A stretch of DNA of 43,570 nucleotides from Candidatus Fibrimonas sp. (GTDB lineage: Bacteria > Fibrobacterota > Fibrobacteria > Fibrobacterales > Fibrobacteraceae). Position 1 is the first letter of the stretch. Each line of letters starts with the position of its first letter. The stretch is taken from NCBI GenBank assembly GCA_031273195.1, contig JAISSJ010000096.1, forward strand, positions 1-43,570. The letters are read 5' to 3'. Of this stretch, positions 1-43,570 are shown one piece after another. Made by a program: the position numbers and the translations under genes. The notes under the pieces are model-generated. The model saw only the letters and a program-made list of their open reading frames with translations. It had not been told where the DNA came from and made no database searches.

Positions 1-81
1 CCACACGCCGTAAACATCTGCGGCGGTGAAGGCGAAAGAGAGGGAAAAGGAAAGGGCGAGGGACAATAGGACTTTTTTCAT
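1..81 (-). CDS. Exported protein, N-terminal fragment (cut by window edge)
   Basis: Only the first 27 codons are inside the window. They encode a typical Sec signal peptide: two lysines after the initiator Met, a Leu/Ser/Phe-rich core, and a likely cleavage site near Ala-Phe-Thr-Ala-Ala. An AAGGAGA ribosome-binding site lies 4 nt before the ATG. The ATG overlaps the TGA of the upstream 210-residue ORF (ATGA), so the two are probably translated from one mRNA. The mature protein lies outside the window and cannot be named. Confidence 0.7.
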   Translation of the reverse strand, partial: MKKVLLSLALSFSLSFAFTAADVYGVW

Positions 82-710
82 GGGTTCTCCTTGAGTGAGG
101 GGTTAATTACGCAGTTGAAGACATTTCCGTTGGTTATTCCTATATCGTTGAAATGCCTGTTGTTATTTTCCACAACATAAACTTGGGATTTATCACGATC
201 GTAAATTTCATTGACTTTACAGATTATAACAAACAAAGCCAAAAATATTGATATAGCCAAAGCCGCTATGGACAAACGTCTTGTATGCTTAATGCTTTGC
301 CTTCTGTTTTCAATGCCTGGATAAAGGTCTTGGAAAGCTTTTGACAATACTTCGCAAATGTCGCCATATATTTTATCTTGTCCGCCTTCTTTAAGAAAAT
401 CTTCATTATCCTTTGGATTTAATTTAAAAGAATTGTACTTTTTTATATCGGTTGCGGAAAATCCCTTTATCCAGCCGCAAAAAGCGACTGATATAAGAGC
501 GACTGAAAAAACGATATAAATAATAACCAAAACCAGCGACAAATTAGGGGGATTAAACAAAACGGCAGTTGTTATAGCCCAAATAGCAACAGAACAATTT
601 ATGCAACTGGTAGATACGCCTATTTTCGATTCCAGCACGGCAGATAGGCTTTTCAAATGCTCAAAATAGCGGAAATTCAATTCAAAAAGGTTTTTAGTAT
701 CATTTCCCAT
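78..710 (-). CDS. Hypothetical membrane protein, 210 aa
   Basis: I do not recognise a family. Residues about 43-82 form one or two hydrophobic helices, starting near Ile-Trp-Ala-Ile, and about 147-167 form a second membrane segment. Between them is a charged loop of roughly 65 residues containing Lys-Asp-Asn-Glu-Asp. The C-terminal 45 residues are polar and Asn-rich. The layout (paired N-terminal helices, cytosolic loop, one more helix, polar tail) resembles small SLATT-type membrane proteins, but this is a guess from topology alone. The gene overlaps a 30-codon relic ORF upstream and overlaps the next gene by ATGA. It is more AT-rich than the nif genes to its right, which suggests accessory DNA. 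Confidence 0.6.
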   Translation of the reverse strand: MGNDTKNLFELNFRYFEHLKSLSAVLESKIGVSTSCINCSVAIWAITTAVLFNPPNLSLVLVIIYIVFSVALISVAFCGWIKGFSATDIKKYNSFKLNPKDNEDFLKEGGQDKIYGDICEVLSKAFQDLYPGIENRRQSIKHTRRLSIAALAISIFLALFVIICKVNEIYDRDKSQVYVVENNNRHFNDIGITNGNVFNCVINPSLKENP

Positions 711-792
711 AAAACCCTCTTATTCTAGGGGCAACGCCGAACACGTTTTCCCATTCAAGTGCAACTTTTACAAGCTCATCTCGCAAATTCAT
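700..792 (-). pseudogene. 30-residue ORF, probable N-terminal relic of a larger gene
   Basis: The start is well marked: GGAGGT 5 nt before ATG. The peptide begins Met-Asn-Leu-Arg-Asp-Glu-Leu and continues Ala-Leu-Glu-Trp-Glu-Asn-Val-Phe-Gly-Val-Ala-Pro. From memory this resembles the first 25 residues of an uncharacterised protein family about 130-150 residues long that reads LRDELLKVALEWEKxFGVAP. The frame then stops, overlapping the start of the membrane-protein gene by 11 nt. It may be a decayed gene whose translation start survives, or a small leader that couples translation of the next ORF. The family match was not checked. Confidence 0.4.
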
Positions 793-1181
793 TTTCTACC
801 TCCGGTTTAGGATTAATTCGCCCTGCGGAATTGCAAAGCAAAGATTCTGCGGAATGTCTTCCGAAATTTTGAAAAAATAATTTTTTTGCGAAGAAATTAA
901 GAAACTGGCACGATTTTTGCTGGGGGGGGGGTAAAAATTTGCCCTATATATGCGGCAAAATGGGCAACCGCAAAGGTTGCCCCTACGGTGCAATGATGGT
1001 TGTAGGGGCTACCCTTGCGGTCGCCCATTTTTTGCCCCCAAACGTAACGTGCCCCAGAGCCTATGGCAGAGGGTGACCCTGCGTAGCAGGGTCTAAAAGA
1101 GGCGTTATGGCGGGCATTTTGCGGCATATGAGGGTAAATATAGTATTTTTTTTGGGGGGTTGGCAAGGGTTATAACCGCAT
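793..1181. repeat. Intergenic repeat element A (promoter-like box, short ORF, C10/G10 tract, REP-like hairpins)
   Basis: No conserved gene lies here. Read on the minus strand, a TATATT box (first T at 1142) is followed 15 nt later by ATG (1127-1125). That opens a 76-codon frame ending at 897. A core, AGGCTCTGGGGCACGTTACG (minus strand, about 1062-1043), recurs in elements B and C. A run of ten C on the minus strand (G at 922-931) lies inside the frame and codes for Pro. Two inverted hairpin repeats of the form GGGCAACC...GGTTGCCCCTAC occur at 962-986 and 1002-1026. A perfect 8-bp hairpin, GACCCTGC-GTA-GCAGGGTC, lies at 1075-1093. If the C tract were of length 3k+2, the frame would run to 796, stopping 3 nt before the ATG at 792. 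Confidence 0.55.
905..921 (+). promoter_or_regulatory. Sigma-54 (-24/-12) promoter-like site
   Basis: The sequence CTGGCACGATTTTTGCT has the invariant GG (907-908) and GC (919-920) separated by exactly 10 nt, matching the YTGGCACG-N4-TTGCW consensus. The predicted start is about 932, immediately after the ten-G run at 922-931. It points rightward, away from the membrane-protein gene and into the 3' side of the nif operon on the antisense strand. No plus-strand gene lies between it and 5565, so any transcript would be non-coding or antisense. Confidence 0.5.
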
Positions 1182-1490
1182 TTAAATCCTATACTCCTCC
1201 ACCGGAGTGCCGCCTGCCAGATGCTTTTCGCAGATTTCCTCTACCTTGTCATCGTCAAGGTTGCCGTACCAGACGCCTTCGGGATAAATCACGGCTATCG
1301 GGCCTTTGTCGCAAATGCCAAAGCAGCCTGTGTTCGTCACTAGGCAGTCAGAGGATATGTCCCTGTCCTCTATCTCCTGCATGAACTTCTGCACAAGACC
1401 CACGGCCTTCCTGTTAAGGCATGAACCCATCTGGGTGCCGTTGATGCGGGAACTGCCGCACACAAAAATGTGATACTTAGGTGACACCAT
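1182..1490 (-). CDS. Thioredoxin-like [2Fe-2S] ferredoxin of the nif cluster
   Basis: A 102-residue electron carrier of the Clostridium pasteurianum-type thioredoxin-fold [2Fe-2S] ferredoxins. It starts Met-Val-Ser-Pro-Lys-Tyr-His-Ile-Phe-Val-Cys. Counting from this Met, cysteines fall at 11, 24, 49, 56 and 60. Positions 11, 24, 56 and 60 match those involved in cluster binding in the clostridial protein. I chose the ATG at 1490 because an AGGAG lies about 8 nt upstream. The ATG at 1496 is too close to that site. The start lies inside the 3' end of nifN-B, so the two are translationally coupled. Its place after nifE-nifN-B suggests it supplies electrons for cofactor assembly or nitrogenase; the role is inferred. 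Confidence 0.85.
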   Translation of the reverse strand: MVSPKYHIFVCGSSRINGTQMGSCLNRKAVGLVQKFMQEIEDRDISSDCLVTNTGCFGICDKGPIAVIYPEGVWYGNLDDDKVEEICEKHLAGGTPVEEYRI

Positions 1491-4047
1491 AAACATTTCT
1501 CCTTTTTTTTGCCGCCTCCGAGACGGCGGTTTCTACTCTCTCATAAGTCGTAATCGCCTCAATGCCGTTCTCTTTCAAACGCTTTTCCGGCGTGGGGCCT
1601 ATACGCATGGCAAGAACAGCCTCGCAGTCCGATACCGCACTGATAACCGATTGCCACCTCTCCTCTTTGTTGTCGCATTGAGGGCCGTCGCAATACTTGA
1701 ACACCTTGCGGGTTTCCAAAAACTTTGTGTTCTTCTCATCGCCCTCGTAAATGTAAAACTCGTTTGCCTGCCCAAAATGCGTATCCACAATCGCACCCGT
1801 TTTCGTAGCAACGGCAAAACGCCTGGGCTTCTCGGTTTGCGGTTTTTCAGGAACGCTTTCCCTAAGCTCTATGGAAATATCCTCGTCAAGCGTTCCTGCC
1901 GCATCGGAGCGGCATTGGCGGCAATGCTTCATCTGCTTTATATCCACCCCGCACTTCTCCCTGAGAACCATTATATCCTTGTTTGTCATGCGTTCCAGCC
2001 CCTCAAACTCCGAACCTTTCACAGGAAGATGAGGCATTATGTTCACCATATACGCCCCAAGAGCCGCCACCGCTTTGGACACCTCGTAAATATGATGGTC
2101 GTTGATACCTTTAAGCGTCACGCAATTCACCTTGCAAACCATTCCCTCGGCGGAGAGCATTTTTATTCCCGCAAGCTGGTTTGCCAAAAGGATTGAAGCA
2201 CCCTCAACACCCGTGTATTTTTTGCCCATGTAATAAACATGCTTGTAAATCTTTGCTCCGATGGCAGGGTCAACCGCATTTACGGTTACAGTGATATGGC
2301 TCACACCCAACTCCTTCAATTCAGAAACATACTGCGGAAGCAAAAGCCCGTTTGTGGCTATGCAAAATGTGACAATCGGGTCTTGCTCACGGATTAAGCG
2401 AAAGGTCTCCCGGAGCTTGTCAAAATTCGCCAAAGCATCTCCCGGCCCCGCAACGCCTACAACCGTGAGGTTCGGCATGGTTTCCTTCAGTTTAGCATAA
2501 CGTTCAAAGGCTTCGGCTGGGGATAATATTTTTGATGCAACACCGGGGCGGCTCTCGTTCATGCAGTCAAAATTACGCAAACAGTAATTGCACTGTATAT
2601 TGCACTCCGGTGCAACCGGCAGATGAACACGGGCATTCTTGCAAGCGTGTTCTCCAAAGCAGGGATGGGTGGTGGTTTTGTCCTCTGTTTTGGGCTTGTA
2701 AAATTTGCTGTGCAACTCCGTGCGGAAATTCGCCTCTACCTTTTCAAGCATCGCATTTGCCGCCTGGTCCAGTATGTTTAACGAGCCGTCAAAACCGAGC
2801 ATTCGCACACGCTGGCCCCCAACATAATCGTGTATGGGGAATGTGCAGCGTATTAACGGTATGTCAAATTTGTGCGAGATGCGGCGGCCGTCTGAACTTC
2901 CTATGAGCAGGTTTGCCCCAAGCTCATCACACGCTTTTTCTATTGCGGAAAAATCGCTGTCGTCAAGTATAAGCGTCTTGTCTGCGAAATGGTATTCCCT
3001 GCACTCGTCAATCTCGCTTGCCAGCGTTTCTCGCAGCTTAGGGGAAACGGAGCCGGTTGCCGCCAAGACAGGGAGAATGCCGTTCTCGCAGCACAGCCGT
3101 GCAATGGCGGAAACAAAATCCGGCTCCCCGAACACCGCCGCCTTCGCTTTGGCATTGTGTTTGTGGGAGTCAATCATCGCATCTATATACCTGCCACGTG
3201 CTTTTCTTACCTTGTATGTTGCAACCCCGCCCGCTTCCGTCAATACCTTGATCAGCTTATCCATGCCACGCACCCCTACAGGCAGGGGCAGTTTGGCGTA
3301 TGGTACTCCGTAGGCTTCTTTCAAGTATTCGGCGGTGGAATTTCTCTCATCGGTGAACTCGGAAAATTCAATGGTAAGTTTTGCCCCAGCCATTGCGGAT
3401 ATTTCCGATATTGGAGTGCCCTCTGTTTTCAGGCGGTTGTAATTCTTCTCCGTTGCCCCGTCCAGATTGTCCGAAAGGTCGGGCATTATTGTATAATCCA
3501 CTCCCATTTCGGTTAAAAAATTTTTTAGCCAACGTGTGTCCGCAGGGCTTATCAAGGGCGTTATTATGTTTATTTTGTTGTTAGGGGTTGTGTTAGGTTC
3601 CACCTGCTCTAAAATGCTGCGGATTGCCGCAAACCAGCCCTCGTTCTGCGTTCCGCTGTATCCGGGGCAAGCTATGTTGATTATTTTTACGCTCAAATTT
3701 CGGTTCTGCTCGCAAAACGTTTTCACAATCGCATTCACATCTTCGCCGATGGTTTCTGCAAGGCAGGTGGTGCATACACCTATCACTTCCGGGTTGTACA
3801 AATCTATCATGTTCTGCAAACCTTTCAGCAAATTCGCCTCGCCACCGAATACGGTTCCTTCTTCGGTTAAAGAAGATGAGGCTATGTCTATAGGTTCGTT
3901 GTAATGCGTGGAAAGATGCCTTCGTATATAAGTCGCACAGCCCTGTGAGCCGTGCAGGATAGGCATACAACCCTTTATGCCCCACAATGCGCTGATAGCC
4001 CCCATTGGCATACACATTTTGCAGGGATTCACATTCAGGTTAATCAT
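1477..4047 (-). CDS. nifN-B: NifN-NifB fusion, FeMo-cofactor biosynthesis protein
   Basis: An 856-residue fusion of two or three parts. Residues 1 to about 425 are NifN, the scaffold partner of NifE, with cysteines near the start (Cys-Lys-Met-Cys) and Gly-Cys-Ala-Thr-Tyr. Residues about 470-730 are NifB, a radical SAM enzyme with the CxxxCxxC site at Cys482, Cys486 and Cys489. It builds NifB-co from SAM and Fe-S clusters. Residues about 745-840 are a NifX/NafY-type cofactor-binding domain (begins Arg-Phe-Ala-Val-Ala-Thr, contains Asp-Thr-His-Phe-Gly). Clostridial nifN-B fusions are known. I use the ATG at 4047, whose ATGA overlaps the nifE stop; a TTG at 4059 in the same frame is the alternative. 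All domains look intact. Confidence 0.93.
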   Translation of the reverse strand: MINLNVNPCKMCMPMGAISALWGIKGCMPILHGSQGCATYIRRHLSTHYNEPIDIASSSLTEEGTVFGGEANLLKGLQNMIDLYNPEVIGVCTTCLAETIGEDVNAIVKTFCEQNRNLSVKIINIACPGYSGTQNEGWFAAIRSILEQVEPNTTPNNKINIITPLISPADTRWLKNFLTEMGVDYTIMPDLSDNLDGATEKNYNRLKTEGTPISEISAMAGAKLTIEFSEFTDERNSTAEYLKEAYGVPYAKLPLPVGVRGMDKLIKVLTEAGGVATYKVRKARGRYIDAMIDSHKHNAKAKAAVFGEPDFVSAIARLCCENGILPVLAATGSVSPKLRETLASEIDECREYHFADKTLILDDSDFSAIEKACDELGANLLIGSSDGRRISHKFDIPLIRCTFPIHDYVGGQRVRMLGFDGSLNILDQAANAMLEKVEANFRTELHSKFYKPKTEDKTTTHPCFGEHACKNARVHLPVAPECNIQCNYCLRNFDCMNESRPGVASKILSPAEAFERYAKLKETMPNLTVVGVAGPGDALANFDKLRETFRLIREQDPIVTFCIATNGLLLPQYVSELKELGVSHITVTVNAVDPAIGAKIYKHVYYMGKKYTGVEGASILLANQLAGIKMLSAEGMVCKVNCVTLKGINDHHIYEVSKAVAALGAYMVNIMPHLPVKGSEFEGLERMTNKDIMVLREKCGVDIKQMKHCRQCRSDAAGTLDEDISIELRESVPEKPQTEKPRRFAVATKTGAIVDTHFGQANEFYIYEGDEKNTKFLETRKVFKYCDGPQCDNKEERWQSVISAVSDCEAVLAMRIGPTPEKRLKENGIEAITTYERVETAVSEAAKKRRNVYGVT

Positions 4048-5369
4048 ATATATTTCCAAACAGGGCTGTTGATGGATTTGTGTATCTCTTTTACAAAATT
4101 CTCTATTCCCTCAAAACCGGCCAGGGGTTGCTTACGCTCGTGGTTATGGTCGCAAAACGCCATTCCCAGCTTGTAGGCAAGAGGGCGTTCCTTCACTCCC
4201 CCTACAAGGATGTCCGCTTGCTTTTCCATCATAAACCTTTCCAGCTCGGCGGGGTTTGCATCGTCTAAAACAACCGTGCCGCTATTAACCAGCGAGTTGA
4301 TAACCTCATATTCATCTTTCTTTCCGGTTTGAGTGCCAACAACAACCGCCTCCATCCCCAACTCATTAAACTGGCGAATCAGCGAAATAGCCTTAAAGCC
4401 GCCACCCACAAAAATCGCTGCCCGCTTTCCTTCCAAATACGGCCTGTATTTCTCAATTACAGGCAATATTTGTGCCGTACGCTCCGCCGCAAATCTCCGT
4501 GCGTTTGCTGAGATTTCCGGCCTGCCGAATGCATCTGCTACTCTAAGCAGGGAATTGGTGGTATCTTCAATGCCAAAAAAGCTAACCCTAAGGCTTGGCA
4601 TTCCAAACTCCGCTTCCATGCGTTCCGCAAGGTAAGCAGAGGAACCTGCGCACTGCACAATATTCAGCGTAGCAGACGGTGCCAGGAGCAACGTTTTATA
4701 TGAAGAATCCCCGGTAATCGTGGAGATAACCGGAATGCCTATTTGCTCCAAATACCCTCTGATAATCCACATCTCCCCTGCAAGGTTAAAATCTCCGAGT
4801 ATATTTACGCCAAAACGCTTAGGCTGGTTTGCGTGAGGGAGAATCAACTTCATAATAGCATCGCAAGCCATTCTATATCCCAAAGACTTTGTTCCGGAAA
4901 AGCCCGGTGCTTTTACAGGAATAACACGAATTCCATACCTTGCTTCCGCAGTGCGGCACACCGCTTCTATATCATCGCCGATAACCCCAACTATGCAGGT
5001 TGCAAAAATAAAGAGCAACTTCGGTGCAGGATTGATATTCTCCATAAGCTCATCAATCGCAGCGGTGAGTTTCTTTGCGCCGCCAAAGACTATATCCGTC
5101 TCACGCAAGTCGGTGGAAAAGCTGTTGCGGAAGGTATCTTCGCCGGAGGTGAGGCTGCCACGTATGTCCCAGGTGTAGCTTGCACACCCTATAGGGCCGT
5201 GAACAATGTGGAATGCATCGGTAATGGGGTTGAGCACAACCCTTGCCCCGCAGTAAACGCACGCCCTCTGGCTCACCGCACCGGAAACGCTTTCACGTTC
5301 GCAGCTTATGCCATTCTCTCGCCTGTCGCAAATGGACGGCCTTCGTTCTTCTAAAACGCTCTTGTTCAT
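4044..5369 (-). CDS. nifE: Nitrogenase cofactor scaffold protein NifE
   Basis: NifE pairs with NifN to form the scaffold on which NifB-co is matured to FeMo-co. The protein starts Met-Asn-Lys-Ser-Val-Leu-Glu-Glu-Arg, the usual NifE opening. It has the conserved Cys-Val-Tyr-Cys-Gly-Ala, Gly-Pro-Ile-Gly-Cys, and Ala-Thr-Cys-Ile-Val-Gly-Val-Ile-Gly-Asp-Asp motifs that hold the bridging cluster. Length is about 441 residues, normal for the family. The frame extends upstream to 5444, but only the Met at 5369 gives a family-like N terminus; its ribosome-binding site is weak (GAGAA). It is the first gene of the three-gene operon. nifH, nifD and nifK are not in the window. Confidence 0.93.
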   Translation of the reverse strand: MNKSVLEERRPSICDRRENGISCERESVSGAVSQRACVYCGARVVLNPITDAFHIVHGPIGCASYTWDIRGSLTSGEDTFRNSFSTDLRETDIVFGGAKKLTAAIDELMENINPAPKLLFIFATCIVGVIGDDIEAVCRTAEARYGIRVIPVKAPGFSGTKSLGYRMACDAIMKLILPHANQPKRFGVNILGDFNLAGEMWIIRGYLEQIGIPVISTITGDSSYKTLLLAPSATLNIVQCAGSSAYLAERMEAEFGMPSLRVSFFGIEDTTNSLLRVADAFGRPEISANARRFAAERTAQILPVIEKYRPYLEGKRAAIFVGGGFKAISLIRQFNELGMEAVVVGTQTGKKDEYEVINSLVNSGTVVLDDANPAELERFMMEKQADILVGGVKERPLAYKLGMAFCDHNHERKQPLAGFEGIENFVKEIHKSINSPVWKYI

Positions 5370-5517
5370 GCAAGTTCTCAAATCCGTCATAAAAAAAAGC
5401 GCATGTTCCCCTACTGCTACCCGAAGGTAGCCATAGACAAACACACGCCTTTGTGTGAGCAGCCTGCATTCGCAGGCTGTTGGGTGTAAATATAGAAAAA
5501 ATTTGAAATCCTGTCAA
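5370..5517 (-). promoter_or_regulatory. nifE promoter and structured 5' leader
   Basis: On the minus strand a perfect TTGACA (5517-5512) is 17 nt from TATATT (5494-5489), predicting a start near 5482 and a leader of about 113 nt. The leader holds two strong hairpins. One has an 8-bp stem, CAGCCTGC/GCAGGCTG, with a 4-nt loop (5460-5479). The other is GCTACC-TTCG-GGTAGC (5416-5431), a stem closed by C-G on a UUCG tetraloop. No TGT-N10-ACA NifA site or -24/-12 box was seen for nifE itself. The hairpins may stabilise the mRNA or bind a regulator; no riboswitch class was recognised. Confidence 0.6.
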
Positions 5518-5535
5518 GGGTATTATTATTAAAAC

Positions 5536-5553
5536 TTGGCACGGAATTTGCAT
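5536..5553 (+). promoter_or_regulatory. Sigma-54 promoter upstream of the 5565 gene
   Basis: TTGGCACGGAATTTGCAT matches the -24/-12 consensus, with GG at 5538-5539 and GC at 5550-5551, exactly 10 nt apart. The predicted start is about 5563, only 2 nt before the ATG at 5565, so the message would be nearly leaderless. It is divergent from the nifE promoter. This implies control by an activator of the NtrC/NifA class, not seen in this window. Confidence 0.7.
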
Positions 5554-5564
5554 ATACTTTTAGC

Positions 5565-6176
5565 ATGAGAATAAGTTCATCTTCAATGGATCCTGAGATT
5601 TTAGCTATAATGGACGCACTTTGGAAGAAATGCGACATGTATAAAGAACGTGATAAAAAAGATAAAAAGAAATCAATAGAAGATGATTTAATGGGGGGTG
5701 TGCCAGCTTTTAATAATATGCCGGTTCCCAAACCTAATTGGAATGAGTTAAACTATGTTCCAACTAAAAAAAATGTTTCAATGTCAGAGGAGGAATTTGA
5801 GGAAGCAATTGTTGCATTAGCTCTAAAAAATGCAAAAAGCGGAAATTTAGATTTAACGCACGAATACTATAAGCTACAAACTGACTATATATCTGTTGTT
5901 TCACCTGACCGCAAAGCAGCTTGCGAGAATTACATAAGAACCCCCTATGACAACTCTAACACCACTGCTGTTTATGGAAATTTTAACCAAAAATTGATGA
6001 TATATGCTCATGGAAAATGGGGTGCAGTGTTTACACCAGAAGAGCAAACTAGGGTTTCGAAATTCGGGCAAATTTATATGGAAACATTAAGGCAATATGA
6101 AGCCGAACATGGGCAATTTTCATATAATAATTCTAAAACAGGTTCTAAATCTATTTTGCTAAATACATTGGCATAA
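5565..6176 (+). CDS. Hypothetical soluble protein under sigma-54 control
   Basis: 203 residues with no recognised domain, signal peptide or membrane segment. There is a highly charged stretch near residues 26-38 (Lys-Glu-Arg-Asp-Lys-Lys-Asp-Lys-Lys-Lys). An acidic block at about 75-85 is followed by a segment rich in Tyr, Asn and Lys. A Met at residue 8 (5586) is an alternative start that would leave a 23-nt leader from the predicted sigma-54 start; neither start has a clear ribosome-binding site. Codon use is AT-rich compared with nifE. Its position beside the nif operon with a -24/-12 promoter suggests a nitrogen-related role, but that is inference only. Confidence 0.65.
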   Translation: MRISSSSMDPEILAIMDALWKKCDMYKERDKKDKKKSIEDDLMGGVPAFNNMPVPKPNWNELNYVPTKKNVSMSEEEFEEAIVALALKNAKSGNLDLTHEYYKLQTDYISVVSPDRKAACENYIRTPYDNSNTTAVYGNFNQKLMIYAHGKWGAVFTPEEQTRVSKFGQIYMETLRQYEAEHGQFSYNNSKTGSKSILLNTLA

Positions 6177-6221
6177 GGCCTAAGGTCTATTCATATTTTT
6201 CTGTTTTTCTACCTTTACATA

Positions 6222-6857
<636 letters not shown>

Positions 6858-6878
6858 GACCTTGAAAAGGAGTTGTTT

Positions 6879-7577
6879 ATGGCTGGAAAAATTTCCAAAA
6901 TAGTTGTCCTTACCGGTGCGGGAATCAGTGCCGAGAGCGGAATACCAACCTTCAGGAGTTCGGACGGGCTTTGGGAGAACGAGCCTGTGGAAGCGGTTGC
7001 CACGCCGGAGGGATTTGAAAACGACCCAAAACGGGTTATAACTTTTTACAATGAGCGGCGGGCTGCTGCACAAAAATGCGAGCCAAACGCAGCCCATCAT
7101 GCGCTCGCAAAACTGGAAGAGAAATTCGGCGATAATTTTTTGCTCATAACCCAAAATGTAGATGACTTGCATCAAAGAGCCGGGAACAAAAGGATAATTC
7201 CCATGCACGGCGAACTTTTGAAAGTCCGTTGCTTAGGTTCTGAGGAGCACATAATTTCCTGCACGGAAAACCAGCCCGAAAAATGCCTGGAGTGCGGAGC
7301 GATAATGCGCCCGCACATCGTTTGGTTCGGGGAGGTTCCGTTTGAAATGGATCGCATTCAAAAAGCCCTGATGCAATGCGATTTGTTCGCCTACATAGGC
7401 ACGAGCGGAGTTGTGTACCCTGCGGCGGGTTTTAGGCAGATTGCAAAACTTTCCGGCGCACGTGTTGTATGCCTGAATTTGGAAGAAGTAGGCGGCGGCT
7501 ACACGGACGAGTTTATTCAGGGCAAAGCGAGCGAAACCGTGCCTAAGTGGGTGGATTTTACTATATTCAATTCATAA
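6879..7577 (+). CDS. cobB: NAD-dependent protein deacylase, sirtuin family
   Basis: Removes acyl groups from lysines using NAD+. The NAD-binding motif Gly-Ala-Gly-Ile-Ser-Ala-Glu-Ser-Gly-Ile-Pro-Thr-Phe-Arg lies at 13-26. Thr-Gln-Asn-Val-Asp is at 91-95 and the catalytic His at 110 (Met-His-Gly). Later cysteines, including Cys-Leu-Glu-Cys, form the zinc site. Tyr57 and Arg60 (Tyr-Asn-Glu-Arg) match the YxxR pair that marks class III, SIRT5-like sirtuins preferring succinyl- or malonyl-lysine. I chose the ATG at 6879 because AAAAGGAG lies 6 nt upstream; a TTG at 6873 is in frame. It follows rsmG by 21 nt. Confidence 0.92.
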   Translation: MAGKISKIVVLTGAGISAESGIPTFRSSDGLWENEPVEAVATPEGFENDPKRVITFYNERRAAAQKCEPNAAHHALAKLEEKFGDNFLLITQNVDDLHQRAGNKRIIPMHGELLKVRCLGSEEHIISCTENQPEKCLECGAIMRPHIVWFGEVPFEMDRIQKALMQCDLFAYIGTSGVVYPAAGFRQIAKLSGARVVCLNLEEVGGGYTDEFIQGKASETVPKWVDFTIFNS

Positions 7578-7584
7578 CAACACT

Positions 7585-7605
7585 GTACCCTGCAAGCCAG
7601 GGTAC
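7585..7605. repeat. Perfect 8-bp intergenic hairpin
   Basis: GTACCCTG and CAGGGTAC flank the loop CAAGC between the sirtuin and DUF2059 genes. There is no T tract, so a Rho-independent terminator is unlikely. A related hairpin with an ACCCTGC/GCAGGGT stem lies at 1075-1093, which suggests a short interspersed palindrome family. Confidence 0.5.
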
Positions 7606-7622
7606 CAACAAGGAGCAGCCGT

Positions 7623-8048
7623 ATGAAAAAATGGTCTTTAGTGCTTTTGGTAACCTTATGTACGGTTTTTTCCGCTCACGGTCAAACTAAAAAGCAAGAT
7701 ATAATAAAATTGCTTGAGATAACGGGTACAAAATCGCAATTCACGCAGATGATAGACCTTATGCTGGCGGATATGCAATCAACTACACCCGCAACGGCTG
7801 AATTCTGGGCAAAATTTAAAGCAGGGCTAAAAGCGGACAGTTTTATAGAAATGCTCATTCCCATATATGATAAGCATCTTTCGCATGATGATATAAAAAA
7901 GATAATTCAATTCTATGAAAGCCCGGTTGGCAAAAAATTGGTAAGCGTTACTCCCCAATTAACTCAGGATTCATATAGTGTCGGTGAAAAGTGGGGACAA
8001 AAACTGGCTGCGGATATCATTAAAGAATTAGAAAAGCAGGGATATTAA
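7623..8048 (+). CDS. Exported DUF2059 domain protein
   Basis: A 141-residue protein with an N-terminal signal peptide (Met-Lys-Lys-Trp then a hydrophobic core, probable cleavage after Ala-His-Gly). The rest is helical and fits DUF2059: Leu-Leu-Glu-Ile-Thr-Gly-Thr near the start, then Ile-Ile-Gln-Phe-Tyr-Glu-Ser-Pro-Val-Gly-Lys-Lys. That second motif is the family hallmark. The function of DUF2059 is unknown; it is presumably periplasmic. AAGGAG lies 8 nt before the ATG. It sits 8 nt upstream of purN and may be cotranscribed with it. Confidence 0.85.
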   Translation: MKKWSLVLLVTLCTVFSAHGQTKKQDIIKLLEITGTKSQFTQMIDLMLADMQSTTPATAEFWAKFKAGLKADSFIEMLIPIYDKHLSHDDIKKIIQFYESPVGKKLVSVTPQLTQDSYSVGEKWGQKLAADIIKELEKQGY

Positions 8049-8056
8049 AAGTATCC

Positions 8057-8626
8057 ATGCCTGAACTGAAATTCTCAATGCTCTCTGCGGGGAGAGGCAG
8101 CAATTTTGAAGCCATAATGCGCCACGTCGCAGCAAAAGACCTGGATGCCGAGTGCATAAGCCTTATAACCTACGCCGCAGACTGCAAAGCCGTAGATGTG
8201 GCAAAACAATACGGCGTTCCGGTTCGTTTAGTTAAAGGCGACAATCTGTTGGAAGTTCTGCAAAGCGAAAACCCCGATTTGGTGGTGATGGCCGGCTATA
8301 TGCGCAAAATCTCCGAAAAGGTTCTGGAACACTTTGAAAACAAAATGATAAATATCCATCCATCGCTCCTGCCGTCTTTTGGCGGAAAGGGTTGCTATGG
8401 AATACACGTTCACAAAAAGGCAATTGAAGCCGGAGTTAAAATCACCGGAGCCACCGTGCATTTTGTAAGCAAGGATTACGACAGCGGAAAAATAATAGCT
8501 CAAAGCGCAGTCCCTGTTCTGCCTGATGATACCCCGGAGAGTTTGGCAAAGCGAGTTTTGCAGGAAGAACACAATATTTACTGGCAGGCGATTAGGGATT
8601 TTTCTAAATTGCAATTTGATGTTTAA
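8057..8626 (+). CDS. purN: Phosphoribosylglycinamide formyltransferase PurN
   Basis: Transfers formyl from 10-formyl-THF to GAR in purine synthesis. Seen are the phosphate-binding Ala-Gly-Arg-Gly-Ser-Asn, the Met-Ala-Gly-Tyr-Met-Arg segment, the catalytic Asn-Ile-His-Pro-Ser-Leu-Leu-Pro, and Asp-Tyr-Asp-Ser-Gly-Lys-Ile with the catalytic Asp. Length (189) is normal. No strong ribosome-binding site precedes the ATG. Its last 8 nt overlap the amidase gene. purF is also in this window (27523-28923) but on the other strand, so purine genes are dispersed. Confidence 0.94.
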   Translation: MPELKFSMLSAGRGSNFEAIMRHVAAKDLDAECISLITYAADCKAVDVAKQYGVPVRLVKGDNLLEVLQSENPDLVVMAGYMRKISEKVLEHFENKMINIHPSLLPSFGGKGCYGIHVHKKAIEAGVKITGATVHFVSKDYDSGKIIAQSAVPVLPDDTPESLAKRVLQEEHNIYWQAIRDFSKLQFDV

Positions 8627-10076
8627 AAAATTCCTGTTTTTTTTTCTGTCTGCTTTTTCGGCTTCTGCTCTTGCGCAGGATACCATTGCAAATTTGCAAA
8701 TTGAAAAAAAGGGAGGCGTGGCTTACGCAAACGGAATAGATTTAGGCAAAAAACTGAAAATGCAAATGTTTTGGCATAGCGAGGCCGATATTTTGCAAAT
8801 AGGAGCTTCTTCATGGGTTTTGGATAATGAATGGGCAAGCATAAAAGACACCAGTTTTTTGCTGCAAACCCCCGTGCAAAGCCACATTAACGGCAAACAA
8901 TCCTTTTGGCTGCCGTTTCCGTCTTCTTTGCCGGTTTTTGAGCGAATGCTGAATAAAAACCTTGAATATGATTCCGTTTCTGCAAAAATCGTTGCTGTGC
9001 AAACAAAAGACATATGGAGCGTAAATCTGGATGCAAAAAACAACGGCGAAGTTATAGAGTTAAAACTTTTGAAACCGTTTACCGCAGAAGGTTTTTATGT
9101 GCATCCGAATTATATTTTGCGAATAAACGGAGCTGCCATAGATAGCGCAATGTTTTCGGATTTGGCGAAGAAATCCGTTTTTATAAGCAGGGTGTTTTCA
9201 ATTCAGGATAAGCAAAGCGCGCAACTTACCCTGGTGCTTAGGGATAACTGCGAAGGACCGGAACTGGTGAAAAAAGATGGTGGAAAAGTTTTGCAAATAG
9301 TGCTGAGAAAAAAACAGGCTGCTTCCGGGCAACAAAAAACAGCCGCACCGGAAGCGAAAACACAAGCGCAAGATGCAAATTCCACAGGGAAAAAGATAAG
9401 AACTATAGTTATAGACCCCGGACACGGCGGCAAAGATCCGGGAGCCATTGGCCATAAAAGTCTTCAGGAAAAAGAGGTTGTTTTGGCGGTTGGCTTGAAG
9501 TTAAAGAGCAAGCTGGAAGCCAACGGCTTTTCCGTAAAAATGACAAGAAGCACGGATAAATTTATAACTCTGGAAGAACGCCCGAAAATGGCAAGCGACT
9601 GGGGCGGAGATTTATTCATAAGCCTGCACTGCAATGCCATAGAAGGCAAAGAAAGGCAGCAAAAAACGGAAGGATTCAAGTTTTATATATTGCGCGCCGG
9701 CGGTTCCGAAGAAGATAAAGCCATAGCCCGCAGAGAAAACAAGGCGGTGGCGCTGGAATCCGGCAAAAAGAACAAAACCGATATTTCCCCGGCTGAATGG
9801 ATAATCTTGGATAATCAACTCGCATTGTATGCGGAGAGAAGCGCCCTGCTGGCCGGACATTTGGTAGAGGCCTTTGATGGCGGTTCTGTAAAAAAACTGG
9901 GAACCGGAGCGGGCCAGGCGGGATTTTTTGTTTTGGTAGGTGCCTATATGCCGGCAGTTCTGGCAGAGCTTGGTTTTATCACAAACCCTACGGACGGAGC
10001 ATATATGGCTACGGAAAAAGGGCAAAACGAACTCGCCGACCGCCTCGCAAAAGCCATCACAGCGTTTGCAAAATAA
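8619..10076 (+). CDS. N-acetylmuramoyl-L-alanine amidase (AmiC/CwlM-type, Amidase_3)
   Basis: A 485-residue exported zinc amidase that cleaves the peptide stem from MurNAc. I use the ATG at 8619, which gives a proper signal peptide (Met-Phe-Lys-Lys then Phe/Leu-rich, cleavage after Ala-Leu-Ala-Gln) and overlaps the purN stop. Residues about 25-230 form a beta-rich AMIN-like region that probably binds peptidoglycan. A Gln/Ala-rich linker (about 235-260) precedes the catalytic domain. Zinc ligands are His269 (Asp-Pro-Gly-His-Gly-Gly), Glu286 (Glu-Lys-Glu-Val) and His337 (Ser-Leu-His-Cys-Asn-Ala). The late Ala-Glu-Leu-Gly-Phe-Ile carries the catalytic Glu. Likely role: cell separation or wall turnover. 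Confidence 0.9.
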   Translation: MFKKFLFFFLSAFSASALAQDTIANLQIEKKGGVAYANGIDLGKKLKMQMFWHSEADILQIGASSWVLDNEWASIKDTSFLLQTPVQSHINGKQSFWLPFPSSLPVFERMLNKNLEYDSVSAKIVAVQTKDIWSVNLDAKNNGEVIELKLLKPFTAEGFYVHPNYILRINGAAIDSAMFSDLAKKSVFISRVFSIQDKQSAQLTLVLRDNCEGPELVKKDGGKVLQIVLRKKQAASGQQKTAAPEAKTQAQDANSTGKKIRTIVIDPGHGGKDPGAIGHKSLQEKEVVLAVGLKLKSKLEANGFSVKMTRSTDKFITLEERPKMASDWGGDLFISLHCNAIEGKERQQKTEGFKFYILRAGGSEEDKAIARRENKAVALESGKKNKTDISPAEWIILDNQLALYAERSALLAGHLVEAFDGGSVKKLGTGAGQAGFFVLVGAYMPAVLAELGFITNPTDGAYMATEKGQNELADRLAKAITAFAK

Positions 10077-10099
10077 GCAATATTTACTATTTTACAAAT

Positions 10100-11491
10100 A
10101 TGAACAAAATATTTCGGCGTATTTTGCTAGCTTGTTTTGCGGTGGGGAGCGTTTGGGCGCAGAATGAGCCGTTTGCACTGGGAGCGGATATTTCCTGGAT
10201 ACCGGAAAGGGAGGCCGGCGGGGTGCGGTATGCGCACAACGGGCAGGTAAGGGATATGTTTGACATACTCAAGGAGCATAAGTTCAATTATATACGCCTG
10301 CGGTTGTTTGTTGACCCTACGGCAAAAATTTCCGGAGAAAGCGAATCCCCTTATTCCACAAAAGGATACTGTGGGCTTGATTCCACCATAAAGATGGCAA
10401 AAAGGGTAAAAGCCGCCGGAATGAAATTCCTTTTGGACTTTCACTACAGCGACACCTGGGCAGACCCTGGAAAACAGTATAAACCCGTATCGTGGCAGGG
10501 ATTGGATTTTACGCAATTAACCGCAAAAGTGCGCTCATACACAAAGGAGACCCTTGAAAAATTCAGGAATAACGATGTATTGCCGGATATGGTGCAGGTG
10601 GGCAATGAAATTGTAGGCGGAATGATATGGCCGGATGGAAGAAACAGCAATATGTCTAACTTTGCAAAGCTAATGAACGCCGGTATTGACGGAGTAAAGG
10701 ACGTTGACGCAAATATCAAAATAATGGTGCACACTATAAACGAAAGAAATCCGAATGGCTGGCTCACAAGCCTCAGAAACAATGGGGTAACCAGAATAGA
10801 CGTGTTCGGGCTTTCTTACTACACGCAATGGCATGGTAACCCCGATAGCCTGCAAAGAGTGGCAACTGCTTTTGCCACAAACAATAGCAACAACAACATA
10901 AAAATTGCCGTAGCAGAGTATTCGGGCAACCACCGTCGCGTCAACGATATAATCTTCAACTTACCGAACAACAAGGGGTTTGGAACATTTGTCTGGGAAC
11001 CAGCCGATTGGAGTGATGGTTCGTATGGAGCAACTCTCTTTGACTGGAAAAACAATCGCCGTGAAACAAATTCTTTGATAAGCCTTTACCCCCAGATGTC
11101 AATAGATTACAATATAGCTGAGCCCACCGTGTCTAGTTCCAGTTCAGCGACACCGAGTAGTAGTTCGGCAACACCAAGCAGTAGTTCAGCAACACTGAGC
11201 AGCAGTTCGGCAACATCAAGTAGCAGTTCGGTACTGTCCGGCCCTACCCCAATTCGTTTGGCCAACCCCGCCACTTCCAACCGAGCTGTGCAGATTCACA
11301 ACGGCATAAACTTGCAGGTAAAAGACAAAGCTACGGTTGAAGTTTACAATTTAAGCGGGAATCTAGTCAACAGGCAGAATTTTAGCGGCGGCACATACTC
11401 CGTATCGTTTGCCCATTTGCCAAAAGGGATGTATATTGTAAAAGTTTCCTATACCCCCAAACCTGCGATAATCGTATTGCCAAACAGATAA
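10100..11491 (+). CDS. GH53 arabinogalactan endo-beta-1,4-galactanase, secreted
   Basis: Cleaves beta-1,4-galactan side chains of pectin. A signal peptide (1-20, ending Val-Trp-Ala) is followed by a GH53 barrel (about 22-335): Gly-Ala-Asp-Ile-Ser-Trp, Tyr-Ile-Arg-Leu-Arg-Leu, Leu-Asp-Phe-His-Tyr-Ser-Asp. The acid/base is Glu170 (Gly-Asn-Glu-Ile) and the nucleophile Glu273 (Ala-Glu-Tyr-Ser). A linker of five Ser-Ser-Ser-Ser-Ala-Thr-Pro-type repeats (about 346-378) leads to a C-terminal beta domain of roughly 80 residues. This ends in Lys-Gly-Met-Tyr-Ile-Val-Lys-Val, like type IX secretion or Fibrobacter C-terminal sorting domains. TATTTT lies 12 nt before ATG, so a leaderless mRNA is expected. 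The 3' end overlaps prepilin peptidase (opposite strand) by 43 nt. Confidence 0.92.
   Translation: MNKIFRRILLACFAVGSVWAQNEPFALGADISWIPEREAGGVRYAHNGQVRDMFDILKEHKFNYIRLRLFVDPTAKISGESESPYSTKGYCGLDSTIKMAKRVKAAGMKFLLDFHYSDTWADPGKQYKPVSWQGLDFTQLTAKVRSYTKETLEKFRNNDVLPDMVQVGNEIVGGMIWPDGRNSNMSNFAKLMNAGIDGVKDVDANIKIMVHTINERNPNGWLTSLRNNGVTRIDVFGLSYYTQWHGNPDSLQRVATAFATNNSNNNIKIAVAEYSGNHRRVNDIIFNLPNNKGFGTFVWEPADWSDGSYGATLFDWKNNRRETNSLISLYPQMSIDYNIAEPTVSSSSSATPSSSSATPSSSSATLSSSSATSSSSSVLSGPTPIRLANPATSNRAVQIHNGINLQVKDKATVEVYNLSGNLVNRQNFSGGTYSVSFAHLPKGMYIVKVSYTPKPAIIVLPNR
11133..11235 (+). repeat. 21-bp coding repeat for the serine linker of the GH53 enzyme
   Basis: About five 21-bp units, each encoding Ser-Ser-Ser-Ser-Ala-Thr-Pro or a close variant (AGTAGTTCGGCAACACCAAG and similar). 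The repeat length is a multiple of three, so copy number can change without a frameshift. Units differ by synonymous changes, so expansion is not very recent. Confidence 0.75.
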
Positions 11492-12240
11492 GAAATCGGG
11501 GCGGCAAGCCCCAAAAAAGGGCCAAACGGCAACGGTGACCGCATATCTTTTTTTGTGAACAATCTGTACGGCACAATTACGGCAATAGCCAGCAAAGCTC
11601 CTATTATCAGAGATACATACGCAAGCTCCGCCCCCATGAGTGCGCCAAAACCGGCGAAGAGCTTTACATCGCCAAACCCCATTCCCTCTTTTTTTAAAAT
11701 TTTTGAACAAATAACAGAAAACAAAAACAAGCCGCCGCCACACGCCGCAATGCCAATCAAGGAACTCGGCCAGCCAATAGAGCCCTCAAAAAAAGACAAA
11801 GCAAAGCCGAGCAAAATCCCGCCTATGGTAACAGTGTCCGGCAAGAGCAAATACTTAAAATCTATAACGAAAATCGGGATAAGAGTCACTATCAGCCAGA
11901 ACAAACTTATGCTCTCAATCAAATTCGCATTTTGCCAAGGGCTTGGCTCGGCTATAAAAGCGGCGGCAAAACCGAGCGATAAACCCAAAAATTCAACTAT
12001 GGGATATTTTATGGAAATAGATTTTTTGCAGCTTGCGCAACGCCCGCCTAAAAGCAGCCAGCTAAGAATTGGAATATTGTGCCAAAACGGAATTTTTTGT
12101 TTGCAATCAGGGCAGTGCGAAGCGGGTTTTATTATGGACATCTCGCGCGGCATTCTGTATATGAGCACATTGAAAAAGCTGCCGAAACATACCCCTAAAA
12201 CTGCAAACAAGGCCCACAAGAAAACAGCCGGAATGTCCAT
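11449..12240 (-). CDS. pilD: Prepilin peptidase / N-methyltransferase (type IV pili or type II secretion)
   Basis: An integral membrane aspartic protease of family A24 that cleaves and methylates prepilins. The N-terminal methylase part has the zinc tetracysteine (Cys-Pro-Asp-Cys and Cys-Ala-Ser-Cys) after Phe-Gly-Ser-Phe-Phe-Asn-Val. The protease aspartates are in Ile-Asp-Phe-Lys-Tyr-Leu-Leu-Leu-Pro-Asp and in Gly-Met-Gly-Phe-Gly-Asp-Val-Lys-Leu. Length (263) and about eight membrane segments are normal. AGGGA precedes the ATG, and rsfS ends 6 nt upstream. No pilin genes are in the window. The 3' end overlaps the GH53 gene tail to tail. Confidence 0.93.
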   Translation of the reverse strand: MDIPAVFLWALFAVLGVCFGSFFNVLIYRMPREMSIIKPASHCPDCKQKIPFWHNIPILSWLLLGGRCASCKKSISIKYPIVEFLGLSLGFAAAFIAEPSPWQNANLIESISLFWLIVTLIPIFVIDFKYLLLPDTVTIGGILLGFALSFFEGSIGWPSSLIGIAACGGGLFLFSVICSKILKKEGMGFGDVKLFAGFGALMGAELAYVSLIIGALLAIAVIVPYRLFTKKDMRSPLPFGPFLGLAAPISYLFGNTIIAGLGV

Positions 12241-12246
12241 TTTCCC

Positions 12247-12648
12247 TTACACAAACTCTGCCGTTTTAACAGCCGCTTTTTTCTTTTTAGCAAAATCTTC
12301 TTTAGCGAGGGCGGTTTTTTCCGCTTTGCTCCACAACTCGTCAAGGGCTATTTCCTCTCTGCGGCTTTGCTCAAAGAGATGAACCATAATATCACCGGCA
12401 TCTAAAACGGCCCAGCGAGTGAGTTCCTTGTACTCAATGCTAGCCGGTTCGCCACCGGCTTGCTTATAGGCCTTTTGCAACTCGCTCAAAATGGCCAGCA
12501 TTTGCGCACTGCTCTCGCAGGTGCCAACCAGGTACCAGTCCACAACAACGCCGGAAAGCTTTCGCAAATCCAAAAGCTCAACATTCTCTGCGTCAAGCTC
12601 AAACAGAATTTGCGCTCCGATTTTCACACTCGCCGGAAATCTCTTCAT
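12247..12648 (-). CDS. rsfS: Ribosomal silencing factor RsfS
   Basis: Binds uL14 and blocks subunit joining in starvation. The core of 133 residues shows Val-Glu-Leu-Leu-Asp-Leu-Arg-Lys-Leu, Asp-Trp-Tyr-Leu-Val-Gly-Thr-Cys-Glu-Ser, Trp-Ala-Val-Leu-Asp-Ala-Gly-Asp-Ile-Met-Val-His-Leu-Phe and a following Arg-Glu segment. All are typical of the family (DUF143/Iojap). I chose the ATG at 12648, which shares TGATG with the stop of the upstream lipoprotein gene. A GTG one codon earlier is possible. A Lys/Ala-rich tail of about 25 residues follows the fold. Confidence 0.92.
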   Translation of the reverse strand: MKRFPASVKIGAQILFELDAENVELLDLRKLSGVVVDWYLVGTCESSAQMLAILSELQKAYKQAGGEPASIEYKELTRWAVLDAGDIMVHLFEQSRREEIALDELWSKAEKTALAKEDFAKKKKAAVKTAEFV

Positions 12649-13046
12649 CACTGTCCTCTCTTTATCTTTAACACCTTTTTGTAATCGCTACCCAAAAAAA
12701 CAGTTGCGCTCACATCTCCGCTCAAAGGGTCTTGTAAAACTATAAAATTTTTCGTGTCTAAAACCGCTTTTAATCTATCCTGGCCAACCCAATGAGGATT
12801 GCGAATAGCCACAATAGTTTCTTCATAGTTAGCCCACTGCGGGTCTGATTGCGCGCTTAGAACATCAAAGCCGCTGGCCCGCAAAACTTTTTTCGTTTCC
12901 TCTGCTGCCCCAAAGATTCCGCAACTGTTTAAAACCGCTATTTGCCCGGGTACCGGCTCTATGCGTACCTCGGCTTTAGCAGTTGGCTCTTCTTCGCAAG
13001 CAAAAAAAAACAAGACCATCAGCAAAAAAGGAATTTTTGCAAACAT
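12648..13046 (-). CDS. LytR C-terminal (LytR_C) domain lipoprotein
   Basis: 132 residues. The N terminus is a lipoprotein signal (Leu-Met-Val-Leu-Phe-Phe-Phe-Ala-Cys, Cys at 17). The rest matches the LytR_C domain: Gln-Ile-Ala-Val-Leu-Asn-Ser-Cys-Gly, then Gly-Phe-Asp-Val-Leu, ending Val-Phe-Leu-Gly-Ser-Asp-Tyr. It lacks the LCP catalytic domain that often accompanies LytR_C. The frame is open upstream, but the Met at 13046 gives the lipobox. TACATT (first T at 13058) is exactly 12 nt before it, predicting a leaderless transcript. Its place before rsfS follows the common LytR/rsfS neighbourhood. Confidence 0.8.
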   Translation of the reverse strand: MFAKIPFLLMVLFFFACEEEPTAKAEVRIEPVPGQIAVLNSCGIFGAAEETKKVLRASGFDVLSAQSDPQWANYEETIVAIRNPHWVGQDRLKAVLDTKNFIVLQDPLSGDVSATVFLGSDYKKVLKIKRGQ

Positions 13047-13077
13047 AGCGGTAATGTAGAAAAAGGATTTTCCAGAG

Positions 13078-13686
13078 TTATTTGCAATTAACATGGACTT
13101 CAGCGTAGCCGCTACACCTCCAATTGGGGTCAGCTTGGCTACGAATAGAATCAAGGTCTATTTTATCCTTTAAATTTCCTTCGGCAGTGTCATCGCACAC
13201 AAGCATTGCATCTGTGTAAGGTATAGGAGGAATAGCAGGATACACGCATCCTGTTAAAGTGGCAGGTACTATTTGATGTAGAACCATATCTTGTGAAAGA
13301 ACCCAATCATCGTAAGTTTGGGACGGATATGTGATATATATGGCAAAATAATTGCATTCAGTCTGTTCGTTATCAAATATATGCGAAAAAACCGGCATTA
13401 AAATGTTCTTGTCAGTGACAATTCTTATTTTTATACCATTGAAATCTCCCAAATCTTTATAATAATCCGTAGGTTCACCAAATTCATAAGAGATTTCTCG
13501 CTTATAAGACTTAACTCTGCTATCCATAACTGGCTTTTCCCAGATTGACGAACTACTGCTGATTTGCCCAATGCCAATGACTGATGTACTGCATTGTTCC
13601 TGGCTATTATTGTCTGTCTCTCCGCAAGCAAAAAATATAATTGATATTATTGCGGAACAAGCGAATGTTTTAATGGGAGCTTTCAT
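13078..13686 (-). CDS. Hypothetical lipoprotein with serine linker
   Basis: 202 residues. A lipoprotein signal (Ile-Ile-Ser-Ile-Ile-Phe-Phe-Ala-Cys) is followed by a short Ser-rich spacer (Ser at about 43-47) and a region with no recognised family. Several cysteines near the C terminus (Gly-Cys-Val-Tyr-Pro, Val-Cys-Asp-Asp, Arg-Cys-Ser-Gly, Asn-Cys-Lys) could form disulfides. TATATT lies 13 nt before the ATG and there is no ribosome-binding site. The gene is more AT-rich than its neighbours. It is probably an outer-membrane or periplasmic lipoprotein peculiar to this lineage. Confidence 0.65.
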   Translation of the reverse strand: MKAPIKTFACSAIISIIFFACGETDNNSQEQCSTSVIGIGQISSSSSIWEKPVMDSRVKSYKREISYEFGEPTDYYKDLGDFNGIKIRIVTDKNILMPVFSHIFDNEQTECNYFAIYITYPSQTYDDWVLSQDMVLHQIVPATLTGCVYPAIPPIPYTDAMLVCDDTAEGNLKDKIDLDSIRSQADPNWRCSGYAEVHVNCK

Positions 13687-13734
13687 TAAATAGAATATAC
13701 ATTTTTTTTCAGCAAAAATTTCTATCTTTCCACA

Positions 13735-15084
13735 ATGAACCGCCCCGTATTGCCTCTTCTGTTTTTAATTTTTTTCTCCTGCCAGGGGCCGTGGAGCTAT
13801 TACCCGGAAAATCCGGAAAACTACCAGGGGCTATGGGTTTACGCCTATATTGTTTCCGGGCGGCCTGTGGAAAACGTGTGTTTGGATAAACTGCACCCGC
13901 TTGGCGAAGTTCGTATGCACGGCTTTGCATTTTATGAATCTGCGGATATTACAATAAAGGGTTTGTTTAACGGAAAAGATACGTCGTTTTCCTTAGAGCC
14001 GGACATAGCTTATAACACCCGCAAACCCAACTGCTTTGTTGGCCCAATAGATTTAATTGCAGAGGTCGGCGGGAACTATGAACTGGAGGCATCTATAACC
14101 TGGGACAGTGCCGGAGCACGGACAGTTAGCAGGTTCAACGCAAAAACCTATATCCCGAAAAAGTTCACGATTTTAAGAGCTTACGATTTGCTAAGGCAGC
14201 AATACAACTCCGGCAGCGTGATTTTATATTTGCCGCCGCCTATGGATTTGCAATCCAATTATTTTATTACCGATTACAGCGAAGATGTTGGCGGGGTTCT
14301 TGTTTCAATGGTTTACGGCAAAAATGTCTCTTGGGGCGAAAATTCCTTTGACCAAATAATCGGGCAGTTTTCAGACAGAAACGACACGCTCCGCCATGCG
14401 CGTTTTGGCGATAGGGATATATTATATACCGCAAGAAACCAGCAGATAGGAACAGGGAATAAAGACATAGACAGCATTCCCATCATGGGAATAAATATGC
14501 CGGCACTTGGAACGATAAATTTGCTTTTTTATGCCACCACATCGGAATATTTTGAATTTGAAGACACTTTTTTGTACGGCAGAAACGACAGCCGCATTGT
14601 TCCCGTTTACAATATTCAGGGAGCGGCAGGAATTTTTGCCGGAATGCTGGTTGATACTTTTCAAGTGAATCTCAGACCTTCGGATTCCATTAAAGTCTAT
14701 CCTCATTTACTGGCACAGGAAACTTATTGCTGGCAAATAGACGATGAAACCGATGTCTCATACCGGCAACTCCACAGAGAATGCATAGAGTTTTGGGACG
14801 AGTATATTTGGAACACAATTGCTTGCGGAAAGAAGCCGCCATGCGGTATTTTTTATCCTGTTTATACCTGGTATGAAATTCCAAGCGAGAAACTCAAAAA
14901 TATACTCAGCATGGAAGAGTTAATCACCTGGTGCGAACATAGAGATTTTCCAATAGACATATACCCGCTTTGCGGAACCGCGATGGTTCATTATTCAAAA
15001 AACGGCAAAAGCTCCCCTATTTTAGACCGCGAGGTAAAAAAATGGTGCGAGGCACACAGGAATAATGAAGAATGCATATTGTAA
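13735..15084 (+). CDS. Hypothetical lipoprotein, possibly DUF4249-like
   Basis: 449 residues with a lipobox (Leu-Ile-Phe-Phe-Ser-Cys, Cys at 16). The N-terminal part (Leu-Trp-Val-Tyr-Ala-Tyr-Ile-Val-Ser-Gly-Arg-Pro-Val-Glu) resembles the beta-sandwich start of DUF4249 lipoproteins, which often sit with TonB-dependent receptors. This is a weak resemblance, and no receptor gene is near. The C-terminal third holds several Cys residues and the pattern Trp-Cys-Glu-x-His/Ala twice. TATCTT lies exactly 12 nt before ATG with no ribosome-binding site, so the mRNA is predicted leaderless. The rfbB gene starts 17 nt downstream but has its own promoter box. Confidence 0.7.
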   Translation: MNRPVLPLLFLIFFSCQGPWSYYPENPENYQGLWVYAYIVSGRPVENVCLDKLHPLGEVRMHGFAFYESADITIKGLFNGKDTSFSLEPDIAYNTRKPNCFVGPIDLIAEVGGNYELEASITWDSAGARTVSRFNAKTYIPKKFTILRAYDLLRQQYNSGSVILYLPPPMDLQSNYFITDYSEDVGGVLVSMVYGKNVSWGENSFDQIIGQFSDRNDTLRHARFGDRDILYTARNQQIGTGNKDIDSIPIMGINMPALGTINLLFYATTSEYFEFEDTFLYGRNDSRIVPVYNIQGAAGIFAGMLVDTFQVNLRPSDSIKVYPHLLAQETYCWQIDDETDVSYRQLHRECIEFWDEYIWNTIACGKKPPCGIFYPVYTWYEIPSEKLKNILSMEELITWCEHRDFPIDIYPLCGTAMVHYSKNGKSSPILDREVKKWCEAHRNNEECIL

Positions 15085-15101
15085 TTTTCTAATTTTCTGC
15101 C

Positions 15102-16088
15102 ATGAATATACTTGTCACCGGTTGTTGCGGATTTATAGGTACAAATTTTGTGCGGTTTGTTTTAAAGGAAAGGCCGGACTGGAAGATTGTTAACATAGAT
15201 GCTCTGACTTATGCGGGCAATAGTGAAAATCTAAGAGATGTTGAGGGCAACCCGCATTACGGCTTTTTTAAGGGCGATATAACGGACGAAACGGACATTT
15301 GCGGAGCAGGAAATTTGCTCTCCGGTAATCCGGATGCCATTGTGCATTTTGCAGCGGAGTCGCATGTTGATAATTCCATAAAAAATCCGGGTGTGTTTAT
15401 TCGCACCAATGTGGAAGGGACTTTAAAACTGCTGAAATATGCAAAGGAAAAAAACGCAAGATTTTTGCAGGTTAGCACGGATGAGGTTTACGGAACGCTC
15501 GGACAAACCGGCTATTTCACCGAAGACACTCCCCTTGCCCCCAACAGCCCTTACAGTGCCTCAAAAGCTGGGGCGGATTTTCTGGTGCGAGCTTGGCACG
15601 AAACCTACAAGCTGGATACCGTAATCACCCGTTGCTCAAACAACTACGGCCCCTATCAGTTCCCGGAAAAACTAATTCCATTAGCAGTTACAAACTTGAT
15701 GCAGGGCAAAAAAATTCCCGTATATGGCAAAGGGTTGAACATTCGTGACTGGCTTCATGTGGAAGACCACTGCAGGGGAATTTTGCTCGCCTTGGAGAAG
15801 GGGGAGGCGGGACGGGTATATAATATCGGTGGAAACAACGAATGGAAAAACATAGATATAGCGAAGGAACTCGTTAAGATAATGGGAATGGATGAAGACA
15901 AAATTGAATTTGTAACAGACCGCTTGGGTCACGATTTGCGCTATGCCATAGATGCAACCCGCATTCGCAAGGAGTTGGGCTGGGAGCCAAAATACACATT
16001 CGGCACTGGGCTTCCGGAAACTGTGAAATGGTATAAGGAAAATGAGAATTGGTGGAAACCGTTGAAAGACAGATTGCAGGCCAGGTGA
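15102..16088 (+). CDS. rfbB: dTDP-glucose 4,6-dehydratase
   Basis: Second step of dTDP-rhamnose synthesis. An extended short-chain dehydrogenase with Thr-Gly-Cys-Cys-Gly-Phe-Ile-Gly at 7-14 (NAD binding), Ala-Ala-Glu-Ser-His-Val-Asp, Ser-Thr-Asp-Glu-Val-Tyr-Gly (active-site Asp/Glu), and Tyr-Ser-Ala-Ser-Lys (catalytic Tyr and Lys). The later Arg-Cys-Ser-Asn-Asn-Tyr-Gly-Pro-Tyr-Gln and Asn-Ile-Arg-Asp-Trp-Leu-His-Val are specific to the RfbB group. Length (328) is normal. TAATTT lies 12 nt before ATG. The stop overlaps the next gene (TGATG). rfbA, rfbC and rfbD are not in the window. Confidence 0.94.
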   Translation: MNILVTGCCGFIGTNFVRFVLKERPDWKIVNIDALTYAGNSENLRDVEGNPHYGFFKGDITDETDICGAGNLLSGNPDAIVHFAAESHVDNSIKNPGVFIRTNVEGTLKLLKYAKEKNARFLQVSTDEVYGTLGQTGYFTEDTPLAPNSPYSASKAGADFLVRAWHETYKLDTVITRCSNNYGPYQFPEKLIPLAVTNLMQGKKIPVYGKGLNIRDWLHVEDHCRGILLALEKGEAGRVYNIGGNNEWKNIDIAKELVKIMGMDEDKIEFVTDRLGHDLRYAIDATRIRKELGWEPKYTFGTGLPETVKWYKENENWWKPLKDRLQAR

Positions 16089-16918
16089 TGTTTGCGGTAT
16101 TTTTTGCAGTTTGTCTTTTTTGCACGGTTTTGCTCGGGTGCGGGGAATGGGGAAACGCAGAGGTTGGGAGGGTTTCGTGTTCATTCGGTACATTCAGCGA
16201 TTTTTACAGACCGGTAAAAATAGCCTCTGGCAATAACGGAAATAATCTTTATATTTTGGATAATTATTCCGTGCATTCCTACAAAAGAGATAATTTATAC
16301 GAATGCACATTTGACTGGGAAGACACTTATGATTTTAGCGGCTCTCCAAACGATGTGATTTTTGCAGGCACCGGTTTTTATGTTCAAGACGGAAGGCGGT
16401 TAAAATCCATGAACAACGCTGAAGCGTGTTATGCCGGCAGAGACGGAGTTTTTGCGATTTACGGGGACGAGCTTGCGATAGGGAGCAGTATGGGAATTGA
16501 GGTTTGGAGCATAAATCAATGCGTGAAAAAAAGAGAAGTTTCTACGCAAAGGGTTTTGGCTTTGGCTGCGACAGACTACGAATATTTTGCAGCAGAGGGT
16601 ATTTCTGCGGAACCCAGAAATTTGACAATGTATTCAAAGAGCGGCGGTCGGGTTTATTCCGACCCTATGTCTTCAACTCCAGGTAACGAAAAGAATTTCA
16701 GTTCTGCGGACAGGGTAATTGCGAACAATTACGGCACTTATCTTTTAGACACAAAATACCGAAAAATAGGGGTTTACGATAATCGTGCCGTTTGGCGAAG
16801 AACCATAAGCTTGGACTCGCTCGGTTTAAGAGGGGTTTTAGACATAGCTCCGGGCGAGCATTCGCATATTTTTATTTTGCACAGCGGCGGAGTGGAGAGG
16901 GTGAATGTGTTTTTTTAA
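16088..16918 (+). CDS. Hypothetical lipoprotein, possible beta-propeller
   Basis: 276 residues. Start chosen at the TGATG overlap with rfbB; this gives a lipoprotein signal ending Val-Leu-Leu-Gly-Cys. The rest has recurring short beta motifs (Asn-Leu-Tyr-Ile-Leu-Asp-Asn near 50, Ile-Tyr-Gly-Asp-Glu-Leu-Ala, Thr-Tyr-Leu-Leu-Asp-Thr, His-Ile-Phe-Ile-Leu-His-Ser-Gly-Gly). These look like blades of a propeller of the WD40/NHL kind. No catalytic motif is visible. Coupling to rfbB suggests a link to the cell surface, but no defined function can be given. Confidence 0.6.
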   Translation: MFAVFFAVCLFCTVLLGCGEWGNAEVGRVSCSFGTFSDFYRPVKIASGNNGNNLYILDNYSVHSYKRDNLYECTFDWEDTYDFSGSPNDVIFAGTGFYVQDGRRLKSMNNAEACYAGRDGVFAIYGDELAIGSSMGIEVWSINQCVKKREVSTQRVLALAATDYEYFAAEGISAEPRNLTMYSKSGGRVYSDPMSSTPGNEKNFSSADRVIANNYGTYLLDTKYRKIGVYDNRAVWRRTISLDSLGLRGVLDIAPGEHSHIFILHSGGVERVNVFF

Positions 16919-16928
16919 TATTTTACTC

Positions 16929-16976
16929 CTACGGGTCACAGGCAAGGCGGAAACCTAAATAGCTGTGGCGAGGTAA
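16929..16976 (-). pseudogene. C-terminal remnant of a SUMF1/formylglycine-generating-enzyme-like domain
   Basis: The minus strand reads Leu-Pro-Arg-His-Ser-Tyr-Leu-Gly-Phe-Arg-Leu-Ala-Cys-Asp-Pro then TAG, with a stop immediately upstream. The pattern His-(Ser/Leu)-Gly-Phe-Arg-Leu-Ala-Cys closes many SUMF1-family domains. Nothing of the preceding 200 or more residues remains. It is most likely the stump of a deleted gene. Confidence 0.5.
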
Positions 16977-16988
16977 TTAGAGGGATTG

Positions 16989-17276
16989 TTACTCATCATT
17001 CCAGTTCAAAAGGCCAGTCGAAAGGCCTACAAGCAGCAAAGGTATAGACAATATTGTTATAACAAGGCATATTATGCCTCCTATACCTACTACCAGCAAC
17101 AACTCTGCTATCTGGTTTGATTTAACCCAATAGGACCCCGCAAAACCACCGACTATCAAAAGAATAATGATAATAATGATAGGTAACACATTAAATCCAA
17201 ATGACGTGGTATAACCAAATATGCCTATAAATAATATGCCTGCAACAATGCTTTTAAGTAGTAAAAACCGAAACAT
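16989..17276 (-). CDS. Small hypothetical membrane protein, 95 aa
   Basis: Three hydrophobic helices can be seen: about 8-25, 30-50 (an Ile-rich run) and 57-85. Only short polar loops and an acidic C terminus (Asn-Trp-Asn-Asp-Glu) lie between and after them. No family is recognised. A TATATTTA box lies about 30 nt upstream of the ATG. The gene lies between the SUMF1 stump and the GH5 operon. AT-rich. Confidence 0.5.
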   Translation of the reverse strand: MFRFLLLKSIVAGILFIGIFGYTTSFGFNVLPIIIIIILLIVGGFAGSYWVKSNQIAELLLVVGIGGIICLVITILSIPLLLVGLSTGLLNWNDE

Positions 17277-17411
17277 GATAAATTTGCCCCATACGCCATA
17301 AATATAGTAATCAATTCAGTCCCAGAACCCCGTTTTTTCCAGAAAAAATGACAGAAATCAACAAAAACTTGCCAAACCCTTCTTTCTTTTTCTATATTTT
17401 TCTTTCTTATT

Positions 17412-18497
17412 ATGGATATTTTGAAACAACGCTTGCGAGGCCTGAATCTGGGCGGCTGGTTTAGCCAGGTTGATTGCATTGAAGAAAAAGACCCTCAGGG
17501 CTTTCCGGGCTTTTGCAAACACGCAGAAATTTTCATAATAGAACAAGACTTAGAGCAAATAAAAAACTGGAATTTTAACCACGTTCGCTTGCCGATTGAT
17601 TACTTTAATTTTTTCAAAGGCGAAAATCTGGAACAGGACAAGCTCGCTTTCGAACTTTTAGATAAAGCTGTTGAAAAAATTTTAAATGCAGGGCTTGCGC
17701 TAATCCTTGACTTGCATAAATGCCCCGGGCACGATTTTCATCAGGGAACTTTGGGCGGAGCACAGCCTCTTTTTACAGATGCAAAGTGCAAAGAAGCGGC
17801 AAAAAAAATCTGGTCTGTGCTTGCGGAACGCTATGGCGGCAAAGATGGAATTTTGCTTGAGATTCTGAACGAGCCTGTGGCTCCAAATGCTAAAACATGG
17901 AACGAAGTAAAAGACGAATTCTTTTGGCTTATAAGAAAATATGCTCCAAAAGCACCCATTGTTGTAGGTTCCAATATGTGGAACAATCCTGCGGAATTCA
18001 AAAACTTGGCCCCTCTTGAAGATGACAATGTATTATATAGTTTCCATTCCTACCAACCCGTGATTTTCACACACCAAAAAGCCGGTTGGATTCCGGAGCC
18101 TTATTTTAACCAAAGCCGCTCCTGGCCCGGCACCTACGCCCCGCCGCAGAATAAAGACATCACAATCACTTTGCCCATAGAAGACGGAGCCTGGGACAAA
18201 AACCGTTTGCGTAGCACAATGGAAAACGCCTTGGAATTCAGGGCGAAATACAATGTTCCGGTGGCTTGCAATGAATTTGGGGTCTATGTGCAGGTGGAAA
18301 GGCAGAGCCAGTTGAACTGGCTGCGTGATTTCACCTCTCTTTTGCGGGAAGCGGGTATTGGGTTTTCTTACTGGAACTACAAAAATCTGGACTTTGGCAT
18401 AATCAGCATTGGAGAGAGTTTGCACAAAGACTTGCCGCAGTACGGAAATACGGAAAGAATGGATAAAGAACTAGCGGAAATGCTGGGAGCAGCCTGA
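17412..18497 (+). CDS. Glycoside hydrolase family 5 enzyme, cytoplasmic
   Basis: 361 residues. A GH5 barrel with Arg-Gly-Leu-Asn-Leu-Gly-Gly-Trp at the start, Val-Arg-Leu-Pro-Ile, Leu-Asp-Leu-His-Lys, acid/base Glu154 (Leu-Asn-Glu-Pro) and nucleophile Glu288 (Cys-Asn-Glu-Phe-Gly). There is no signal peptide, linker or sorting domain, unlike the GH53 enzyme. It probably acts in the cytosol on imported cello- or manno-oligosaccharides; the substrate cannot be read from sequence. TTTTTCTATATTT lies about 19 nt before ATG. The stop overlaps the sensor kinase start (TGATG), so enzyme and sensor are made from one mRNA. Confidence 0.88.
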   Translation: MDILKQRLRGLNLGGWFSQVDCIEEKDPQGFPGFCKHAEIFIIEQDLEQIKNWNFNHVRLPIDYFNFFKGENLEQDKLAFELLDKAVEKILNAGLALILDLHKCPGHDFHQGTLGGAQPLFTDAKCKEAAKKIWSVLAERYGGKDGILLEILNEPVAPNAKTWNEVKDEFFWLIRKYAPKAPIVVGSNMWNNPAEFKNLAPLEDDNVLYSFHSYQPVIFTHQKAGWIPEPYFNQSRSWPGTYAPPQNKDITITLPIEDGAWDKNRLRSTMENALEFRAKYNVPVACNEFGVYVQVERQSQLNWLRDFTSLLREAGIGFSYWNYKNLDFGIISIGESLHKDLPQYGNTERMDKELAEMLGAA

Positions 18498-21400
18498 TGA
18501 AATATACTTTGCTTTTTGTTCTCCTTTGCTTAATGTTTGCGCCCTGCGAAGCGGTTGTGACTTCGTATAAAGATGTACCGGGCATAACGGTTGATGAAAT
18601 TCATGAAATAGAAAAACTTAAAGAACAGGTGAAATTTTTTAATTACGGAACCATGCTAGGCACAGAATCCTTTAAAGACAGCGGAGACAATGCCAAAGGC
18701 TTTTCCGCCCTTTTTTGCGAATGGCTTTCAAATCTTTTTGGCATTCCTTTTGTACCCGGATTTTATGAATGGGACAGTTTAATTGCAGGGCTTGAAAGCC
18801 ACGAAATAGCTTTTACAGGAGAACTCACCGCTACCGAGGAACGCAGGAAAATCTATTCCATGACAGACCCAATAGCTCTCCGTTCCATAAAAACCTTCCG
18901 TTTGGAAGGCAGCCCCTCTCTTGAGAATATTGCAAAGGAACGCCCGCTGAGGTATGTGTTTTTGGAGGGCACCACAACTGTTGAGCAGGTAAAGGCCAAT
19001 TTAAAGGATTTTGAAATTTTTTTAGTGAATAGCCACGAAAACGCTTATAATATGCTTAAACAAAAAAATGCTGACGCTTTTTTTGAAGAAGGTGCTGCGG
19101 AAGCCGTTTTTGATACTTACGGTGATGTGGTTGCCGAAGACTTTCTCCCCTTGATTTACGCAGAAGTCTCGTTAGCAACACAAATCGAGGCTTTGAAGCC
19201 AATTATTTCCGTGGTGCAAAAAATGCTGAAAAACGGCGGCGTAGAACATTTGTCAAAACTGTACAACCTGGGGCAGCAGGAATATGTAAAATATAAGCTG
19301 TCCATGCGGTTTAGCGATGAAGAGCGCAAGTATATACGTGAAAATTCCGTAATCCCTTTTGTTGCGCAGCGCGATGAATATCCAATTAGCTTTTACAACT
19401 CCTATGAAAAGCAATGGCAGGGAATAGCTCTTGAAGTGCTGGAAGATATTGAGGCGCTCACAGGGCTGTCTTTTAAACAGGTAAAAACGATTGATTCCGG
19501 TAAAACTCATTTGATTTCCGGATTGGTTCCCGAAGAAGACGAAGAAGAACGTTTTATTTATCTCAAAACTCCGATTTTAAAGGGTTATTACGTATTGCTT
19601 TCCAAAGCCGATTATCGCAATATCAGCTTAAACGATGTACTGCATTTAAGGATAGGCCTTACAAAGGGGAAGGTAAGTGCCTCGCAGTTTCGGAAGTGGT
19701 TTCCGAATCACAGCAATGTTGTTATTTACGAAGACTTGAACAACGCCGTAACCGGTTTGGAAAACGATGAAATAGATTTGATTATGACAACCCAGCGTCA
19801 ATTTCTTAGAATCACAAATTATTTTGAACTTACGGGTTATAAAGTGAACTTCGCATTTCACCATCCCCTTGACATAACTTTTGGAATTAGCAATAAAGAC
19901 CAGACTTTGCGTTCTATAATGGATAAAACGCTCGCTATGATAGACATTGAGGAAATTTCAGACCGCTGGATGCGCAAAACTTATGATTATCAGTTAAAGC
20001 TCACCAGAATGAAAATTCCATGGATAATAGGGATAAGCGCTCTGATTGCTTGCCTGTTCCTGATTACTTTTGTATTTATTCAAAGCAGAAAAAAGAAGTC
20101 GCAGTTGGAGCATTTGGTAAAAAAACGAACCGAAGAACTGGAATTAAAGTCCAATATGCTCATAACAGTGATGGATTCCATTCCAAGTTTTGTGTTTTGC
20201 AAGGATTTGAATTTGAAATATACGCAGTGCAACGCCAGCATAGAGAGATATTTTAATGTTCGGGAAGAGGATATAATAGGCAAAGATGAAGAGTCCTTGG
20301 GTTTTTTACCCGAAGAATTAAAACTTTTCAATCTATACAGCCACAAAGTTATAGACGAAGGCATAGAAGTTGAAAACGAAATATCGGTTTCGCACCTTGA
20401 CGGAACCAAATATCTGTTTGAAGTCACTCTTGTTCCCCATAAGTTTAAAGGCTCCGTTATAGGGCTTGTGGGCGTGGCACACAACATAACCAAACGCAAG
20501 GCCATAGAAGAAGCTGCTCTTGCCGCATCACGTTCCAAATCGGTGTTCCTCGCCAATATGAGCCATGAAATTCGAACTCCCATGAATAGCATTGTAGGCT
20601 TTTCGGAGCTTGCTCTTAGCGATAATGTCTCCTTAAAAACCAAGGATTATTTAAACAAGATTTTAGAGAACTCCGAATGGCTTTTGCAAATTATAAATGA
20701 CATTCTGGATATTTCCAAAATTGAAGCCGGTCAGATGACACTGGAAAAAATTCCCTTTGACTTGCATGATATTTTTGCACGTTGCCAAACGGTAATTGCG
20801 CCGAAAACACTTGAAAAAGGGATTTTGCTTTACTGCTATGCGGAACCTTCCGTAGGCAGAAAGTTACTGGGCGATCCGATGAGGCTCCGTCAGGTGCTTA
20901 TAAACCTTCTTTCCAATGCCGTGAAGTTTACCAACGTGGGCACGGTCAAATTGTATTCTTCAATTAAACATTCAACCAATAGCAATACAACCATTTACTT
21001 TGAGGTAAAGGACAGCGGCATTGGCATAGCTAAAGAGCAAATAGAAAAGATTTTTGAACCGTTTGTGCAAGCAGATGACAGCGTTACCCGCAGATACGGC
21101 GGAACAGGGTTGGGGCTTACCATCACCAGAAATATTATTGAACTGATGGGCGGCCACCTGAATGTGGAGAGCATACCCAAAGTCGGAAGCAAATTCAGCT
21201 TTGAATTGACTTTTGATACCATTAACGCAGTCGCCGATATACCGACAAAGGATATTGTAATAGACACATCGGAAAAACCGAACTTCAATGGCGAAGTGCT
21301 GATTTGCGAAGACAATCGCATGAATCAAATGGTGATTTCCGAACATCTTGAAAGAGTAGGGCTAAAACCCGTTATAGCGGGAAACGGCAAAATAGGCTTG

Positions 21401-22237
21401 GATATGGTTTTTGACCGTATGCGAAAGGGAGCAAAATTCTTTGACTTGATTTTTATGGATATTCAAATGCCTGTTATGGACGGACTGGAGGCCGCATCCA
21501 GAATAATTCAGCTCAAGACGGGAATTCCTATTGTAGCCATGACAGCAAATGTTATGTCTAACGACAGAGAAATCTACAAATCGCATGGAATGCCGGACTG
21601 CATAGGCAAGCCTTTCACCACGCAGGAATTATGGCAGTGTTTGGCGAAATACCTGGCTTCGTCTAATTCGAAAATTAACGAACCGCATGGAATATACAAT
21701 GATGACGACAAACTGCAAAAACGGTTGCAATTAACATTTGTTAAGGATAATCAGGAGAAATTTCAGGAAATCCGTTATGCAATAGATAAAAATGATATAA
21801 AGCTCGCTAACAGACTGGCGCACACCTTGAAAAGCAATGCGGGAATGATTGGCGAACCGTTTCTGCAAAAAGCTGCCGCCGATGTTGAGTCCTTGCTAAA
21901 AGACGGAAATAACTTGGTAACTGATAGTGCTTTGAGTACACTGGAACGCGAATTGAATCTGGTTTTGAAAGAACTTGAACCTTTGCTCGATAAAGCGCAA
22001 GTTCAGGTTCAAAATAAGGTTTTGAATACAAACGAAGTATTGAATTTGCTGAATCGATTGAAATCTATGCTTACAAATATGAATCCGGAAAGCATAAATC
22101 TTTTGGATGAAATTCGTTCAATACCCGAAACAGATGAGCTGGCAAAGCATATAGAAAACTTTGATTTTAAACCCGCTCTTAAAATACTTTCCGAAATCAA
22201 GAAAAAATGGAGCAGGCATGACAGAAGCAAAAAATAA
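18497..22237 (+). CDS. Hybrid sensor histidine kinase (2x SBP_bac_3, PAS, HisKA, HATPase, REC, HPt)
   Basis: 1246 residues. A signal sequence (1-19) precedes two periplasmic solute-binding-like domains (about 35-270 and 280-500). Then come a membrane helix (about 511-531), a PAS domain (about 550-670), a dimerisation domain with phospho-acceptor His690 (Ser-His-Glu-Ile-Arg-Thr-Pro), and an ATPase domain with N, G1 and G2 boxes. A receiver has Asp988 (Phe-Met-Asp-Ile-Gln-Met-Pro) and an HPt domain has His1109 (Ala-His-Thr-Leu-Lys-Ser-Asn). All phosphorelay residues are present. Bound ligand probably drives the relay to the REC-GGDEF protein encoded next (20-nt overlap). Coupling to a GH5 gene suggests an oligosaccharide-related signal, although SBP_bac_3 domains more often bind amino acids. 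Confidence 0.92.
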   Translation: MKYTLLFVLLCLMFAPCEAVVTSYKDVPGITVDEIHEIEKLKEQVKFFNYGTMLGTESFKDSGDNAKGFSALFCEWLSNLFGIPFVPGFYEWDSLIAGLESHEIAFTGELTATEERRKIYSMTDPIALRSIKTFRLEGSPSLENIAKERPLRYVFLEGTTTVEQVKANLKDFEIFLVNSHENAYNMLKQKNADAFFEEGAAEAVFDTYGDVVAEDFLPLIYAEVSLATQIEALKPIISVVQKMLKNGGVEHLSKLYNLGQQEYVKYKLSMRFSDEERKYIRENSVIPFVAQRDEYPISFYNSYEKQWQGIALEVLEDIEALTGLSFKQVKTIDSGKTHLISGLVPEEDEEERFIYLKTPILKGYYVLLSKADYRNISLNDVLHLRIGLTKGKVSASQFRKWFPNHSNVVIYEDLNNAVTGLENDEIDLIMTTQRQFLRITNYFELTGYKVNFAFHHPLDITFGISNKDQTLRSIMDKTLAMIDIEEISDRWMRKTYDYQLKLTRMKIPWIIGISALIACLFLITFVFIQSRKKKSQLEHLVKKRTEELELKSNMLITVMDSIPSFVFCKDLNLKYTQCNASIERYFNVREEDIIGKDEESLGFLPEELKLFNLYSHKVIDEGIEVENEISVSHLDGTKYLFEVTLVPHKFKGSVIGLVGVAHNITKRKAIEEAALAASRSKSVFLANMSHEIRTPMNSIVGFSELALSDNVSLKTKDYLNKILENSEWLLQIINDILDISKIEAGQMTLEKIPFDLHDIFARCQTVIAPKTLEKGILLYCYAEPSVGRKLLGDPMRLRQVLINLLSNAVKFTNVGTVKLYSSIKHSTNSNTTIYFEVKDSGIGIAKEQIEKIFEPFVQADDSVTRRYGGTGLGLTITRNIIELMGGHLNVESIPKVGSKFSFELTFDTINAVADIPTKDIVIDTSEKPNFNGEVLICEDNRMNQMVISEHLERVGLKPVIAGNGKIGLDMVFDRMRKGAKFFDLIFMDIQMPVMDGLEAASRIIQLKTGIPIVAMTANVMSNDREIYKSHGMPDCIGKPFTTQELWQCLAKYLASSNSKINEPHGIYNDDDKLQKRLQLTFVKDNQEKFQEIRYAIDKNDIKLANRLAHTLKSNAGMIGEPFLQKAAADVESLLKDGNNLVTDSALSTLERELNLVLKELEPLLDKAQVQVQNKVLNTNEVLNLLNRLKSMLTNMNPESINLLDEIRSIPETDELAKHIENFDFKPALKILSEIKKKWSRHDRSKK

Positions 22238-23129
22238 TAGCGTACTGATCGTAGATGACGAGAAATCGAATATAATGGCCTTAACGCATATTCTAAGTTC
22301 CGAATATACAATTTACTTTGCTAAGAACGGGACAGATGCAATAGAGCTTGCGGAAAAATTTTTGCCGGATGTGATTTTGCTTGATATTCTCATGCCCGGA
22401 ATGGATGGTTATGATGTTATTTCCCAGTTGAAAAAAGGGGCCAAAACAGATGAAATTCCTGTGATTTTTATTACCGGACTCACCGGCGTGGAAGAAGAGG
22501 AAAAGGGGCTTTCTTTAGGAGCGGTGGATTATATCAGCAAACCTTTTAGCCCGGCAATTGTAAAATTGAGGGTTCGCAGTCAAATGCAAATGCTGAACCA
22601 AATCAGATTAATCAAGTATTTAAGCATGATGGATCAGTTGACCGACCTTCCCAACAGGCGTAACTTTGATAACCGGCTGAGAATTGAATGGGAACACGCC
22701 ATAAGAAACAGAGCGTTTATAAGTTTGCTGATGATTGACATTGATTTTTTTAAAAACTACAATGATAAGTACGGGCATCAAGAGGGGGATATTGCGTTAA
22801 AGGCCATGGCGAATATTTTTAAGCATACGCTAAAACGTTCAGTGGATTTTGTTGCACGTTGGGGTGGTGAGGAATTTGTTATTCTATTGCCCAATACCCA
22901 TTTGAGCGGTGCTTTAGGGGTTGCCGAAATTATCCGCGCAAAAGCCGTAGATACGGAAATCATTTGCACAGGAAGCAGCGCAGCGAGGTTAACTTTAAGC
23001 ATAGGCGTTAATACTATAAAGCCGAAACTGGGAAGCTCGCTGGACGGTTTTATTTCCGGTGCGGACAAAGCCCTTTACATCGCAAAGGAAAACGGCAGGA
23101 ACCAGGTATGTTCATGGGATAGAGACTAA
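22218..23129 (+). CDS. Response regulator with diguanylate cyclase output (REC-GGDEF)
   Basis: 303 residues. The start at 22218 (GGAG upstream) gives an immediate receiver domain (Val-Leu-Ile-Val-Asp-Asp-Glu) with phospho-acceptor Asp56 (Leu-Leu-Asp-Ile-Leu-Met-Pro) and Lys of Ile-Ser-Lys-Pro-Phe. The GGDEF domain has the active-site Gly-Gly-Glu-Glu-Phe at 216-220. Arg-Ser-Val-Asp lies five residues before it, a product-inhibition (RxxD) site. So it should make c-di-GMP and be feedback-limited. It overlaps the hybrid kinase gene by 20 nt and is its likely partner, linking the periplasmic signal to c-di-GMP. Confidence 0.94.
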   Translation: MTEAKNNSVLIVDDEKSNIMALTHILSSEYTIYFAKNGTDAIELAEKFLPDVILLDILMPGMDGYDVISQLKKGAKTDEIPVIFITGLTGVEEEEKGLSLGAVDYISKPFSPAIVKLRVRSQMQMLNQIRLIKYLSMMDQLTDLPNRRNFDNRLRIEWEHAIRNRAFISLLMIDIDFFKNYNDKYGHQEGDIALKAMANIFKHTLKRSVDFVARWGGEEFVILLPNTHLSGALGVAEIIRAKAVDTEIICTGSSAARLTLSIGVNTIKPKLGSSLDGFISGADKALYIAKENGRNQVCSWDRD

Positions 23130-23152
23130 ATTTTTGTATTTTCTAAGCGGAT

Positions 23153-25648
23153 ATGAAAATCAATCTTAAAATTATTGCAGTGTTGTTTACAATTTCGCTT
23201 TTATGTTTTATATCAGTGAGTTGCGAAGAAAATGCCGGCAAACAACCGGAAACATCATTCAAGTATAAATCCTTCCGGGATATTCCCGGTGTTACAGACG
23301 AAGAAATCCAAGCTATTGAGGAACTTGGCAAGCAAGTGGAATTTTTTATTTACGGAGTAAACCCGGCTACCGAGGCCTTTTATGATGAAAACGGCAAAAT
23401 CAGAGGGTTTACCGCTTTATTCTGCGAATTGCTTACGGATTTGTTCGGAATTCCATTTAAACCGAAACTTTATGAATGGGATGCATTGGTAGCCGGGCTT
23501 AAAAGCGGTGAAATAGCCTTTTCCGGAGACCTCACGGCCACAGACGAGCGCAAAAAAAATTATTTAATGACAAACCCAATCGCCCTGCGTTCCATAAAAT
23601 TATTTCGTTTGGCAGACAGCCCGCCTCTCTCTGAAATTGCGGAACAGCGTCCATTGCGATACGCATTTTTAGACGGCTCAGTGACGTTTGGAAAAGTGAA
23701 AATGGTTTCAAAAGATTCCTTTGAAGCTATTTTTATCAATGATTATGACATTGCATATGAAAAGCTAAAAAACGACGAAGCAGATGCTTTTATTGAAGAA
23801 GGTTCCGCAGAAGCCACTTTTGACAAATACGGCAATGTGTTCGCAAAGGATTTTTTTCCATTGCTTTACGGAGAGGTTTCTTTAGCAACGCAAACCCCGG
23901 CTTTTAAACCTATAATTTCGGTTGTGCAAAAGATGCTGAAAAACAACGGTTCAAAATATTTGGCAGAACTATACAACGAAGGATTGCGGGATTATATGAA
24001 ACACAAGCTGCTTACGCAGCTCAGTGAAGAAGAACGAAATTATATACGCAACCATACGGTAATTCCGTTTGCGGTAGAACACGATAATTATCCCATGAGC
24101 TTTTACAATGCACGGGAGAATCAATGGCAGGGAATTGTTTTTGACGTGCTTAAAGAAATAGAATATTCTACGGGTTTATCCTTTAATATTGCCAATGACC
24201 AGTATGCGAGGTGGGCAGATTTGCTGAATATGCTTGAGACCGGCGAGGTGCCTATTATATCCGAGCTTATCCGTTCAAATGATAGGGAAAACCTGTTTCT
24301 TTGGCCAAACCATTCCATTTTAACGGATTATTACGCCCTTCTCTCCAAAACGGACTTCAGAGACATCAGCTTTAACGAAATTCTGTATGTGAAAGTGGGT
24401 TTAGTCAAAGGAACGTCACAGGCGGAATTGTTTCACAACTGGTTTCCCAACCATGTAAACACCGTAGAATACGAAAATAACAATTTGGCTTTTGAAGCGT
24501 TGGAGCGCAATGAGATAGATATGTTCATGTCCAGCCAGAATCATCTGCTTTTTTTAACTAACTTTCGAGAACTCGCAGGTTATAAAGTCAATATTCTGTT
24601 TGATTTGCCTTTTGAATCAACTTTTGGATTTCACAAGGGAGATTCGGTTTTGTGCAGCATCATAAACAAGTCTCTTCAATTAATAGACATAAAGAGCATT
24701 TCTGAACGTTGGACTCGCAAGGTTTATGATTACAGGGTTAAACTGGCGCAGGCGCAATTCCCGTTATTTTTGGGTGCCGGCATTTTGCTCTTGTGCGTAC
24801 TTGTTCTCGTGTTTATTCTGCTGCTTAGAAACCGCAACGAAGGAAAGCGGCTGGAACAGGAAGTGCAGTCACGTACAATTGAACTGAAAAAATCGTATCA
24901 AGACTTGAAGCAAGCCATGAAAGTCGCAGAAATAGCCAATCATGCAAAGACCACCTTTCTTGCCAACATGAGCCATGAAATCAAAACGCCTTTGAACGGT
25001 GTTGTAGGATTTTCAGACCTTGCCATGATGGAGGAAAATCTTTCTCCCCGTACCAAAGATTATCTTGAGAAAATATCGGAAAATTCCAAATGGCTTTTGC
25101 AGACAATAAACAACATTTTGGATTTTTCACGAATAGAATTTGAGAAAATGGAATTGGAAAATATCCCTTTTGATTTGGATGAAGTATTCACTAATTCCTT
25201 GGCATCAACTTTTTCCAAAGCTCATGAAAAAGGCATAGCACTGAATATTGAAGCAGAACCTTTGGTTGGCAAAAACCTGCTGGGAGACCCGGCAAAACTC
25301 AGCCAGGTATTCATTAATTTGCTGTCCAATGCCATTAAATTCACAAATACCGGCACGGTTAAATTATCTTCATTCATTAAGCATTCGGACAAAGATTCCT
25401 GCATTATACGTTTTGAAGTGACAGACAGCGGCATAGGCATGACCGCCGAGCAAATAGACAGAATATTCAACCCATTCATACAGGTGGATTCCGGCACAAC
25501 TCGCAAATACGATGGCACAGGGCTTGGCTTACCCATTTCAAAGAGCATAATTGAAATGATGGGCGGCACGCTTTTGGTAGAAAGCACGCCAAAAGTCGGC
25601 AGCAAATTTATATTTGAACTGAATTTTAAAATGGTTGAGGGGGTATAG
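23153..25648 (+). CDS. Sensor histidine kinase with two SBP_bac_3 domains, paralogue of the 18497 gene
   Basis: 831 residues. An N-terminal signal (possibly lipoprotein-like, Ile-Ser-Val-Ser-Cys) precedes two solute-binding-like domains (about 50-285, 295-510), a membrane helix (about 537-560), HisKA with His608 (Ser-His-Glu-Ile-Lys-Thr-Pro), and an ATPase domain ending near residue 828. It aligns along its length with the first kinase but lacks PAS, REC and HPt. It must therefore pass phosphate to a separate regulator, perhaps the REC-GGDEF protein just upstream. A TTTTTGTATTTTC box lies before the ATG, so it may be transcribed separately. Probably a tandem duplication followed by domain loss or gain. 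Confidence 0.9.
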   Translation: MKINLKIIAVLFTISLLCFISVSCEENAGKQPETSFKYKSFRDIPGVTDEEIQAIEELGKQVEFFIYGVNPATEAFYDENGKIRGFTALFCELLTDLFGIPFKPKLYEWDALVAGLKSGEIAFSGDLTATDERKKNYLMTNPIALRSIKLFRLADSPPLSEIAEQRPLRYAFLDGSVTFGKVKMVSKDSFEAIFINDYDIAYEKLKNDEADAFIEEGSAEATFDKYGNVFAKDFFPLLYGEVSLATQTPAFKPIISVVQKMLKNNGSKYLAELYNEGLRDYMKHKLLTQLSEEERNYIRNHTVIPFAVEHDNYPMSFYNARENQWQGIVFDVLKEIEYSTGLSFNIANDQYARWADLLNMLETGEVPIISELIRSNDRENLFLWPNHSILTDYYALLSKTDFRDISFNEILYVKVGLVKGTSQAELFHNWFPNHVNTVEYENNNLAFEALERNEIDMFMSSQNHLLFLTNFRELAGYKVNILFDLPFESTFGFHKGDSVLCSIINKSLQLIDIKSISERWTRKVYDYRVKLAQAQFPLFLGAGILLLCVLVLVFILLLRNRNEGKRLEQEVQSRTIELKKSYQDLKQAMKVAEIANHAKTTFLANMSHEIKTPLNGVVGFSDLAMMEENLSPRTKDYLEKISENSKWLLQTINNILDFSRIEFEKMELENIPFDLDEVFTNSLASTFSKAHEKGIALNIEAEPLVGKNLLGDPAKLSQVFINLLSNAIKFTNTGTVKLSSFIKHSDKDSCIIRFEVTDSGIGMTAEQIDRIFNPFIQVDSGTTRKYDGTGLGLPISKSIIEMMGGTLLVESTPKVGSKFIFELNFKMVEGV

Positions 25649-25659
25649 AATAAGTTACT

Positions 25660-26406
25660 TTACTTTTTTTCATTTTTACTCCCAGAATTGAATTTTAATA
25701 ATTTTTTCCAATCAATTTCGCCATTTTCTTTACAAAAATCATTTGAGAATTGCTTTGTGAATAAATTAATCATCTGATTATAAGATTGTTTAAAATTATC
25801 ATTTTGTTTACGAGCCTGTTTTCCCAACGGTTCAATTATTTCCAAATATAAATTTTCATTTCCAGAAATAAAAGCCCAAAATTCTTGACCGCAGTATTTA
25901 AAATATTCACCTTTATCCGGTTGGTTATCAATGCCATAGCAACAACCGTTTACAGCAACCACTCTAATCTGCGAATTGCTTGTGCGTAATGTTTTTTTCG
26001 CAGATTTAAAATCAGCAATCAATTTTTTGACCTGACTGCTATTTCCCCAATTTTTTCCAGACTTTATCGTTACAATATAACGAACATCTTCTTTATCAAA
26101 TTCCAAATCAATATTTGGAATACCTGATTTCCAACCGCCATAAACTTTTTTATTTACAAAAATAACCAAGTTTTCAAGCCAATCGCCAAAAATCGTTTCT
26201 TCATTTGAGGAAATATGAGCATCAACAATACCCCGAACTATTTGCTCGGATGTTTCTGTATTTTTCGCCTTGAAAAGATATGGATTTTTTCGCTTCAAAA
26301 CATCAGACAATTTTAATTTATCCAAACTTTTTAAGCGTTTCTCATGAAATTCTGCTATATGTTCTTCTACATATTTCTGCACATCATCCATATCTAATTT
26401 TTTCAT
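25660..26406 (-). CDS. PmeII-family type II restriction endonuclease
   Basis: 248 residues. The pattern recalls the PmeII family: Leu-Lys-Arg-Lys-Asn-Pro-Tyr-Leu-Phe-Lys-Ala-Lys, then Ala-His-Ile-Ser-Ser-Asn-Glu-Glu-Thr-Ile-Phe-Gly-Asp-Trp-Leu-Glu, Gly-Ile-Pro-Asn-Ile-Asp-Leu-Glu-Phe and Tyr-Ile-Val-Thr-Ile-Lys-Ser-Gly. The last two probably give the PD-(D/E)xK-type active-site Asp/Glu and Lys. It overlaps the methyltransferase gene by 23 nt and shares its AT-rich composition. The recognition site cannot be read from sequence. No truncation seen. Confidence 0.85.
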   Translation of the reverse strand: MKKLDMDDVQKYVEEHIAEFHEKRLKSLDKLKLSDVLKRKNPYLFKAKNTETSEQIVRGIVDAHISSNEETIFGDWLENLVIFVNKKVYGGWKSGIPNIDLEFDKEDVRYIVTIKSGKNWGNSSQVKKLIADFKSAKKTLRTSNSQIRVVAVNGCCYGIDNQPDKGEYFKYCGQEFWAFISGNENLYLEIIEPLGKQARKQNDNFKQSYNQMINLFTKQFSNDFCKENGEIDWKKLLKFNSGSKNEKK

Positions 26407-27229
26407 ATTCCGCCTCGGGATTAAATAGTGTCAATTGATTTTGCTGTTGAGTTTTTATTAAAGATACATATTCGGGCATAATTTCAATCCCAATGGAATT
26501 TCTATTCATCTTTTCGGCTACAAATAAGGTTGTCCCTGAACCTGCGAAAGGGTCTAATACCGTATCACCCTCTTTTGTGAATAATTTGATAAACCATTCA
26601 GGCAAGGCATCCGGGAATGCTGCACTATGGTTTTTATTATTGCATTCCGTAGATAAGTGCAACACATTGCTGGGATAAACATCTTCTTTCCCAAGCCAAT
26701 TTGATATGTTTTTTCCAAAGCCACTGCCGTTTTTGGCATTGTCCCTTATTTTGTCAGTTTCGCTTAAATTTTTTAATCTAAATTCTGCCCAATCTCCAAT
26801 CGGAACTTTTACCTTGTCCTGATACATATTGAATTTTTTGGTTTTGTTAAATTGTAATAATCTTTCCCAAGCATCTCTAAATCTATTTGGCCATTTTCCG
26901 GGATAACAGTTTTTTTTATGCCAAATAAATTCCTCCGTCCATAACCAGCCTTGCTTTTTAAAAGCTAAAATCAATTCCAATACGTAAGTGCTCCTTTCAC
27001 CGTTTTCAGCTTTTTCCTTTATATTTAAAATAAACGTTCCGCTAGGTTTCAATACCCTTAATAATTCCTTGCTAATAGGCAAAAACCACTCCACATAATT
27101 TTCCGGTTTTATTCCGCCATATGTTTGCTTTCTGTTATCTGCATAAGGAGGCGAAGTGACTATCAAGTCAATGGAATTTTCTCCAATGCTCTTTAATTCT
27201 TCTTTGCAATCGCCCAGTACTATTTTCAC
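26384..27229 (-). CDS. Type II DNA methyltransferase, beta-class (N4-cytosine or N6-adenine)
   Basis: 281 residues. The catalytic motif Thr-Ser-Pro-Pro-Tyr (about 30-34) comes before the SAM-binding motif Asp-Pro-Phe-Ala-Gly-Ser-Gly-Thr-Thr near the C terminus, the beta arrangement. The TSPPY variant is most often found in N4-cytosine enzymes. The start is a GTG (27229) directly after the stop of the upstream small gene, with GAGAGG 6 nt before. It protects host DNA from the overlapping PmeII-type nuclease. Marked AT-richness against purF points to horizontal gain. Confidence 0.92.
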   Translation of the reverse strand: MKIVLGDCKEELKSIGENSIDLIVTSPPYADNRKQTYGGIKPENYVEWFLPISKELLRVLKPSGTFILNIKEKAENGERSTYVLELILAFKKQGWLWTEEFIWHKKNCYPGKWPNRFRDAWERLLQFNKTKKFNMYQDKVKVPIGDWAEFRLKNLSETDKIRDNAKNGSGFGKNISNWLGKEDVYPSNVLHLSTECNNKNHSAAFPDALPEWFIKLFTKEGDTVLDPFAGSGTTLFVAEKMNRNSIGIEIMPEYVSLIKTQQQNQLTLFNPEAEYEKIRYG

Positions 27230-27526
27230 CTACAACCTCTCCTTCATTTTTTGCTCCGAGTTTCGCACTAGAGGAATTTCCAGCAAGGCTGCTTGCCTCT
27301 TTTCTCGCTCTAGCTGGGCAATGGATCTCTGCTTTTGCTGCTTGTAGAAATTAACTTGGCGGTTGTGACGCAAAATTATCTCCTTTGAAATTATGAATTC
27401 CATTCGCCTTAAATGATTCGCCATGTTGCCAAGCGAATTCATTATTATCACAACCCCCGCAAAAAGCGATATGGCAAAAACAGAGGCGAAAAGTATCGCC
27501 AGTCTTGTTTCCGGAGGGATGTTCAT
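27230..27526 (-). CDS. Small membrane-anchored coiled-coil protein
   Basis: 98 residues. One membrane helix (about 9-31, Leu-Ala-Ile-Leu-Phe-Ala-Ser) is followed by a charged, Gln/Arg/Lys-rich helical region probably forming a coiled coil. No family recognised. The ATG at 27526 overlaps the purF stop (ATGA) with GGAGG upstream. The stop directly abuts the GTG of the methyltransferase. It therefore links the house-keeping purF and the restriction-modification pair in one transcript. Confidence 0.65.
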   Translation of the reverse strand: MNIPPETRLAILFASVFAISLFAGVVIIMNSLGNMANHLRRMEFIISKEIILRHNRQVNFYKQQKQRSIAQLEREKRQAALLEIPLVRNSEQKMKERL

Positions 27527-28923
27527 AACACCTCCCCGCACCTGTTTTTAGCCGTGTTGCTGAATTCCTCCGGATAAATTTCATCAAAACAGGCTCCGCA
27601 AAAATCATCCGGCGCACCTGTGCATTCGCGCATTCCCTTAACACTCAAATAATGAAGGCTTTCAACACCCAGCATCTTGGCTACTTCTCCCGTGCCCAAG
27701 GCATTCGCCACCAATTCCGCAGGGCTTGGAAAATCCATTCCAAAACAACACGGAAACCTGACCGGCGGGCTTGCTATGCGAATATGAACCTCTTTTGCTC
27801 CGGCTTCCCTTAACATTTTGCAAATAATTTTCAAGGTTGTTCCACGCACAATAGAGTCATCAACCAAACACACCTTTTTGTCTTTTAACACGCCGCTTAT
27901 GGTGTTGAATTTCAATTTTACCTTTTGCTCCCTTATATTTTGAGCCGCCGGGTCTATAAATGTTCTGCCAACATAGTGGTTTCTCAAAAGCCCTATTTCA
28001 AAACAAATTCCGCTCTCATGCGAATAGCCAAGGGCTGCAGTTGTTGAACTGTCCGGGCATGGAATTATTATGTCTGCGTCAACAGGGCTTTCCTCCGCCA
28101 GTTTTTTTCCCATTTTGCGGCGAACCTTGTCTGCGCTTTGCCCGAAAATTCTGCTGTCCGGGCGGGCGAAATACACAAACTCAAATATGCAATAGGCTTT
28201 TCTGCTTTTTTTGATCAACTGTTCCTGATGAATGCCGTTTTTATTTATGGATAGAAACTCGCCGGGCTGAACATCTCTTAAATAATCCACTCCCAATAAA
28301 TCAAATGCGCAGGACTCGCTTGCAAAAACCCATGAATTGTTTTTTTTGCCAAAACAAAGCGGACGGAAACCGAACCCGTCTCTTATCACATACATTGAAT
28401 CTATGGTTAAAAATATCAAGCAAAAACTGCCTTTGAATTTTTGAACCGCCGTGCGAATAGCCTCCGCCGGATTATCCGCTTTGGTGCGTGAAATCTCGTG
28501 CAAAAGAACTTCCGAATCCGATGTGCTTTGGAAAATATGCCCGTTTGCTTCCATCTCCGCGCGAAGCTCGTGAGCATTTGTGATATTGCCGTTGTGCGCC
28601 ACAGCAAGGTAACCCCACTTGCAAGATACAAGCATCGGTTGCGCATTTGCAAGCGTGCGGGAACCGGTGGTGCTGTAGCGAACATGCCCAACGGCGGCAA
28701 AACAGTTTTCGGCAATGTCTTCCAGCTTGCCCATTTCCACAAGGTCTGCCACCAAACCCATACTCTTGCTCACCCGCACCTTCTCGCCATTGGTAGCGGC
28801 AATGCCCGCGCTCTCCTGCCCTCTATGCTGCAAGGCGTAAAGTCCCGTAGCCAGATTACGGACTATGTTATCGCCGTTGAAAATTCCCATTATTCCGCAT
28901 TCTTCGTGTAATTCGTCTATCAT
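27523..28923 (-). CDS. purF: Amidophosphoribosyltransferase
   Basis: First committed step of purine synthesis: PRPP plus glutamine to phosphoribosylamine. A short propeptide precedes the nucleophile Cys9 (Glu-Glu-Cys-Gly-Ile-Met-Gly-Ile-Phe). The glutaminase domain has His-Arg-Gly-Gln-Glu-Ser and Gly-His-Val-Arg-Tyr-Ser-Thr. The PRTase domain has Val-Cys-Leu-Val-Asp-Asp-Ser-Ile-Val-Arg-Gly-Thr-Thr. Cysteines of Phe-Pro-Cys-Cys-Phe-Gly and Cys-Gly-Ala-Cys-Phe suggest an Fe-S form like the Bacillus enzyme. Length 466 is normal. ATG overlaps the plsY stop. Confidence 0.95.
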   Translation of the reverse strand: MIDELHEECGIMGIFNGDNIVRNLATGLYALQHRGQESAGIAATNGEKVRVSKSMGLVADLVEMGKLEDIAENCFAAVGHVRYSTTGSRTLANAQPMLVSCKWGYLAVAHNGNITNAHELRAEMEANGHIFQSTSDSEVLLHEISRTKADNPAEAIRTAVQKFKGSFCLIFLTIDSMYVIRDGFGFRPLCFGKKNNSWVFASESCAFDLLGVDYLRDVQPGEFLSINKNGIHQEQLIKKSRKAYCIFEFVYFARPDSRIFGQSADKVRRKMGKKLAEESPVDADIIIPCPDSSTTAALGYSHESGICFEIGLLRNHYVGRTFIDPAAQNIREQKVKLKFNTISGVLKDKKVCLVDDSIVRGTTLKIICKMLREAGAKEVHIRIASPPVRFPCCFGMDFPSPAELVANALGTGEVAKMLGVESLHYLSVKGMRECTGAPDDFCGACFDEIYPEEFSNTAKNRCGEVL

Positions 28924-29543
28924 GTTTTCCTCTTTTTTCCAAAACCGTTTTCCGTGCCGTTCCAGAGCCTTACCATATTGGCTTTATGTTTTACAATAAC
29001 AAAAACCGATACCAGCCAAGACAAAACCAAAACATAGATATCCAATTTATAAACAGGCAAAATTTCAGAAAAATAACCGAAGGTCGCAAGCACACCCAGC
29101 AAAGCACAAGCACCGATGCTCGCTACAGAGACATATTTTGTTGCAGCAAACAGAAGTCCCCAAAAGGCAAAGCAGGTGAGTGCAAGCACAGGTTGCAGGG
29201 CGAGGAACACGCCGAGCGCAGTTAAAACTCCCTTGCCTCCTCTAAACCCGGCCATGCAGGTGAAGCTATGCCCAAAAATCGCAAGCAAACCGGCGGTAAT
29301 CGGGAGCCAGTCGTAATGGTTCAATAATATTGCGATATAAACCGCAAGAAAACCTTTGGACAAATCAACCAAGATAACCGGTATTGCCGGCTTCCACCCC
29401 AAGACCCTGAACACGTTTGTTAAACCGGCGTTTCTGCTACCGTGCTCCCGAATATCTATGCCTTTGTAGATTTTTGCAACCCAAACCGCGCTTGGAATAG
29501 AGCCTAGGATATAAGCTATGGGCAATGCAAAGAGAGGATGCAT
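28920..29543 (-). CDS. plsY: Acyl-phosphate:glycerol-3-phosphate acyltransferase PlsY
   Basis: Adds the first acyl chain in phospholipid synthesis. Family motifs are Gly-Ser-Ile-Pro-Ser-Ala, Ile-Arg-Glu-His-Gly-Ser-Arg-Asn-Ala-Gly-Leu-Thr-Asn-Val, Gly-His-Ser-Phe and Gly-Phe-Arg-Gly-Gly-Lys-Gly-Val. It has about five membrane helices and 207 residues. The frame is open further upstream, but the ATG at 29543 starts the family-like N terminus. TACATT (first T at 29555) lies exactly 12 nt before it with no ribosome-binding site, so it is probably the leaderless first gene of the plsY-purF-27526-methyltransferase-nuclease string. Confidence 0.94.
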   Translation of the reverse strand: MHPLFALPIAYILGSIPSAVWVAKIYKGIDIREHGSRNAGLTNVFRVLGWKPAIPVILVDLSKGFLAVYIAILLNHYDWLPITAGLLAIFGHSFTCMAGFRGGKGVLTALGVFLALQPVLALTCFAFWGLLFAATKYVSVASIGACALLGVLATFGYFSEILPVYKLDIYVLVLSWLVSVFVIVKHKANMVRLWNGTENGFGKKRKT

Positions 29544-29598
29544 ATGGGGAATGTAGAAAACCAAACGGCGTTCCCCTATAACGTAATTGCCACACACC

Positions 29599-29853
29599 GT
29601 AGGGGCAAGGCCTGCCTTGCCCTATTTGCTGTACCACGATATTTGCGCCCCTGTGCCCCGATTTCCACCAAATATGCGGCGTTTCGTTGCAAATGGGCGT
29701 TGCCTGCAACGCCCCTACGGTGGTGGCGGTCATCGCAAAATGGGTGAATTTCGTGGCAAAAAGGGCAAAAATTACCGCAAAAATGCCAATTTTCGCCGCA
29801 AAACAGGGCAAATGGCGTGGCAAAAAGGGCAAACACGCAGGTTTGCTCCTACA
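29599..29853. repeat. REP-like hairpin repeats upstream of element B
   Basis: Three copies of a roughly 24-26 bp palindrome with a CCTAC/GTAGG tail. One is at 29599-29622 (GTAGGGGCAAGG...CTTGCCC). An inverted one is at 29695-29718 (GGGCGTTG...CAACGCCCCTAC). One more is at about 29828-29853 (GGGCAAAC...GTTTGCTCCTAC). Related copies lie at 962-986 and 1002-1026, and a worn copy at about 42671-42697. The stretch between them is GC-rich and repeats words such as GGCAAAA. No gene is supported here; the long open frame through it is not convincing before 29887. Confidence 0.55.
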
Positions 29854-29871
29854 GACCCCGCAAATTTTTTC

Positions 29872-30384
29872 TATATTTACCCTCAAATGCAACCTCAGAC
29901 CTGCAAACTGCCCCTCACGCTAGACCCTCTGACACAGGCTCTGGGGCGTTTTGCGTTTAGGGGTAAAAACCTGCCCAAAAAATTGGGTTTGCGGTTTCAT
30001 GGGCTTTGCAGCCCGAAAATACGGCATTTTACCCCCCCCCCCCCCCCCCCCCCTCAGCAGGAAGCAGGTAAAACTAGCAGCTTAGAGCTTTCCTGCACAC
30101 AGGAAACCACAACGCAGAACAATTTAGTGCTTTCCCGCTGGCAGGAAACTACGTTTCATTGCTATTTACTACTTTCCTGCATACAGGAAACAGCATTTCA
30201 GAACCATTTGGGGGGTTCCTGCACGCAGGAAACAGTATTTCAGAGCAATTTGAGGCTTTCCTGCACACGGGAAACCGTATTTCAGAGCAATTTATGGCCT
30301 TCCTGCACACAGGAAACCATTATTCCGAGCCGTTTGCTTGGAGAACGTATCTGTTTTTATCAAAATAAGGAGAATAATCTATGA
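29872..30384 (+). repeat. Repeat element B: promoter-like box, leaderless-type ORF with C22 tract, running into DUF6261
   Basis: TATATT at 29872 is preceded by TTTTTTC and followed 15 nt later by ATG (29887). The core AGGCTCTGGGGCGTTTTGCG (29936-29955) and the run of 22 C at 30032-30053 match elements A and C. From 29887 the frame is open for 165 codons. It goes through Pro codons in the C tract and through the 42-bp array (as 14-residue repeats like Leu-Ser-Cys-Thr-Gln-Glu-Thr). It stops at 30382-30384, where TGA overlaps the DUF6261 ATG. The other two registers stop at 30071 and 30085, so only tract lengths of 3k+1 connect the ORF to DUF6261. Whether it is translated is unproven. Confidence 0.5.
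30089..30316 (+). repeat. Array of six 42-bp units, each with a TTTCCTG-N4-CAGGAAA hairpin
   Basis: Inverted repeats start at 30089, 30131, 30173, 30215, 30257 and 30299, an exact 42-bp period. Each has 7-bp arms around a 4-nt loop (mostly CACA or similar). Units 2, 4, 5 and 6 carry one substitution in an arm. The spacers are conserved too (ATTTCAGAGCAATTT in the best copies), so this is a tandem satellite and not a CRISPR. The array ends 64 nt before the DUF6261 ATG. Because 42 bp is four turns of B-DNA, all palindromes face the same side of the helix. Confidence 0.9.
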
Positions 30385-31130
30385 GAATAGACAGCTTTTA
30401 CAGAAAAAATCTGCGAAATGACGAGCATTTCCAGCTTAACACCGAGTTCCGAGACCTTATTATTAAGGAAGGGGCGGAAAATCTGAAGGTAGGGGAACAG
30501 TTTGCAGCCTATCAGTCTTCTTACAACAAGGAGGACGAGGGAATTAAAAGGGTTAGCAAGAGCCTTTTCACCGAGAAAATTCAGGAGGCGGACAAAGCCC
30601 GCGATGATATTTACTCCGGCATGGTGGAGATTAACGAAGGCTCGCTGAAGCACTACAATCCAAGTGTGCGGGAGGCGGCAAAGAAGCTCAAAATACTGTT
30701 TGACACTTATGGAAATCTCTCGCACAAACCGCTCAATGAGCAGACGTCGGCGGTTAATAATATTTTGCAGGAATTGAAGGGGAATTATCTTGAAGCGACC
30801 CGGACTGTTCAGATAGACGGCTGGGCGAATGAGCTTGAAGCGAGGAACAATGCCTTTGACGTGCTTGTAAAAGGTCGTGCCGATGAGGCTGCTGCCAAAA
30901 CCGATGTTGTTGTGAAGCAGGCTCGTGTTGAGCTTGACGGGGCTTATGATGCTGTTGTTGAGCGTATCAACGCTTATGCGGTGATTGAGGGCGGTGAGAT
31001 GTATGAGCGGTTTATCAAGACATTCAATTTTGTGATTGCGAAGTATAATGCTATTGTGAATGCGAGGCTCGGCAGGAGAAATCACAAGCCGGCTGGGGAG
31101 CATGAAACGGCGGAGGTAGAAAATGCTTAA
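30381..31130 (+). CDS. DUF6261 family protein
   Basis: 249 residues, nearly all helical, with no membrane segment or signal peptide. The start (Arg-Ile-Asp-Ser-Phe-Tyr-Arg-Lys-Asn-Leu-Arg-Asn-Asp-Glu-His-Phe) and the middle segment Tyr-Gly-Asn-Leu-Ser-His-Lys-Pro-Leu-Asn-Glu-Gln are what I remember of DUF6261 from Bacteroidota and Fibrobacterota. The function is unknown. AAGGAG lies 8 nt before ATG, and the ATG also overlaps the stop of the upstream element-B frame. The 3' end overlaps the next lipoprotein gene by 8 nt. Codon use is GC-balanced like the core genes. Confidence 0.8.
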   Translation: MRIDSFYRKNLRNDEHFQLNTEFRDLIIKEGAENLKVGEQFAAYQSSYNKEDEGIKRVSKSLFTEKIQEADKARDDIYSGMVEINEGSLKHYNPSVREAAKKLKILFDTYGNLSHKPLNEQTSAVNNILQELKGNYLEATRTVQIDGWANELEARNNAFDVLVKGRADEAAAKTDVVVKQARVELDGAYDAVVERINAYAVIEGGEMYERFIKTFNFVIAKYNAIVNARLGRRNHKPAGEHETAEVENA

Positions 31131-31788
31131 AACGAAAAGCTTTCTGTTAGCAGTAGGTGTTGTGCTTGCTATGGCGTTCATTTTTTCCTGTACATCGGAT
31201 ATAGAGTCGGCGGAAGAGGTTTTGGGGAAGGCGGAGAGTAGCAGTTCTTCTTTGCAGAGCAGCTCGGTGTTTTGCATGAGTGCTGTCGGTTGTGCGGAGA
31301 TGTCTGCGGAGGCTTGTTCTGCTTTTGGAGGCACAATTGTTTCATCTTGTCCGGTAAGTAGTTCTTCTTTGCTTGCCGTTAGCTCTCCTTCGGTTCAAAG
31401 CTCTTCGAGCGTTGCCGGCCCAACCAACAATTGCGCCTATCAGGCGAGTTTATGCGGTGGCATAGCATTTGACGATATAATAACCAAAAGCTTTAGCAAT
31501 GCTTCCTTAGATGAAGGCCCTAATTGCATATTTGCTCTCGGTATCACAAGATTGGGAAATGAAAATGGCCAGGGCGGCGGATTGAAGGTGAACGGAACTA
31601 AGCTTGCCGGTCAAAACAATAGCGATGTTGGCGGCAGATGCGGCAATACCGATTGGGGCCAGCAACCATGCACCGATGCGATTAGAAATATACAGAAAAT
31701 AGACGGCGGATATTATATTTATGTGCCTGCCTTTGCCGGCGATGTCACCACGACAGGCGGCAATCCTAACTGCACCGGCGGTAAATGA
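31123..31788 (+). CDS. Fibrobacter-type serine-linker lipoprotein
   Basis: 221 residues. A lipobox (Ala-Phe-Ile-Phe-Ser-Cys, Cys at 23) is followed by two or three Ser-rich linkers (about 39-48, 78-83, 90-99) and a Cys-rich segment (Cys-Met-Ser-Ala-Val-Gly-Cys). The C-terminal domain of about 120 residues starts Asn-Asn-Cys-Ala-Tyr-Gln and ends Asn-Cys-Thr-Gly-Gly-Lys. No named domain is recognised in that part. GGAGGT lies 5 nt before ATG. Right behind it, in another frame, lies the end of a FISUMP domain, so this gene may once have been longer. Confidence 0.65.
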   Translation: MLKTKSFLLAVGVVLAMAFIFSCTSDIESAEEVLGKAESSSSSLQSSSVFCMSAVGCAEMSAEACSAFGGTIVSSCPVSSSSLLAVSSPSVQSSSSVAGPTNNCAYQASLCGGIAFDDIITKSFSNASLDEGPNCIFALGITRLGNENGQGGGLKVNGTKLAGQNNSDVGGRCGNTDWGQQPCTDAIRNIQKIDGGYYIYVPAFAGDVTTTGGNPNCTGGK

Positions 31789-31865
31789 GCTACTATAACG
31801 GCAATGTGTGCAGGGACTACAACTATAAGTTCACATTGCGGTCTGTCCGTTGCTTAAAGGACTAA
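31785..31865 (+). pseudogene. C-terminal remnant of a FISUMP (TIGR02145) paralogous domain
   Basis: The frame starting at the overlapping ATG (31785) reads Met-Ser-Tyr-Tyr-Asn-Gly-Asn-Val-Cys-Arg-Asp-Tyr-Asn-Tyr-Lys-Phe-Thr-Leu-Arg and ends Ser-Val-Arg-Cys-Leu-Lys-Asp, stop. Ser-Val-Arg-Cys-(Leu/Val)-x-Asp is the usual ending of the Fibrobacter succinogenes major paralogous domain. The rest of the domain is gone or out of frame. It could also be a coupled 26-residue peptide, but a decayed domain is the simpler reading. Confidence 0.55.
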
Positions 31866-31870
31866 GACTA

Positions 31871-31899
31871 AGCCCACCGCTAGCGTTGCGGGGGCTTTT
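31871..31899 (+). terminator. Rho-independent terminator after the DUF6261-lipoprotein unit
   Basis: AGCCCACCGC pairs with GCGGGGGCT (9 bp with one bulged A) around the loop TAGCGTT, followed by TTTT. It lies 6 nt after the FISUMP-remnant stop and closes the plus-strand unit that begins at element B. Confidence 0.65.
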
Positions 31900-31964
31900 G
31901 CGGGGAAGTTTGCCCAATTCGCCACGAGGGGGTGGACGTTTTGCAGGCAACGCCGGAATTATTT

Positions 31965-32364
31965 TTATAGCGTAAAATACTTTATATTTTCCTGTTCAGC
32001 CAATTTTTTCAACCTCTCATCCAATGTTAATAGCGTTGATTCTCTAGAACGAGATAGTGTAAGAAAAAGCATCATAAGTTGAATGATTCAAACGGATAGC
32101 CTCTCTCAATGCCTCATGATTATTTTCCGATATATCTACAAAATCGTCAATTAAATTTTCTGCCAATGTCAATAATTTATCGCAAGTATTTTTTTCAATA
32201 AAACCACCTCTATAATATTTCAACAAAACATTAGCCACCTCTATTCTATAAAGGCTGGAAGTTACAATCTCATCGGCTGAATTCAAAATTTCTTTAAGCT
32301 CTCCGGCTTTTTCTCTATTCAAAATAATCTCTATTGCCGTACAACTGTCTAAAACTATTGTCAT
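31965..32364 (-). pseudogene. VapC-like PIN-domain toxin with frameshift in a T tract
   Basis: A PIN-domain ribonuclease. The first acidic residue is Asp6 (Val-Leu-Asp-Ser), followed by Glu42 (Ile-Glu-Val-Ala-Asn) and Tyr-Asp-Ala-Phe near 96-99. In the given sequence the frame stops at 32044, just after Tyr-Asp-Ala-Phe. The next frame continues with Leu-Thr-Leu-Ser-Arg-Ser-Arg-Glu-Ser-Thr-Leu-Leu-Thr-Leu-Asp-Glu-Arg and ends at 31965. That is the normal PIN C terminus with its last Asp. The break is at a run of five T (minus strand); seven T would restore Tyr-Asp-Ala-Phe-Phe-Leu-Thr-Leu. Either the toxin is disarmed or the tract is unstable. Confidence 0.75.
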
Positions 32365-32612
32365 CTATCTCTATCCTCTCGAACCAGCTCTACGGGATTA
32401 GGGAAAGCATTTGCATTTTTTATTTGCAAGGAGTCTATTTCGCTGAATATGGATTTCAACTTATTCCTATCCGTTCTGTTCTCATGCAAATTCAAAGCAG
32501 ACCGCAACAATATTATTACCTGCTGAGAAAAATCTCTGTTCTCTGTTTGTGCTGTTTTGGAAATACCCTCGTATAAATCAACAGGCATTTCCCTAATTTG
32601 CAGTTGCGGCAT
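32361..32612 (-). CDS. VapB/FitA-like antitoxin
   Basis: 83 residues. The N terminus (Met-Pro-Gln-Leu-Gln-Ile-Arg-Glu-Met-Pro) and the helix Arg-Asp-Phe-Ser-Gln-Gln-Val-Ile-Ile-Leu-Leu fit a ribbon-helix-helix DNA-binding domain of the FitA/Arc type. The charged C-terminal tail (Pro-Val-Glu-Leu-Val-Arg-Glu-Asp-Arg) would fill the toxin active site. It overlaps the PIN gene by 4 nt, the usual antitoxin-toxin order. A TTTTTCTATATTT promoter box lies upstream (TATATT at 32645-32640) with a leader of about 20 nt. Confidence 0.75.
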   Translation of the reverse strand: MPQLQIREMPVDLYEGISKTAQTENRDFSQQVIILLRSALNLHENRTDRNKLKSIFSEIDSLQIKNANAFPNPVELVREDRDR

Positions 32613-32639
32613 AAAAAACCCTCTGTGTTTCCAAGATTA

Positions 32640-32652
32640 AATATAGAAAAAT
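32640..32652 (-). promoter_or_regulatory. Promoter -10 region of the VapBC-like operon
   Basis: The minus strand reads TTTTTCTATATTT with TATATT at 32645-32640, the same motif seen before many genes in this window. No ribosome-binding site of GGAG type precedes the antitoxin ATG. Confidence 0.45.
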
Positions 32653-32711
32653 TCCAACGGTTTGCATATTTCGCCATGCAAGGTCGCACGCTTGCCACGA
32701 TGGGTTGTGCG

Positions 32712-33551
32712 TTATCTAATCTTTGGCATTCGGTGCTTTATCGCACGGTATTCCGTGCTTTGCAATTTTTCTTTCCAAGAAGCATCACTTGTTTTCTTTG
32801 ACAAATGGACAACTGCACACCAATAACGAATGCTGTTCGGTGCCCTTTTAGCGTAAAGCTGCTCGCTTTGCTTGTATATTGCGATCGTTTCTTCAGCCTT
32901 GCCCAGCTTGAAAAGCATATCCGCCTTCACTTGCAAAATCACGGGGTGCTCAGGATAGCGTTTCAACATGGCATTGGTTATATCCAAAGCCTGTTCGTAT
33001 TTTTTTTCCTTGTATAAAATCCATATAAGGGAGGTTCCGAAAATGGGGGCGTACATTTTGCTCTTCTCAAAACCGGTTTTCAAATCGGCCAAATAAATCT
33101 CCCTTTCGGAACGGACAAACGGAATCCAATCCGTGAGAGTTTCCCGGTAGTAACCGTAAATTGCATAAAACGCCTTTGAATCCACGTCTGAACGCAAAGC
33201 GAGATCCTTTGCAGCATCTTTTGTTTCGCTAAAGCCTTTTAGGGTATTGCCCAATCTATGATTTATAAAACCGATTTCAAAACGGCGCAACGGGTCCCAA
33301 AAACTGCTCGTTTTGCATCTTTTCAAAATAGACAGGGCGGAATCCAAATCAAGGGTATCTCCCAAGTCGTCATACCTGGTGACTAAAATAACGCCCTTTA
33401 ACACACATGCGCTGGAATCTTCTTTCGGGATTTTAGAAATTTCGCTAAAAGCCTTGCTGTAATCCGTTTTATACGCATATTCCAAAATTTCCTCTGCGGT
33501 AGCCGCGAAGGAAATTGAAGCGAAAAGCAGAATGAAAATATCAACTCTCAA
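32712..33551 (-). CDS. Exported TPR-like protein
   Basis: 279 residues. A short signal peptide (Ile-Phe-Ile-Leu-Leu-Phe-Ala-Ser-Ile-Ser-Phe-Ala-Ala-Thr-Ala) precedes helical repeats. The clearest TPR-like pair is Tyr-Glu-Gln-Ala-Leu-Asp-Ile and Tyr-Pro-Glu-His-Pro-Val-Ile-Leu-Gln-Val-Lys-Ala-Asp with Leu-Gly-Lys-Ala-Glu-Glu-Thr-Ile (about 185-230). The start appears to be TTG (33551), overlapping the stop of the upstream gene by 4 nt. No ATG lies nearby. A copy of the CTCAACT word found in rsmG spans the start. Function unknown, probably protein-protein contact in the periplasm. Confidence 0.65.
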   Translation of the reverse strand: MRVDIFILLFASISFAATAEEILEYAYKTDYSKAFSEISKIPKEDSSACVLKGVILVTRYDDLGDTLDLDSALSILKRCKTSSFWDPLRRFEIGFINHRLGNTLKGFSETKDAAKDLALRSDVDSKAFYAIYGYYRETLTDWIPFVRSEREIYLADLKTGFEKSKMYAPIFGTSLIWILYKEKKYEQALDITNAMLKRYPEHPVILQVKADMLFKLGKAEETIAIYKQSEQLYAKRAPNSIRYWCAVVHLSKKTSDASWKEKLQSTEYRAIKHRMPKIR

Positions 33552-34744
33552 CTAATAACCCAAAGGTGGTTCTCTATCCTAAGGCTAAAGCTACAAAAAA
33601 ATGCTTTTAATTTTGCTTTTTTTTTCTCTTTCTCGCTCTTAACCCAGCCATCTATATGAACGTTCTTTCCAATTCTGCTTATTTTAATAAAACAATCGCT
33701 TTCGTTTATGGTTTTTATGGTTTTTATCTCCGAGTGCATTCTAATATCCAAATCTATTTTCTTTACGGGGAATTTCTGCAATGCCCTGTAAATATTTTTT
33801 GGAGTGTCTCTAACGGAATAAAAACCGGTAATGAATACATCCTGGTTTTTCAGCTCAACATTGCAGCGGCAGATGTATATGCCGTTCCTTATCAATTCCT
33901 TGTATATCTCGGTTGAGCTTATATTGGATATCTCCAGGATTATACGCATAATAAAGCAGCGGGTTTGCGGAATTGAAGAAATTATTTTATTAAGTTCGCT
34001 CACAACATTAAAATTCGGAGCCAGACAATTCACATATAAAACCTTTGAACGCGAATATATCTGCAAGTTTTGCGAGTACGGCAAATCTCGGCACCGCCAT
34101 TTTGCATTTAATTCCAAAACCTCATCCGTTAAATAATAAAAGAGTTTTTCACAATGGTATTTTTCAATATCCCCGTTTTCATACTTGATAATAATATTTT
34201 GCCCGCCATTGAATTCCAAACCTATAACTTTGCCAATGCGCTCGGTGTTCGTATGGTAAATTTGGTCGCCTATGCGGGCATTTTGGGAATTTTGCGGGAA
34301 CAATCTGTAAAACACATTGGCATTTTGCTCCACAACCGGTTGAGATTCAAGCTGGATTTCAATTTTTTCTTTTTTTTGATTTATAAGCGTTATTTGTGGC
34401 AATGAACCGGAAATTCTATTCATGCTGTCAACTGCGCACAATTTATACTCCGGATGGAAAACCATATCGCCGGTCTCCAAGTTCGCCATTCCCCAAATTT
34501 TACAAAGCCCAAGCGTTGGTTCTTCTTGCAATTCCAAGAATTCGTTTGTGGCGTAAATCACCGTATCGTTGCATTCTTCGCATTTGCAAAACAGGGGTTT
34601 ATTCGGCGGGATTTCGCTTTTGCCATAGGTTTTATCGTACTTTTCCTGAGAAAATACCTTGAATTTTCTTATATGCGCACATTTTTGGCAGAATATTTCA
34701 CTGTCAAAAAAATGTATGGGAAAAAGCGATGCCTCAGTTGACAC
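33548..34744 (-). CDS. Hypothetical protein with N-terminal zinc ribbon
   Basis: 398 residues. Two Cys pairs near the start (Cys-Gln-Lys-Cys at about 19-22 and Cys-Lys-Cys-Glu-Glu-Cys at about 53-58) suggest a zinc ribbon. The centre (about 160-200) has a short beta segment (Ile-Gly-Lys-Val-Ile-Gly-Leu-Glu-Phe-Asn-Gly) like a KOW/SH3-type fold. The C-terminal 150 residues alternate beta strands and helices without a recognised family. The start is GTG (34744), overlapping the gltX stop by 11 nt. It is probably cotranscribed with gltX. Confidence 0.6.
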   Translation of the reverse strand: MSTEASLFPIHFFDSEIFCQKCAHIRKFKVFSQEKYDKTYGKSEIPPNKPLFCKCEECNDTVIYATNEFLELQEEPTLGLCKIWGMANLETGDMVFHPEYKLCAVDSMNRISGSLPQITLINQKKEKIEIQLESQPVVEQNANVFYRLFPQNSQNARIGDQIYHTNTERIGKVIGLEFNGGQNIIIKYENGDIEKYHCEKLFYYLTDEVLELNAKWRCRDLPYSQNLQIYSRSKVLYVNCLAPNFNVVSELNKIISSIPQTRCFIMRIILEISNISSTEIYKELIRNGIYICRCNVELKNQDVFITGFYSVRDTPKNIYRALQKFPVKKIDLDIRMHSEIKTIKTINESDCFIKISRIGKNVHIDGWVKSEKEKKKAKLKAFFCSFSLRIENHLWVIS

Positions 34745-36122
34745 GGCGCAACCTGAAAATACATTCTTCCTTGCCTAGACATTCCAAAATCTCCCAAAGC
34801 CCGGGGCCTGCGCCAACACCGCTAACAGCAAGCCTTACCGGCTGCGCAAGCATTCCCAGCTTAATTCCGCCATCTTCGCAAACTTTAGCAAATGCGGCTT
34901 CAATATTTTTTATGCTGAATTCTTCGCTTGAAATTTTTTCCAGTTCCTTTAAAACCAATTTTATATGCTCCGGGCTTTGCTCTGTCCAGTATTTTGCATA
35001 GGCCTTTTCGTCTTCGCATTTTGCGGGTCGTTCAAAAAAGTATTTGGACATCGCAGGGAGTTCGGTTGTGAATTTCAAGCGGGGCTTTAACAGGGCGGCC
35101 ACTTTCAAAAATTTATTTTCGTCCGTTTCGCTTGGATAAAGTTTTTTCAATTCTTCCGCAAAAAAGGAATCAGGGAGCAGTCTAATATGCATACCATTCA
35201 TCCATTCCAGTTTTTTTTCGTCAAAGGCCACTGCCTTCGGGTGAATGCGTTCCAGAGAAAACGCCTCTATCATCTCCTTTAAACTCATCACTTCCCTGTC
35301 GTCTCCGGGGCTCCAGCCCAAAAGGGAAAGGAAGTTCACAAGGGCGTGAGGCAAATAACCCAAATCCCTGAAATCCCCTACGGATGCGGCTCCCTTGCGC
35401 TTGGAGAGTTTTCCTCCCCCAGGTGCCAAAATCACAGGCAGGTGGCAAAAAAGCGGAGCTTTCCAGCCAAATGCGTTATACAGCAAAACGTGCTTGGGGG
35501 TGCTGCTTATCCATTCATCGCCTCTCAACACGTGGCTCGTTTGCATATAGTGGTCGTCCACAACGCTTGCCAAATGGTAGGTTGGGAATTTATCCCTCTT
35601 CAAAAGAACAAGGTCATCTAAATCCTTGTTCGGGGTTTCTATTTCGCCCCTGATTAGGTCGCTGAATTTTGTTATGCCATCCGGCGGGGATTTGAACCTT
35701 ATCACAAATTTTTCCCCGGCTTCAATTCTTTTTTTTGCTTCGCTCTGCGGTAAATCCCTGCAATGGCGGTCGTAGCCGTGTTCCAGGGTTTGTAGGCGTT
35801 CTTCCGTGCAAAAGCAGTAGTAGGCGTTGCCGTTGTTTATGAGTTGTTGCGCTGCCTTGCCGTAAATTTCCAGACGTTCGCTTTGAAAATAAGGGCCTTC
35901 GTCCCAGCCCAGACCCAGCCATTCAAGGTCGCGCAGCAAATCCTTCAGGGCTTGCTCGTTATATCTTTTGCGGTCAGTATCTTCTATTCGCAGGTAGAAG
36001 GTTCCGCCGGCAGCTTTTGCAAAGAGGTAGTTGTAAATAGCAGTACGAGCACCGCCAACGTGCAAATAGCCCGTTGGGCTCGGCGCAAAACGAACCCTCA
36101 CCTGTTCAGAAGCAATTCCCAT
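34734..36122 (-). CDS. gltX: Glutamate--tRNA ligase
   Basis: Class I aminoacyl-tRNA synthetase of 462 residues. Signature regions: Ala-Pro-Ser-Pro-Thr-Gly-Tyr-Leu-His-Val-Gly-Gly (HIGH type, about 12-23), Arg-Ile-Glu-Asp-Thr-Asp, and Lys-Leu-Ser-Lys-Arg-Lys-Gly (KMSKS type). The stretch Cys-Phe-Cys-Thr-Glu-Glu-x10-Tyr-Asp-x-His-Cys recalls the zinc site of the bacterial enzyme. The start ATG (36122) lies 11 nt after the 3' end of tRNA-Leu, so both are probably transcribed together. Confidence 0.95.
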   Translation of the reverse strand: MGIASEQVRVRFAPSPTGYLHVGGARTAIYNYLFAKAAGGTFYLRIEDTDRKRYNEQALKDLLRDLEWLGLGWDEGPYFQSERLEIYGKAAQQLINNGNAYYCFCTEERLQTLEHGYDRHCRDLPQSEAKKRIEAGEKFVIRFKSPPDGITKFSDLIRGEIETPNKDLDDLVLLKRDKFPTYHLASVVDDHYMQTSHVLRGDEWISSTPKHVLLYNAFGWKAPLFCHLPVILAPGGGKLSKRKGAASVGDFRDLGYLPHALVNFLSLLGWSPGDDREVMSLKEMIEAFSLERIHPKAVAFDEKKLEWMNGMHIRLLPDSFFAEELKKLYPSETDENKFLKVAALLKPRLKFTTELPAMSKYFFERPAKCEDEKAYAKYWTEQSPEHIKLVLKELEKISSEEFSIKNIEAAFAKVCEDGGIKLGMLAQPVRLAVSGVGAGPGLWEILECLGKEECIFRLRRVN

Positions 36123-36133
36123 TATAAACTTTA

Positions 36134-36217
36134 TGCGGTCGAAAGGACTTGAACCTTCATTCCCTTGCGGGAGTCAGCACCTCAAGCTGATGCGTCTACC
36201 AATTCCGCCACGACCGC
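36134..36217 (-). tRNA. tRNA-Leu (anticodon GAG)
   Basis: On the minus strand the acceptor arms GCGGTCG and CGACCGC pair over 7 bp, with discriminator A. The D arm holds GTGGCGGAATTGGTAGACGC. The anticodon stem TCAGC/GCTGA encloses TTGAGGT, so the anticodon is GAG (reads CUC/CUU). A long variable arm (CTCCCGCAAGGGAAT) is typical of tRNA-Leu, and the T arm holds GGTTCAAGTCC. CCA is not encoded. No duplicate of its 3' end was seen nearby, so there is no sign of an integrated element. Confidence 0.95.
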
Positions 36218-36243
36218 TGATTTGGTTAGGGTTAGAATATAGA

Positions 36244-36272
36244 AATATTAAAAAAATGCAGAAAAGTGTCAA
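36244..36272 (-). promoter_or_regulatory. Promoter of tRNA-Leu-gltX
   Basis: TTGACA (36272-36267) and AATATT (36249-36244) are 17 nt apart on the minus strand. The expected start is near 36237, 20 nt before the tRNA 5' end. A second TATATT lies a few nt closer to the tRNA. Confidence 0.6.
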
Positions 36273-36356
36273 CAGTTGTTTGCAAAATGCAGAAAGTCAA
36301 ATTTTTTCCCCCGTTTTCTCCGTCTAATGGGTAACAAACAAAACGGAGGATTTCCT

Positions 36357-37259
36357 ATGTTGGCAAACTCAGGCGAAACTGCGACCAACCGCAAGTACAA
36401 GAACAGTGTGTTCACAGAACTTTTCGGTACACCCGAAAAAGCACTGGAACTATACAACGCTATTAGTGGCAAAAACTATCCGCCAGGCACCAAAGTCAAA
36501 ATAGTGACACTTTCGGATGCTCTTTATATGGAGCAACTGAACGACATCGCTTTTGTGATAGATGGCAAATTGGTGGTATTAGTAGAGCATCAATCTTCTA
36601 TAAACGAGAACATGCCGCTCAGGATGCTCGTATATATGTCTCGTGAATATGAGTTGCTCACGGATCGCAAGGCTTTATACATGGAGCATAAAATCAAAAT
36701 TCCTTCTCCTGAATTTGTAGTTTTGTACAATGGCGAGAAGGAGATGGCCGATTTCAAGGAAATGAGGTTGTCTGATTCTTTTGAGCTTGCGCAGGACTTT
36801 CCCAATCTTGACCTTGTTGTTAAGGTTTACAATATCAACAAGGGCCGGAATGCGGAGATGGCGGCGAAAAGTTCATCTCTTAGCGGTTATGAGGAGTTCA
36901 TAGCGGCGATTAGGGAGAACCTTAAGGCTATGAGCTTGAAGGAAGCGGTTAAGGTTGCGATAAGAAGTTGTATTAGCAAGAATATTTTGGTAGAGTTTTT
37001 AACAGAGCATGGCTCGGAGGTAGAGAATATGTTGTTCCATAAGTGGAATATGGATGAGGCCCTTGAGGTCAGGTTTGAGGAAGGCATAGAGGAAGGCGTG
37101 GAAAAAGGTATTACCATTGGTGAGACTAGAGGCATTGCCCTTGGCGAGACCAAAGGCCTTCTGCATACGGCTCGTAATATGAAGGCTAAGGGCTTTAACA
37201 CTGCCGTGATTTGCGAGATTACCGGGTTGTCGGAGGCGGAGGTTGAGGGGTTGGATTGA
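36357..37259 (+). CDS. Rpn-family recombination-promoting nuclease / putative transposase
   Basis: 300 residues. The PD-(D/E)xK nuclease fold of the Rpn (YhgA-like) family: Lys-Asn-Ser-Val-Phe near the start, then Leu-Asn-Asp-Ile-Ala-Phe-Val-Ile-Asp-Gly-Lys-Leu-Val-Val-Leu-Val-Glu-His-Gln-Ser-Ser-Ile with the Asp, Glu and Gln active-site residues. The C terminus has the usual Glu-Glu-Gly-Ile-Glu-Glu-Gly-Val-Glu-Lys-Gly repeats and a small helix-turn-helix-like end. I use the ATG at 36357 with ACGGAGGA upstream. The last 50 nt of the gene are duplicated 680 bp downstream. Confidence 0.88.
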   Translation: MLANSGETATNRKYKNSVFTELFGTPEKALELYNAISGKNYPPGTKVKIVTLSDALYMEQLNDIAFVIDGKLVVLVEHQSSINENMPLRMLVYMSREYELLTDRKALYMEHKIKIPSPEFVVLYNGEKEMADFKEMRLSDSFELAQDFPNLDLVVKVYNINKGRNAEMAAKSSSLSGYEEFIAAIRENLKAMSLKEAVKVAIRSCISKNILVEFLTEHGSEVENMLFHKWNMDEALEVRFEEGIEEGVEKGITIGETRGIALGETKGLLHTARNMKAKGFNTAVICEITGLSEAEVEGLD

Positions 37260-37944
37260 GGCGGCTTAGTATTTTTATATATTCCTTAAAAAAGGAGTTT
37301 TTATGAATGATAATTTTGATTGGGATATGTCCGAGGCATATAAGAGGTATGTGAACTCTAAGCCTTCTACTGTACAAAATGAAAGAATAAGGCCTGATGG
37401 CCAAGACATCTTTGAGTGGTTGCTTGAAGACAAAGAACTAATCCATCAAACAGACAAGGATATTAGAGCGGCAGGTTTTGTATAGAGGAAAAATCTGCCA
37501 AGTTAAAGGAATGGATTTGGGAGAGTGATTCCGAAATTCCAAGGAACAGGCTTTCTGTTTCAAATGACTGTATTTTAAACATTATAGATTTGGTGGAACG
37601 CCGCAGAGTGTATTTTCATGTATTCCACGGAATAAATATGTCCGAGTGGAACGAAATGGCATTATTTTGAAATACCGTCATCAAATGCAAAATCTAGAAC
37701 GGCAAATGAAGTAAATGCGATATTGGCCGTTAGAATGCTTTATAACACAGCGAACAAAATACGCCAAAATAAGGGAAAAGGCCGAATCGGGTTGTCTTGC
37801 ATAAGTAACCTTGCTCATGCTTTTAGATATAGAGATTTAAGTAAAGAAGCGGTTATGGCAATATTTGAGGCGTTGATTGAAAAGTAGAGTTTGCGAGATT
37901 ACCGGGTTGTCGGAGGCGGAGGTTGAGGGGTTGGATTGAGGCGG
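37210..37944 (+). repeat. 55-bp perfect direct repeats (37210-37264 and 37890-37944) flanking a 625-bp segment
   Basis: Both copies begin TTTGCGAGATTACCGGGTTG and end TTGGATTGAGGCGG with no mismatch. The first copy is the last 50 nt of the Rpn gene plus 5 nt; the second has only that fragment. The 625 bp between them hold the decayed gene at 37303-37887. The arrangement could arise by tandem duplication and deletion, or by insertion of the segment with a long target duplication. Confidence 0.9.
37303..37887 (+). pseudogene. Decayed unknown gene with two frameshifts in T4 tracts
   Basis: AAAAAAGGAG precedes the ATG at 37303. The first frame gives 60 residues (begins Met-Asn-Asp-Asn-Phe-Asp-Trp-Asp, ends at 37485). 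Adding one T at the run before the stop leads into Cys-Ile-Glu-Glu-Lys-Ser-Ala-Lys-Leu-Lys-Glu-Trp and on to Asn-Met-Ser-Glu-Trp-Asn-Glu-Met-Ala-Leu-Phe. Removing one T from a second TTTT run leads into Glu-Ile-Pro-Ser-Ser-Asn-Ala-Lys, ending Phe-Glu-Ala-Leu-Ile-Glu-Lys at 37887. The joined product would be about 195 residues. I do not know the family. Both breaks are in T runs. Confidence 0.6.
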
Positions 37945-37960
37945 ATTGTGAGCGACATAA

Positions 37961-40339
37961 TCATCTTCGCATTGCCTGGTTAATAAAAGCTTGTCCTGTA
38001 ATCACGATATTAACGGTCACATATTTTACGTCGCTTTTAGACGGCAATATGTTATATCGCACATCAATATAGATTCCGCCATCGGAAACTAATCCTGTTC
38101 CAACTGAGAATACAGGTGCCCAAGTCCCTGACCCTGAAACTTCATCGCCACTCTTCGTTTCTGAATAATAGTCACCATAATAACCTATGCCGGCACCTCC
38201 CGATAGGTACCAGGCATTCACCGGATATAATCTTGCAAAAGCACTAATCTTAAACAAAGCAGCCATTGAAGTACTATCAGTGATGGCATCGGGGTATATT
38301 TTTTTAATCCCGTCAACAGAAATTAAACCCAAATCTATATTTAGCCCAATGCGAAAAAGATCAACGCCTCCTTCGCCGCCGAAAGAGAAAAGACCTCCTT
38401 TTCCTGAATAGGGAAAATCTTTAGAGCCCATAAAAAATGCACCGCCTAAGCTAAGAAAGGGCGTCCCACGCCAAGAGGTTTGATCCGTTTTACTCATCGA
38501 TACCTTCTTTTTTTCGATTTTCGGCTCTTCCCTCCTTTGCTGTTCCCGTTCCGGTCGCTCCCGTTCCCACCGCTCTCGCTCCTGCCGCTGTTCTTGCCGT
38601 TCCTGCCACTCTTGCCGCTGCTGCTCCAGCCGCTCTTGCCTTTCTCTCTCTTGATCCTGTTGCTGCTGCTCAAGCATTGCCGTCTCTTCTTCTGATAAAG
38701 TTAATGTCCAATCTGAACCGTAGTAAGTATACATCCCCGCTCTGCGTTCCTGCCAGCCGTATCTGCTATAGTTTCTGTTGTAAAACTCGGAGAATTTATT
38801 GTCAAATGCATTTTCATGCACTTCAACATTTTCACCAATGATTATACTGGTAATGCCTCTATATCTAAACGCACCATCTCCAATGGAAGTAACCGGCTCG
38901 TTCCAAATACTGTCGGGAATCACGAGTTCATTGCCTTTTCCGTTATACCCAATTATCCTGCCCCTGCCCATTCTGAAAAGAACATAACTGTCCCACTCCG
39001 CCTCGGATATAGCCTTTACCTGCAAAACCCTGGTTCTAGCCGCAGCATTGGCCTCAATGTTGTTCACGCTTTCTATCCGTATGGTAATCCTGTCGGTTAT
39101 GTCATCCGCCTTGACGCTTGCGAATTCAACCTTCTTTCTGTCATCATCGGAAATGGAAATTTGAGGGCGGCCATATCTGTTAAATCCCCACTGACCTCTG
39201 GATTCAAAGCTAGTCCTGCCGATTACTTTGCCTTTGTCGTTCAACAACTCGGCAACAATAGAAAAAGTTTTCCTTTTGCTTTCAAAAGGCTCAAGCTCGG
39301 TCACACCTCTCCACGGCCAACTATCCAATCCCCAGTCCCTTTTTCTTTTCGTGGCGTCAAGCCCGTCATATACCGCCTGCAATGCCTTCTCAACCGAGGA
39401 TAGCCAGACCCAAGCCCCCGATGCACGAAGGTTTGTGTTTATGCTTAAAGTCTGGGTTTCGGTTTCGTAATCAATCTCGCCCGGTGTGATTTTGGTTGAG
39501 TAGAACAGGGTGTAAGGAAGAGGGTTTGTCTTGAACAGGTTATCGAAAAACTGCTCCGCTTCCTTCAGCCGTGCAACCCAGTCACGCCGCCACAATATGT
39601 CGTTGCGGGTGTCTGCTCCTATGTTTCCGCTTGAGATATTTGCCGCCATCACCGAAGACCTGTTCGCCGCTTCAAGCATGGCGGGGTCAAGGGCTGCCGC
39701 TTGATAGAAGTAGCTCAACGCCGCCACTTCGGTGCCCTGCCTTTTGGCTACTATGCCTCGTGCAAGTGCTTCTTCCGCTTGTATCCGAGCGATGTTTGCC
39801 GTCTGTTTCAATTCCGCAAGTGCTGTGCCTGTCAAGTCCACGCCCAACTGTTTAAGCAAATCTGCAGATGCCTCTTTAATCGCAGAATGGTTCTCCAATG
39901 CGGCGGCGGACACGGGCTGGGAATACGATGCTTTTCGCTCCCCGCTTTGCAAGTTCGTCACGGAAAGCTCAAGCATGAAGGCATTGGGGGTTTTTATTAT
40001 TGTTCCGCTGAGAATGTGGCTGGCGTTGGTGAGGTTGCCGATTTTGATGCGGTCTGCGTCCGAGTAATGCCCAGACATGGATTCTTTCCATTCCTCAAAT
40101 ACCTTTTCAAGGTTCTGGCGGTCTATGATGGTCATGTCCGAATACTTGCTGAAATCCGTGTAAATAACGTTTTGGACTACAGAAAGCGTCCATTTATCAT
40201 TTTGCGAAATCCCCTTGCCTTCCGGCTCAAGCACCGCAAGCCGGATTCCCTTCCCGCCGTCCCCGGTCCAGTACTGCTGTGCGAAAGCCGGGCCGCAAAA
40301 TATGCATAGTGCAGCAATAACTATAATGTTTCTCTTCAT
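37961..40339 (-). CDS. Exported mosaic protein: CsgG-like N terminus, LRR-like patch, Gln/Arg/Glu coiled coil, beta-barrel-like C terminus
   Basis: 792 residues. A signal peptide (1-20) is followed by a CsgG/TolB-N-like domain (about 30-180; Leu-Ala-Val-Leu-Glu-Pro then Ile-Ile-Asp-Arg-Gln-Asn-Leu-Glu-Lys-Val). A helical middle follows, then an unclassified beta region. A BspA-type leucine-rich patch comes next (Leu-Val-Ile-Pro-Asp-Ser-Ile, Val-Thr-Ser-Ile-Gly-Asp-Gly-Ala-Phe). An extreme Glu/Arg/Gln run (about 565-615) precedes a C-terminal domain of about 160 residues with alternating strands, like an OmpA/OmpW-type barrel. It may sense or scaffold at the outer membrane. The LPP20-like gene lies directly upstream (11 nt) and is probably cotranscribed. 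Confidence 0.7.
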   Translation of the reverse strand: MKRNIIVIAALCIFCGPAFAQQYWTGDGGKGIRLAVLEPEGKGISQNDKWTLSVVQNVIYTDFSKYSDMTIIDRQNLEKVFEEWKESMSGHYSDADRIKIGNLTNASHILSGTIIKTPNAFMLELSVTNLQSGERKASYSQPVSAAALENHSAIKEASADLLKQLGVDLTGTALAELKQTANIARIQAEEALARGIVAKRQGTEVAALSYFYQAAALDPAMLEAANRSSVMAANISSGNIGADTRNDILWRRDWVARLKEAEQFFDNLFKTNPLPYTLFYSTKITPGEIDYETETQTLSINTNLRASGAWVWLSSVEKALQAVYDGLDATKRKRDWGLDSWPWRGVTELEPFESKRKTFSIVAELLNDKGKVIGRTSFESRGQWGFNRYGRPQISISDDDRKKVEFASVKADDITDRITIRIESVNNIEANAAARTRVLQVKAISEAEWDSYVLFRMGRGRIIGYNGKGNELVIPDSIWNEPVTSIGDGAFRYRGITSIIIGENVEVHENAFDNKFSEFYNRNYSRYGWQERRAGMYTYYGSDWTLTLSEEETAMLEQQQQDQERERQERLEQQRQEWQERQEQRQERERWERERPEREQQRREEPKIEKKKVSMSKTDQTSWRGTPFLSLGGAFFMGSKDFPYSGKGGLFSFGGEGGVDLFRIGLNIDLGLISVDGIKKIYPDAITDSTSMAALFKISAFARLYPVNAWYLSGGAGIGYYGDYYSETKSGDEVSGSGTWAPVFSVGTGLVSDGGIYIDVRYNILPSKSDVKYVTVNIVITGQAFINQAMRR

Positions 40340-40350
40340 AGAACTCTCCT

Positions 40351-41358
40351 TTAGTTTTCCAAAAACTTATCCTTCACTTTTGCCCACACTTCGGGGACAA
40401 CCGATTTGAACGCCTCCTGCTCCGCTTTCTCGGCGTTCAAGGCTCCTTCCTTTTGTCCGTTGACGGTAATTAAAGTTTCGTTTTTGCCTGTTCTTGCATT
40501 GGTCAGAGCAACTTTCACGCAAGCATTGGCGTAGTGGAAATATCCGGCTGCCGTCGCATTGCAAACCTTGCCGTCTATCTTTAGAATGTAACCCGCCTCG
40601 TTTTCATCTTCCGTTATTGTGATGTTGTTTTCGGAGAGGAATGTTTGCAAACCCGATACAATAATATCCGTTCCGGTGACAAACACCAGCATGGCGTCTC
40701 CGGCTTGCAGGGAGGCAATCTCGTTCAGAAGCTCGTTTATGCGTTCGCCTTGGGAGCGCTTGGCGCCGTTTTGGGAGTCAACGATTAGCAGCAATGACCT
40801 GTAGTAGGCGGTGGAGTCTATGAATTTTTTGCTGCCGTCCAGCTTTTCAAGGGCTTCTTTTCTTTTGTCAAGTTCTAGCAACTGCTTGGAAAAGTCTATG
40901 CTGCGTTGGGATTCGTTCAGGTAGAATTCTATGCGGGTGGCGTAGTAATCGGCCAAGTCAGATTTTCGGACGGCGGAGAAGGCGTAGATGATGTTGTTTT
41001 TTGCGTCGTAGTGTGAGTGGGTTTGGGCTTTGGCTATTTCCGCATTGGTGGAGACTTGTATTGTTTGGGCGTAGTTTTGGTCTATGGTTTCACTTTTGTT
41101 GCTGCTTGTCATTTTTGTCTTTGAGGTTGAGGTTCCGCTTATGCGGATGTTTATGCTTTCTATGAGCCTTTTTTGGGCTTCTTTTTCTATGGCTTGGTAG
41201 GTTTCGGAATTGGGTTGGCTTTTTATGTTGTCCCTTGCGAAGCCCGTGTACCAATCCGTGTTTGGGTAACGGGTGGTACGCCAGGACTCGTCAATCCATT
41301 GCGGGGTGGAGTTCTGGGCTAGAACGGGAAGGGTGAAGAGCAGGATTAGGAGAGGCAT
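40351..41358 (-). CDS. LPP20-like exported protein
   Basis: 335 residues. A short signal (Met-Pro-Leu-Leu-Ile-Leu-Leu-Phe-Thr-Leu-Pro-Val-Leu-Ala) is followed by Pro-Gln-Trp-Ile-Asp and a region with Tyr-Thr-Gly-Phe-Ala and Ala-Gln-Lys-Arg-Leu-Ile-Glu-Ser-Ile-Asn-Ile. These are features of LPP20/DUF400-type proteins (about 1-150). The C-terminal part has Gln-Ala-Gly-Asp-Ala-Met-Leu-Val-Phe-Val-Thr-Gly and Gly-Lys-Val-Cys-Asn-Ala-Thr. The ATG at 41358 has only a weak ribosome-binding site. A good one precedes a 19-codon ORF (41346-41405) overlapping this start, so either coupling or a frameshift in the signal peptide is likely. Confidence 0.65.
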   Translation of the reverse strand: MPLLILLFTLPVLAQNSTPQWIDESWRTTRYPNTDWYTGFARDNIKSQPNSETYQAIEKEAQKRLIESINIRISGTSTSKTKMTSSNKSETIDQNYAQTIQVSTNAEIAKAQTHSHYDAKNNIIYAFSAVRKSDLADYYATRIEFYLNESQRSIDFSKQLLELDKRKEALEKLDGSKKFIDSTAYYRSLLLIVDSQNGAKRSQGERINELLNEIASLQAGDAMLVFVTGTDIIVSGLQTFLSENNITITEDENEAGYILKIDGKVCNATAAGYFHYANACVKVALTNARTGKNETLITVNGQKEGALNAEKAEQEAFKSVVPEVWAKVKDKFLEN

Positions 41359-41405
41359 GTTACAACGCCTGCCGCCAATGCGAATCTTGAGACTGTCTTG
41401 TTCAT
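41346..41405 (-). other. 19-codon leader ORF overlapping the LPP20-like start
   Basis: AAAGGAG precedes ATG (41405). The peptide is Met-Asn-Lys-Thr-Val-Ser-Arg-Phe-Ala-Leu-Ala-Ala-Gly-Val-Val-Thr-Cys-Leu-Ser, which looks like the first part of a signal peptide. It ends at 41346, 10 nt past the ATG of the 335-residue ORF in another frame. It may be a coupling leader, or a sign that a single-base change split one longer signal peptide. Confidence 0.45.
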
Positions 41406-41469
41406 AAAAAACTCCTTTCCCCGTAGTTCACTCCACCAAACCCCAGAGAAAGCAAAATTTGGCAGGTTT

Positions 41470-41484
41470 GCACCACTATGGTGC
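41470..41484. repeat. Short perfect hairpin GCACCA-CTA-TGGTGC
   Basis: A 6-bp stem with a 3-nt loop between the 23-bp array and the LPP20-like leader. On the minus strand it is not directly followed by a T run, so it is not a convincing terminator. Confidence 0.4.
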
Positions 41485-41495
41485 TACACGCCCGC

Positions 41496-41579
41496 TTACG
41501 GCCATCGTAATAGCACACTTACGATGACCGTAATAACACGATTACGGCAACCGTAATAGCACGATTACGATGGCCGTAA
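41496..41579 (-). repeat. Array of four 23-bp units, each a TTACG-N5-CGTAA hairpin
   Basis: Palindromes start at 41496, 41519, 41542 and 41565, an exact 23-bp period. Arms TTACG/CGTAA are invariant, loops are GCCAT, ATGAC, GCAAC and ATGGC. The fourth unit is the exact reverse complement of the first. Spacers are also alike (TAGCACAC, TAACACGA, TAGCACGA). The last palindrome ends 1 nt from the stop codon of the HU-like/DUF4469 gene. Possible roles are binding sites, an mRNA 3' stabiliser or an attenuator; no protein is known to bind it. Confidence 0.9.
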
Positions 41580-41580
41580 A

Positions 41581-42327
41581 TCATAAAACCGACAAAACCC
41601 TATCAAAAACCGTATTTCTAGGCTCTTTAAGCAAGTGCTTGCTATTACCGCCGTATTGAGTGGCTATTTCCAGCTTGTAACTGCCTGCCGCCAATGCCGG
41701 GATTACAACTATCAACTCGGAAGGCTTGTTCACGGGCATTTTTGAACTAACCTTTACCCGTTCATTGGTCTCTTGGTTGATGAAATAAACGCCATTTTCG
41801 GCGTTTTCACCCGAAATTCTGATTTTGCTCCCGCTTATACGCAGATTGCGATTGGGGGTAAGCAGGTCGCTTATGCTCTCGCTCTCAATATCCGTAACTT
41901 CGTCAATGAAGAAGGTGGCTTTGTTCACGCCCGTAATCTCAACATTAATGTTCGCAAGCTCCCTGCGAAGCCGCAAACCCTGATTGAAATCAAAGGATAT
42001 CTTGTGCTTTTCGGGGTTGAACTGCTCCGTAGCCTTGTTGAACACCCCCTTAATCTTGGGCCGGACATTGAAAACGCCCGTGTTCACCGTGAAACCGTTG
42101 CATAGCAGATAGGCCATCTCGCTCAAATACAGGTCAACGGCGTGTTCCATAGCCTTGGCGGAAATATCCGCCCCGCCTCTCTGTGCCGCATAATTGCAAA
42201 CATCTTTTGAGGTGAGGGGTTTGTCCGCTACCACCCTTGCCGCAAAGTCGTTAGGGTCTTCGGTGAGCACGTTATCATATAACTCTGCTCTAATCTTGTG
42301 CTTGCGTAATTGCTCATTACTTGCCAT
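41581..42327 (-). CDS. HU-like DNA-binding protein with C-terminal DUF4469 domain
   Basis: 248 residues. The N-terminal half (about 1-125) fits the HU-like DNA-binding domain: Thr-Ser-Lys-Asp-Val-Cys-Asn-Tyr-Ala, Ala-Met-Glu-His-Ala-Val-Asp-Leu-Tyr, Asn-Gly-Phe-Thr-Val-Asn-Thr-Gly-Val-Phe-Asn-Val-Arg-Pro. The C-terminal half (about 130-248) is the Ig-like DUF4469: Leu-Thr-Pro-Asn-Arg-Asn-Leu-Arg-Ile-Ser-Gly-Ser-Lys-Ile-Arg-Ile and Asn-Lys-Pro-Ser-Glu-Leu-Ile-Val-Val-Ile-Pro. GGAGG lies 5-6 nt before ATG. Element C sits upstream and the 23-bp palindrome array directly downstream, so it is a natural candidate to bind such repeats. That link is inferred. Confidence 0.85.
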   Translation of the reverse strand: MASNEQLRKHKIRAELYDNVLTEDPNDFAARVVADKPLTSKDVCNYAAQRGGADISAKAMEHAVDLYLSEMAYLLCNGFTVNTGVFNVRPKIKGVFNKATEQFNPEKHKISFDFNQGLRLRRELANINVEITGVNKATFFIDEVTDIESESISDLLTPNRNLRISGSKIRISGENAENGVYFINQETNERVKVSSKMPVNKPSELIVVIPALAAGSYKLEIATQYGGNSKHLLKEPRNTVFDRVLSVL

Positions 42328-42425
42328 TTAAGCCTCCTTTGGAAAAATTTCGGAAAATGCGAACCAAACCCTCCAAAGGGGCGTGTTGCCCACGATAGCC
42401 CCATTTGCGGGCATTCTGTGACGGA

Positions 42426-42602
42426 CTAGCAGACGGGGGGGGGGGGGGTAATTTTGATATAAGCAGGAATGCCGTTAGCATCGCATAGTCTGGGCACCTT
42501 GGGTGTTTTTTGGTCCCCCAAAAAACGTGCCGCCGAGCCTGCGGTGGAAGGTCGGGCGAGGGGCGGTTTTTGGTTCAGGGACTGCATTTATGGGGTAATA
42601 TA
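42426..42602 (-). repeat. Repeat element C: promoter-like box, 53-codon ORF, C14 tract, upstream of the HU-like gene
   Basis: TATATT (first T at 42602) is preceded by TTTTTTC and lies 15 nt before ATG (42587), as in A and B. The core AGGCTCGGCGGCACGTTTTT (minus, 42540-42521) matches the other copies. The present frame runs 53 codons (42587-42426), ending just after a C14 tract (G at 42435-42448). Its residues Pro-Ser-Thr-Ala-Gly-Ser-Ala-Ala-Arg-Phe line up with Pro-Ser-Ala-Ile-Gly-Ser-Gly-Ala-Arg-Tyr of element A. With 3k C the frame would end in TAA directly against the HU-like ATG; with 3k+1 it would overlap that start. Confidence 0.55.
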
Positions 42603-42727
42603 GAAAAAATTATGGAGAATTTGGATTTTATGCCAGTATAACTGCATTGTATGCACAAACATCACGGCAAACAAGGCAAACACGCAGGTTTCTCCTAGTG
42701 GTTGCCGATATTTTCTAAATTTCCTTC
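42603..42727. promoter_or_regulatory. Divergent intergenic region between element C and the DUF3791 gene
   Basis: A worn copy of the REP-like palindrome (GGCAAACACGCAGGTTT then CTCCTA) lies at 42671-42697. On the plus strand TTTTCTAAATT ends just before ATG, with the first T of TAAATT (42716) exactly 12 nt from the start codon (42728). No ribosome-binding site is present for the DUF3791 gene. Confidence 0.5.
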
Positions 42728-42943
42728 ATGTCTCTAGCAGTTAAAGATTTCTTGGTTTATGTAATAGAACTTTGTGCCGAAAGATTTTTTGGCGGAAGCA
42801 AAACAATGGCTTACAATCAACTGAAAAACACAAACCAATTATCCTTTTATAAAGACACTTACGATACTTCGCATACGCTGTCTTCCGAATACATTCTGGA
42901 AGAAATAAAGGAAAAATTTATGGAATATGGAATTGTTTTATGA
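42728..42943 (+). CDS. DUF3791 family small protein (putative antitoxin)
   Basis: 71 residues, helical. Ala-Val-Lys-Asp-Phe-Leu-Val-Tyr-Val-Ile-Glu-Leu at the start, then Lys-Thr-Met-Ala-Tyr-Asn-Gln-Leu and Tyr-Ile-Leu-Glu-Glu-Ile near the end, are as I recall for DUF3791. It overlaps the DUF3990 gene by 4 nt (ATGA). Predicted leaderless start (TAAATT 12 nt upstream). Small DUF3791 proteins commonly flank DUF3990 genes and are likely partners or antitoxins; this is not proven. Confidence 0.75.
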   Translation: MSLAVKDFLVYVIELCAERFFGGSKTMAYNQLKNTNQLSFYKDTYDTSHTLSSEYILEEIKEKFMEYGIVL

Positions 42944-43440
42944 TTTTGTATCATGGTTCATTGGAGATAATAAAAGAACCAAATCCTTTTCTCGGAAGGA
43001 AAAATGTGGATTTTGGGCAAGGTTTTTATTTAAGCGACCTTAGAGAGCAGGCAGTCCGTTGGCTTAACCGCAGGAAAAGAACAAATCCGCAGAAAAAAGG
43101 AATTTTGAATATATACGAATATACGGAAAATGCAAATTTAAAGATTAAGAAATTCGGCGGTTATTGCGAGGAATGGCTGGATTTTGTTATTTTGAATAGG
43201 ACAGCCGGTAATATCTCGCAAAATATGGATTATGATATTGTTATAGGAAATGTAGCCGATGATGAAGTGATTGTCGCAGTAGATAACTATGTTGAGTCTC
43301 TTGCAAAGGGCAGGGCAACCGGAAACACCAAGCTGGCACTGCTGGATGAGCTTTCTTTTGCTCATCCTAATAACCAATATGCTTTCAAAACGGTTTTATC
43401 TTTAGCCAGTTTGAAATTCACGGGGTATGAGGAATTTTGA
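42940..43440 (+). CDS. DUF3990 protein, ADP-ribosyltransferase-like
   Basis: 166 residues. Tyr-His-Gly-Ser at 4-7, Asn-Val-Asp-Phe-Gly-Gln-Gly-Phe-Tyr-Leu-Ser at about 23-33 and Glu-Gln-Ala-Val-Arg-Trp nearby fit the ART fold (His, Tyr and an acidic third residue) placed in the DUF3990 family. A third catalytic residue cannot be assigned with confidence. The flanking small genes and tight overlaps (4 nt upstream, 1 nt downstream) suggest a toxin-like effector controlled by its neighbours. Targets are unknown. Confidence 0.75.
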   Translation: MILYHGSLEIIKEPNPFLGRKNVDFGQGFYLSDLREQAVRWLNRRKRTNPQKKGILNIYEYTENANLKIKKFGGYCEEWLDFVILNRTAGNISQNMDYDIVIGNVADDEVIVAVDNYVESLAKGRATGNTKLALLDELSFAHPNNQYAFKTVLSLASLKFTGYEEF

Positions 43441-43570
43441 TGAAGGATACATCTCTCGTTAGAATGACCATAGATGAAATTGCAAGGCAGAAAAAAGTGT
43501 CTTTGGATGAGGCTTTTGATTTATTTTACAATTCAAAAATTTGCGAAATGTTGAGCGACAAAGAAACCGG
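43440..43570 (+). CDS. Third gene of the DUF3791-DUF3990 set, N-terminal fragment (cut by window edge)
   Basis: 43 residues are in the window. The ATG shares TGATG with the DUF3990 stop. The peptide has Ile-Asp-Glu-Ile-Ala-Arg-Gln-Lys-Lys-Val-Ser-Leu-Asp-Glu-Ala-Phe-Asp-Leu-Phe and then Glu-Met-Leu-Ser-Asp-Lys-Glu-Thr-Gly. This resembles small proteins that follow DUF3990 genes and may be a second antitoxin-like subunit. The C terminus is missing. Confidence 0.65.
   Translation, partial: MKDTSLVRMTIDEIARQKKVSLDEAFDLFYNSKICEMLSDKET

Follow-up and report, generated by a model that had tools for sequence, protein, structure and literature searches.

Poly-C tracts in short upstream reading frames as a probable phase-variable control of gene starts in Candidatus Fibrimonas

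Introduction

In classical contingency genes, such as those of Neisseria, Helicobacter, Campylobacter and Bordetella (bvgS), poly-C or poly-G tracts are located within the coding sequence. At the pil1 and pil3 pilus loci of Streptococcus gallolyticus, the number of GCAGA repeats in a leader peptide sets the length of the leader; in the case of pil1, translation reads on in two registers and ends early in the third, reading on disrupts a terminator, and the mechanism has been confirmed by mutants (PMC3894217). In Helicobacter pylori tlpB, a variable G-repeat in the mRNA leader is paired by the sRNA RepG (PMC8295292). We found nothing relevant in the literature on phase variation in Fibrobacter or on coupled phase-variable upstream ORFs, and leader peptides are not mentioned in a 2025 review of phase variation.

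Here, we analyse a stretch of 43,570 bases from Candidatus Fibrimonas sp., called the window below, together with its source genome and relatives, in which poly-C tracts occur inside short ORFs upstream of genes. As in pil1/pil3, a simple repeat lies in a short ORF between promoter and target, the repeat number modulo 3 fixes the position of the leader stop, and reading on through the spacer would be the ON state. The differences are that the repeat is poly-C and not the pentanucleotide GCAGA, that the leader appears to be nearly leaderless while those of pil1/pil3 have a ribosome-binding site, that the target in pil1/pil3 is a strong intrinsic terminator, which is not found beyond chance here, and that the leader stop falls on the start of the gene (ATGA). 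The scale also differs, with two loci in pil1/pil3 and dozens per genome, genus-wide, here. The first-pass annotation of the window stated that no system of this kind had been described, which is too strong considering the pil1/pil3 leader peptides (PMC3894217): the leader-repeat principle is already known, and what is new is the variant form and its genome-wide scale.

With the classical homopolymer contingency genes the present loci share a hypermutable homopolymer, a frame-dependent ON/OFF choice and surface-protein targets, but the tract belongs to an upstream ORF of its own, the target protein keeps its sequence, and two registers can be ON. The resemblance to tlpB is that a variable homopolymer in the 5' leader would tune the gene behind it, although the leader is here an ORF with a conserved reading frame and not a site of sRNA pairing. 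Finally, as in translational coupling and overlapping ATGA pairs, the upstream stop overlaps the downstream start, while in contrast to ordinary pairs only some registers connect the upstream ORF with the gene.

Results and Discussion

The window contains only three C/G runs of at least 8, and the longest run elsewhere is at most 6. The three are the tracts of elements A, B and C, for which the run search agrees with the pure tracts of 10, 22 and 14 C annotated before (922-931, minus strand; 30032-30053, plus; 42435-42448, minus). Each element has a TATATT -10 box (1137-1142, minus; 29872-29877, plus; 42597-42602, minus), and recomputation confirms for each of them a distance of 15 nt between the first base of the box and that of the ATG (1142/1127, 29872/29887 and 42602/42587), as well as an ATG frame that stays open into the tract, which is read as proline. 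Element A has in addition a plausible candidate -35 box, TTGCCA, at 1161-1166 (minus), 18 nt from TATATT. The core AGGCTCTGGGGC-CGTTT, which the first-pass annotation considered to be common to the three elements, has exact copies in A and B only, C having a degenerate form of it (AGGCTCGGCGGC-ACGTTTT).

In element B, the assembled leader ORF of 165 codons (29887-30384, plus) is in the ON register. Its frame crosses the tract and then a series of tandem 42-nt units in the tract-to-gene interval (30082-30319, plus; each with the 7-bp hairpin or palindrome TTTCCTG-CACA-CAGGAAA), and with 22 C it ends at +4 of the ATG of a DUF6261 gene (PF19775 by profile match; 30381-31130, plus), forming an ATGA overlap. 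The other two registers end at 30085 and 30071.

Element C precedes a gene with profile matches to HU-DNA_bdg (PF14848) and DUF4469 (PF14734) at 41581-42327 (minus). Its leader ORF as assembled has 53 codons (42426-42587, minus) and, with 14 C, stops 9 nt past the tract and 98 nt upstream of the HU-like ATG, that is, in the OFF register. With 15 C the leader would end in a TAA that abuts this ATG, and with 13 C at +11 of it. Similarly, the 76-codon leader of element A (897-1127, minus; OFF register), assembled with 10 C, stops 25 nt past the tract and 104 nt short of the ATG at 792, whereas 11 C would bring the stop to 3 nt before this ATG and 9 C to +17 of it. The first ORF downstream of element A encodes 30 aa behind the SD GGAGG (700-792, minus) and overlaps an ORF of 210 aa (78-710, minus), which has a weak Sigma_reg_N match under the Pfam cut-off. 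As assembled, element B is thus ON, while elements A and C are OFF. All three reach the next gene in at least one register, as annotated before, and the second reaching register of A (9 C) and C (13 C) had been overlooked.

A few other sequences in the window can be mentioned here. Directly 3' of the HU-like gene there are three 23-nt units related to CGTAATAGCACGATTACGATGAC, which form inverted repeats (41506-41579). The closest relatives of the HU-DNA_bdg/DUF4469 protein found in named genomes are in Bacteroidota MAGs, with 45-55% identity (cf. L063-L067), which suggests an inter-phylum transfer or a common mobile origin. A 58-nt direct repeat with 98% identity is present at 37210-37267 and 37890-37947, the copies being 680 bp apart, and 7-nt repeats of the ACTCTCA type are found at 6410-6445. 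Similar repeats, TTGAGAATGGAGA, are inserted in several leaders of the related genome G011 (L049, L054 and L056), and in some G011 leaders they create stops.

We now consider how widespread these elements are, using a minimum tract length of 9 C. The source genome assembly (1.96 Mb in 186 contigs, 61% complete) has 63 runs of at least 9 C. Of the 12 genomes from the genus, 11 have such tracts, with up to 51 in a genome other than the source, and C runs are few in the remaining genera of the family; in ten genomes of those genera, inspection of sampled tracts gave no such leaders. In the neighbouring genus G018 there are 38 runs of at least 11 C, and two open leaders were seen among the tracts fetched there. 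The search of genome and relatives proposed in the first-pass annotation yields a family of boxed C tracts, while the core is absent from most copies. A repeat family defined by AGGCTCTGGGGC was accordingly discarded: only two exact copies exist in the genome, and the core cannot be family-defining because most other copies lack it.

The leader set comprised each tract with an exact TATATT upstream followed by a near ATG, with openness being scored and not selected on. Of the 81 leaders of both genome sets, 74 have an open ATG frame between ATG and tract; for the other two frames the numbers are 2 and 3. In the first set an open ATG frame is seen in 47 of 52 (others 1 and 3), where dinucleotide shuffles give 8.9 ± 2.6 with a maximum of 17, and in the second set, made up of other genomes under identical rules, in 27 of 29 (others 1 and 0; shuffles 4.2 ± 1.8). 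Giving clusters of similar leaders equal weight leaves the picture as it is, with 22.0, 1.0 and 2.2 of 27 open by frame, the ATG frame first. On the C strand, a TATATT-ATG leader is found at 80 of 164 tracts, compared with 8 of 167 on the G strand.

The gap between box and ATG clusters at 6-12 nt and spans 4-12 nt in all, mostly 8-11, and a TTGACA-like -35 box (at least 5 of 6 matches, at a spacing of 16-18 nt) accompanies 28 of the 81 leaders, mainly in the first set, against 1.4% in shuffles. From these motifs we infer a promoter, and since the ATG is only a few nt from the expected transcription start, the leader mRNA is probably leaderless or nearly so. At L024 and L039, ordinary genes (lipoprotein, FISUMP-type) also start a few nt past CTATATTTACCC (match at 1501), and leaderless mRNAs may be common in the genus. 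A leader of the same family but without a C tract is found at L027 (match at 1501), where the ORF overlaps the beginning of a DUF6261-like gene and terminates shortly within it, as though its coupling to that gene were permanent. Concerning the peptide itself, the comparison among copies gives a pN/pS of 0.57, a value biased by the alignment step and corresponding to a weak peptide-level constraint; with leader sequences also being diverse, a conserved function of the leader peptide was rejected.

The second part of the analysis concerns the spacer, defined as the sequence between the tract and the ATG, preceded by an SD, of the downstream gene, for 94 loci; spacers beginning in C-rich junk were left out. 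Zero, one, two and three frames are open in 9, 36, 49 and 0 spacers, respectively, as compared to 41.9, 30.8, 18.6 and 2.6 in shuffles, meaning that 85 of the 94 have one or two open registers, 9 have none and not a single one has all three. The commonest class, with two registers open and one closed (49/94), corresponds to the two read-on registers and one early stop of pil1. Taken alone, the second set has at least one open frame in 42 of 45 spacers (28.1 ± 2.3 in shuffles), and with equal weight for clusters of similar spacers there are still none with three open frames. Real upstream regions that lack a tract resemble the shuffles far more: at a length of 100, an open frame is present in 8 of 17 of them and in 31 of 32 tract loci.

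In closed frames, the stop is at a median of 13.5 nt past the tract, compared to 32 nt in shuffles. Relative to the frame of the downstream gene, the open registers number 29 in-frame and 57 and 48 in the two out-of-frame positions, with about 25 expected for each. Where frame 1 is open, it stops at ATGA in 51-52 of 57 cases, and a frame-2 stop within +20 of the gene start is found at 31 of the 48 loci where that frame is open against 14 of the 46 where it is closed (Fisher p = 0.001). ATGA starts are present in 84 of 94 tract genes and 17 of 33 control genes. The upstream stop thus overlaps or abuts the downstream start, mostly at ATGA, as in termination-reinitiation. Together, the frame counts and the stop positions define two classes of register, one stopping early and one running to the gene start, and because it is out-of-frame arrival that is enriched, the target is the gene start and not the gene's own frame.

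This bears directly on the possibility that leader and tract constitute a phase-variable N-terminal extension of the target protein. An in-frame register does exist at 29 of the 94 loci, and L050, L221 and L222 are even assembled in-frame. However, with 25.3 expected, in-frame openness is at chance, so that the tracts do not behave as in-gene contingency tracts lying in the target's coding frame; moreover, a fusion would bury N-terminal signal peptides, and every gene retains its own SD and ATG. We regard such an extension as largely refuted and very improbable.

An even smaller probability, close to negligible, is assigned to the pattern being a product of chance or artefact, with AT-rich promoters standing before GC-rich repeats and homopolymers arising from sequencing or assembly. 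It is true that the genomes look like short-read MAGs and that many tracts are at contig ends, followed by C-rich junk, but in both independent sets the frame statistics lie far outside the shuffled range, the G strand yields few leaders, and the pattern was not found in the tracts examined from other genera of the family. The leader and spacer tests support a real reading-frame device, and chance is excluded genome-wide. At the level of sequence, the promoter-like box, the leader ORF, the tract and the register-dependent arrival can be considered as settled.

On this basis, we consider it quite probable that the elements are phase-variable leader ORFs, in which slippage in the C tract sets whether translation stops early or runs to the next gene. 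A sigma70-type promoter would start the mRNA a few nt before the leader ATG, and the leader would be translated from a (nearly) leaderless message. The ribosome would then pass the C tract as a run of prolines, and the tract length modulo 3 would set its onward frame. OFF would correspond to one or two frames with a stop close behind the tract, often within 15 nt, while in the ON case the frame would remain open over the folded spacer and end on or just past the gene start, typically at ATGA. Ribosome transit in the ON state would unfold the spacer and shield the transcript from termination, and terminating ribosomes would be delivered to the gene start. The OFF state could be based on lost reinitiation, spacer structure or Rho-type termination, the direction of the effect being a presumed one. 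Slipped-strand gain or loss of a single C would flip the state of the locus.

The slippage-switched coupling suggested in the first-pass annotation agrees with every prediction that can be put to the sequences, for about 80 leaders and 94 spacers of several genomes: a conserved open leader frame, arrival at the gene start in some registers, prompt closure of the others, an excess of ATGA, and differences in tract length between paralogues.

As to what the leader ribosomes do for the gene, the SD accessibility obtained from local folding is 0.38 at tract genes and 0.40 in controls. A start that is weak or masked without upstream translation is thus not supported, and SD masking was rejected as the cause of the coupling, as an SD is present and its masking is no greater than in controls. 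Compared with control upstream regions, the folding of the spacers is more stable (z -1.27 vs -0.34, p = 0.013). This feature fits a variant in which OFF is caused by intrinsic or Rho-dependent transcription termination, with the coupling at the start being incidental. pil1 operates in this way (PMC3894217), and the closed frames end ahead of most of the spacer. On the other hand, intrinsic terminators in the spacers are barely above chance (7 of 94 vs 4.9 ± 2.1 in shuffles), strong structures of hairpin plus T-run number 6 vs 2.6 ± 1.2, spacers of 29-50 nt expose little naked RNA, and the placement of ATGA indicates the gene start itself. Termination as the main cause is accordingly a possible but somewhat doubtful reading, which is a variant of the best explanation and not exclusive of it. 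We favour ribosome delivery to the start combined with melting and protection of the spacer, to which transcription polarity would add at long spacers; polarity alone is unlikely because some spacers are only ca 30 nt.

It remains to consider whether the tract length actually changes. Paralogues with similar flanks have unequal tracts, namely 15 and 19 C for L030/L043, 18 and 13 for L171/L178, and 14, 17, 15 and 14 for L206/L207/L221/L226, and the length must therefore have changed since the duplications. Slippage would presumably also act in living populations. The assembled registers are mixed, with 16 of 43 loci ON where 20.7 are expected at random, i.e. without bias towards ON; lengths from short reads are unreliable. 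For MAGs of this kind, misjoins and C-rich junk occur at the tracts, and several contigs end in a tract or in such junk. In contig C148 of G000 (L013/L040), a genome with many contigs ending in a tract, C/G-rich junk connects the ends of two tracts; tract-to-tract joins such as that at L013 were judged to be misassembly and not real structure.

Another option considered was that the tract is a molecular randomiser, in which the ribosome or the RNA polymerase slips on CCC, such that every transcript is read in all three frames and a fixed fraction reaches the gene, which would give a set level of expression and no ON and OFF cells. Known +1-slippery sites include runs of CCC codons, and ribosomes are slowed by poly-proline, both of which suit this idea, as do the tract lengths, which extend far beyond the 9-C limit, up to 61 as assembled; identical frame constraints would also be selected. 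But such a device needs no variation in length, and similar paralogues do differ; long C tracts are classic hypermutable sites; and randomisation alone leaves the absence of loci with three open frames unexplained. We consider it improbable.

Returning to slippage as the switch, the wider picture would be one of contingency across the genus: in each genome, dozens of genes for secreted proteins, lipoproteins and others are likely to stand behind a leaderless poly-C leader ORF each, with slippage randomly joining or cutting the ribosome flow to them. It is likewise rather likely that the target proteins are unaltered by the switch and that many loci have two ON registers and one OFF register. 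Among the profile-tested targets FISUMP domains dominate, together with OMP barrels, one MACPF domain and one CsgG-like protein; 37 of the 94 targets have a clear lipobox by a strict pattern, and signal-like N-termini are seen in many more. The HU-like and DUF6261 genes proposed earlier as the targets do both occur as such in the source genome (HU-DNA_bdg/DUF4469 in the former case), while the main targets are FISUMP, lipoprotein and other secreted genes. FISUMP domain matches amount to 57 to 155 per genome in four genomes of the genus, a number that points to Fibrobacterota. To our knowledge, regulation of the FISUMP, lipoprotein and OMP barrel families found here has not been described.

If true, the mechanism would be a control layer of general reach in an uncultured gut-type genus, with large families of surface proteins under it. 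Each locus predicts its own ON tract lengths, which makes surface phase variation directly testable. An open leader, a tract and a register-dependent arrival at ATGA also provide a cheap genomic signature that can be looked for in any genome, and the results suggest that screens for in-gene repeats overlook this class of leader ORF. In addition, poly-C leader tracts would account for the breaks in short-read assemblies at those sites.

Finally, the DUF6261 genes have a feature of their own. All seven genes examined, from three genomes, have 3-6 palindromic or hairpin units in front of them at a spacing of 41-42 nt (window 30082-30319, L267, L268, L270, L271, L273 and L274), with a palindrome that differs from locus to locus, e.g. 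GTGAACACGTTCAC at L267. As 41-42 nt is about four turns of DNA, the arrays look like helically phased, locus-specific candidate binding sites, and perhaps the DUF6261 protein itself is the ligand of the units. The four arrays that have a C tract keep to exactly 42 nt, or 14 codons, throughout, whereas the three that lack one mix spacings of 41 and 42, the numbers being small. Some frames are also open across the tract-less arrays. The restriction of the exact 42-nt spacing to the tract arrays is as expected if only these are translated through.

Follow-up and report, generated by a model that had tools for sequence, protein, structure and literature searches.

Tandem, helically phased sites lying beside the gene of the protein that binds them are known from the iterons of plasmid replication origins and from the centromeres of ParR-parC partition loci, and tandem phased binding sites are a familiar principle. 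In type III toxin-antitoxin systems, tandem RNA repeats precede the toxin gene and neutralise the toxin. The arrays described here, which adjoin genes of the DUF6261 family, resemble iteron and partition arrays in combining tandem, helically phased sites with a neighbouring gene, with binding by DUF6261 being something that we infer. They differ in that DUF6261 matches no replication or partition family, the unit differs between paralogues of the same genome, several arrays occur per chromosome and the 42-bp pitch extends across phyla. Like ToxIN and other type III systems (PMC8860590, PMC5086642), they have tandem repeats of comparable length immediately 5' of a gene, and the ~35-50-nt tandem repeats directly upstream that mark this class are found at DUF6261; unlike them, they come with no ToxN/AbiQ-type endoribonuclease and no RNA signature, in the window no terminator separates the array from the gene, and the repeats also occur without the gene. 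REP/BIME elements with their RAYT proteins (PMC3733652, PMC3116915) share with some DUF6261-bearing genomes the combination of dispersed extragenic palindromes and a dedicated gene, but DUF6261 arrays involve no tyrosine (HUH) transposase, are long, regular and fixed in pitch, and have an unrelated unit at most loci. BrickBuilt of Porphyromonas gingivalis, a MITE minisatellite with a 23-nt unit and a leader and tail bearing inverted repeats, is likewise tandem, genome-dispersed and from Bacteroidota, but it differs in unit length and in its flanking leader and tail, and no linked DUF6261 is described for it (PMC4596501). CRISPR arrays, too, consist of regularly spaced repeats containing palindromes, but DUF6261 arrays have no unique spacers: the spacers repeat along with the rest of the unit, which excludes CRISPR, as the first-pass annotation of this DNA had held on both counts. 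We found no described system in the open-access literature that combines all of these features, and we know of no counterpart to a gene family that is paired, across phyla, with arrays constant in pitch rather than in sequence.

The window, a stretch of 43,570 nucleotides from Candidatus Fibrimonas sp., contains one such array on the plus strand at 30082..30319, where TRF reports 5.7 copies of a 42-bp unit (consensus TTAGGGCTTTCCTGCACACAGGAAACCACATTTCAGAGCAAT; 75% matches, 0% indels). A scan of the window for TTTCCTG-N4-CAGGAAA with at most two mismatches returned six sites in the array and an isolated one; shuffled windows gave a mean of 0.25 sites, and none reached seven. Both methods confirm that six palindromes follow one another at 42-bp steps without drift. 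All six sites initially annotated are present, but only the first (TTTCCTG-CACA-CAGGAAA, 30089..30106) and third (TTTCCTG-CATA-CAGGAAA, 30173..30190) are perfect. The second (TTTCCCG-CTGG-CAGGAAA, 30131..30148), fourth (GTTCCTG-CACG-CAGGAAA, 30215..30232), fifth (TTTCCTG-CACA-CGGGAAA, 30257..30274) and sixth (CTTCCTG-CACA-CAGGAAA, 30299..30316) each carry one mismatch; none of the six is assigned a strand. The isolated palindrome (10191-10208, TTTCCTGGATACCGGAAA), also with one mismatch, could be due to chance.

Ahead of the array lies a putative promoter with a -10-like TATATT, followed by a leader (29872..29960, plus strand). This module was recognised by sequence comparison, being common to other DUF6261 genes and to other genes of the window genome; a sigma-70 consensus scan did not detect it. 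Behind the array, a ribosome-binding-site-like AAGGAGAA (30367..30374, plus strand), with a similar motif before the paralogues, precedes the ATG of the DUF6261 gene (30381..31130, plus strand). Its 249-aa product matches PF19775 at E 1e-39 (136.4 bits against a cut-off of 27), and AlphaFold2 models it as all-helical with a mean pLDDT of 93.5. A Foldseek search of the model against the PDB and viral models returned nothing with E <0.001, a PDB profile search nothing significant, and PADLOC no match; PHROGs gave two weak matches only, both to families of unknown function. Searches of protein and defence families gave DUF6261 as the only informative match, with no defence, toxin, transposase, nuclease, replication or partition family. 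The protein has a charged tail, and D71, R74, D75, Y110 and N216 are near-invariant in the family. The window genome (1.96 Mb, about 61% complete) holds seven DUF6261 matches and encodes FISUMP/Fib_succ_major proteins, which point to Fibrobacterota as its phylum. In the open-access literature searched, DUF6261 received only one incidental mention and nothing on function. As to a link with phages or plasmids, the candidates were limited to a 568-kb replicon of Prevotella and a pair of unverified contigs from the human gut, and IMG/VR yielded no confirmed relative. A gene for a serine-rich lipoprotein-like product (31123-31788) overlaps the end of the DUF6261 gene.

The association recurs well beyond this locus. 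All four other DUF6261 genes of the window genome with a complete upstream region have an array of ~42 bp before the start codon, each with a different unit sequence. Among 91 DUF6261 genes from Fibrobacterota and Bacteroidota, for which TRF was run on up to 1.3 kb of upstream DNA, 61 have a tandem array there, and every period falls at 39-43 bp, save for three arrays of 21-23 bp. When spacings between neighbouring units were measured with anything from 31 to 54 bp allowed, all 266 spacings from 69 arrays lay within 40-43 bp (5 of 40, 132 of 41, 100 of 42 and 29 of 43), with a mean of 41.58 bp, or four turns of 10.39 bp each; the commonest period overall is 41 bp. The 30 genes for which TRF found no array were examined for periodicity over 56 lags against shuffles (p about 0.05 or better): 16 are significantly periodic, 14 of them at a lag of 41 or 42, and in these decayed arrays units are just about 45-60% identical, so the spacing outlives the sequence. 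Periodicity is thus present at about 75 of the 91 homologues and does not vary randomly, the two points on which the first-pass annotation had staked its interpretation. Arrays are found downstream of only 2 of 76 genes (Fisher p about 2e-20 for upstream versus downstream). Copy number varies among loci, as does the distance between array and gene, which at many loci is only about 35-60 bp.

Several loci show unusual arrangements. In one (L126), the DUF6261 gene is flanked by 41-bp arrays on both sides, with one unit apparently inverted, and resembles an element bounded by inverted array copies. In Prevotellaceae (L089, L092-L096), a cassette of DUF6261 and array sits between related large genes (about 1220 aa in P. 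nigrescens, without a Pfam match); the DUF6261 protein of this cassette is near-identical across several species, and the flanking DNA is more diverged.

The sequence of the units behaves quite differently from their spacing. Units of different loci are alike only at chance level unless their DUF6261 proteins share at least about 60% identity. What they share is dyad symmetry: 72% of consensus units have at least five of six dyad pairs, versus 32% of shuffles, and 26% have all six, versus 1.9%. Complementarity also recurs, modestly, about half a period away. Within arrays, dyad columns vary less than the rest of the unit (5.3% versus 9.9%, p 3e-14). Orthologous arrays of Prevotellaceae retain the outer arms TTGC/GCAA and the flank, but their inner triplet differs on both arms in concert, appearing as CGA/TCG (TTGC-CGA/TCG-GCAA), TGA/TCA, TCA/TGA or TAC/GTA.

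Arrays are also found apart from the gene. Hoylesella marshii (G066) has six non-coding 41-bp arrays in 400 kb of evenly spaced samples, with ordinary genes in the flanks that were inspected and no adjoining DUF6261, whereas 864 kb sampled from four genomes without detected DUF6261 (G026, G081, G071, G073) contained no non-coding array of 40-43 bp. This co-occurrence rests on a small sample of genomes, and a further genome (G030) was left out of the rate because it had been sampled around its DUF6261 contigs. The palindrome of one solo array (L177) is also that of a DUF6261-linked array (L123), and this solo array has relatives at three further sites that differ in the core and agree in the flank; a solo array of another genome (L242, in G076) resembles, as judged by eye, a linked array (L132). 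Dispersed arrays are thus present in G066 and G076, whereas the window unit has no second DNA copy in its genome. The solo arrays are often found where two genes converge, in which respect they resemble repetitive elements more than operators. Besides its 41-bp arrays, the H. marshii genome (L172-L191) contains many dispersed 22-bp arrays, such as ACGTGGAGAACAAATTATCCAA, and 22-bp arrays are likewise present in G076.

We favour, with a probability of roughly one half, the explanation that these arrays are helically phased sites on double-stranded DNA, bound by DUF6261 or by a partner of it. Each array would be a row of dyad-symmetric sites, one per four turns and all on one face of the helix. 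The adjacent DUF6261 is the most economical candidate binder, perhaps as a dimer or filament; its targets would be the adjoining array and, in certain genomes, related arrays at other loci. Occupancy would probably serve to regulate the DUF6261 gene, to a degree set by the number of copies, or to organise the local DNA. This explanation is supported by the 5' position of the arrays, by a 40-43-bp pitch held despite free sequence, by dyads conserved within arrays, by co-occurrence with DUF6261 and by dispersed arrays with common palindromes. We prefer it because a fixed pitch with free sequence is what proteins assembled along one face of the DNA would be expected to produce; neither a comb of RNA hairpins nor a neutral minisatellite needs a fixed four-turn pitch. 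Cooperative binding to one face had been proposed from the window alone, and the proposal is strengthened by a spacing kept in two phyla, by the retention of dyads and by decayed arrays that keep the pitch. Against DUF6261 itself as the binder stand its lack of a recognisable DNA-binding motif and of any significant fold match. A simple autoregulatory operator also fits some loci poorly, because the distance of the array varies, the fit being worse where it is far upstream, and promoter-like sequence lies between array and gene at some of them.

Of the three options raised at the outset (operator, RNA comb or coding DNA), operator-type protein sites are thus favoured, and the RNA comb is disfavoured. 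It proposes that the transcribed array folds into hairpins, one or two to the unit, which are processed or bound by DUF6261 in the manner of a type III toxin-antitoxin system. Dyad symmetry alone is compatible with RNA hairpins as well; the array is 5' of the gene with a period in the range known for such repeats, the genes are multi-copy, and the concerted arm changes between orthologues include some G.U intermediates. Folding beats shuffles on both strands (mean z -1.23 sense and -0.97 antisense), with the sense strand slightly stronger (p 0.03), but raw folding energy is lower on the antisense strand in 42 of 70 arrays. One-sided dyad changes within arrays produce G.U 35 times and A.C 30 times (p 0.62), and, with no excess of G.U, the transcribed strand gives no hint of tolerating wobble pairs. 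Pairing at 1.5 bp from the dyad centre, that is, across a 2-nt loop, is impossible in an RNA hairpin, yet such pairs are enriched (44% versus 23%). Within their limited power, these G.U, 2-nt-gap and folding comparisons lean towards DNA. No terminator was found on the plus strand between the window array and DUF6261 (30320-30380), and the short interval at many loci is a further difficulty; Rfam has no match for the window, and defence and toxin families have none for the protein. Given the absence of a G.U excess, of a terminator in the window and of an Rfam match, together with the 2-nt-gap dyads and the arrays away from the gene, we regard the RNA comb as unlikely.

Equally hard to favour is a family of selfish, REP-like arrays that spread with help from DUF6261, as REPs do with RAYT. 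It would readily accommodate the solo arrays among ordinary genes in DUF6261-bearing genomes and their absence from the sampled genomes without DUF6261, the array with relatives at several sites, the near-identical DUF6261 and array of several Prevotellaceae species and the locus with arrays on both sides. However, DUF6261 matches no transposase or nuclease in family or fold, copy-and-paste does not predict an unrelated unit at most loci, and the array of the window occurs only once in its genome.

A functionless minisatellite generated by neutral slippage is considerably less probable still. Homogeneous units within loci, different units between them and varying copy number are what slippage would give, but the distribution of periods, constant across both phyla and even where arrays have decayed, contradicts it, as do the conservation of the dyad within arrays, the position of most arrays 5' of one gene family and their absence from the sampled genomes without DUF6261. 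The remaining option, coding DNA for 14-residue repeats, can be dismissed: the frame is real, with an ORF (29587-30384) running open through the window array simply because 42 is a multiple of three, but it has no Pfam match and is ruled out by the 41- and 43-bp periods of sister loci, which are not multiples of three.

Under the favoured explanation of phased DNA sites, DUF6261 gains a concrete and testable partner in the adjoining array. Spacing that is kept across phyla without sequence is unusual and points to a physical assembly of fixed pitch with paralogue-specific DNA addresses. We tentatively extend this to a self-addressed protein-DNA system, a possibility that we hold with considerable doubt, in which the protein assembly sets the pitch, the private address of each paralogue co-evolves with the short segment of protein that reads it, perhaps residues 3-10 of the hypervariable N-terminus, and each genome has several independent pairs whose action would extend to dispersed arrays. 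The proteins of two paralogues from a single genome (L008, L024) are 89% identical and their array units unrelated, so few residues would have to hold recognition. Their differences cluster near the N-terminus, at residues 4-11 (Fisher p 6e-6 for the first ten residues; both this stretch and the counts, which are approximate, were picked post hoc), but a scan over 105 close DUF6261 pairs did not single out the N-terminal stretch, which makes the reading segment a lead only. If confirmed, such a system would supply naturally occurring orthogonal pairs of protein and DNA and would account for the dispersed minisatellites of Bacteroidota and Fibrobacterota.

Finally, we note other repeats and neighbours in these genomes. 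A tract of 22 C (30032..30053, plus strand) separates leader and array in the window, and tracts of 19-24 C lie upstream of four other DUF6261 genes of the genus. Across the window genome poly-C tracts run to 10-24 nt and mostly follow the shared promoter/leader-like module ahead of several unrelated genes, including DUF6261 and an HU-like gene; further examples are at 42435-42448 and 922-931 of the window (both as G), at 2399-2413 and 2917-2933 of L049 and at 14855-14873 of L068. By their sequence these look like slippage (phase-variation) tracts. Other samples contained one such tract in G030 and none in G026 or G066. Genes of the HU-DNA_bdg family (PF14848) are often near short arrays with a period of 21-23 bp, as in the window (41581-42327 and 41506-41579) and at L256, L257, L259 and L260, and these arrays may be a two-turn counterpart of the four-turn arrays of DUF6261. 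Surface-protein genes of the Fib_succ_major type adjoin other arrays, for example at L005, L028 and L058.

Follow-up and report, generated by a model that had tools for sequence, protein, structure and literature searches.

The HU-DUF4469 gene near one end of the window (the whole 43,570-nucleotide stretch of Candidatus Fibrimonas sp. DNA analysed here) is followed by an array of short palindromes, and the two appear to belong together. Comparison with homologs suggests, with a probability that we put at about 75%, that an HU-DUF4469 protein and its adjoining array are cognate partners, the protein being a dimeric DNA binder with sequence specificity and the array a private operator array bound to its own locus. 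The window protein itself very probably recognises the window array, and the predicted contact is a hairpin loop of its DUF4469 domain. The window array is apparently one case of a large class that has so far gone undescribed.

The array consists of four 15-bp palindromes of the form TTACG-N5-CGTAA, to which no strand is assigned, at positions 41496-41510 (TTACGGCCATCGTAA, centre GCCAT), 41519-41533 (TTACGATGACCGTAA, centre ATGAC), 41542-41556 (TTACGGCAACCGTAA, centre GCAAC), and 41565-41579 (TTACGATGGCCGTAA, centre ATGGC). As in the initial annotation, the units start exactly 23 bp apart, the arms are invariant, and units 1 and 4 are exact reverse complements. Tandem Repeats Finder also recovers the array with a period of 23. 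Unit 4 lies 1 bp past the stop codon of the HU-DUF4469 gene (41581-41583). The 1.96-Mb assembly (approximately 61% complete) contains four copies of TTACGN5CGTAA, all inside this array, which argues against a chance origin; a search with a two-unit pattern returned three matches and its reversed control none. The array differs from a CRISPR array, in which identical repeats alternate with unique spacers: its unit is 23 bp, its 8-bp spacers are partly alike, and only its arms are invariant. It also differs from REP/RAYT elements, which are dispersed palindromes associated with a Y1 transposase, in that the motif is confined to the array and the adjoining gene has no transposase domain.

The gene (41581-42327, minus strand) encodes the proposed reader of the array, a protein of 248 amino acids with two Pfam domains and no others: HU-DNA_bdg (PF14848, E 3e-35) and DUF4469 (PF14734, E 4e-27). 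The HU-like DNA-binding domain, the putative dimer scaffold, spans residues 13-134 (41926-42291, minus strand); Foldseek matches this N-terminal domain to HU and IHF, which places it in the HU/IHF superfamily. Residues 141-239 (41611-41907, minus strand) form the Ig-like DUF4469 domain. The full-length fold matches PDB entry 4FMR (BVU_2165, a protein of unknown function) with a TM score of 0.77. In the AlphaFold2 model, which is that of a monomer (pLDDT 83), the hypervariable loop GGNSKHLL (residues 226-233, codons at 41629-41652 on the minus strand) is the turn joining the long C-terminal strands 215-225 and 232-240 of the Ig-like domain, and it is our candidate for the base-reading element.

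Arrays of this kind are a family-wide feature. A tandem array lies within 200 bp of the stop codon in 242 of the 278 HU-DUF4469 genes (87%) from Fibrobacterota and Bacteroidota, its period nearly always 23 (range 22-24); adjacent control regions are positive in approximately 10-13% of cases, and approximately 13% of the genes have no detectable array. In the first set, where an array was called if its score in the 200 bp past the stop codon exceeded the 99% level of shuffled sequence, 105 of 118 genes are followed by arrays compared to 11 of 112 control regions (the next 200 bp), with periods of 23 (85 arrays), 24 (15), and 22 (3). A second set, counted by hand from a list of scores above 10, gave 18 of 23, and a third gave 119 of 137 (110 with period 23), compared to 18 of 134 control and 0 of 137 shuffled regions. 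Repeated 6-mers are found 1112 times at lag 23 and 748 times at lag 46, compared to 23 and 5 times in the control. The median distance from stop codon to array is 16 bp. In the 194 arrays with period 23, the half-sites lie 4-7.5 bp from the dyad, which places the two about one helical turn apart; they are approximately 90% conserved across units and approximately 90% palindromic, while centre and spacer vary. Two congeners carry a period-23 array directly past the stop codon of the same gene: the arms of one are similar to those of the window array and those of the other are unrelated (TTTCCC/GGGAAA). Most of the distant HU-DUF4469 homologs of G086 have no 23-bp array. The initial annotation would have been refuted by arrays that are absent or displaced at other DUF4469 genes; with 242 of 278 genes carrying theirs in the same place, this check did not refute it, and the proposed selection on the palindrome is supported. 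A literature search of partial coverage returned no description of the arrays, nor of DUF4469, BVU_2165, or HU-HIG in a relevant sense.

The source genome groups with the termite-gut Candidatus Fibrimonadales, among whose members HU-DUF4469 genes are rare (4 of 100 relatives). They are common in some Bacteroidales: 26 of 295 genomes of the order have them, as do 28 of 38 genomes of the genus Parabacteroides, one of which has the highest copy number, with 43 DUF4469 matches. Matches in termite-gut Bacteroidales are 52-60% identical, and Bacteroidota are the probable source from which the window gene was acquired. Viral relatives were also sought, and none was confirmed. One locus, L005 (G000:C90), encodes a stand-alone DUF4469 domain that lacks the HU domain; the 23-bp array after it is degenerate and has CTCG/CGAG arms.

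The gene that follows an array is usually co-directional (167 loci, compared to 21 convergent), and the median gap between the two is 75 bp. This gap contains the promoter-like motif TAnnTTTG 22 times compared to 6.2 expected. By a crude criterion, 110 of the 167 co-directional products have a signal- or lipoprotein-like start. Twenty downstream genes that were sampled include those for FimA, clostripain, PKD/Ig repeats, BspA-type LRR, GLUG, DUF4988, and a SASA esterase, and many of the 20 products have no family. In the window, the corresponding gene and possible target of regulation (40351-41358, minus strand, co-directional) encodes 335 amino acids with a signal peptide-like N-terminus and no Pfam family. 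Three closely related HU-DUF4469 genes (L051, L069, and L079) precede putative polysaccharide genes, judged by eye to be flippase-like and dTDP-glucose dehydratase-like.

With this arrangement, an array might act as RNA, its units forming hairpins in a 3' untranslated region or leader that serve stability, attenuation, or antitermination, with the protein perhaps binding the RNA. Arrays do lie past a stop codon and mostly ahead of a co-directional gene 75 bp on, and stems with 5-nt loops could form. However, departures from pairing in the stems are G-T 79 times and A-C 65 times; G-T is thus not in excess, as expected of symmetry in DNA, and the symmetry of the arrays looks like that of DNA, not RNA. 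In seven cases a hairpin that resembles a terminator, T run included, stands between gene and array, and units of an array share the same arm sequence instead of showing compensatory variants. We consider an RNA element very unlikely.

The motifs are also confined to their own loci. P. gordonii has 20 copies of ATACGN5CGTAT. Five belong to the array with this motif, and the other 15 correspond to the rate in genomes without that array; TGCGCCGNNCGGCGCA is practically restricted to its own array. Motifs are not enriched outside their own arrays, so nothing points to a genome-wide regulon, and we rejected that candidate. The same confinement bears on a role of the arrays as sites for cassette exchange by recombination or transposition, with the protein as an architectural helper. 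Such a role would fit the horizontal spread between phyla and two particular cases. L069 and L079 are near-identical HU-DUF4469 genes of one genome with near-identical loops and unrelated arrays; the chimeric array of L079 retains one old half-site, followed by a foreign array, and L079 is likely a recombinant in which the match of loop and array was broken. L076 and L156 are nearly identical genes on two contigs whose arrays are apparently inverted (the spacers are reverse-complemented), which suggests inversion between palindromic arms. Against this role, no recombinase is linked to the arrays, each motif is private to its locus and found at no other site in the genome, and orthologous arrays are stable between two species (L132/L135). 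We regard this role as very unlikely.

The arm sequence varies from gene to gene across the family, and what it follows is the loop. Whole-unit similarity is correlated only weakly with whole-protein identity (rho approximately 0.06-0.10), since the signal sits in this one element. When overall identity is controlled, the top columns of a column scan form a contiguous cluster (residues 227-232), and a sliding-window scan peaks at the loop (partial r 0.44, z 4.5), as it does again when only distant pairs are used (permutation p 0.01). The initial annotation had proposed to check whether array sequence covaries with the HU-like domain. Covariation is present and was replicated; however, it resides in the DUF4469 hairpin loop, and the HU domain was rejected as the determinant of the arms, since HU domains that are 92-97% identical can have unrelated arrays. 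L132 and L122 of P. gordonii, for example, are paralogs with near-identical HU domains, the first with an ATACG array and the second with an ATAGG array. TTACG-type arms are common to the loops GGNSKH (window), GGNSKS (L012), and GGNSKT (L123, from P. goldsteinii), the last in a protein 36% identical to that of the window. Likewise, GGNTKQLL in L024 (Tannerella) and L132 (P. gordonii), 30-32% identical and with different codons and tails, accompanies ATACG in both, and STGNKLL in L013 (Fibrobacterota) and L329 (Parabacteroides), 23% identical, accompanies GGGAAA/TTTCC.

The rule relating loop to array was written down before the third set was examined. With 117 new genes the scan peaks again at the loop (residues 225-232, z 5.6). 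Among pairs of a new and an old gene at 75-97% identity, the array is shared in 14 of 15 with similar loops and in 7 of 44 with different loops (Fisher p 1e-7), with the caveat that the compared loop-array pairs are not fully independent. Pairs with identical loops have the array in common in 25 of 27 cases, the exceptions being two pairs (SSASTLL, L298); below 40% overall identity all 5 of 5 such pairs share arrays (two distinct loops), with matches down to 23-35% identity. Where loops differ, arrays are usually not shared even by near-identical proteins, and single loop changes often accompany a changed array, suggesting that the code is fine-grained. For new genes below 40% identity with similar but non-identical loops, 4 of 13 arrays were predicted correctly compared to 0.28 under permutation (p 0.001); predictions often fail in such divergent pairs, so the loop-to-DNA code is not yet solved.

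These correlations bear on the possibility that the proteins bind DNA structure, recognising cruciforms or junctions as P. gingivalis HU PG0121 would, so that palindromy matters and sequence does not. HU does bind cruciform DNA, and PG0121 has been linked to a 77-bp inverted repeat and the capsule operon (PMC3969353). However, the arms are alike in all units of one array (at least 0.9 conserved), and a sequence-blind binder would not require that they follow the DUF4469 loop; we regard such binding as highly improbable. Canonical HU binding is sequence-independent; the HU-DUF4469 proteins may depart from it in this respect, given that the arms follow the loop. Joint inheritance of the 3' end, which might be invoked because the loop codons are merely approximately 50 bp from the array, is an extremely unlikely source of the correlation, since the latter drops to approximately 0.1 at residues 234-248, between loop and array, and matches at 23-35% identity differ in C-terminal tails and synonymous codons. 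The cognate relation of each gene to its own array, suggested from the outset, is therefore supported both by array position (242 of 278) and by covariation of loop and array.

In the cognate-pair reading, the HU-like domain would form a dimer, and the Ig-like domain would present its hypervariable beta-hairpin loop (GGNSKHLL here) to read a half-site (TTACG here). One palindrome would offer a dimer two half-sites about a helical turn apart, and a row of dimers would load onto 3-7 palindromes at 23-bp spacing. The occupied array would act only locally, most likely serving as a control region that separates the HU-DUF4469 gene from the downstream co-directional gene, mostly one for a surface protein; since paralogs of one genome keep different loops and arrays, each would act on its own locus only. 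Local control of a downstream surface gene is probably the most economical function, and we give roughly even odds to control of that gene by the array-bound protein. We also lean towards a broader reading in which these pairs would constitute a repertoire: an HU scaffold bearing a CDR-like Ig loop, arrays joined to their genes, dozens of orthogonal pairs that independently control surface loci, and loop and array co-diversifying under a readable code. If true, this would provide a function and a target for a sizeable family of proteins from gut and oral bacteria that is still unexplained and represented to date by domain names and a single structure, and would point to a new layer of control over the surface proteins of gut Bacteroidota. 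It would also supply a dataset from which to derive a recognition code and orthogonal regulators: natural protein-DNA pairs, numbering in the hundreds, whose recognised DNA sequence appears to be set by a loop of approximately 8 residues.

A second array in the window (30082-30319), the 42-bp array of the initial annotation, is also real and lies beside a DUF6261 gene (30381-31130, plus strand). DUF6261 genes of Fibrobacterota relatives have upstream arrays with a period of 41-42 bp; many are visibly palindromic, and each differs in sequence (L330, L332, L334, L335, L336, L341, L346, L347, L349, and L351). DUF6261 is a second family of genes with private arrays. The initial annotation had suggested one shared system for both arrays; the gene-specific palindromic arrays of the relatives lend support to a shared logic, but their period and upstream position mark a separate system. 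It had further paired each gene with a poly(C) element. Long poly(G)/poly(C) tracts are present near both genes (42437-42450 and 30032-30053), but a tract of at least 8 upstream of an HU-DUF4469 gene was found at 1 of 209 genes, that of the window, and at none of the 208 other loci, and a general link was rejected. Poly(G) is also present upstream of the paralog L007. Elsewhere in the window are a DUF3990 gene near the array gene, at the window end (42940-43440, plus strand, E 1e-40), and five copies of the 7-bp unit ACTCTCA (6410-6445).

Among known proteins, an HU-plus-Ig clade of the HU/IHF superfamily, expanded in Bacteroidetes, was reportedly delineated by Burroughs and colleagues in 2017 and is said to have been predicted to recognise invading DNA. 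It shares with HU-DUF4469 the architecture, the lineage-specific expansion, and the solved relative BVU_2165 (4FMR); in contrast to invading DNA, the target proposed here adjoins the protein's own gene. To our knowledge, neither adjacent cognate arrays nor a specificity loop has been described for that clade. PG0121 likewise unites an HU protein, a surface-structure operon, and an inverted repeat, being co-transcribed with the capsule operon that carries the repeat (PMC3969353), in this case one large repeat in contrast to a 23-bp array. It is described as similar to E. coli HU, from which we infer that it lacks DUF4469, and its sequence specificity was an open question to its authors (PMC3969353). 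The UpxY antiterminators of Bacteroides polysaccharide loci are also paralogs tied to one surface locus each, of which they are the first gene and for which they are needed (summarised in PMC9409006). They differ in acting by antitermination during transcription of the untranslated region, and they are not known to have a palindromic array or DUF4469. The window protein has no NusG-type domain such as that of UpxY. Proteins encoded beside repeated palindromic or direct-repeat sites are familiar from autoregulated repressors with operator arrays, ParB-parS, and plasmid iterons. HU-DUF4469 differs from these in its more than 200 paralogs and homologs, whose targets differ with one short loop and are set in a fixed 23-bp frame past the gene. 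A single operator-regulator pair is of a known kind; as far as we have searched, a repertoire that has diversified and keeps its private arrays in a fixed frame is new.
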